A program made the position numbers and the translations under genes. From contig JBAIAA010000449.1 in NCBI GenBank assembly GCA_037893245.1, forward strand, positions 620,001 to 684,000: DNA of 64,000 bases, given 5' to 3'. Shown piece by piece: positions 1-64,000 of this stretch. Source of the DNA: Crossaster papposus (taxonomy: Eukaryota > Echinodermata > Asteroidea > Velatida > Solasteridae). Positions within the stretch are counted from its first letter, which is position 1. Each line of letters begins with the position of its first letter. The notes under the pieces are model-generated. The model saw only the letters and a program-made list of their open reading frames with translations, searched no databases and was not told where the DNA came from.

Positions 1-258
1 AACAAACATTAACTAGCCATGAAATTGGTAGTTTTGATGCGCCTTTCTTAAAATGGGTTTAGTGAAATCGATATTATTAGGACACACCTTAGAGCAAGTT
101 CGACCATCGACCAATGGTTTACTAGTGGTTGGTTTGTGACGCCACTAGCGCAAGAGCCAAGAAGTTGCAGTGCGAATGACTTTAGCCAAACTTTTATGGC
201 GCCCAAAAAACATTGTACTTGCATCGGAAAGTGGTGACAAAAGTGACAGAATTACACA
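1..258. other. GLMP intron 2, no clear feature
   Basis: No coding exon is recognisable here. The text around 55-85 (TTTAGTGAAATCGAT) resembles the ends of the element at 35574-36213, so a degraded copy is likely. Confidence 0.4.
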
Positions 259-622
259 TTAAGGCATAAAAAAAAAAAATGTTATGTTGGCGTAACGGGC
301 CAAAAAAAATAGGGTAGGTAGGTCGGGATTCTTTTTTTTTTTTTTTTTTTTTTTTTTTTCTCCCAGCAATGAAAATGATATGTTTTCTAATTGTTTAAAC
401 CGGTAGTGATACACGATAGCGTGTCCAGGTTCAATATTTTCACAATCCACACACACAACAATGAGAAACGGTCAGAAATGGTTTTAAACGTATTTATAAC
501 TAGATTTATATAGATTTTAATCATTAAATTTCGTCCCTTGAAAAAAAAACTATCCAGGGTCGGCCGTATTTTTAGGGTCGGTCGGGTTACGCCAACATAA
601 CATTTTTTTTTTTTATGCCTAA
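259..622. mobile_element. MITE-like TIR element with A/T-rich ends
   Basis: The two ends are inverted copies of about 38 bp: GGCATAAA, then an A-run, then ATGTTATGTTGGCGTAAC on the left, and the reverse complement at 584-620. The interior holds a 29-bp T tract (330-359). The A/T runs are part of the element, and predicted proteins across them (poly-Lys/poly-Phe) are artefacts. Outer flanks read TTAA on the left and TAAC on the right, compatible with a degraded TTAA target. Confidence 0.65.
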
Positions 623-972
623 CCCTAACCCTCCAGGGTATTTTGGCTAGAAACTCTGCTAGACACATCAGATTGCATACTTTGTCACATTGACTTGTGT
701 GCAGAGTGCAGCAAGGTCAAGCAGTCACCACAGATGCACTGTGCTGGCTCTGGCAGGGTTAGGGTTAATGAAATAACTATATTCCAGTTTGCACAGCAAA
801 GTTTCGTTGTCTGCCATTTTTTGCCGATAGTTGGTCCCCACTGCACTATGCCATGGAAATATTGCTATTGATAACCAACTGCGGCAACTAGACTAGTCCA
901 ACCATCGTCGACTAGCGTGAGTTCGGTCAGAGTTAGTCTAACTAAATGTATGGTCAACTATAGTCCTTGCTA
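623..972. other. Intronic spacer with short telomere-like words
   Basis: No exon is seen. TTAGGG/CCCTAA words occur at 620-632 and 757-766 but only two or three units long. They are part of dispersed repeat ends, not a telomere array. Confidence 0.4.
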
Positions 973-1383
973 TGTGACCTGGCACCACAAAATAGGTGGA
1001 AAGTCACAAAATAACCAAATTGACATTATTACATTTAGAAAGTCCTAAGCTTTCAAAGGATGTATTGTGTGTTGCTGTAGCTTATTGTCGCTATACTCTT
1101 TTGAAATTGCTGAAGTCATACTCCCTTATTTTGAAAAAAACCCATAGTTTAAAGTCCGTGAACCATGCCAACTATACTATCACCCAGTGCAATTCAGCTA
1201 CCAAATAACACACTTTAGAGTTTTAATTGAGCTATACAATTTTGGGATATGATAAAGAAGGTTTGTTTGTATGTAAAAACGTTAACAGCTCTAAGCTGAC
1301 ATCGCACTTGAAAAATGGACGTTTCGGCCAATAACTCGTTTTGGCCATGTTCGACTTTCCGCTTTTCGTGGTGCCAGGTCACA
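973..1383. mobile_element. TA-flanked MITE, family TGTGACCTGGCACCAC (copy 1)
   Basis: TIRs TGTGACCTGGCACCAC and its reverse complement bound a 411-bp element flanked by TA on both sides (971-972, 1384-1385), as for Tc1/mariner-type elements. A second copy lies at 21511-21895 in the same orientation, with closely similar interior text such as CTTTAGAGTTTTAATTGAGC. No transposase is encoded, so it is non-autonomous. Confidence 0.8.
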
Positions 1384-1385
1384 TA

Positions 1386-1475
1386 TAGAACTTGCTCTTA
1401 GCCAAGATTAATCTTAGAGCGGGGATTCGTCTTAAGTTCTAAGATGAGACGAGTTTTGTGAAAACGGCCCCTGGA
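1386..1475. repeat. Fragment of the GTCTTAAG / GGGGCC-ended element family
   Basis: The words TCTTAGAGC, GTCTTAAGTTCTAAGATGAGACGAG and the end AAACGGCCCC resemble one end of the larger element at 35574-36213. It sits just downstream of GLMP exon 2. Confidence 0.45.
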
Positions 1476-1483
1476 CACCTCAC

Positions 1484-1759
1484 CTTGGTAAACATCAAGG
1501 CTGATGAATAAAGCACAGACTCTGGTGGCTGGAATGAAAGGGAACCGGTCTTGGTGTCATGGAGCAAACCCTTCCAGTCAATGGTGAGCTTAGCCTCAAG
1601 GGTCGTTCTTGCCATGATAACCGTCGGGGCACCAATGGAACTCCAAAGGAAATGGATTGCATCGTCATCGTCCGTCCCTTTGATGTGGACCAGGTTGTGT
1701 TGTGTCGAGTTGCATTGTGGAATTGTTGCACTGTCACAATGCTCGAGGCTAATTGTTAA
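1484..1759 (-). CDS. GLMP: GLMP coding exon 2
   Basis: This exon has 92 codons in phase 0. The acceptor ends TTGCCAG (complement of 1760-1766) and the donor is GTGAGG (complement of 1478-1483). The frame is open throughout. It begins LTISLEHCD, contains one N-glycosylation-type NST triplet, and ends SALMFTK. The conserved lumenal pattern (HI.G...D.IHFLWSSIGAPTV) identifies the family. The next exon would lie below 1484. I could not find it in 1-1483, so intron 2 probably runs off the left edge. Confidence 0.8.
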
Positions 1760-4700
1760 CTGGCAAGGGAATATGATACATGTACATGATATATAGCAAG
1801 TGAAGTACTAAATTGAATCTGGGTGGGTCGGGGGCTTTAAATAAATATTTATTTAGTAATAAGATTTTGGCTGGTCCCTTGGCTTTAGTATGGTTTTTAT
1901 TCCCTGCAGCAGGAGACCAGCGATATACAAAAAACAGAGGTTAGAGAGTAAAAACTGATTTCTCGCTCGGGCTATTTGACCTTTAAGATTTTGTTAAGGA
2001 AAATTTAATTTCCGTGTCCAAATATTTTGTCTAATTTAACACTTTAGCTCAATTCTTAATCCCATTATTGAGACTAGCAACAGAGCAATTTGTTACCTTT
2101 TATCACCACACAAAACCTTTGATTTCTAATGTCAATACTGCACGAATGTCTAAGAAATTCATCAAAATGAAGAGGAAAAGATGCTTGTTTGATTGATACT
2201 GATTAACCCTAACTCCCTACACAACAAAGGAAGTTGGAGGATTTTGAAGGAATTGTATTGTTCAATAACAATGGTGAGGGAGTTAGGGTTAATATAAAAC
2301 TGACGTGCAATTTAAAGACAAAATTAATCGGTGAAATTTTATTTTGCGAGATAAACTTTTAAACACTGAATATAATTAGACCTCTGGGTTTCCACAGACC
2401 ATCAAAATTACATTTTGTCTGTATTTTAAAATAATATTGTTCACTCCAAGATCCTTGGAGTGAACAATAATATTTTAAAATACAGACAAAATGTAATTTT
2501 GATGGTCGGTGGAAACCCAGAGGTCTACTGTGTAATCAGTAATCTGTATGGGAAACTATATACAAAGCATATACAACAGCATTAAGCTACCTCCGGCTAG
2601 CTCCGACCACCTCCGACTTTTACCAACACCCCACGGACGTGTCTGTGTGGCCAGGCTCGAGAGCTCGAACATTTTTGGAAGGGGAAATTGTTTTCTTTTC
2701 ACTGCTCATAACTACACATCATCATCACCGTTGCGCGAAGTGAAAAAAACAACAATTCCCCTTCCTAAATTGGTAGAGCCCATCACAGATGACATGACCT
2801 TAGTTTCAGCTTACAAAATTTGATTGTAACAGTTTAACGTACATTCAAGTCGCCAGAACACGTCGGTTGGTGAGTAAAAACTCTGATTTTTCAATAAAAC
2901 TGTCACTCAGTGCCATGGTCCACAAATGTTGCCTCCACAGTCTTCAACTCAAGAACTACAGAAAGCTAGTATTGCTTTTGGGAAGAGACTACGGTTTGAA
3001 CAAATTGAAAGGTCCGAATCCCATTTATTTATTTATTTATTGTAACCTTTAAAGAGGAGAGGGTAGTCCTTTTCAGTTAACAAACTGCTTTACAAAGGAG
3101 CCCTCTATTATAATAATTACTGATCACTATACCATTTCATAAATAATTTTTTTTGAGTTCACGAAGTCTAAACAAGTTAATCGTTGTAACTGTAAGCATG
3201 GAGCTATAGCTCCATGCTGTAAGGTACACAGAATTGACGATGCCAAGTAACTGGGACTACCGTTCTCGTATTATTAAAGTTGTACGGGTATTTACTCGTG
3301 ATGGTCGGTGTCCAAAAATGATGTGCAACTGTAGTTGCGATAATCGTAACCCACCATCCTCCCGACGGTCGAAGACCGGAGGGTTACGAGTCAAACAGTG
3401 TACAGAATTGGCATTTTTATAATTTCGACCATTTTTGCCAGACTAGTCACCGGATTTGCCGGATTTTAACCACTTTTAAAGATCATGACACACATTTTAA
3501 GAACACAGATTTGATCTGCAATGTGTAATGACTCCACTCATAACACTCTAAACATCATTGAGAAAATATTTTGGGGGAAAAATGACAAAAACTTACCAGA
3601 GACTGAGCGAAATTCTCACCAAACGAGGTTTACGTTTATAACCCCGCACTTCAAAACCTATCAACAATCTCGACCAATCAGCGTAAACCAAGGAAAGACA
3701 GACTGGGTGGAGCTTCGGCTGTACACCGCTAACCGGCTATTCCCGCTTGCGGACTCACTGCACGGGCTTCTCTCTAGCTCAGTCTCCTTTTCGGAGGCAA
3801 AGCCAAAGACGAAGCAACGGTTTCGAAAAGGCCCATAGAATGTAGCAGTGAGACTAATGCTGCGTTCCAATCGCATCGTTTTTATCGTGTTCACCGTGAA
3901 TTTCTCCACGTTCACAAGTAGGTTGCATTCCAAACGCTACACACCACACGACGCACGCGCACAGTCGAGTTAGTCGTGCGGTACGCGGTAAGGACATTCT
4001 TTATAGCGCAAGAACTTGTACGTGAACCAACACGCATGCGCGAGTATTTCATTCGCGAAGTCGTGACGTGTACATGGAGAAATAAATCCACCTCGAGTTC
4101 ACCACTGGTGAACACGAGTTGCCAGGCGATTAGAACGCCATTATGGCCGAGTTCGGGCGGTCTGTTCTTGACACGCGTAACTTGTTCTTGCATGATGGAT
4201 AGGTGGTGTGTGTTCTTGTTCCGAGTGCAATGGGTCGCGTTCCCGCCGTTCGAGCGCGAGAACAGAGTTCGCGTATCAAGAACAGACCGCCCGAACTCCT
4301 ATACGACTCGTGAACCCGTGAACACGATAAACACGACGCGATTGGAACGCAGCATGAGCGCCGAAAGGGAAGCCCGTGCAGTGAGTCCGCAAGCGGGAAT
4401 AGCCGGTTAGCGGTGTACAGCCGAAGCTCCACCCAGTCTGTCTTTCCTTGGTTTACGCTGATTGGTCGAGATTGTTGTTAGGTTTTGAAGTGCGGGGTTA
4501 TAAACGTAAACCTCGTTTGGTGAGAATTTCGCTCAGTCTCTGGTAAGTTTTTGTCATTTTTCCCCCAAAATATTTTCTCAATGATGTTTAGAGTGTTATG
4601 AGTGGAGTCATTACACATTGCAGATCAAATCTGTGTTCTTAAAATGTGTGTCATGATCTTTAAAAGTGGTTAAAATCCGGCAAATCCGGTGACTAGTCTG

Positions 4701-4923
4701 GCAAAAATGGTCGAAATTATAAAAATGCCAATTCTGTACACTGTTTGACTCGTAACCCTCCGGTCTTCGACCGTCGGGAGGATGGTGGGTTACGATTATC
4801 GCAACTAGTGCAACTGCAACTTGAAAGAATAGATTTACTTACGTTTCTGTTTGCAACGAGACCTTTCGCAAGCAATGTTAAAATTATGCAGAATATAATC
4901 GGAACGTCCATTCGGTAGGTCAT
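1484..4923 (-). CDS. GLMP: GLMP / NCU-G1-like lysosomal membrane glycoprotein, 5' two coding exons (partial gene)
   Basis: The first 119 residues are encoded by two exons, 4923-4843 (27 codons, signal peptide) and 1759-1484 (92 codons), joined in phase 0. The gene continues left of the window. Exon 2 carries family features: an NLVHIK strand, the WSSIGAPTVIM core, the DWKGLL strand and the SSALMFTK strand. These align with the N-terminal lumenal part of vertebrate GLMP (WSSLG, VNWSLLL, SSALVFTRL, as I recall the family). In vertebrates GLMP is a highly glycosylated lysosomal membrane protein that partners and protects the transporter MFSD1; that role is inferred here from homology. Intron 1 is about 3.1 kb and filled with repeats, including the 3333-4806 inverted repeat. 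The start codon faces the glutaredoxin gene head to head. Confidence 0.8.
2204..2293. repeat. Small inverted repeat with telomere-like arms
   Basis: ATTAACCCTAACTCCCT on the left is matched by its reverse complement on the right, around a loop of about 55 bp. It looks like a short TIR element or the remains of one. Similar words occur near 14088 and 60360. Confidence 0.5.
2377..2527. repeat. 151-bp near-perfect hairpin palindrome
   Basis: The arms are 74 bp with one mismatch and a 3-nt loop centred at 2452 (CCAAG ATC CTTGG). The arm text (GAACAATAATATTTTAAAATA and CTGGGTTTCC) is the internal sequence of the MULE-like MITE seen intact at 7228-7511. It therefore arose from that family, probably by inverted duplication of half an element. 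Confidence 0.85.
2528..2629. mobile_element. Right end of MULE-like MITE (GGTGTTGGTAAAAGTCGGAGG family)
   Basis: The block from CTGTATGGGAAACTATATAC to CTTTTACCAACACC matches the right terminus of the 7228-7511 copy almost base for base. The left terminus is missing, having been replaced by the hairpin at 2377-2527. Confidence 0.7.
3195..3218. repeat. 24-bp perfect palindrome (ATGGAGCTATAGCTCCAT core)
   Basis: AGCATGGAGCTATAGCTCCATGCT is self-complementary (12-bp arms, no loop). The same stem with a 3-nt loop recurs at about 5829-5852. No function is assignable. Confidence 0.7.
3333..4806. repeat. 1.47-kb inverted repeat with ~440-bp arms and promoter-like motifs
   Basis: Left arm about 3333-3775 and right arm about 4370-4806 are nearly identical in inverse orientation. 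The ~600-bp centre holds further, shorter inverted pairs (3861-3890 with 4320-4360; 4149-4190 with 4257-4297). Read outward from the centre, each arm has a CCAAT box in reverse (ATTGG; CCAAT at 3674-3678), a TATA-like GGGGTTATAAAC and, about 45 bp on, a perfect donor CTCTG/GTAAGT (4543-4548, and the complement of 3591-3596). It lies in GLMP intron 1, just downstream of exon 1. It is either a foldback transposon or a duplicated first exon plus promoter; no protein is visible. Confidence 0.8.
4843..4923 (-). CDS. GLMP: GLMP coding exon 1 (signal peptide)
   Basis: Reading leftwards from the ATG at 4923-4921, 27 codons give a short basic start (MTYRM), a hydrophobic core (VPIIFCIILTLLAKGLVA) and NRN. 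The exon is followed by the strong donor GTAAGT (complement of 4837-4842). It reads in frame into exon 2, whose first residues are LTISLE. A second ATG at codon 5 (4911-4909) could also start the same signal peptide. The leader and splice phase fit a secreted or lysosomal protein. The right arm of the 1.47-kb inverted repeat ends only about 35 bp downstream of this exon, in intron 1. Confidence 0.75.
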
Positions 4924-6553
4924 TGTTGCAGATTTGTTTTTTTAATTTCGTCAAAGCAAATGGTAATGTGCGTTAGGCTTAGACATGGAGGCTGTAAGAT
5001 AAGAGCAACGATCACGTACTTTGTCTCCAACCAGCAAGTAGTCAGATTTGTGTACACAGGAGATTAGAAACAACAAGGAGAACGTCAGAAACCAGACCAA
5101 GTTCCAATCAGTCACGTGCTTGTGGCGGCAGGTCAGGTGACATTGAAGTAGGTAGACAGGGATTGCTCCTAATGTTATTGTTCTTGCCCTTTGAGTTGCC
5201 GCCCCCAACAATAAAGACGGAGCAGAGAAAAGGAGCCCATTTTTTTTTTTGGGGGGGGGGGGGGGGGGTGCAATATGGAGTCTATAATATAGACGAAAGC
5301 AATTGGCGATTGCGATAAGGACCCAGTTCCGGTTTGAATTTGCTCCATTAGGCCTACATGACTATTCTCCTTCATTAAAATACCGTTTTAATCAATCAAT
5401 CAACAGCCATAAAATGTTAAAATGTTGAAACTAATTATGGGCAAGATGGAGCTTTGGTTTCCGCGCCAAATTTCCATAAGCTGGCCTTCACCCACACCTA
5501 GCCTCAGGCTTGCTCTTCCTTGATTTTAGAAGCAAAATGTAAAACACTAAAGTGTAGCAATTAAACAAATTGTTAAATAAGGAGATAAATAGTGTAATAA
5601 AGTGATATTCGGCGATTTAAAAAAATAATGTTATTGATCGATCTGGTTGCCGATACTGTGACGTGGTAACGGCGAAAGCACTGGCGATTGCGATGAGGAC
5701 CCAGTTCCGGTTTGAATTTGCTCCATTATACGACTATTCTCCTTTATTAAAATACCGTTTTATATAATCAATCAATCAACAGCCATAAAATGTCGAAATG
5801 TTGAAACTTTAGGAAATAATGGTGTAATCATGGAGCTTTTATAGCTCCATGGTGTATGAAGTAGGCCTCCTAATTCGTTTTTTGGCGCAACGTATTAAAT
5901 GGGCTGGGCTACGTTGTGATTATCTTTATCTTTATTTCATTTTTCGGGATATACGAAATCACTGAATTAGACAACAATTACAAATAACGAACACTGATCA
6001 AGAAACATAACAACAAATCATAACAGAAGACAATACCCAAATAGCTTCCGCAGAATTACCCAAAAGAAACAAGTTTCTGTCTAGGGGCTCTCCAAACTAA
6101 TTGGATAATACATTTAAGGATAAATAGATTAGATATAAAGGAAATAATAAATAATAAAAATATTTAAAAAAAATATAATTAAACAATACACACACAAAAA
6201 AATTAAAAATAAATAAATTGACGATTGATTGAGTGATTGAAGTATTGATAAATATATTTGTTAATTGTGACTGATTTGTGAATTATTATTTTATTCATGA
6301 TTGACCTGTGGTGACTTGTGACCGACTCGTCGAAATCCCGGGATTAAAAACAAAGACCGCCGAGCGCTCTACGAAAAACCCCACCCCGTTTGGAGCAATC
6401 ACTTCATTGTATTCGTGTATCGTGTACTTGTCTCTGGAGGGCGACCTTCGGCTGCATATTTTGTGCGACGAACAAAAGACATTTTATTTTAATAACGTTA
6501 ACGTAATACTCGTTAGATTTTAACTTGAAGGGTAACCAACGGAACGGCATAAA
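4924..6553. promoter_or_regulatory. Head-to-head intergenic region between GLMP and glutaredoxin
   Basis: About 1.6 kb separates the two start codons, so it should hold both promoters and both 5' UTRs. No certain TATA box is assigned. The 250 bp upstream of the glutaredoxin ATG is less repetitive and more GC-rich and may include its 5' UTR. The middle is repeat: a G tract at about 5251-5269, a duplicated 150-bp block and an A/T-rich stretch at 6100-6290. Confidence 0.5.
5289..5812. repeat. Pair of ~150-bp direct repeats
   Basis: 5289-5445 and 5671-5812 share long identical words such as GGACCCAGTTCCGGTTTGAA and ATCAATCAATCAACAGCC in the same orientation. The spacer between them is unrelated. 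They may be long direct termini of one element or two copies of a short repeat. Confidence 0.7.
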
Positions 6554-6607
6554 ATGTCGAAAGCCGCTACTAAAGCATTTGTGGATGCAGCAATCGTTGA
6601 CAACAAG
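6554..6607 (+). CDS. GLRX: Glutaredoxin exon 1
   Basis: ATG at 6554 with context CATAAAATGT, then 18 codons encoding MSKAATKAFVDAAIVDNK. The donor is GGTAAAT (GTAAAT at 6608). No in-frame alternative start closer to the active site exists in this exon. The amphipathic N-terminal helix matches the family start. Confidence 0.9.
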
Positions 6608-8884
6608 GTAAATTTTGGGACGATTGAATAATTTTTAACGGGAACATTTATTATAGGTCGGGGCGGAGGTATATATCCGGGATGATCAACAATAGATCGT
6701 GCATAGTCGGGTGTTGGTAAAAGTCGGAGGTAGCCGGAGGTAGATTTTAATGCCGTTGTATACGCGGTGAATAATATCGCTTTGTATATAGTTTCCCATA
6801 CAGATTACTGATTTACACTGAATACAATTTTACCTCTGGGTTTCCAGACCACACGACCATTGACTATCAAAATTACATTTTGTCTGTATTTCCAAATTGT
6901 TCACTCCAAGAACCTCCCTCTGGTTCGTGTCAGCAGCATTTACAGCAATAAAAGCTACCTCCGGCTACCTCCAACCACCTCCGACTTTTACAAACACCCA
7001 TATTAGTCCTCACCGTTTTGTTGATGGCGCATTTACGTTACTGTGAAAGTGCTTAATAATTATTAAGCACTTTCACAGTAACGTAAATGCGCCATCAACA
7101 AAACGGTGAGGACTTCTACGCTGCAGCCGTCGCTACCAAAAAATGTAATCTTGGTTCCAAAACGACCCAATCACGGTATGCAGCGTTAATTGCAAACAAG
7201 GGACACTAATTTTTATTTGTTAATTTTGGGTGTTGGTAAAAGTCGGAGGTGGTCGGAGCTAGCCGGAGGGGGCGCGCATTAAACCGTTACAAGGAAAACC
7301 TGACGCGAACCAGGAGAAGATCTTGGAGTGAACAATATTATTTTAAAATACAGACAAAATAGAATTTTGATGGTCTGTGGAAACCCAGAGGTATAGGCTA
7401 ATTGTGTTCAGTGTAATCAATAATCTGTATGGGAAACTATATACAAAGCGTATACAACAGCATTAAGCTACCTCCGGCTAGCTCCGACCACCTCCGACTT
7501 TTACCAACACCTGTTAATTTTCCCTAAAATGTAAAAAAAAAAAAAGAGGAAATATTAAGATTTCATAGATGGTTGGAACAAGGCGTTTGGTCGTCTTCAG
7601 TTGATTTGCATAAATAGCAGCTGCATAAGGTCGCTGTTCGCGCTGTATGTTTGCAATGCTAACTACTGCAGCGCACGGCATGGATTTCAGACAGGGCGAC
7701 GAACGCATTGTACGAGGCTCATCTCGTATATACAATTTATAGTGAAACCAGCGTGGATTATTTAGGCCTACTTCCCCATTTTAAAGGACTAAAAGTTACT
7801 TGATGCCGTTTTCTACCATTTTGTCTCTAGGTTGTCGTCTTCTCCAAAAAATACTGTCCCTACTGTAAGAAGGCCAAGTCTGCACTGAATGAGGTTGGCT
7901 TGACTGGGTACAAGGTCATCGAAATAGATGACAAGGAGAACATGGATGCAATTCAAGATTACATGCTGGAACTTACCAAGGGAAGGAGTGTAAGTTAAAT
8001 AGAGTGTTTGCTCAGAGCACCTAGACTTGTATAGTCAAACAATGTATTAAATTGCTTGGATAGGCCTGGGCAAACATTTTGGCCGTTTCAAATAAAAATG
8101 TACATAAGAAAACCCTTTGAGATTCCGTCGCGCTTAAGACAAGTTCATACTTCACACGGTACTTCACACGAAAGGGATGGGAATTTCATGACCTCGACAA
8201 TTGTTAGTTTCATGGTGACATTTGTCGTGGCTGTACCAAATTTGCTGTGCACCAAGAATAATAATAATAATAATAATAATGTTAGTTCTTATATAGCGCT
8301 TTAGACTCACACAATGTTGGTGTATCAAAGCGCTTTACATGATTACCCTAGTCATTGGGCCCATGAAACATTCCAAATACCATCTCAGCTCCCTGGGGAG
8401 TATACAGCTCGATGCTGCCATTTTGGCGCAAAGTAGCTAAATTCAACCACAATAACCATCTCTGCCCTCACAGGTACCCATTTTACTCCTGGGTGGAGAG
8501 AAGCAATGAGTGACAAAGTGCCTTGCCCAAGGGCACACGAATCGTAGTCCCAGGCCGGACTCGAACCCCCAACCTGTAGCTTTACCTACAGATTACAAAT
8601 TCAATGCTCCAGACCACGAGACCACGGCACTCCATGGATCTGCCATAAGATTTTAATCAAAGGTGGCGAGATTGAGAATCTACCTAATGGGAATGTGGTT
8701 TATTGATTGTGCGGAGGAAAGCAAGTTTTTGTTTTAAAAACCTCTGCCAACAGTGGTCTGATTTCTTTCCTAGGTGCCTCGTGTCTTCATCGGAGGAGAG
8801 TTTGTAGGAGGAGGGGATGATGTTGCCCGGCTGGCCTCCCAAGGCAAACTGAAACCAAAGCTTCAAGAAGTTGGGGCACTCTGA
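6554..8884 (+). CDS. GLRX: Glutaredoxin (dithiol, CPYC class), complete, three exons
   Basis: The exons 6554-6607, 7831-7989 and 8774-8884 give 18 + 53 + 36 = 107 residues and a TGA stop, close to the usual ~106 of animal GLRX. The protein has the redox site CPYC (residues 27-30, after VVVFSKKY), the cis-Pro loop SVPRVFIGG and a C-terminal GG..D.......G.L helix typical of glutathione binding. It should reduce protein-glutathione mixed disulfides with glutathione in the cytosol; no targeting signal is seen. All introns have GT/AG borders in phase 0. A possible polyadenylation signal AATAAA lies at 8956-8961. Unlike human GLRX, the GGG at the conserved GGC position lacks the extra cysteine. Confidence 0.95.
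6710..6999. mobile_element. MULE-like MITE in glutaredoxin intron 1 (copy A)
   Basis: It starts GGGTGTTGGTAAAAGTCGG and ends with the inverted CCGACTTTTACAAACACCC. Interior words (GTTTCCCATACAGATTACTG, ACCTCTGGGTTTCC) are shared with copy B at 7228-7511 and with 2377-2629. The target duplication is not clear. Confidence 0.75.
7005..7114. repeat. Perfect 110-bp palindrome
   Basis: The arms are 55 bp each, with no spacer and no mismatch, centred between 7059 and 7060 (GCTTAATAATTATTAAGC). It lies in glutaredoxin intron 1, between two copies of one MITE family, with only a few bases separating it from copy A. Its own sequence is not that of the MITEs. Confidence 0.9.
7218..7521. mobile_element. 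MULE-like MITE (copy B) with ~10-bp target duplication
   Basis: Element 7228-7511 has TIRs GGTGTTGGTAAAAGTCGGAGG and flanking direct repeats TGTTAATTTT at 7218-7227 and 7512-7521. A 9-10 bp duplication is typical of Mutator-like elements. The 284-bp length and lack of any ORF make it non-autonomous. It is on the plus side of glutaredoxin intron 1. Confidence 0.8.
7831..7989 (+). CDS. GLRX: Glutaredoxin exon 2 (CPYC active site)
   Basis: The acceptor is TTGTCTCTAG (7821-7830) and the donor GTAAGT (7990). The exon encodes 53 residues from VVVFSKKYCPYC through the EIDD strand and the IQDYMLELTKGRS segment. The second family motif is completed in exon 3. Confidence 0.95.
8256..8633 (-). mobile_element. 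tRNA-derived SINE with LINE-like 3' tail, in glutaredoxin intron 2
   Basis: On the minus strand the head starts at 8633 with an A-box-like TGGTCTCGTGGTCTGG and a perfect B box GGTTCGAGTCC, the RNA polymerase III promoter of tRNA-derived SINEs. The body runs to a 3' tail containing AAAGCGCTTTG, then AGCGCTATATAAG and (ATT)n at 8256-8280. The tail resembles the 3' end of the LINE at 9860-13609 (CAGCGCTTTTG, AGCGCTATATAAATG, (ATT)n), so the SINE probably borrows that LINE's reverse transcriptase. Target duplication is not obvious. Confidence 0.85.
8774..8884 (+). CDS. GLRX: Glutaredoxin exon 3 and stop
   Basis: The acceptor is TTTCTTTCCTAG (ending 8773). The exon encodes VPRVFIGGEFVGGGDD followed by a helical C-terminus ending VGAL, then TGA at 8882-8884. 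The 3' UTR follows, with AATAAA at 8956. Confidence 0.95.
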   Translation: MPRVFIGGEFVGGGDDVARLASQGKLKPKLQEVGAL

Positions 8885-9053
8885 GCTGCCCTTGTGCCTC
8901 CCTGAAAGCACCCAGAAAATTAACTAATAGTACAATAGAGCACTTATTTTTTTTAAATAAATTGTCATTCCTTTCGTTATTTTCGTACATGAAGTTAGGG
9001 GGACATTCCATAGAATTTAGGTGCTTAAAGGTCAGATACACTATTGGTAATTG

Positions 9054-9580
9054 ACCATTTACGTGTGAAATTTAAATAATATCTTGTTCACACAGCTTGG
9101 CACAGTTTGACTTTAAATTATCCAGACCAAATACACTGTTGCTATATCACGTGATTCGGGGCAAGCTCTTGCATAGTTACGTTAGAGACGCTCAGCACCA
9201 ATACATTGTTCACAATGGTTGAGAATGGTACAAAGACACCAGACCATTCCAGAGCCGGGGGTTGCTAGTGTGAGGCTTGCCCCGAATCACGTGATATAGC
9301 AACAGTGTCTTTGGTCTGGAGAATATAAATGTAAACTGTGCCAAGCTGTGTGTTCTTGTATCGTATTACGATCGAGGATCGAAACACAAAAGAGAACAAA
9401 GGATCCTCAAAGGACGGTTTGCTTGTCCGAATTCGGTCCTCGATCGTTGGGGCAAGCGCTAAGTAATGGGGTTAGGGTATAGTAAAGGAATAAAGGAAAA
9501 CACAATATCGATCCTCGGTCGTTATGTGGTTCACGACTACATGAACAAGTCAGTGTACCAGATATTATTCAAATTCCACA
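9054..9580. mobile_element. Foldback element (CACGTGATTCGGGG family) with its own nested insertion
   Basis: Inverted arms include CACAGCTTGGCACAGTTT, TCTCCAGACC and GCTATATCACGTGATTCGGGG. The same element stands alone at 22425-22785. Here the right arm is interrupted at about 9354-9541 by a separate small sequence whose ends are inverted copies built round CGAGGATCGA. Confidence 0.75.
9354..9541. mobile_element. Small TIR insertion inside the foldback arm
   Basis: It starts TTCTTGTATCG and ends CGACTACATGAA, with internal inverted pairs CGAGGATCGA / TCGATCCTCG. The uninterrupted arm sequence is seen at 22715-22735 (CTGTGTGAACAAGTC), which defines the insertion borders to within a few bases. 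Confidence 0.55.
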
Positions 9581-9859
9581 TGCAAAATTGCTTGAATTAT
9601 CATAAATGGGTGAATTTGGGGGGTTGTATTTTATAGTAAATATCATTTAACTGACCTCTACAAAGTTTTACAATCATGGATGCTGAGAAAAGAAAGAAAA
9701 TTGACGTTCATTTACAACCGGCGTCAGGCAATTAAAAAAAAATAATTACAGGATATCTAGCGCAATCCTTTTGCTGGATGCCTACAATCGATATTTACTT
9801 TCAAATAAGTAAGTTATTTCCTAATAATTTAGCAGTACAATTTTTTGATATCTGCAAAT

Positions 9860-12800
9860 AATAATAATAATAATAATATATACATTTATATAGCGCTAAT
9901 TTTGTAAACACATTCAAAAGCGCTGCACAAAAACAAGGTAAGCATACGAAACAAGAAAATCAGACAGGATATGCCTGTCTGAACAAATGAGCTTTGAGTT
10001 TCCCTTTAAAGACATCTACAGAGAAACATTCCACCAAAGTCAGCTCAGCCGGGAGGCGATTCCACAGCCATGGGCCCTTATACACGAATGCCCTCTCACC
10101 AAGAGTCTTGTGATGAATACGAGGGACATGTAGAACAATACGAGTCTGTGAACGAAGATTGTAAACACTAGATCTCACAGTAATCATATCTATCAAATAA
10201 TTAGGGGCAAGACCCTTTAAACACTTAAACACCTGAAGTATGAGCTTGAACTCGATTCTTTCTTTCACTGGCAGCCAGTGAAGAGACCTGAGAGTGTCAC
10301 TGATATGGCAGAATTTGGGCAGACAGAAAATGAGACGGGCTGCACCGTTCATAATTCTCTGGACCCTGGCCAACTGGTAGTCAGGCAGACCAACCAAGAG
10401 AGAGTTACAATAATCGATATGGCTAATTACAAATGCATTAATGAGGGTCTTAGTGGTGTCAACATCTAAATATTTCCGAATTTGGCGGATGTTGTAGAGG
10501 CCATAATAGGCTTTCGAACAAAGTTTACCAATATGAATGTCCATGGACATGTTACAATCCAAATACACCCCTAAATACCTAGCATTGACACATGGCTCAA
10601 TGTCTACATTGCCAACTCTAATGGCTTGAACCCTAGCTTTTGTAAGTTGTTGACGAGTGCCTATGATGAGGAATTCGGTTTTGGAATCATTTATCATTAG
10701 GTTATACCTAATCATCCATGATCTGATGTCCAAGATGAGTGACTGCATGGCACTGACGGCTCGCTCCTCTGACGAGGAAGAACCAGCAGTGAAAGATAGA
10801 TAGAGCTGAGTATCGTCGGCATAGCTGTGGGCAATAGGTGAATGCTTAGAGACGATGGTAAACAGATGTGATATGTAGCAAGTGAACAATATAGGCCCCA
10901 AGCAACTACCCTGAGGAACACCACATTCCAAGGGCCGATCTTCAGATGAGGTGGCATCAATTCGCACATGTTGTTTCCTATTAGACAGGTAACTGGTCAC
11001 CCATCTGAGAACAGTGCCATCGATTCCAAACTTGGACTGAAGAGTATTGATGAGTTTATGATGATTGACAGTGTCAAACGCCGCGCTTAGGTCCAAAAGA
11101 ATTAGGAGAGTGCATCGTTGCCTATCCATATTGAGCATTATGTCGCTGTGGATTTTCATCAGAGCAGTCTCCGTAGAGTAGTGTCGCCTATAAGCAGATT
11201 GGCAATCAGGAAAGAGGGCGTGTGTGGAACAATGAGTGACAATCTGCTCGGCCACTGCGCGTTCAACCAGTTTGGAGACAAAGGCCATGTTGCTGATTGG
11301 CCTGTAGTTGGAATACGTAGGTTCCAGACCTGCCTTTTTCATCAACGGTGTAACAGTGGCAACCTTCCACACGTCGGGGACAGCACCATTTTTCAGAGAT
11401 AGGTTGACCATAGTGGTTAGGGCAGGCAGCACGGCATCAACACACTCTTTGATCAACCAAGTAGGGATTGGATCCAAGTCGCAGCTGGCGTTTTTGGAAG
11501 AGCAGACGAGTTTGCGAACTTCATTCTCAGATAGAGAGCGAAACTCAGTCAACTTCTTAGGAGGGGGGTTACGTTGGGTATCAGGTGTACCATGATCAAT
11601 GGTCTGAGCGAGTACTTCCACATTCTCGTTGATTCTTTGAATTTTTGAGACAAAGAACTCAATAAAGTCTGTCGTAAGTTTATCGAGTGATCGATGCGGT
11701 GGATAAGAAATTTGTGGTTTGCCATGGCAGAGCGATTTTACAACTGAAAACAGTTTCTTGGTGTCACCGTGACAGTCTCGGATAGCCGATGTGTAATGAG
11801 CCTTCTTTGCAGCTTCCAACTTGAATACATATTCATTGCGCAGGTGGCGGTGATATTTCCTGTCAGTGTCGAGTCCCGACAGTCGGAAGCGCCTCTCAGC
11901 TTTTCGGCAGCGGGCCCGCAACGTTTTCAGTTCATCGGAAAACCACGGCACCGAGGGTCTGACAGTGATGTCTTTGGTCATCACAGGTGCATGAGTGTTC
12001 AAAATTGCGGTCATTTCATGATTATAGCACTGCACGAGACCATCTAAGTCAAACCACTCAGTTTTACACAATGGTGACTGGGAAATGTCCCTACTGAACA
12101 TGTTGGTGTCAATGTTACGGTATTTCCTGTATACCACTTTCTTGATGCTGAGAGGTGTTGCAGGTAAGTTCAAACAACACCTAATGGACCAATGATCAGA
12201 GAGTTTAAAAACAGCAAGAGGAAGGGAGAGGTTGATTTCATTCGTTGATCTAGTAATTATGAGATCTAGGGTATGCCCAGAATCATGGGTTGGTACGGTG
12301 ACATGTTGATGGAGGCTGAATGCGTTCATAATATCAGAAAACCGTTTTGCGTCGGGATCCCCACGATCCTCAACATGTATGTTAAAATCCCCGGTCAAAA
12401 TCGGTTTACGCGAGGAGAGTACACATTCCTCCAACAGATCGCCAAATTCCCGCAGGAAGGTCGATGTGGATATTGGATGATTGGTGGAATATGGAGGTCT
12501 GTAAACTATGATCAGCAACACAGAAATGTTCCTAACATCGACTTGCCAAATCGAGTACTCGAAAGAGGACTCCTCAGCACAATGCTGGAGCCGAACCTTT
12601 AGGGCATCACGGTAAATAAGTCCAGTACCGCCACCAACTCTCTTTGATGGTCGAGGTGCCCCCAGATATGAATACCCCTGGGGAGCGATAGCTGCTTCAG
12701 ACACGGAGTCATGTGGCTTGAGCCAGGTCTCAGTCAAGCACATTAGTTCAATTCTGGAATTGACAATATGATCGGCAATGAGAGAGGTTTTGTTCCGAAC

Positions 12801-13609
12801 AGATCTAGCATTAGCAGTCTCGAACAGAAAACTAGATCTTAACCGCGAGTTATTTAACCGGCGTTGCAATTTGACATGAATAAGGTTACTGAGATTGCTG
12901 TCTCCGATAGGCTCATGATCCCTTAAGTACGGGGCAGTTACCGGAACATGGCATACAGTAATAGGTTTGGCATGTAGTCTCTTACCTCCCCTTCGCCCCC
13001 TCCGACGCCAGCGTTTCCTTTTGTTGGCCTTACTTCTTGCCGGAGCTGCGTCCTCCGATGGATGAGTGAGACACAGTTTACGGAGCAAGTTAAGAGTGTT
13101 AAGCTTGTTACAGAGATCAACTGAAAGTGGACATGTAGTATACCGACAGCCATTTAATACAGATGAATACTCAAGCAGTTTACCAATGGCAGTCACAGTC
13201 AGACGTCCATCCATATCAATAGTGACCGTCCAATTCACTCGGGATTGACACAATGAGTATGATGACATAGATGAGTGAACAACAAAAGGATGGCTTCGTC
13301 TTTCCACTGCTGATGAATGGGCGGACGGATCCAGTTGAATAGGATTATTCAGCAGGTCCAGGCAGTCGTCTCCTCGGGTATAATCGTACACTGGGTAAGT
13401 ACTGCCGCAACATATAGTGAAGGAAAATATCATGAAAATACACGAACATGACAAAATGGATCCTAGACGAAGATACATGATGATGTGACGAACAACTAGC
13501 ACATTTAACTGTGTAAAGTTTGTAAACTAACACGATACGAGCGAGCATATCAAGTTGAGAGACTGGAGAGCAAACGAAAACAGCCACCAGGCGCTGCGCT
13601 GCTTTCCAA
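9860..13609 (-). mobile_element. Apparently full-length CR1/L2-group LINE with 7-bp target duplication
   Basis: Perfect 7-bp direct repeats TGCAAAT at 9853-9859 and 13610-13616 bound a 3750-bp element. It has a ~107-bp 5' leader, one uninterrupted 1180-codon ORF (13502-9960) and a ~100-bp 3' tail ending AGCGCTATATAAATGTATAT(ATT)n. The intact ORF and perfect duplication point to a young insertion. The microsatellite tail, endonuclease plus reverse transcriptase in one ORF and no RNase H fit the CR1/L2/Rex1 group. The exact clade needs a phylogeny. Confidence 0.9.
9960..13502 (-). CDS. LINE ORF: AP endonuclease plus reverse transcriptase, 1180 aa
   Basis: The order is: hydrophobic N-terminus (residues ~10-32), an unrecognised Cys-containing region to ~150, a strongly basic patch KRKRWRRRGRRGGKR (~161-175), then an AP-type endonuclease ~226-442 with TETWL, the YRPP strand, TGDFN, HTLDLI and the SDH catalytic motif. 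The reverse transcriptase spans ~700-960, with NYRPIS, LLDLSAAFDTV, GVPQGS and YADDTQLY; the YADD aspartates are at 896-897. The C-terminus has the usual GPWLWNRLP motif. It nicks DNA and copies its RNA by target-primed reverse transcription. No RNase H is seen. No frameshift or stop interrupts it. The start at 13502 is the first ATG, but a later start is possible. Confidence 0.95.
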   Translation of the reverse strand: MLVVRHIIMYLRLGSILSCSCIFMIFSFTICCGSTYPVYDYTRGDDCLDLLNNPIQLDPSAHSSAVERRSHPFVVHSSMSSYSLCQSRVNWTVTIDMDGRLTVTAIGKLLEYSSVLNGCRYTTCPLSVDLCNKLNTLNLLRKLCLTHPSEDAAPARSKANKRKRWRRRGRRGGKRLHAKPITVCHVPVTAPYLRDHEPIGDSNLSNLIHVKLQRRLNNSRLRSSFLFETANARSVRNKTSLIADHIVNSRIELMCLTETWLKPHDSVSEAAIAPQGYSYLGAPRPSKRVGGGTGLIYRDALKVRLQHCAEESSFEYSIWQVDVRNISVLLIIVYRPPYSTNHPISTSTFLREFGDLLEECVLSSRKPILTGDFNIHVEDRGDPDAKRFSDIMNAFSLHQHVTVPTHDSGHTLDLIITRSTNEINLSLPLAVFKLSDHWSIRCCLNLPATPLSIKKVVYRKYRNIDTNMFSRDISQSPLCKTEWFDLDGLVQCYNHEMTAILNTHAPVMTKDITVRPSVPWFSDELKTLRARCRKAERRFRLSGLDTDRKYHRHLRNEYVFKLEAAKKAHYTSAIRDCHGDTKKLFSVVKSLCHGKPQISYPPHRSLDKLTTDFIEFFVSKIQRINENVEVLAQTIDHGTPDTQRNPPPKKLTEFRSLSENEVRKLVCSSKNASCDLDPIPTWLIKECVDAVLPALTTMVNLSLKNGAVPDVWKVATVTPLMKKAGLEPTYSNYRPISNMAFVSKLVERAVAEQIVTHCSTHALFPDCQSAYRRHYSTETALMKIHSDIMLNMDRQRCTLLILLDLSAAFDTVNHHKLINTLQSKFGIDGTVLRWVTSYLSNRKQHVRIDATSSEDRPLECGVPQGSCLGPILFTCYISHLFTIVSKHSPIAHSYADDTQLYLSFTAGSSSSEERAVSAMQSLILDIRSWMIRYNLMINDSKTEFLIIGTRQQLTKARVQAIRVGNVDIEPCVNARYLGVYLDCNMSMDIHIGKLCSKAYYGLYNIRQIRKYLDVDTTKTLINAFVISHIDYCNSLLVGLPDYQLARVQRIMNGAARLIFCLPKFCHISDTLRSLHWLPVKERIEFKLILQVFKCLKGLAPNYLIDMITVRSSVYNLRSQTRIVLHVPRIHHKTLGERAFVYKGPWLWNRLPAELTLVECFSVDVFKGKLKAHLFRQAYPV

Positions 13610-13630
13610 TGCAAATGGTGTATCCTACTT

Positions 13631-13814
13631 TGAACATCACCGAGCCGAGGGGCGGGATTATTTTTAATGAAACTCGATCCGAAGCAGGTTCAGGCTGATA
13701 GTGCCGGGAAGCACACCAACGCATTTCCGGCCTTGCTCTTGGCGTGTTTATGCGTCATCCGTTTTGATTTTGGGGAAAACTTTGCGTTTATATACGTCAT
13801 CCGGCGCGAACTGG
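13631..13814. mobile_element. Truncated CCAGTTCGCGC/TTAA MITE
   Basis: The text CATCACCGAGCCGAGG through GGCGCGAACTGG followed by TTAA (13815-13818) matches the family at 25127-25360 and 46109-46342 in the opposite orientation. The other terminus is missing and the copy abuts the end of the AGGTAGG element. Confidence 0.75.
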
Positions 13815-13831
13815 TTAAGGAAAATCTCTCT

Positions 13832-14099
13832 ATATTCATACTCCTTCGACCCAACATTTTCATTATCCCCCCTGGAGTTTCAATTTCACAACTGGGAAAA
13901 CAGGCTCTGTTGTAAAACAACAGAACAATGCAAACCAAATTATTAATGTTTCCATTTTATTTATCTTTGACTTGAAACCATAACCCCCATAATGCAGTCC
14001 CAAGCCAACCCACTCAAATACATGTACCATAATTTGGGGGCCAGTATAACTCTAACAGTCCTCAATCCTTTAAAATCACACACCCTAGGGAGTTGGGGT
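13832..14099. other. Intergenic spacer
   Basis: Nothing is recognised here. CACCCTAGGGAGTTGGGG at 14081-14099 resembles words at 2270 and 60360. Confidence 0.3.
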
Positions 14100-15078
14100 G
14101 AATACTCCAGAGTTGTATGACTCGAGTCCAGCCGATTTCACGAAACTGTGCGTAACTTACGCCTTAACTGGATGTGGCGCAAGACTTACGCCATAACTTT
14201 AATGCGTAGCTGCGCCATAAGGATTGTAGGTCAACTCGCCCCCTGACCGACTCGCCCCTTACCTACTCGCCCCTTACCAACTCGCCCCCTGACCGACTCG
14301 CCCCCTGACCGACTCGCCCCTTACTAACTCGCCCCCTGACCGACTCGCCCCCTGGCCGACTCGCCTCCTGACCGACTCGCCCCCTCGTTTGATTTATGGA
14401 CCTTGTACGATCGATGTACATCATGTATATTCGTTACCATAAAATTCGTCATTTTGAGGAATAAAAACGAACTCTCAACTTAGATATTTTGCGGACTGAT
14501 CAGAGGAAGCAAAAAATAGGCTGCAAGAATGCGACTTCCAAGAAATCAATGGAAACGGACAACTAATAATATTCTTCCTCAAGTTGTGTACAATTTATTT
14601 ACATTAGGCATACAAAGAAATGATTCAAATATTATAATTAAGGAGAAATCTACAATGTGATGGACTAGACTGGACTCCCGCGAACAATAAATGACGACGA
14701 TTCCGAACCCCCGCGCATGTTTGGCAAACTCGGAAACTTAAAAATACGAATGTTGACTTTGCAATTTTTTGGGCATTCGCATCCTTCGCAAATCGTTCGC
14801 GTGCCCCGCAAAAACCCACCCTAAAGCATGCATAAAAACGGTTTATGGATGTGTCTTTAAAAAGTTCGTGCTTTTTATGTTCTGAATATTCTCAGGTCTA
14901 ACACGACATACCAAACGTCTTATAAAATGTGAAAATCACATTTAACACCATGACATACAAAATACCAAAAACAGTCCCCCCCTTCTCCAAAAGTAGCAAC
15001 CGGCCTCATTGGTCAAATTAGCGACTTTATTGTATTCACTGTCAGCTTTTTGATCTGGGTTTTTCACCATCTTTCACC

Positions 15079-17537
15079 TAGTCTTTGGGCAAGACGTTGC
15101 TTAATTCGCAGCCACGAGAGGGCGCTATCGCGACAAACCATCATCACTCGCCATCCTGTCCGTAACAACGTCTTTGGAATTACGTAAATTTTTTTACCGA
15201 AAACGGTAAAAAACTAGTGCGCATGCGCTATTTATGTATGTTAATGAAGGAAATCTTTTCTTCGCGCACGCGCACATACGACAGCTAGTGTAGAATAGGT
15301 CAGGTAGCAAGTACCGAGATATTTGATCACACGATCCGAGTCATCAGAAAGTCGCCGGCACGGTTTTCTCCGTGTGCACGGTGGGCTCCGAGATGGCAGA
15401 AGGAGCGGACAGGAAATTTCGATGGTGTTTAATCTGCGTTTAATTTATGGACATCATGTTTATTTCTAGTGATTTGGATAAATGTAACCTTTATTATAAG
15501 TGCATTGAGGTAGGAATACATTCCTAATCTTACATGTACCTCAATTGCAAGTACTGTTATCAAAGAATTAAATTTTGAAAATGATTCACATGTAATGTAT
15601 TTTTAATTTCATTTGAGGCCCAAAAGAATTAACAAACAGCACTCTAACTGTCGCTGTTTGCTGCTTTGTATTAATAACTGAAACTCAATTAGAATGACTA
15701 AATTGGCAACTGCAGTGTAACTGTAAAGATAAAATGTGTCTAATACTATTATAGTTTTCCCCTCTGAAAAATAGGCCATGTCCGAATTCCTTGGCTGCAG
15801 CTTAAATTGCATAAAAGTCTGTGGGAATATTTTAGTAAGAATTAATTGATGATTACCCTGAAGCTTGCTTAGCCCAGTAATATACCCAGCACGATATGAT
15901 GAGACCAAGGGACTACCCTTAGAGAGTAATATGGTGGTATATGGTGGTCTAAGTTAGACCACCATATACCACCATATACATACACTCTAGTACTTGCCTA
16001 ACGCCCCCCCCCCCCCCCCCCCTATTCCATAAAAACCTACAAAGAATCATGAAAAAAACAGAATATTCCGCAAGCACAATGGCGACCACAAAGGAGGGGG
16101 GGGGGGGCAATTTTAAAATTATATGAAAAGGCACATAATTATATATGTAAGCAAAATTGTTTCCTTTGAGAAGTTTGGTTACTGATACCCCCTTCACATA
16201 CACGGATTTTTCTTACGAGTCTTTACGGATCGCACAGATTCACAGATCGTTCCCGGATGATCATACAATTTGGCCAGTTTTACGACTGATTTAAGTGTTG
16301 TTACGAGTTATTACGGGCTATTTACGGTTTATTACAGATTATTACGAGTTATTGCCATGTATTTACGTCAAAATTCCACGATTTGTTACGAGTTGTCACG
16401 GATAACTACGAGCAACTTACGAGCATTTTACGACCTGTTACGAGTTAGTTACAAGTATTTACGAGTCCTCAGGATTTGTTGCCAAAAAATATATAAATCC
16501 TGCAAATCTCAATGTACATGTACAATCATTCGTAAAGTATACGTATTTATTATCAAAGTACTCGTATTCGTAACTACACGTAAAGTGCTCGTAATAACTC
16601 GTAACAATCCGTAAAGCCATCGTAACACGACCCGAATGAAATCGTTAACAACACGTAAGCACTCGTAATAATCCGTAAACAAATCGTAAACTAACCGTAA
16701 CAAATTGTTAAACAAATTGTTACGAGTCATTTACGGATTTTTGCGAGCAGTTTACGGATGATTACGTGTTGTTGCGAGTGGTTTACGATACTTACGGATT
16801 GTTACAAGCTTTTTACGAGTTATTTACGGAAAACTCAAACCGTGGACAATCGTAAGATTTTTTTGTGTCTGCAAGTTGTTGCGAGTTGTGACAAATTATT
16901 TACGGATACCAGCGAGTTATTTACGGATGCTTGCGATTGACTACGAGTTGGCGATCCGTAAGGACTCATAAGAAAAATCCGTGTATGTGAAGGGTGTATA
17001 AAGATCCTAAAAAGAAATTTGAAAAATAAATTGCAAAGGTGAAATTCGTCCTGAATTTATGACCAAAGAAATTCATGAAAATAAATATATTTTAAGGGGA
17101 TCGTTGTCATTTTCAAAATACCAAACGGATTCTGCCTTTAAAACTTGTTGGCAAGAGATGACCCTAATTAATATGTACCGAAAAGTCTTCCATTTTCACG
17201 AATAACGTTGAACACGTTTGATGATAAAATGTGTACAGTCAGTATGTACCGTACATGTACATGTACGTACAATACACGTATACATGTGTACACACACATG
17301 TATGTACATCCAGATGCAATGAGAAGTTGAGTCAGGGTGTTAGACCTATGCATATGTATGTTTATGCAAAGTACGTAATGTACGCTGCATGCATTAGGCT
17401 AAGCAGGTGCGTGCGCATATCTCTACCTCGACGTAATTCCAAAGACGTTGTTACGGACAGGATGGCGAGTGATGATGGTTTGTCGCGATAGCGCCCTCTC
17501 GTGGCTGCGAATTAAGCAACGTCTTGCCCAAAGACTA
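15079..17537. mobile_element. 2.46-kb element with perfect 107-bp TIRs and 9-bp TSD, fourth level
   Basis: 15079-15185 and 17431-17537 are exact reverse complements (start TAGTCTTTGGGCAAGACG). TCTTTCACC at 15070-15078 and 17538-17546 is a perfect 9-bp duplication. This fits Mutator-like or another 9-bp-duplicating superfamily. Identical termini imply recent movement. No transposase ORF is present, so it needs one in trans. The fifth element sits inside it. Confidence 0.9.
16188..16996. mobile_element. TA-flanked element built of TTACGAG/TTACGG words, fifth (innermost) level
   Basis: The ends CCCTTCACATACACGGATTT and the reverse complement are followed inward by ACGAGTC..TTACGGATCGC. TA flanks both sides (16186-16187, 16997-16998). 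Between them, about 700 bp consist almost wholly of degenerate TTACGAGTTATTTACGG-like words: TTACG orientation at 16270-16470, CGTAA orientation at 16540-16700, TTACG again at 16720-16970. It has no coding capacity and would fold into long hairpins. Confidence 0.8.
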
Positions 17538-17782
17538 TCTTTCACCACGTTTGGCGGACTGATCAGAGGGAGCCGACAGTTTTGTAGATGAGCGTCGTAA
17601 CACCCAGTTCAATCCAGCGTTGGTTTTCGTAACAAAGAATGGTGGAGTGATTGACAGATTGCTTCCTTGAAAAGCCCTATTGGGTTGGAAAGCAGTAAAC
17701 AAAATCGCATCAAATTATGCGATCAACTTGTCCCCCCGCGCTCCGAAAAAAACCCTAATAAAAACAAGAACCAAACATGATT

Positions 17783-17808
17783 ATTTCCCCCCCCCCCCCC
17801 CCCCCCAA
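17783..17808. repeat. Poly-C tract
   Basis: An uninterrupted run of about 21 C, one of many long C or G runs in the window. Confidence 0.8.
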
Positions 17809-19140
17809 TTTTCTTTAAATATATAAATGTATAAATAAATTGTTATGAGTTAAACTTTTTTGGCTTCGAGGATTTAGGCCTACTGCTTATTTCCACCACC
17901 GAAACGAACATCCGTCAAAAGGTATTTTCTAAAACTTAGATAAAAATAATCGAGATTAGGGCCTATGCAAGAAAATAATCAAGGAAAAAGTTTACCCACA
18001 TCGTCTTTTCAGTTGTTAAGTTCTACGAGGGCAAATGATACAAATTATAGAATTAAAAATACATGTACATGTAAATCAAACCAGGGGGCGAGTCGGTCAG
18101 GGGGCGAGTCGGTCAGGAGGCGAGTCGGCCAGGGGGCGAGTCGGTCAGGGGGCGAGTTAGTAAGGGGCGAGTCGGTCAGGGGGCGAGTCGGTCAGGGGGC
18201 GAGTTGGAAAGGGGCGAGTAGGTAAGGGGCGAGTCGGTCAGGGGGCGAGTTGACCTGACACCGCCATAAGTTAAAATCGATTTCACGAAACTCGACTTAG
18301 CTACGCAACATCCTATTTTCACTAAAAACTTTTATATTTGTAGGACGAGGGTGACCTCAAGTTCTAACAACGACTGTTTGCAGTTGTTGCACAAATATAC
18401 ATAAAACAGACGTTACAATTATACGTGTTTACGAATTACGCGGATTTTTATTGGAGGCCGCCATTTTTTCGGGGCTGTGTTTGTAGCGTGAATACCGATT
18501 TTAAAAGCCGTTTTTTTCTCAAAAAAGTGCGTCGGAGATTTGTTATGATTTGAGAAAGTGAGATTTAAATGAGGGTGGTTTTTGTTGCACGCGACATTTA
18601 CTAACGTTAACAGAAAATGAGAAACTATCCTTGTACTTGTAGGACGCTCCAAAACATGTCGTAAATCTTCAACGATTTAGAAAATACCCTTCCGAAAAAA
18701 GCGATACCGCCCTCTGATTTTGTCGTCTTCGAGATGATCTACAGGGGATTTATTCGGTCAAGGAACAATCTTTCACGGCGAAGCGCTCTTCGGTGTTCAC
18801 GTTGAACGCCATTTTTACGACACATAACCACGGCTTACGCCACCTAAAGTCATGGCGTAAGTTACGCCACATCTTATGGCGTAACTCGGTGAGTTACGAC
18901 ATATCCCGATAATGCGTAACTTTCGTGAAATCCGCCCTAAAGTTATCGCGCAACTTACGCAATAAGTTATGGCGTAAGTCCACTTACGCCATAAAGTAAA
19001 GTTTCGTGAAATCGGCTGCAGCCTGCAGGACTCGGACTCGAGTCCGTCGACTCGAGTCACGTCGGCAAAAGACTTGGACTCGGACTCGACTACCATGACT
19101 CGGACTTGACCTCGAGGACTCGTGACTCGAGTCACGTATT

Positions 19141-20130
19141 TTCACCAACAATACCTTTTTTAGTTTTTTGTAAATATTAAAAACAATTCCGATGATCCGA
19201 TCGTCATGGTCATGGAGGAAAATTAACGTTTAGCACACGAAATAAGAACACTGATGTTGCAAGTAATAGTGTTCGTGATTACTGTGTTGCTATGGCCATG
19301 TAGTGTACAGCGCATGTACATGTGTATGTGTATGTTCAAATACGCATAATAACACTGGGATATATTTCTGTAAAAGCATTATTGTGCACGACACCAATAT
19401 TAACGCTGGTATTCTGTCAACCTTAACACCATAGCCACTGCTTGATGCATATTACCAGGGAAATAGGAATTCGTCTCCGGAATCCGAATGACGGCTGCGG
19501 CTATATCGCTACCTCTTTTTAATGTTAAAACATAGGCGTCTTACACGCTGATCTAGCCATAGACGCAACCGAAGCTGACCGAAGTCTGGCATGTCTGGTA
19601 CCTGTAAAACACCGCCTGTATATTGCACTGAGATGGCTGTGGGTCGTTTGCCCCAGTTTTCACACACGCAACCATATCAACCGGACACGCTTGATCACGT
19701 CACGGGATCGCTAGTCGCTACAACAATTTTTTGAACCATGGCATCTGTCGTTCCTCGTATTGTTTCTTTTGGTTACACCAACTTTAAAACAAATTTTGAA
19801 ACTTCCAAATCTGAGTCTGACATCATGTACCACCATTATCACTCATGGGTGCACGGTAACTTAATTAAACCTATCTCCATGATTAAACATGACAGACAGA
19901 TTTACATAACATTTTTTATTTGTTTCTCCAAGATATAAAACTTGTTGGCTACCTGCCTTTCTGAAATAACTAAATCAGTATATAATTTGTTATTTTGACG
20001 AAAATAAATAAATAAAAGATATTCTGGAGAAGGGGCAAGGAGTATTGGTAAAACCTATAGTTGCAATCAATAGTGATCCAGTCATCTAAGTGAACTGGTT
20101 GAAGTATTTTAACTATTTAATTATTTAAAC
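19141..20130. other. Interior of the outermost hAT-like element
   Basis: No conserved protein is seen. Short ORFs such as 19738-19938 have no recognisable motif. The sequence is ordinary A/T-rich DNA. Confidence 0.4.
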
Positions 20131-20240
20131 AAGTGACTCGTGACTCGGACTCGGACTCGAACCACGTGACTCGGACCAAGTGACTCGGGACTCGGACTCG
20201 GACTCGACATAGGTGACTCGACTACAACACTGGAATACTC

Positions 20241-21510
20241 GCAGCTAAATTGCTTAGGTTGTTGCTACAAGTCGATGGCATGTAGACAGCCACCATATCT
20301 TACCACAAAGTACAGCCAAAAGCTTGATTGGTTTTTCTTACAATTATTATTGAACCTGTTCATCAGGAATGAGACCATTTTTGCAGTAGCCATTTATAGT
20401 CTTGGGTGGGTAACAAAAAAGGCAATTGTAGTAAAGTGTCTTGCCCAAGAACACAAGCACAATTGCCTGCCCCCCAAAAAAAATAATAAAATAATTACAT
20501 TCACAAATCAACATAACCCCATTCGTTACATACAAATGTTTTTCTTTATTTCTCAAACTCATTCAGAGCTTTTTAAAATCTTTACAGAACAATTCACAAG
20601 TTTTTTTTCACAATCTGTGATGAAATATTTACATATTTTTTAACAGTTCCTTTCCTTTCAGCAACTTCTTATTTTATGGGGAATCAACCCAAATTTTACA
20701 TTCAGTCCTTGTACCAAGCTTCTTGGCAGAATACAGAGAAATAATTCTCGGTAGCCATCAAAGATTGAGGTAAATTTGACTTGAAAATAGAAACTCGAAA
20801 TGTAGCCAATGTTTAGGTTTGTTGTATCACATGTGGGGTAAAAAAAAAAAAACCAATGTTGTAAATGTGGGCGAGAATTTGTCGGCCAATGAAAACATCT
20901 ATTCATTTACACTAGTTTTCATTAGATGCAACAAGTTCCCATTCAACACTGCAGACTAAAGACCATTGAGTTTTAGGTAAATAGGTCGGGGAACTAGACA
21001 AGGCAATGTAAGAAATGCATTCGTTTTTTTGTTTGTACATTTCTTTGTGTATGTTAAACTCAAATGCTGTATGACATGTAAATACTTAAACTCAAAACCA
21101 CATTGAAGTAAACAAAATACGACAAACAAATCAAGCTACAAAATCAAACGGAACAACGCAAACCAAGAAGAAAAACTACCTTGCATTCTGGACAAGTGGG
21201 GAAAGAAATTTCAAACTTTTGGGAGATTTATCGCATTAATAGCATTCCATTTTTGAGAGGAAATCCAATTTCTGGTTCGGTTTCAACACAAAACTGTTCA
21301 TCCCGGGGAACCCTGCATGTCATAAAAGAGTTTAAACTTAAATAGATTTTTATTTACCGATTCTACTCTGCCTTTATAATGTTATTATCCATGCAGAAAA
21401 CAAAACGAAGTAATGAATTTAATATCAACTGGATATTGTTTGTCTGTGTAGGATACACTGCTGTTTGAAAGTTGTTGGTAAATAGTAAGTCATTTCACAA
21501 AATGGTTACA
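20241..21510. other. Intergenic region downstream of TLE
   Basis: A/T-rich with no exon or full element recognised. The words CTTGCCCAAGAACACAAG at about 20440 resemble SINE bodies (compare 8520), suggesting a decayed SINE. Confidence 0.35.
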
Positions 21511-21895
21511 TGTGACCTGACACCACGAAATGTGTGGAAAGTCGCGAAATTCAAAAGTTGACATTATTACATTTCTAGAAAGAAGAAGTCCTAAGCTTTC
21601 AAATGATGTATTGTGTGTTGCTGTAGCTTATTCCTAGGCGCCGCTATACTCCTTTGAAATTGCTGAAGTCATGCTCCCTTATTTTGAGAAAACGGAGTTC
21701 AAAGTCTGTGAGCCGTGCCAACTATACTATCACTCAGTGCAATTCAGCCACCAAAAAACACACTTTAGAGTTTTAATTGAGCTATACAATTTTGGGAAAT
21801 GATAAAGAAGGGTAAAACGTTAACAACCCGAAACCGACCTCCCACTTGAAAAATGGGCGTTTGACCAATAACTCGTTTTGTGGTGCCAGGTCACA
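21511..21895. mobile_element. TA-type MITE, family TGTGACCTGGCACCAC (copy 2)
   Basis: TGTGACCTGACACCAC and GTGGTGCCAGGTCACA termini. The interior aligns along its length with 973-1383, including CCTAAGCTTTCAAA and GAGTTTTAATTGAGC. Confidence 0.8.
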
Positions 21896-22424
21896 CATTT
21901 TCAAGTCTTCTGAGAGATCTTTAACATGATCTGTAACAAGGCCATACTCAATGATTCTACAGCGAGGAAACTAAGTATTGTGCATTTTATGATTTTTTTA
22001 GTATTATATTATATCAAATATTTTAACACTGATAAAAAATAAAACAACCAAAAATACGAATACCAAGTGTGTATTGATGTATATTTTTAATATTCGAGGT
22101 AGCTTACAAGTTGATATTTAATAGATTTGGGGGTAATTTTCCTTACGGAAGCTCTTATAACACGACAGGTAATAAATGGCTATTTTCTCTAAAAGAGTTG
22201 CCCCTATATGGCTCCAAATGAGCGTTAGTTTCACTGTTTGGAACGAGGTTGTTTTTCCTTGAGTGATTTTTGAGTAAAAACCACTGTAAAACTTTATAAT
22301 AACAAATTTACCAACCAAATGTCATGTTGTTATTTGGGATTTTCAGACATTGTTTCAACACAGCAAAGGACGCAATGAGCAGTAGCTCGGGGTGTTCATT
22401 TAAAAGAAAAAGACAAAACATAAC

Positions 22425-22785
22425 CAATAAGCCATTTGCGCGTGACCCCGAGTTAAATTTGAATAACATCTGGTACACTGACTTGCTCACACAGCTTAGC
22501 ACAGTTTAACTTTAAATTCTCCAGACCAAAGACGCTGTTGCTATATCACGTGATTCGGGGAAAGCCTTACGCGTCATACGCTAGCAACCCCCAGCTCTGG
22601 AATGGTCCGGTGTCTTTTTGCCATTCTCACCCATTGTAAACAATGTATTGGTGCTGAGCGTAACTATGCAAAAGCTGTCTTTGGTCTGGAGAATTTAAAG
22701 TTAAACTGTGCCAAGCTGTGTGAACAAGTCAGTGTACCAGATATTATTTAAATTTAACTCGGGGTCGTGCGCAAATGGCTTATTG
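22425..22785. mobile_element. Foldback element (intact copy)
   Basis: A 361-bp imperfect inverted repeat whose outer arms begin CAATAAGCCATTTGCGC and end with the reverse complement. Arms continue through CCCCGAGTTAAATTTGAATA and CACACAGCTTAGCACAG. It is the uninterrupted counterpart of 9054-9580 and allows that insertion to be dissected. Confidence 0.8.
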
Positions 22786-23708
22786 CTAGTTTCAGCGTGT
22801 ACCGCAATCGAAAATACAAAGGGAATCCAATACATAGATGCATCGGTTTATGTGCTCGTCTGACAGGAAAATTTATCAAAAATTACCTTTCAAAAAGGAT
22901 TTCCTGCCATAATTTTTTTTCCTCGAAAGACAAACAAACTTACAGCTCCTATTTAGTCTAGCTAGTCTTCACAACAAAAAAACTGTAAAGATATGGCTAC
23001 CTCTCCAGTTCCCATAATGCACTGCACACAAAGAGGGAAAAAAATATATATAATATACATATATGTCATGAGAACTATACAGTAAAGTTGGCAGTACAAA
23101 ACTTGTTAATGTATTTTACAGAGAACGTAGCCACGTTAATTTGGTAACATGTACATCAGGGCTTATGGTTGTCATGGGGGGAGAAAAAAAAGAGAAAAAA
23201 AAAAGAGGAAATTATCTTTCTCAAGAGTTTCCTTATAAATTAGCCACAGGTCTCAGATGACTGTTGCATGACTCTGCTACTTGCACAGCTAGAAAACGCT
23301 TTGTAGACATACAACAGCAGTACATGAAGGTCGGAGGATGATAATTATAGAAATCTGATTTTGCAGCAAGACAGTTGAAGGTTTTTCTTTTATCATGCTG
23401 GTAGTACTTTGCAAATTTCTGCTGCAATTAAAAGTCACTCTTCCTGTGTTCCTTGCTCCCCGTTCACGCTGCACAGCACATCAACTTGAAATTCAATGTC
23501 TCACTTCACGGCAAATTATCCGCAACCAAACGGGTCTCGTAAAAAAAGAAAAAAATTAAATAAAGTTGGCTACTTGACAACCTTACCAAAATGTTGAAGG
23601 CACCTTACTTCAGTTCGTCCATGTGCAGATTACTCTAAAAAAACAACAACTGACCAATCACAAGGGTTCTTGGGGAAAATAAATTCCTACATCCCCACCA
23701 AAAAATTC
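22786..23708. other. Intergenic, nothing recognised
   Basis: A/T-rich DNA with a short AT-repeat at 23041-23066. No exon, SINE box or TIR pair was found. Confidence 0.35.
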
Positions 23709-23802
23709 AGCCGTGTCTGAATTACTTGGCCATGGCTAGAGATTACAGTTGCTGTGGTAGAAGCTGCAGGCAACTTGTAGCCAAGTAATGCGGACACAGC
23801 CG
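23709..23802. mobile_element. Short TIR element (AGCCGTGTC ends)
   Basis: AGCCGTGTCTGAATTACTTGGC and the inverted GCCAAGTAATGCGGACACAGCC define a ~95-bp hairpin-forming MITE. Confidence 0.65.
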
Positions 23803-23981
23803 TAGGCTCTTAGTGCCACGGCTATGACTTCTATCGGTACGTTTCCACACAGTTGTAATGGGCGACGACTTTGACAGTAACTGCAGATGCTAAATCTGGA
23901 CATAGCCTAACTTCGCGACTTAGACTGGTCCCAAACACACATCTGTCTGTTTTAGCTTACTCTGAGCTTGGGAGTCTGGGC

Positions 23982-47918
<23,937 letters not shown>

Positions 47919-48424
47919 CTGTGAGAAGACAAAATAAACAAAAAGGAAGAAACATTAACCCAAGACATAAAATACAAAGAAAAACAACAAGCGCCCCAAA
48001 AACCTCATCCTATTCTCGAAGTCTGACATCCGAGAACCTCGTTTATCTTCCCATTGTTTATGTACTTTAGTGCGAAGGGGACATTTTAAGGTTTAACGCA
48101 TGTTGTTATAGACGACTCGCCCCTTCGTGACGTCATGCCGATCGTAAGAATGAGCAAATGTATAGAAGCCACAATTTGCTAATGAAAAAAAAAATGTTAT
48201 TTTGCCCAGGACAAGCACATTTTAAATGTGCACTACACTAGTACAAATATTAAAATGCCTTTATTGTGAAAATGCTTTTAATGAAAATATATATAAAATA
48301 AAATAAACAAAAATGAACAACTGGCATCTAGATGTGGCCAAAATGGTCCTGGAAATATAATATATGCATGAATATTAGTCACTACTTCCGTGCGCAAGAC
48401 TTTAGCTAACTTGTCGTCACATCA

Positions 48425-48706
48425 TTCTGTTTTAGGTAAATAAGGTAACCAGCAAAAAGATTGAGCTTGATATTCTGTAATTGTTTTGAAAAATTGAATT
48501 ATTATTTTTAAAAAATAATTCACAATGGCTGGACGGCAATTGAAAAAACTAAAACAATAACAACTGCCCATGCTATTTTTATCGGCATCCATAATTGTAA
48601 AACTTCGGACAGGTCGGTTAAACGATATTTACTATAAAATACAACCCCCGATTTCCACCCATTCCGGGTAATTCAAGCAATTACCAATGGCGTATCATAC
48701 CTTTAG
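48425..48706. mobile_element. Truncated AGGTAGG-family MITE
   Basis: It retains the GCATCCATAATTGTAAAACTT body and the end AATGGCGTATCATACCTTTA. The other end is missing. Confidence 0.7.
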
Positions 48707-50887
48707 GCAAACAAATGCTTTACTCTAAGCTTAAAGAATGAAACCACAGCCATTCTTTAAGTCTTGCCCAAGCACATGCAGCCCTCTATTGACATAATCA
48801 TGTCTAATAACTACTGGCTAAGGTAGCACAAGTGTGTGGGCAATTTAAGACTGGGTTGCTGTAAAAATCAAAGATATTTTTTAAAAGGTGGCAGACTTCA
48901 AAAAATTGATTTTGGCAATACTCCATGTATGGGTAGATATGGGTACATGAATTACAAAAATAGGAAAAAAAATGATATTAGATGTTTGTTGCCATGGTAA
49001 CGGCCAAAATAAGATTTCCAACAAATTTTTCAAGATTTTACACTATTTAAGTAATGAAATATAGGTAAATTAGAAGCACTGGTACATCTAAGGGGGAAAG
49101 AGTAGAAGTTTGTCTTTCACACATATTGCACAACCATGTTTACTCTTTCAGAAAACGATTTTAAAATGTAATGTGTGTGTTCCACTTTGGGTCAAACCAT
49201 TATTTTAAATAGGGGTGTTGTCATCATATTTTCTCATAGCGAAAAATGGGGTATTGAATTGGGCCATAAAGCCGAAAGTGGCACTTTGTAGATAATGCCA
49301 CTTTCATGATTGGTAGATAAGATACCAACCTACATAAACATGGAATAAAATGTTTTGGTATTTCAAGTACGCAAAAACAGTGTTGCCGGAAAGTTAGCAC
49401 TTTGGCTGGAAAAAAACCGCAATGAATGGCCACAAATTATACATTAAAGAAAGACCTAATTGCACAATTATATAACAAATTGGTCATATTTATGATAGAA
49501 TACATAAAATGAATGTTGATATGAAGAGAAAAAATACTTAAATGGCATTAAAGGCAGTCAGTGTTGCCAGAGACATGATTTTTAAATTTGAACCTTTATA
49601 TATAGGCCTATAATAGCTAAGAAACATGGAATTGGTAAGTGACTTTTTATGTCAAACATTTTCTTTTGGACCTGGACTACAGTATATAAAAATATAACAG
49701 TATACATGTACATGGATACAAAATTAAACAAAGTTGCAACACTGTTGCCTGTAACCCGTCTTTAAGCCTAGTTTGGTTGTAACATATAGTGTAATCCACA
49801 TTGTAGCCCTATATTCCATCCAAAAGTTGGCATTATATCAAGCATGTATAGTGAAGCATTGAAATTTCAGGAATGAAACATACATGTTTTTAAAAATTAA
49901 TTTTTTCATTTGGCATTTTTTTTTTTTTATTAATGTCATATCTTATTGTTTACATTGTTTAGCATTCCTTACACACGGCACCTACAGAGGGGTTAAATGT
50001 AGTAGTTTATGTTCTTTGAACTAAATACAATTGCTCAATGAATTGACCGTCTGCTCAAAGAAGCTGACCACTGACTCAGAGAGTATATGTTTACATTATA
50101 TCTCCATCTGTTTACATTATATCCCCACTATACATGCTTGCACCTTGGGCTAAAGTGATCACTCCTCAATGTCCTCAACACATGCAGACTGGTAATAACC
50201 AACTTGCTACTACATGTACTACAAGAACTTGTAAGTAGTATTAATCCTGTAGCTTTACTGTTTTACATATAGATCAAGTTCAACTGCTAGGAACAGGCAA
50301 CATATTGGACTTTCTAGCAAGGAGAACAGTTGTATTTTATCTCAAAATATTCATAATACTTTTTAATGTTGGAGAATGCTGAAAAAAGTGTAACTACATG
50401 TAAGGTCTGATACCTACAACTTTATAAAAGTCTTCTGTGTGATCGATCTTATATACAGAGACGATACTCTGAAATCAAAATGATACTGTTCAAATCATAC
50501 ACTTTATATGTACTACAGTATCTGAGATACTGATATGGAAATTATCTCTATGTACTATTTCGGATATGGAAGTCTCTTTATGTATAGACTTTGTGCATAA
50601 TCTACTCTGTGCCAGGGCAAGTATCGGATGTCCACAACATGGGGGTTAACTTTACATAGTGTTTTTAGCTGTTTCATGGGAAAAATGGGGCATTTATTTT
50701 AAACACTTTATCTGTGAATGAAAATTCAAAGATGTTTTGGCATTGTTGCATCTTCCTGCGAGTCACCAAATGAGATGCTTTTACAGCATGTCCTAGTGTA
50801 TAAACTGCATATAAACAGATGCACTATTGAACTTGAAGGTCATTGCATATGTATGGCTAAAGCCTTTTTGAAAGACTTGTTCAACAT

Positions 50888-51015
50888 TTGTTGCTGCCAA
50901 TTATGTCATTGCCAATTATGTCACCGCCAATTATTTCATCACCAACTATGTTATTACCAACTGCATCATTGCCAATTGTGTCACTACTAACAATGTCACT
51001 GCCAACTTTGTCACA
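50888..51015. repeat. 15-bp degenerate minisatellite
   Basis: About eight units of CCAATTATGTCATTG. Because 15 is a multiple of 3, both overlapping frames look like peptide repeats (LPIMS or CQLCH), but there is no gene context. Confidence 0.8.
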
Positions 51016-51205
51016 CAACTATGTAAATTTAGTTTTTGTTACGAGTTTCGGTCTTTTAATGCTACCTTTCTGGCAACACTGTCTTTGCGATGCATGTTTA
51101 TACAATTTAGAGTTATGTTTTTTATACTTGTAAGCTGCTTTACTATATTTTGTCCTGGTATTTTGTCAGTCAGCATCATTGTTCAGCATGTAGAAAGTCA
51201 TTTAA

Positions 51206-51835
51206 GAGCATTATTTTCCATATATAAAATCTGAAAATATACATTTAAAAATAAATAAAGCATGAAGTTTCTGGCAACACTGCTCCCCCGTACAAAAAAT
51301 ACCAAAACTTTTGTTTCCATATTCTTACAGACCAGCATCTTATCTTTCAATCCTGGAAGCAAAATCTTCCTAAATATGCCACTTTCGGACTTCTGACAAT
51401 TTTAGCAACCACCTCTATTTCCCAAATTGACTTTTGCTCAAAACACACCTATATGGAATAATGGAATCTTCCATTCACAATTAACTGTACTTGTATCAAG
51501 TGCATTTTTGGAAAGATTAAGAGCATTATTTTCCATATATAAAATCTGAAAATATACATTTAAAAATAAATAAAGCATGAAGTTTCTGGCAACACTGCTC
51601 CCCCGTACAAAAAATACCAAAACTTTTGTTTCCATATTCTTACAGACCAGCATCTTATCTTTCAATCCTGGAAGCAAAACCTTCCTAAATATGCCACTTT
51701 CGGACTTCTGACAATTTTAGCAACCACCTCTATTTCCCAAATTGACTTTTGCTCAAAACACACCTATATGGAATAATGGAATCTTCCATTCACAATTAAC
51801 TGTACTTGTATCAAGTGCATTTTTGGAAAGATTAA
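51206..51835. repeat. Recent 315-bp tandem duplication
   Basis: 51206-51520 and 51521-51835 are nearly identical; one difference noticed is AAATCTTCC versus AAACCTTCC. The period is exactly 315 bp. Confidence 0.95.
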
Positions 51836-52121
51836 GGACGTATCTTTACCATGTTTAGCTGAGAGGTAGGCAAACTATTTGGTCTTTATACAGTGAAGCT
51901 CACAACCTTCGGTCATTTTTACTTATGAAAAGAGCTAAATTAGGCGAAATGTGGTAACTTTCTATTTTCACCCGTTGTCATGGCAACCAAAGTGTGGATG
52001 CAATAAATATGCTTTCTTTTTACATTCTGGATGAAGGCCTTCACATGTGCAAAGAATAAACGAAATCCATAAAAAAAAATCTGCCACCACTTCTTTGATT
52101 TTTAGAGCAACTCAGTCTTAA

Positions 52122-55100
52122 GAGCTTTAGTCCACATTAACCTAATTCGAAAAGAAGCATAATGAAGTAATCCGCTTCTAATACTCTAGAGAAGGGCCTT
52201 TATTAAAGAGAAAGGACTTTAAAGACCATAAGATCTAAGATCCCTGGTGAATGGCAACCACTGATCTCCCTCATTGAAGCATATTCTTGCTTTGTGTGTG
52301 CTATCAGTCTGCCTGTTAGTTCCATTCAAAGAAAACATTAAGATCCAGGCCTCCGAAACCCGTCAAGGGTTTATTCTATAGCTTAAGGTCCTTCACAAAC
52401 AGCAGGTAAACATGCAAAGAGTGAATAAACTTGCAAAGCCTTAACCTCCTGCAAACCTCTCCCCCAAGAAATAAAAAAAGAGGGAAAAAAAGAAAGAAAA
52501 GGAAACACTAAACTAATACTTTAAATAATCCTGCAAACAGAGAAACAAACCCGCAGCAAATACTTGACTCAGAACTTACTAGAAAGGGGAGGGGAAGGAG
52601 GGAGGGAGGGAGGGGGTTGCGCAGGGCTGAAAAGACCGTGAACAAACACGGGGAATAATGGTAGTCTGTTAAAAGTGTTTATCAAATACTTCTCCGTCAA
52701 TAGCGAAGGGTGGGCTTATATGAATGGCGCAGCTGCAATCTCCCTCATTCAAGTGGCCAGCCAGGTCCTCTCCTAGGTCCTGAAGAGCAAATAAAGCAGG
52801 GAGGAACAACACAGTGCAGACTGCTCACTGAGTGCCCTTGTGCCTTCCTGTCTGATTGGGCCACTCAATTGCTTGCAAGTGGAATATATTACCTTCCTTT
52901 ATTTCTGGGAACCTCATACATGTACATGTAAGCAGCGCGTGCACACAGCTTAGCATTACCTTGTATTCGTGTAGTTATTAAAAACAATTTTTTGCTCGCA
53001 GCGTGAAAATTCTTTCAACCAGAATGGCCGATAACCCTTACCCTATTTTGCCTCTAAAGCTCTTTTGTGAGATGGTAGAAACCTTGTGTGGACGTGGACG
53101 TGGACAAGTTTTCTTATACATGTAATTTATCACACGACATCTTCAATAACTGCACTGTGTACATCTTTTGTTCAGAGGTCCACACAGTGTTCAAATGTAA
53201 TGCTTACACTTGCACACACATGAACAATTCCACATAATGTTGCAGACATTTTTCGTCCGACTTTCCACATTTCCCTTGGTCGAGGTGGTGAATTACATGT
53301 ATAAGAAAATGGCTCCGGGCTTCATGTTAAAATGTCAGGGCGTCATTAAGACAGGAAACAATGATCGATGATTGGGAGCTGTGAATTATTCAGTCCGCGA
53401 GGCCGGGAAAGGTATCCATCCTGGCCAGCTTTAGAGAGCACTTCCTTGCACATACATGAACTTCCCCCGGTTGACTCGGTCCAATTAAATCCCGCATTCG
53501 GAGCCGACTTGTCATACAGGCCACTGATGAAAATTCACCGGTAAATATTCGCGGATTATGTACATAGAGAGAGAAAAGAGTGTTGGGGGACGGGGAAGAG
53601 AGATGAAAGAGCAAATGCTTGCTCACATGAATCCAGTCGTGCATATTCATTTGGGTTGCCAGCTCTTCTTCGGCTCGCAGAATCCATCCCGTTTGTAATA
53701 TGATCGTCTACTTGTGTTGCTCCTTAGCGACGGAGGGGAAAGGGGGGGGGGGGGGGAGAGAGGTTTAGGAGTGCGGATAGCAATATGCTGACGGGCACAC
53801 GCTGAATGACTAACACCGTGCAAACACAGCAGGGGGACCGCGCACACGTGAAGGAGAAGCGACACCCCAATTGAAAATGCCAACGAAATTTGCCCAGGCA
53901 CTTGTGCGGAACACTCGGCGATGCTTCAAACAGAGTTAAATCACTGAGCCACACGGGTTCATAAAATGAAAACGAAAGATAAAAAAATGGCAGGGGGGTG
54001 GGGACTGTAAGACCCTCCACTATTTTCCACGTCAATACCATATCAAACCTATTCTCCTATATAGACAAATTATAAGGGGGGGGGGGGGGTGAGCTCTAAG
54101 GGGGAAAACACTGTTCAATAAAATGCTATGTGCACACAAGAACCGTTAGCAAATAGAAGTCCTTGTCTGCCAGCTCGCAATGCAAACACTCTAGTGCAAG
54201 CTTGGGTTTGTGTTCCAATAAATGCAAATAAGCCGAGTGAGACCGTTGTCATCTAATGACGGCCGTATAAGGGTGCAGGGCAGGGCTAGGCTGCGGTAAA
54301 CAGGGACTGCTATTTATTGTCCCGATGACACCGACACACACATACACTCGCAGACAGCTGCGCTCTGTGTCCACAAAGCAGGTCCAAGCTCGCTCTTCAT
54401 TTATCATTGGCGTTCAACGCCGGGGTTTTAAATAATTAAAGCCATCGCTTAAATTTACCGCTGATAATTGCTGTTTGACAGGCTCTCTATATTAAAATTT
54501 CTGTTAATCCCAGTGCAATCTTATTTATCATTGAAAATAAGGGTTCTTGTAAATGAAAATATGGTGAAAAGGTACATGTACTATACATACACCATTTGGC
54601 TGTGTTTTTTGTTGGAAAATAGATGGGTTAGGGAATTCATATTTTATATTAAATACTGCGACTCTGACCTGTTTTATAGTTTTGTTTCATACAAAAAAGA
54701 CAAGATGTTTTTGTAGTCTGGTTCCTTTACTTTCTTTAGACAAAACAGTAGAGCATTTATAGGCGTCAGGAAAGGAAGTCAAGGAATCATACTACAAAAA
54801 GCATCAATGCTCTTGTTGTTTTTTTAAGCATGTTTCTCTGAACACAAAACTTATAATATTAACCCCCTAAACCATTCATTTTCAATAATTACAGAAAAAG
54901 CAAATGGTGTATACTACCTTAAAAGGCTGATGTATCTTAACATCTACCCTAAAGTAAACAACAAAAGTTTCACTTTTACTTTCAAATCTGAACTTGCAAC
55001 AGATGCCTATAAATTTACTCGTGTACAAATTCAATTCTGCTCCTCAACAATGCTGGTAGCTTCACATAAGAGAACTTGATGTACTATACAGTGTACGGCT

Positions 55101-56870
55101 GGGCAACAAAAAAACAAATGTATTTTTCCTCTGTAATTTTTCAGTGTCCAATAATAAACATCGAATCGTTCATGGTAATATTAACGAACTCTCTGACCAT
55201 CTGACCCATACGCACCCATTCCTAGACAAGCACGCTTGCATACTCTTTAAGCAACACATCTATAATCAGAGGCAGTCAATCAAAATGGCCGAAATGAATA
55301 CATTGCCCTGTGTCACCGAATTAATTTGCCGATTGCGGGGGGGTTCCGATGTCGTCGCCGCTGCGGCCGCCGCCGCCGCCGCACAACCGTCGCGGTCCGG
55401 CAACCAGACAATATGTTTGCCGATCCGTGGGGCAAATGTTTAGAGAACGCTGGTTTAATTCCAAACCCATTTGCCTGTACAAATATTGACCCCTGCGTTT
55501 AAATATGGCACCAAAGTATGAGCTTGAATCTTGTTTGACTAGGATAAAGGTTGTGTGAGCGAGAGTGTGTGTTTGTGTGCACGGAGTAAGCGCACTGCAG
55601 ATTAAGGGAACTGCAGAGAAACTGTACAACTACATGTACATATTTCTATCGCAAGAAGGCAGATCCTTGCCAATTTGACATTTTTCAACCACAATTTTTA
55701 ATTTGTTTACATCACAGCTAAATACTGTTAATTTCTCAAGCAATATTACTTTACCATATAGAATTATGAATAAGATTAAAACAGCTGCAAACTGCTTACT
55801 GGCAGGAATTACCTGAAATATACAAATCAAATAAGTTAAGAGGACCTAATATTTCGATCTTAACAAGATCTTCTTCAGAGACATAATGGCTGTGCACAAG
55901 AAACAAACATATATAGGGCAACATACAGCATGACGCACATCATAGCTGATGGGAGAAACACAAAAGAAAAAGCCTGTACAGAGTTCTGTGGAACAACAAA
56001 AGGAGGATTAGACTGAAGGGTTATTAAAAGAGAAAAGTCGGTGTGATTATTTTTAATTATTCTGTTCTAAATGCAAATACAAAAACCTAATTATTTACTT
56101 TTCTTATTAGATACCGTCATTATCATACCAACGTTTTATTCTGAATATTGAACACGGTGCGCTGGTGAACTATCGTACCGAGGTGCTTTACAGCACTGCT
56201 CTACATCAAACGGTTAATATGGTGCGCTGGAAACTCTGGTACCGCCTCGGGCAAATCCAGCCTGAAAAGCCCATAAAGTAACAACTGATAAGCCAGTCAA
56301 TATCCAGTTAGGAAACTTAATTTACTCCAGATCCCCTTTCCCAATCTGTCAATTCAGGATGGCACATCTGTAACACTTCAAGAATTTTTTTTTGCCCTGT
56401 GTTTGGCGAGCAGGAGACAGGGTGAGCGAAGTGGGAAGTACAGTCATGAGAGCTAGGTCAGGCGTTCGCCCCCGGGAGTGTAACAATAAGATCCTTTAAG
56501 TCGCAGTTGTTAGTGATTAGAAGGTATCCTTCTGATTCATATCAACAGGGGGGCACATAATACATGTTCTGTCTACACAGTGTGTTATGGAATATTATCT
56601 TCGAGCAAATATTATCTTCGAGCGACATCAAAGTGTGATACGACACACTATATATTGCACGCCCTGTATCAAACTCCGCAATATGCAAAACGCAGTGTTG
56701 CATCTCACGTGGATAGTCATATTGTTGTTGTTGTAACATTTAATTCAATGTTGCCATTACAATATGTACAATCTTATATAAATTACCAAAAACAATTCAA
56801 GAAGTTGATAGAAACTATGTGTACACACAAAGTTAAATAAAGAAGCGATATTAAAATTAAGTGACAACAT
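52122..56870. other. Long TLE intron, mostly non-repetitive
   Basis: No exon supported. G tracts at 53743-53757 and 54077-54089, a relic MITE end (GCAAATGGTGTATACTACC) near 54900, and a GCC-repeat at 55360-55400. 52700-52935 and 53390-53560 look like conserved-type non-coding sequence. Confidence 0.35.
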
Positions 56871-56959
56871 TTAGGTAAAAGGTTAAGCGTATAACGTTTT
56901 TGTGCTCTAACCTATGGACAGACAAATGTACGAACAGGAAAACCACACAAAGGACAACA

Positions 56960-57175
56960 AAATACAACGAAAAGACAGACTAGTGTGAGACAAGGCAGAA
57001 TTATTAGTTTAGAAATAAGACCAAAATTACCAGTACAAATCAAGGATTTTAAATTCTTAACAAAGACAGACAGAGAAGGTGATGATTTAGGCGAAATATC
57101 TAAACTATTCCAGTATGAGGTGCCTCGATGAGCTACACTATTTTTAACCATTGTAGTTCTGTTGAAATGAACTGC
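56960..57175 (-). pseudogene. Fragment of a LINE reverse-transcriptase C-terminus
   Basis: The minus-strand frame reads NRTTMVKNSVAHRGTSYWNSL then FVKNLKSLI, the pattern (short basic segment, G..YWNSL, later FK..LK.HL) that ends many LINE polymerases. No upstream reverse-transcriptase motif remains, so it is a dead 5'-truncated copy. It is not the same family as 9860-13609. Confidence 0.55.
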
Positions 57176-57789
57176 GAACAGTTATTGATGTGCGCGTGTG
57201 GTACATTCTGGCTTCGCGCTGCACAGCAGGCGGTCGCCGTCCATGTTCCATATTTACTGCGTGTTTAGTTGAAAATAAATTTGTTATCCCGCTCGCACTC
57301 GCGAAACCTGGAAAATCATCCTGACCTCTTCCAATGTAATGAACAGATGGAAGTTGACACCATGACTTAATTCTTGCCAACAGATGCACTGAAATGTGAA
57401 ATACTAGTAAACCAAAACTCCCCTTTGCAGGGGAAACTGCCGAAATCTAGGAATTACTATTCCTCTCCCGCGCCTGATAGCCCTAGTATTCCAGGCCATT
57501 GACTTCATTAAGACATGAAATAAAAAAAAATAAAAAAATGCAGGCATGCTCCGTCACGCCAGGGCAGATTACAGATGCGTTTACAACTGACCTGAGTGCA
57601 AAATAGCTGCAGGCAAGACACAAGGAGAGAAGGAGAGAGCGACATGAGAGAGAGAGAGAGAAGACATGGCGAAAGCAGCGGGGAAAATAAAGTAGATAAT
57701 ATTCGGTCTGAGACGGTAATTCCTTAAGAGATGCATCGGGGAGCGCGCAAAAAAAGAAGATGTGCACAGGTATAAATCTAGCCGGTGGG

Positions 57790-57990
57790 CATGATGGAGT
57801 TAGTGATGACGCGGATAATCCCTTCCACTAATTAGCTTAGAGCCTACACGGGCAGGGGGGGGGGGGCTGTGCCTGATTGAGTTAGCATCTACTCCCCAGC
57901 GGGTAATCCCTGGCGAAATGACGTTATCTTCTTCAGGAGTATTAGCCTCCGACAAATTAGCCCAAATAATCCTTTTGTGGTGTGGGACAC
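57790..57990. promoter_or_regulatory. Candidate cis-regulatory block with three TAATCC sites
   Basis: TAATCC at 57816-57821, 57904-57909 and 57967-57972 is the core bound by Otx/Gsc/bicoid-class homeodomains. CTAATTAG (57828) adds a generic homeodomain site. The block is non-repetitive apart from one G run. Function is inferred only. Confidence 0.3.
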
Positions 57991-58767
57991 ATTCGAGGTC
58001 ATTTGGTCATCAATAGTTGAAAATTCTTGCTAAAAAAAAATGGTTCCGAAAATTACAACAGCTTTTCTTTGTAGTGTTACACAACTGTTGACTGTATCAA
58101 AGTGAGATAGAAGTCCTCGCTAATTGTTTTAAAATACATTGGCATCCGATTGTGTAGTACCAAACATGAACAATTAAGACCTTTGTTTCCCATAAATTAA
58201 CTCTTCAGATCTTTACTTTTACAAACAAATGCAACAGAATCCAAATTATCTTTAGATCACCCTGAAACAGCGTCACCAAAAGAATCTTCAATGCCAAATA
58301 TTTAACGCCGAAACCACTTTCCATCAAAGAAACGACTGAATAAGCAATTTCACACAGGTGCCGTGCACACACACACGAAGCTGTATGTACTCAATTGTAC
58401 CGACCCTGCTAAATTGTTACAGCGCCCCCGCGGTCCACTCAAACACCAATACACAGTACATTTTGCACACCACTGCAATTTTATTCTGCCTCAATGATCC
58501 TTCACAGCAGAGGCATTACTTTTTGAATGCATGTTATATCCACTTGATGGGCATGGACCAGGGACAAATGGCCTTTCCCCCCACTATACAAATAGAATCC
58601 AAGAACTCATTATAATAATGAGAGGCCCTCTCCAGTCTACACTGTTTATTTAAGCTGTTATATTAGCATTTGCATATTGCAGAGACATGTGTAGAGAGAG
58701 TGAGTAAATGTTTACCAAGGGATCCAAACCTTGCAGCTTGTCAGTAAGCACCTAGAGAAATAGAGAA

Positions 58768-58790
58768 GGGGGGGGGGGGGGGGGGGGGGG
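58768..58790. repeat. Poly-G tract
   Basis: About 23 consecutive G, preceded by GAGAAATAGAGAA. Confidence 0.85.
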
Positions 58791-60285
58791 GAGGGCTGGG
58801 AGAAGGAACTTGTACTCTTTCAACATTATTATGGGTGGACCAGAGGGACAAGGCATATTGTATCAGCCACGGAAATAGGTTAGGCTAGGCAAAGCATGGG
58901 CAAAGTAATGACAGATGCAGGGCTTTTTTTGTGTGTCTTGCCAGGTTCAACAAATACCCGAGAGTAAATAAACGAAGTCCTGTTTATGCAACCACCTCTA
59001 TTACATTGTATGTTGTTAAAACGAAAACAAAAGGGGAAAAAAGGAGGTCATATTGGGAGGAAGGACTATGAATGGTTGGTGGTGTTGGATGTTAGATGCA
59101 CAATGACAGCCTACATTTCTCTACAATTGTTGTCTTCTGTGTTCAAATGTTTATGACAAAAATTAAAGTTCAGGGGAAAAAAAATATATATAAAATAGAA
59201 TCTAATTCAACCTCGGCTCGCAACATTTATTTGGGAACCAATACTGGAATACGTTAGACTATAATTGAGTAGTTATACTTATATACTAGTGTTCACTAGT
59301 ATAAGTTCGGGGCTGGTAATGAGAATTAGGTACAAACCTGCAAAAATTATTTAAAAAAAGATTGTTTAAAAAGGTACAAAAAGAGGCCAATCTCGTCAGT
59401 GACTATACAGTTCTCAATACAAGCAAAAAATGCAGTACTAACTACACCTGTAGTTTTTTGTTTTTGTTTTTTAATGGAGACGATTTTCTTCCTTTTTTTA
59501 TTTATGTATTTTATATGTTTTAGTATATACTGCAATGTATTTTGAATACACATGTATATTGATATTTGTATTTTAAATATATATTTTCCGCAACCATTTT
59601 TTTAAATAAATGGTTGTATAATTAAAATTTGTGTGTGTGTTAATTCCTATGTAATTTTAAACATATTTTAAAAGTGACGTTAACATTTTAAACAAAACCA
59701 ATAATAATACTAGATAATAACAAATATTGTTGGTATCGGTCCAAAAATCTTTGTTGATAATTAAGCTTCCATCGCTAATCTCCACACTTCACATTAAAAT
59801 AAAGTGATCGATTGGTGATTTCATACACATGTCTAAATTTAATTGTGAAGACAAATCAATTTAATTGTATATCTGTGTTATCATTCCCAAGAGTGGTATT
59901 CAATTAAAAACAGACTTATTCCGAACGTCGTTAGACAACAGATTCACGGCGAGTTAGAAGTGGATACAGCAAGCCAACGTTTATGGCTTCCGGCCTATAA
60001 TAGCCAAAATGGCTGGCAATATTTATCCGTTCGTTCATAACGACCATTGCACACTATGAAATCACCTGCTGAAGGTTCAATTTTAATTATTAACTACAAA
60101 AACAGGTAAGGGTGATGGCGACTACTGTGTGATATTGGAGAGTGGTTACATGTAATTCAAGTACATGTAGTTTGCAAACCCGTCTCTTCAAATACTGCGA
60201 TATTAATATGTAGCTAAACTTAATCTCAATAGGCCATATTTATGCGCTGTTATATGGGTACAGATGCCCAAAAGAATTACATTGT

Positions 60286-60560
60286 TTAATCTTGTTTTGT
60301 GGTTAATTAATCTTGTTTTCTGGTAAATTACGGTAATCTCGTTTTCTGTTAAATTAATCTTAACTCCCTAGGGTGTGTGCAAATCATATTGATTTTAGAG
60401 GATTTGGAAGGGCTAGTAATCTTGTATTCTGGTTAATTAATCTTGTGTTCTGGTTAATTAATCTTGTGTTCTGGTTAATTAATCTTGTGTTCTGGTAAAT
60501 TATTCTTGTTTTCTTGTTAATAAATCTTGTTTTCTTGTTAATTAATCTCGTTTTCTGGGA
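60286..60560. repeat. ~21-bp minisatellite (TTAATTAATCTTGTGTTCTGG)
   Basis: About ten imperfect units, interrupted near 60360-60410 by unrelated sequence. Confidence 0.85.
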
Positions 60561-61046
60561 ATTACGTCATAATCCTGGGAAAGAATGTTGCATCCCGACA
60601 CCAGTTTTTTTCCATCATATAATATCTCAGTGAACGTCAGTCATTGCAAAATGTTGAATGGGCATGAATCTTGGACCCAATAACACTTCAATTTTTTTTA
60701 GGAAATTGCACTCGACTCTCCTTAGACTTTGTACGCAACCAAAGAACCAATGTCAAATACAACATTCTTTCCTTATGTTGTTAATTTAAGTATGTTGTTA
60801 ATGTTTTATACCTCAGTTTAAATGGGAAAAAAATCCCCTTTTAAAAAGCTGAATGTAGCCATTATGTTCTAACTTCTATATATACAGAATATTTCAATTT
60901 TCAATTGCTGTTATTGTCACAAAAAAAAAAAAAAAAATTTCAAATGATTTTTATGCCCCCAATGTAAATGAGAAAACTATTTTTATAAATCCAGTTGACC
61001 AAGTCTGCAAGGTTTCCATTCCCTTGGCCCACCACATAAACCGCAC

Positions 61047-61091
61047 CCCCCCCCCCCCCCCCCCCCCCCCCCCACCCCCCCCCCCCCCCCA
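61047..61091. repeat. Very long poly-C tract
   Basis: About 45 C with a single A interruption near 61073. The longest homopolymer-like run in the window. Confidence 0.85.
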
Positions 61092-63660
61092 AGGTCCCAC
61101 CCACAAAAAGCTGGTATGCATCACAGCATCATTACCTGCATTACACATGCTTCATCATGTGGTCAACCAAGCCTAGATGACAAACAGTGACTACTACACG
61201 TAAACAGGCCCTAGATCGCGCAACAAAGGCCCTAGATTCCCTAATGGGACCAGCCACCACAGGTCACCAGTGAAAAAAAACTGGGCCATACAGCTTGTCA
61301 GATTTGATTGCTTATGCAAATGAGCTATTCTGATGCAACTGGGGCTGCTGCCAGTTTTTAGTACACAGAAGCTTGCCTGTTGGGTTTTACAGTGACTGTT
61401 GGGTTTGTACAGGTTTTGTACACACTGTCTGAATGCCATGCCATGTCATGTCATGGGTTGGGTTATTTACAAGGAAAAGCCCCTAAAAGCCCCTAACCAA
61501 GGAAAACAGGAAAATGCCACTGCCATCTTATTGGAGGGTTTGCTAATTCCATTGGTTTGGCCAGATCTAAGGGGGGGTTGGAGTAAACTGGGCTAAGGCA
61601 AATAAACTGTTTCACAACTCAGGAGTCCAAGGCTTATCTGCAGCGCTAATCAATCCTAATCCTATTCAGCCAGAAGGACCCAGATTACAGACACTTTCTA
61701 TGGGCAAGGTGGCCTTTATTCTTTGGGTCAAAGCAGGACAGGATGTCCATGAGCAATCACACTGCAAGGTGCGTGTGCATGGTACAAGGGGGATCTAAAG
61801 TTTAAGGAGGATTTGCCCAAGGCAAGGAGCCGTTTCCTAATTGGTTCGTCTGATTTGACCAATCCCAACGTAGCACTCGGGGTTTGGGGCTCTTATCGTA
61901 AGTGATTTCTTCAAAGGTCACCTGGTGTGTGAAATATTATTAAGACTCTTGCTACAAATAACCAACAAAGGCTGCCATTGTCAACAACTCTCCCCTTTAA
62001 GCTTCAAATTTTTAAAGGGGGGTTCGTGAAATGTACCAAGTAGCTAATGGGGGGGGGGGGGGGGGGGGGGGGGGGGAAACAAGTTTCTGCATTAACACCG
62101 AAGGCATGCCCGCCCACAATGCTAGAGCAATCTGGGTGCATTTTCCTGTATTAAATCTACAGTTTATTTTTTCTTCTTTTTTAGTTTCCTCTCTATCTTT
62201 CTATTTTTGTCTCTCTTTAACCTTTAACCGTATTTTGAACAGAAGGCCCTGATACATGTAGCTACATATATGTACATGTATTGCATGCACATCAATCAGG
62301 CAGGCAAGAAAATGGGATTAGCCAGGACTGCCACTTCAGTCATGATCAAAAAATGATCAAATTATTCCTTCCTCCATGGTTGGCCCAGGCTGGTCATTGA
62401 CAGCATTAAGACACAAGGGGCAGGCACTGTCATCTTGAGATGGGAAACAGGGGGAGTGATTTGCAGGCAAAATAAGTATTCAGGGCCACCCCTTGAAATA
62501 GGTCCCATGGGATCCCGCCCCAAGCCAGCTGTGACCTATTGGCCCATGAAAGTAGTCAGTTTACAATTTGTGTAAATACAGGCCCATATTGATTCAGAGT
62601 TGGGGAAGACCTCATTAGTGGGGGACCATTGGTGGGGACACGGAGAAATAATGGAACAGGATGGCTCATTCAATCTCTAATCTATGTTCACGCATACTGC
62701 AATTTCCTGATGAAGATTCTTTAACTTAATATTTTGCCGATTTGTATTTTGTTAGCATATGTAAAGCAAAACGGAAAAAACAGTTAACATAAAAACTAGA
62801 CCAACAAACTGATACACTTTGACGCTTCCTTACTAACAATTTAAGAAAATTGTACTTTAGGAACTCCCAAAAAACAAAAACAAACAAACAAACAAACGAC
62901 AATAAGGATTACTTTAGAAAATGTTGATTGCATCTACATGCACATCAAGAGGGTGAAAGAGACAAGTACATGTACACATGATTCGGTGTTGGCAAGTTGG
63001 AGACCTAAACTCAAGTTAGCTCAACCCTGTGCTACTACTACCTAGGGATTGCCAGTTTCAAGTTATTGCAGCCACCATCAACGTCCCATACATGTAATAT
63101 CTTCAACAACAACAACAAAAGAACTTGCACTGTTATTCATGTTATTCATACGACTGTACGCCTTACCAACTCCAGGGACTGGAATCGCCTCATCTTCCCC
63201 GAAAAATCTAGACCCATATCTACCTTTCTCGGATCACCCTAGTGCCGGCATTAGTAAGCCGCCACCACCCCCCCTCCTCCTAATAACATCTCTTTACCCC
63301 CGTGATAAATGCATTTTTGATAACTTGCTTTATCAGCATCTGAGGCCAGGGGACTTGCTTCATAAGCCGATTTTTTTTTTTTTTTCCTCCTCGGGTTGAG
63401 GGGGAGAAAGCAGCTTACAGGTTCCGACACCGTATCATCTGGCCTGAGCTTTTTTTAAATCTTTTAATCCCCCTTGAAAAACAGCACATTAGTCCAGCGA
63501 AAGCTGGCGTCCCTCCTGTCAAGTTGAATTGTCATGGGGGAGGGCTCAGCTAGCAATTATCCAAATGAGAGAGGGATTATGCAGAGCAGATTTGTTGGGG
63601 TTAAAAGCGACACGCATAGAGCTTAATTTGACTGCAGTATTTGATACAGTTTTTGACATG
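61092..63660. other. TLE intron, non-repetitive with candidate conserved blocks
   Basis: No exon found. G tract at 62051-62077, dinucleotide-poor unique sequence at 61610-61960, 62280-62660 and 63400-63640. The last contains GGATTATGC and TCAGCTAGCAATTATCC, again with homeodomain cores. Confidence 0.35.
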
Positions 63661-63690
63661 TGATTGCCTCCCCCCAAAAACAACACCTAA

Positions 63691-64000
63691 AGGTAGGATA
63701 CACCATTTGCAGATATCGAACAATTTTACTACCGAATTATTAAAAAATATCTAACTTATTTTTAAGTAAATAATGATTCCAGGCATCTAGCAAAATGATT
63801 GCGCTAAATATCCTGTAATTGTTCTGAAAAATGTATTAACAAATTATTTAGAAAAAAAAAAAATCGCCGGATGGGGACCACAAAAAACCCAAGAACAACT
63901 GCCGATGCTGGTTAAAACAAACGTGTTTTATTTTTATTTTTTTCGGCATTTATGATTGTAAAACTTCGCAGGTCAGTTAAATGATATTTACTATAAAATA
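63691..64000. mobile_element. AGGTAGGATACACCATT-family MITE, cut by window edge
   Basis: It starts AGGTAGGATACACCATTTGC and follows the 43019-43367 copy for 310 bp to the edge. The expected right end would lie about 40 bp beyond. Confidence 0.8.

What the first reader, a model, noticed from the sequence alone, without database searches (positions are those of the whole stretch)
14100..20240. Five-level Russian-doll nest of inverted-repeat elements
Five different TIR pairs enclose each other: 14108-20232 (8-bp TSD GAATACTC), 14130-19018, 14222-18262 (candidate TSD GCCATAAG), 15079-17537 (9-bp TSD TCTTTCACC) and 16188-16996 (TA). The order gives a relative time line: hAT-like first, the TTACGG element last. 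All are non-autonomous by eye. Such depth with readable duplications is unusual, and three or four transposase classes are implied.
Basis: seen in the sequence. Interest (0 to 1): 0.8.

Follow-up and report, generated by a model that had tools for sequence, protein, structure and literature searches.

The report
Jumping genes nested five deep
Five kinds of short jumping gene sit one inside another here; comparison with other copies in the same genome shows four landings in a row, the last of them carrying the fifth element as a passenger, which is a tidy case of a known process.

Summary
The five enclosing inverted-repeat pairs are real and belong to five element families: A 14108-20232, B 14129-19018, C 14222-18262, D 15079-17537, E 16188-16996. 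Loci holding an outer layer without the next exist in the same 1.02-Gb genome: A without B in 9 of 9 loci read, B without C in 6 of 6, C without D in 6 of 6, each with the expected uninterrupted site. Target duplications recur: D 9 bp in 17 of 17 copies with both ends found, window included; A 8 bp perfect in 5 of 8; C 8 bp perfect in 8 of 16; B CWG on both sides in 6 of 6, identical in 4. So A, B, C and D arrived in that order. E therefore entered a D ancestor earlier and rode in with D. Not found: a clean E-less D, an intact B duplication here, or any element's own transposase. Known biology, unusually legible; interest modest.

The parts
14100..14107 (.). Left 8-bp duplication of layer A (GAATACTC)
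14108..20232 (.). Layer A, hAT-like in structure; its own sequence is about 14108-14131 plus 19029-20232
   Evidence: 9 of 9 related loci lack B; 5 of 8 with both ends have a perfect 8-bp duplication
14129..19018 (.). Layer B, CAGCCG...CGGCTG ends, CWG-flanked family; own sequence about 14129-14221 plus 18271-19018
   Evidence: 6 of 6 copies without C; right part gave 40 scored genomic candidates, window included
14214..14221 (.). Left 8-bp duplication of layer C (GCCATAAG)
   Evidence: single copy in 6 of 6 C-less B copies
14222..18262 (.). Layer C, 158-nt arms made of 16- and 47-bp tandem units, 8-bp duplication; own sequence about 14222-15078 plus 17547-18262
   Evidence: 6 of 6 copies read lack D
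15070..15078 (.). Left 9-bp duplication of layer D (TCTTTCACC)
   Evidence: single copy in 6 of 6 D-less C copies
15079..17537 (.). Layer D, 107-nt arms, 9-bp duplication, carries E as a constant part
   Evidence: 17 of 17 perfect duplications; E in 16 of 16 other copies
16188..16996 (.). Layer E, CCCCCTTCACATACACGG ends, rich in TTACG/CGTAA, flanked by TA on both sides; passenger of D
17538..17546 (.). Right 9-bp duplication of layer D
18263..18270 (.). Right 8-bp duplication of layer C
19019..19028 (.). CAGCCTGCAG at B's right junction: target CAG plus 7 extra bases compared with A copies
20233..20240 (.). Right 8-bp duplication of layer A

Best explanation
A nest of DNA transposons that appear non-autonomous, from five families. 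A landed in the host sequence; B landed 21 bases inside A's left end; C landed 93 bases inside B's left end; D then landed inside C. D already contained E, which had inserted at a TA in an ancestor of this D subfamily before the subfamily multiplied. Shown: dispersed copies and element ends for all five, uninterrupted sites for B in A, C in B and D in C, recurring target duplications, and E as a constant part of the D copies read. Inferred: the moves were made in trans by transposases coded elsewhere; the superfamily of each layer is a structural guess.
For: A without B 9 of 9, duplication perfect in 5 of 8. B without C 6 of 6, CWG both sides 6 of 6. C without D 6 of 6, duplication perfect in 8 of 16. 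D duplication perfect in 17 of 17. E in 16 of 16 other D copies, 10 of 10 further E copies flanked by D, exact E ends in 17 of 18 long D pairs of the listed rows; two solo E copies with TA on both sides. D shows the fewest private substitutions, 1.6 per kb.
Against: No D with a clean empty TA where E sits: none of 40 scored matches runs across the joined site. B's own duplication is damaged here. Private substitutions do not order the older layers: A 5.2, B 5.3, C 8.5 per kb, C with only 3 comparison copies. Three of 8 A copies and 8 of 16 C copies fail a perfect duplication. No host site without A and no allele with an intermediate stage was looked for separately.
Confidence: 0.87

Rival explanations
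1. E is a native internal part of D, not a separate transposon, and solo E-like copies arose when that part escaped from D.
For: All 16 other D copies aligned carry E; no E-less D with an empty TA among 40 matches.
Against: E has 45.7 TTACG/CGTAA per kb against 3.6 in the rest of D; the two solo copies read have full five-C ends, TA on both sides, lengths of 748 and 1016 bp and no match to D flanks, with main blocks 87-95% like E. One divergent long D relative lacks E, though its flanks there do not match either.
Confidence: 0.1
2. One reading: five successive landings at this locus with E last.
For: E is the innermost pair and has TA on both sides.
Against: E is at the same place in 16 of 16 other D copies at 15 or more unrelated sites with different 9-bp duplications.
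Confidence: 0.01
3. One complex element or a chance arrangement of inverted repeats.
For: The five pairs are concentric in 6.1 kb.
Against: Each layer has its own dispersed copies and target duplication, and A, B and C occur without the next layer; reversed-pattern controls are 0.
Confidence: 0.01

Closest known systems
Nested transposon clusters resolved by order of insertion (REANNOTATE, PMC2672092; passages seen)
   Same: Elements inserted into elements, with order read from enclosure; said there to be observed across eukaryotes
   Different: All layers here are inverted-repeat DNA elements; enclosure alone would have given the wrong order for E
Rice coding MULEs carrying the MITE Os0548 at one site (PMC3903597; passages seen)
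   Same: 107 similar MULEs carry the MITE, 40 whole and 67 partial, at the same site: a passenger amplified with its carrier, as E with D
   Different: Those carriers contain transposase sequence; no transposase domain was found in D, and D is itself inside three further layers
NuwaI group of the PHIS superfamily (PMC4482050; passages seen)
   Same: 3-bp CWG target duplication, as around B copies
   Different: Autonomous NuwaI candidates mostly code for a DDE transposase and a Myb/SANT protein; neither was seen in B
Merlin superfamily (PMC8101967; passages seen)
   Same: 8- or 9-bp duplications and arms of up to 462 bp, as C and D
   Different: Conserved terminal GG is absent from D and from one end of C

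Membership tests
hAT (layer A) | 8-bp target duplication with CAG...CTG ends (recalled) | tested here: met
   Perfect in the window and in 5 of 8 other copies
hAT (layer A) | hAT transposase in an element with the same ends | not tested
   The hAT domain search did not complete
NuwaI / PHIS (layer B) | CWG 3-bp duplication (PMC4482050) | tested here: met
   CWG on both sides in 6 of 6 copies, identical in 4 of 6; in the window itself the duplication is damaged
NuwaI / PHIS (layer B) | DDE transposase and Myb/SANT protein in an autonomous relative with the same ends | tested here: inconclusive
   DDE_Tnp_4 domains occur in the genome (150 scored matches), none linked to B; frames in 23 larger B relatives reach at most 204 codons in the 1650 bases examined and were not scanned against families
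Mutator-like, MULE (layer D) | About 9-bp duplication and long terminal inverted repeats (recalled) | tested here: met
   9 bp in 17 of 17, 107-nt arms
Mutator-like, MULE (layer D) | MULE transposase between the same ends | tested here: inconclusive
   79 MULE domain matches in the genome; only 100 of 978 D end sites were listed and no match was seen between a pair
Merlin (layers C and D) | Terminal GG (PMC8101967) | tested here: not met
   D ends in TAG; C has GA at one end and GG at the other
Tc1/mariner (layer E) | TA target duplication (recalled) | tested here: met
   Window and 2 of 2 solo copies; TA is only two bases and also fits other groups
Tc1/mariner (layer E) | Tc1/mariner transposase with the same ends | not tested
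   No search made

The most novel reading that the evidence does not exclude
The nest is not random: incoming elements favour the repeat-rich ends of earlier ones (B lands 21 bases inside A's end, C 93 bases inside B's end), so element ends in this genome act as landing pads that build nests.
Probability: 0.08. Interest if true: 0.45.

Novelty: new member of a known kind. Interest (0 to 1): 0.27.

Why it matters
Most boundaries of this nest can be checked against dispersed copies, so it is a good worked example of reading insertion order from DNA. It also carries a practical warning: the innermost element need not be the last to arrive, because a carrier can bring a passenger. And it delimits five element families (ends, target size, copies) that would help annotate this genome.

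Tried and rejected
Considered and rejected: a single complex element (loci with A, B or C lacking the next layer); E as the last insertion; Merlin for C or D (terminal GG not met). Tried without result: a clean E-less D (none of 40 scored matches crosses the joined site; 915 candidates were seen and 40 scored; the one E-less long D relative is divergent); tying D to a MULE transposase (against the 100 listed rows); long frames in larger B relatives (not scanned against families). Dating by private substitutions sets D apart but does not order A, B and C. Rows left out before counts: L009 from the A duplication count (no right end found) and; L023 and L028 from the D duplication count (no pair of ends); L060, L061 and L063 from the C comparison, one of 100 listed D sites and one of 35 E sites on the contigs used. 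The paper PMC5963040 uses 'Russian doll' for a library strategy, not a nest (passages). PMC8547701 (passages) treats nesting in maize in general. Literature searches listed no description of this nest; that does not show that none exists. The species was not identified.

Full report
What was checked. The interval was read and its inverted repeats listed. The whole genome that holds the window (1.02 Gb, 1841 contigs, unnamed; a eukaryote by its size and its non-LTR retrotransposon) was searched with the interval, with its layers and with end patterns. The DNA searches score only the best candidates (40), so copy counts are lower bounds and biased to close copies.

Layer A. Nine loci carry A's right part (19047 onwards) joined to A's left 24 bases with no B between: 9 of 9. 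Seven of 9 read GAGTCCAGGACTCGG at the junction, 2 of 9 GAGTCAAGGACTCGG. Eight gave both ends; 5 of 8 have a perfect 8-bp duplication; L014, L015 and L017 do not, and L015 and L017 share their left flank. The window copy is 97.5-98.8% identical to these eight over aligned bases. CAG...CTG ends with 8 bp fit hAT (recalled).

Layer B. The uninterrupted site in A copies puts B after GAGTCCAG. B's two ends share 19 nt. Six copies without C were read (L030-L034, L040): 6 of 6 run unbroken through GCGCCATAAGTTAAAATC, the site that C occupies in the window, and 6 of 6 have CAG or CTG on both sides, identical in 4 of 6. PMC4482050 gives CWG for NuwaI (passages). In the window one CAG is missing on the left and CAGCCTGCAG stands on the right, so the duplication is damaged. 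Most other matches to B's right part share only about 500 bases and belong to larger relatives.

Layer C. Arms of 158 nt at 99% consist of 16- and 47-bp tandem units. Its two interior halves gave 40 matches each, the window among them, and at places in both lists they abut. Six loci were read: 6 of 6 show CACCATCTTTCACCACGTTTGG unbroken where D sits in the window. With ends fixed at GATTGTAGGTCA and GGTGTCAGGTCA, 8 of 16 copies have a perfect 8-bp duplication, 2 of 16 (two loci on one contig with the same flanks) match at 7 of 8, and 6 of 16 fail, one for want of ends; by eye L062 has the eight bases displaced. Superfamily left open.

Layer D. Seventeen of 17 copies with both ends found, the window included, have a perfect 9-bp duplication, each different. 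Arms are 107 nt at 100%. The end pattern occurs 978 times, control 0. Among 99 of the 100 listed sites there are 34 convergent pairs: 16 short (117-182 bp) and 18 long. This fits Mutator-like elements (recalled). MULE domains occur 79 times in the genome; none was linked to D.

Layer E. All 16 other D copies aligned contain E at the same place, 97.1-99.9% identical over aligned bases. Twelve E matches are absent from the listing; ten were sampled and 10 of 10 are flanked by D sequence. Of the 18 long D pairs, 17 hold at least one exact E end; the exception is a divergent relative without E. D flanks joined at the TA gave no match across the junction in 40, so a clean empty site is missing. Yet E is also a family of its own: of seven E-end pairs sampled, five were D-flanked and two were not, and those two, read in full, have five-C ends, TA on both sides, main blocks 87-95% like E and no match to D. 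In one search, 9 of 34 exact E ends lie outside the long D pairs. Best reading: one old insertion into a D ancestor, then joint amplification, as reported for rice MULEs with Os0548 (PMC3903597, passages).

Time line. Enclosure and the D alignment give A, B, C, then D with E inside. Private substitutions per kb of the window copy are A 5.2, B 5.3, C 8.5, D 1.6. D lowest agrees; the others are not resolved, and C is higher than A and B, with three comparison copies.

Coding. Of 18 stop-to-stop frames of 65 aa or more, 12 were scanned against Pfam (ten, two in start-codon form); no match reached a curated cut-off. The layers are taken as non-autonomous.

Verdict. Nested transposons are well known (PMC2672092, passages), so the interest is modest.

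Noticed in passing
3332-3773 and 4366-4807: Inverted arms of 442 bp, 99.5% identical, enclosing about 1.5 kb: another long-armed element
   Followed up: no
9960-13502 (-): 1180-aa frame with reverse transcriptase and endonuclease domains, a non-LTR retrotransposon
   Followed up: partly
23981-24536: Tandem array with a period of about 79 bp
   Followed up: no
51202-51836: Direct duplication of 320 bp, 99.7% identical
   Followed up: no
14493-14508 and 17553-17568 (approximate): GCGGACTGATCAGAGG occurs twice in the same direction within layer C; also twice in each of the six C copies read, so it is native to C
   Followed up: partly
G000 pairs listed: Sixteen short pairs of D ends, 117-182 bp apart, look like miniature relatives of D
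   Followed up: no
L059 (G000:C518:568650-570450) and G000:C518:519660-521470: Two C copies 49 kb apart with identical flanks, each followed at once by another C end: duplicated segment or assembly duplicate
   Followed up: no
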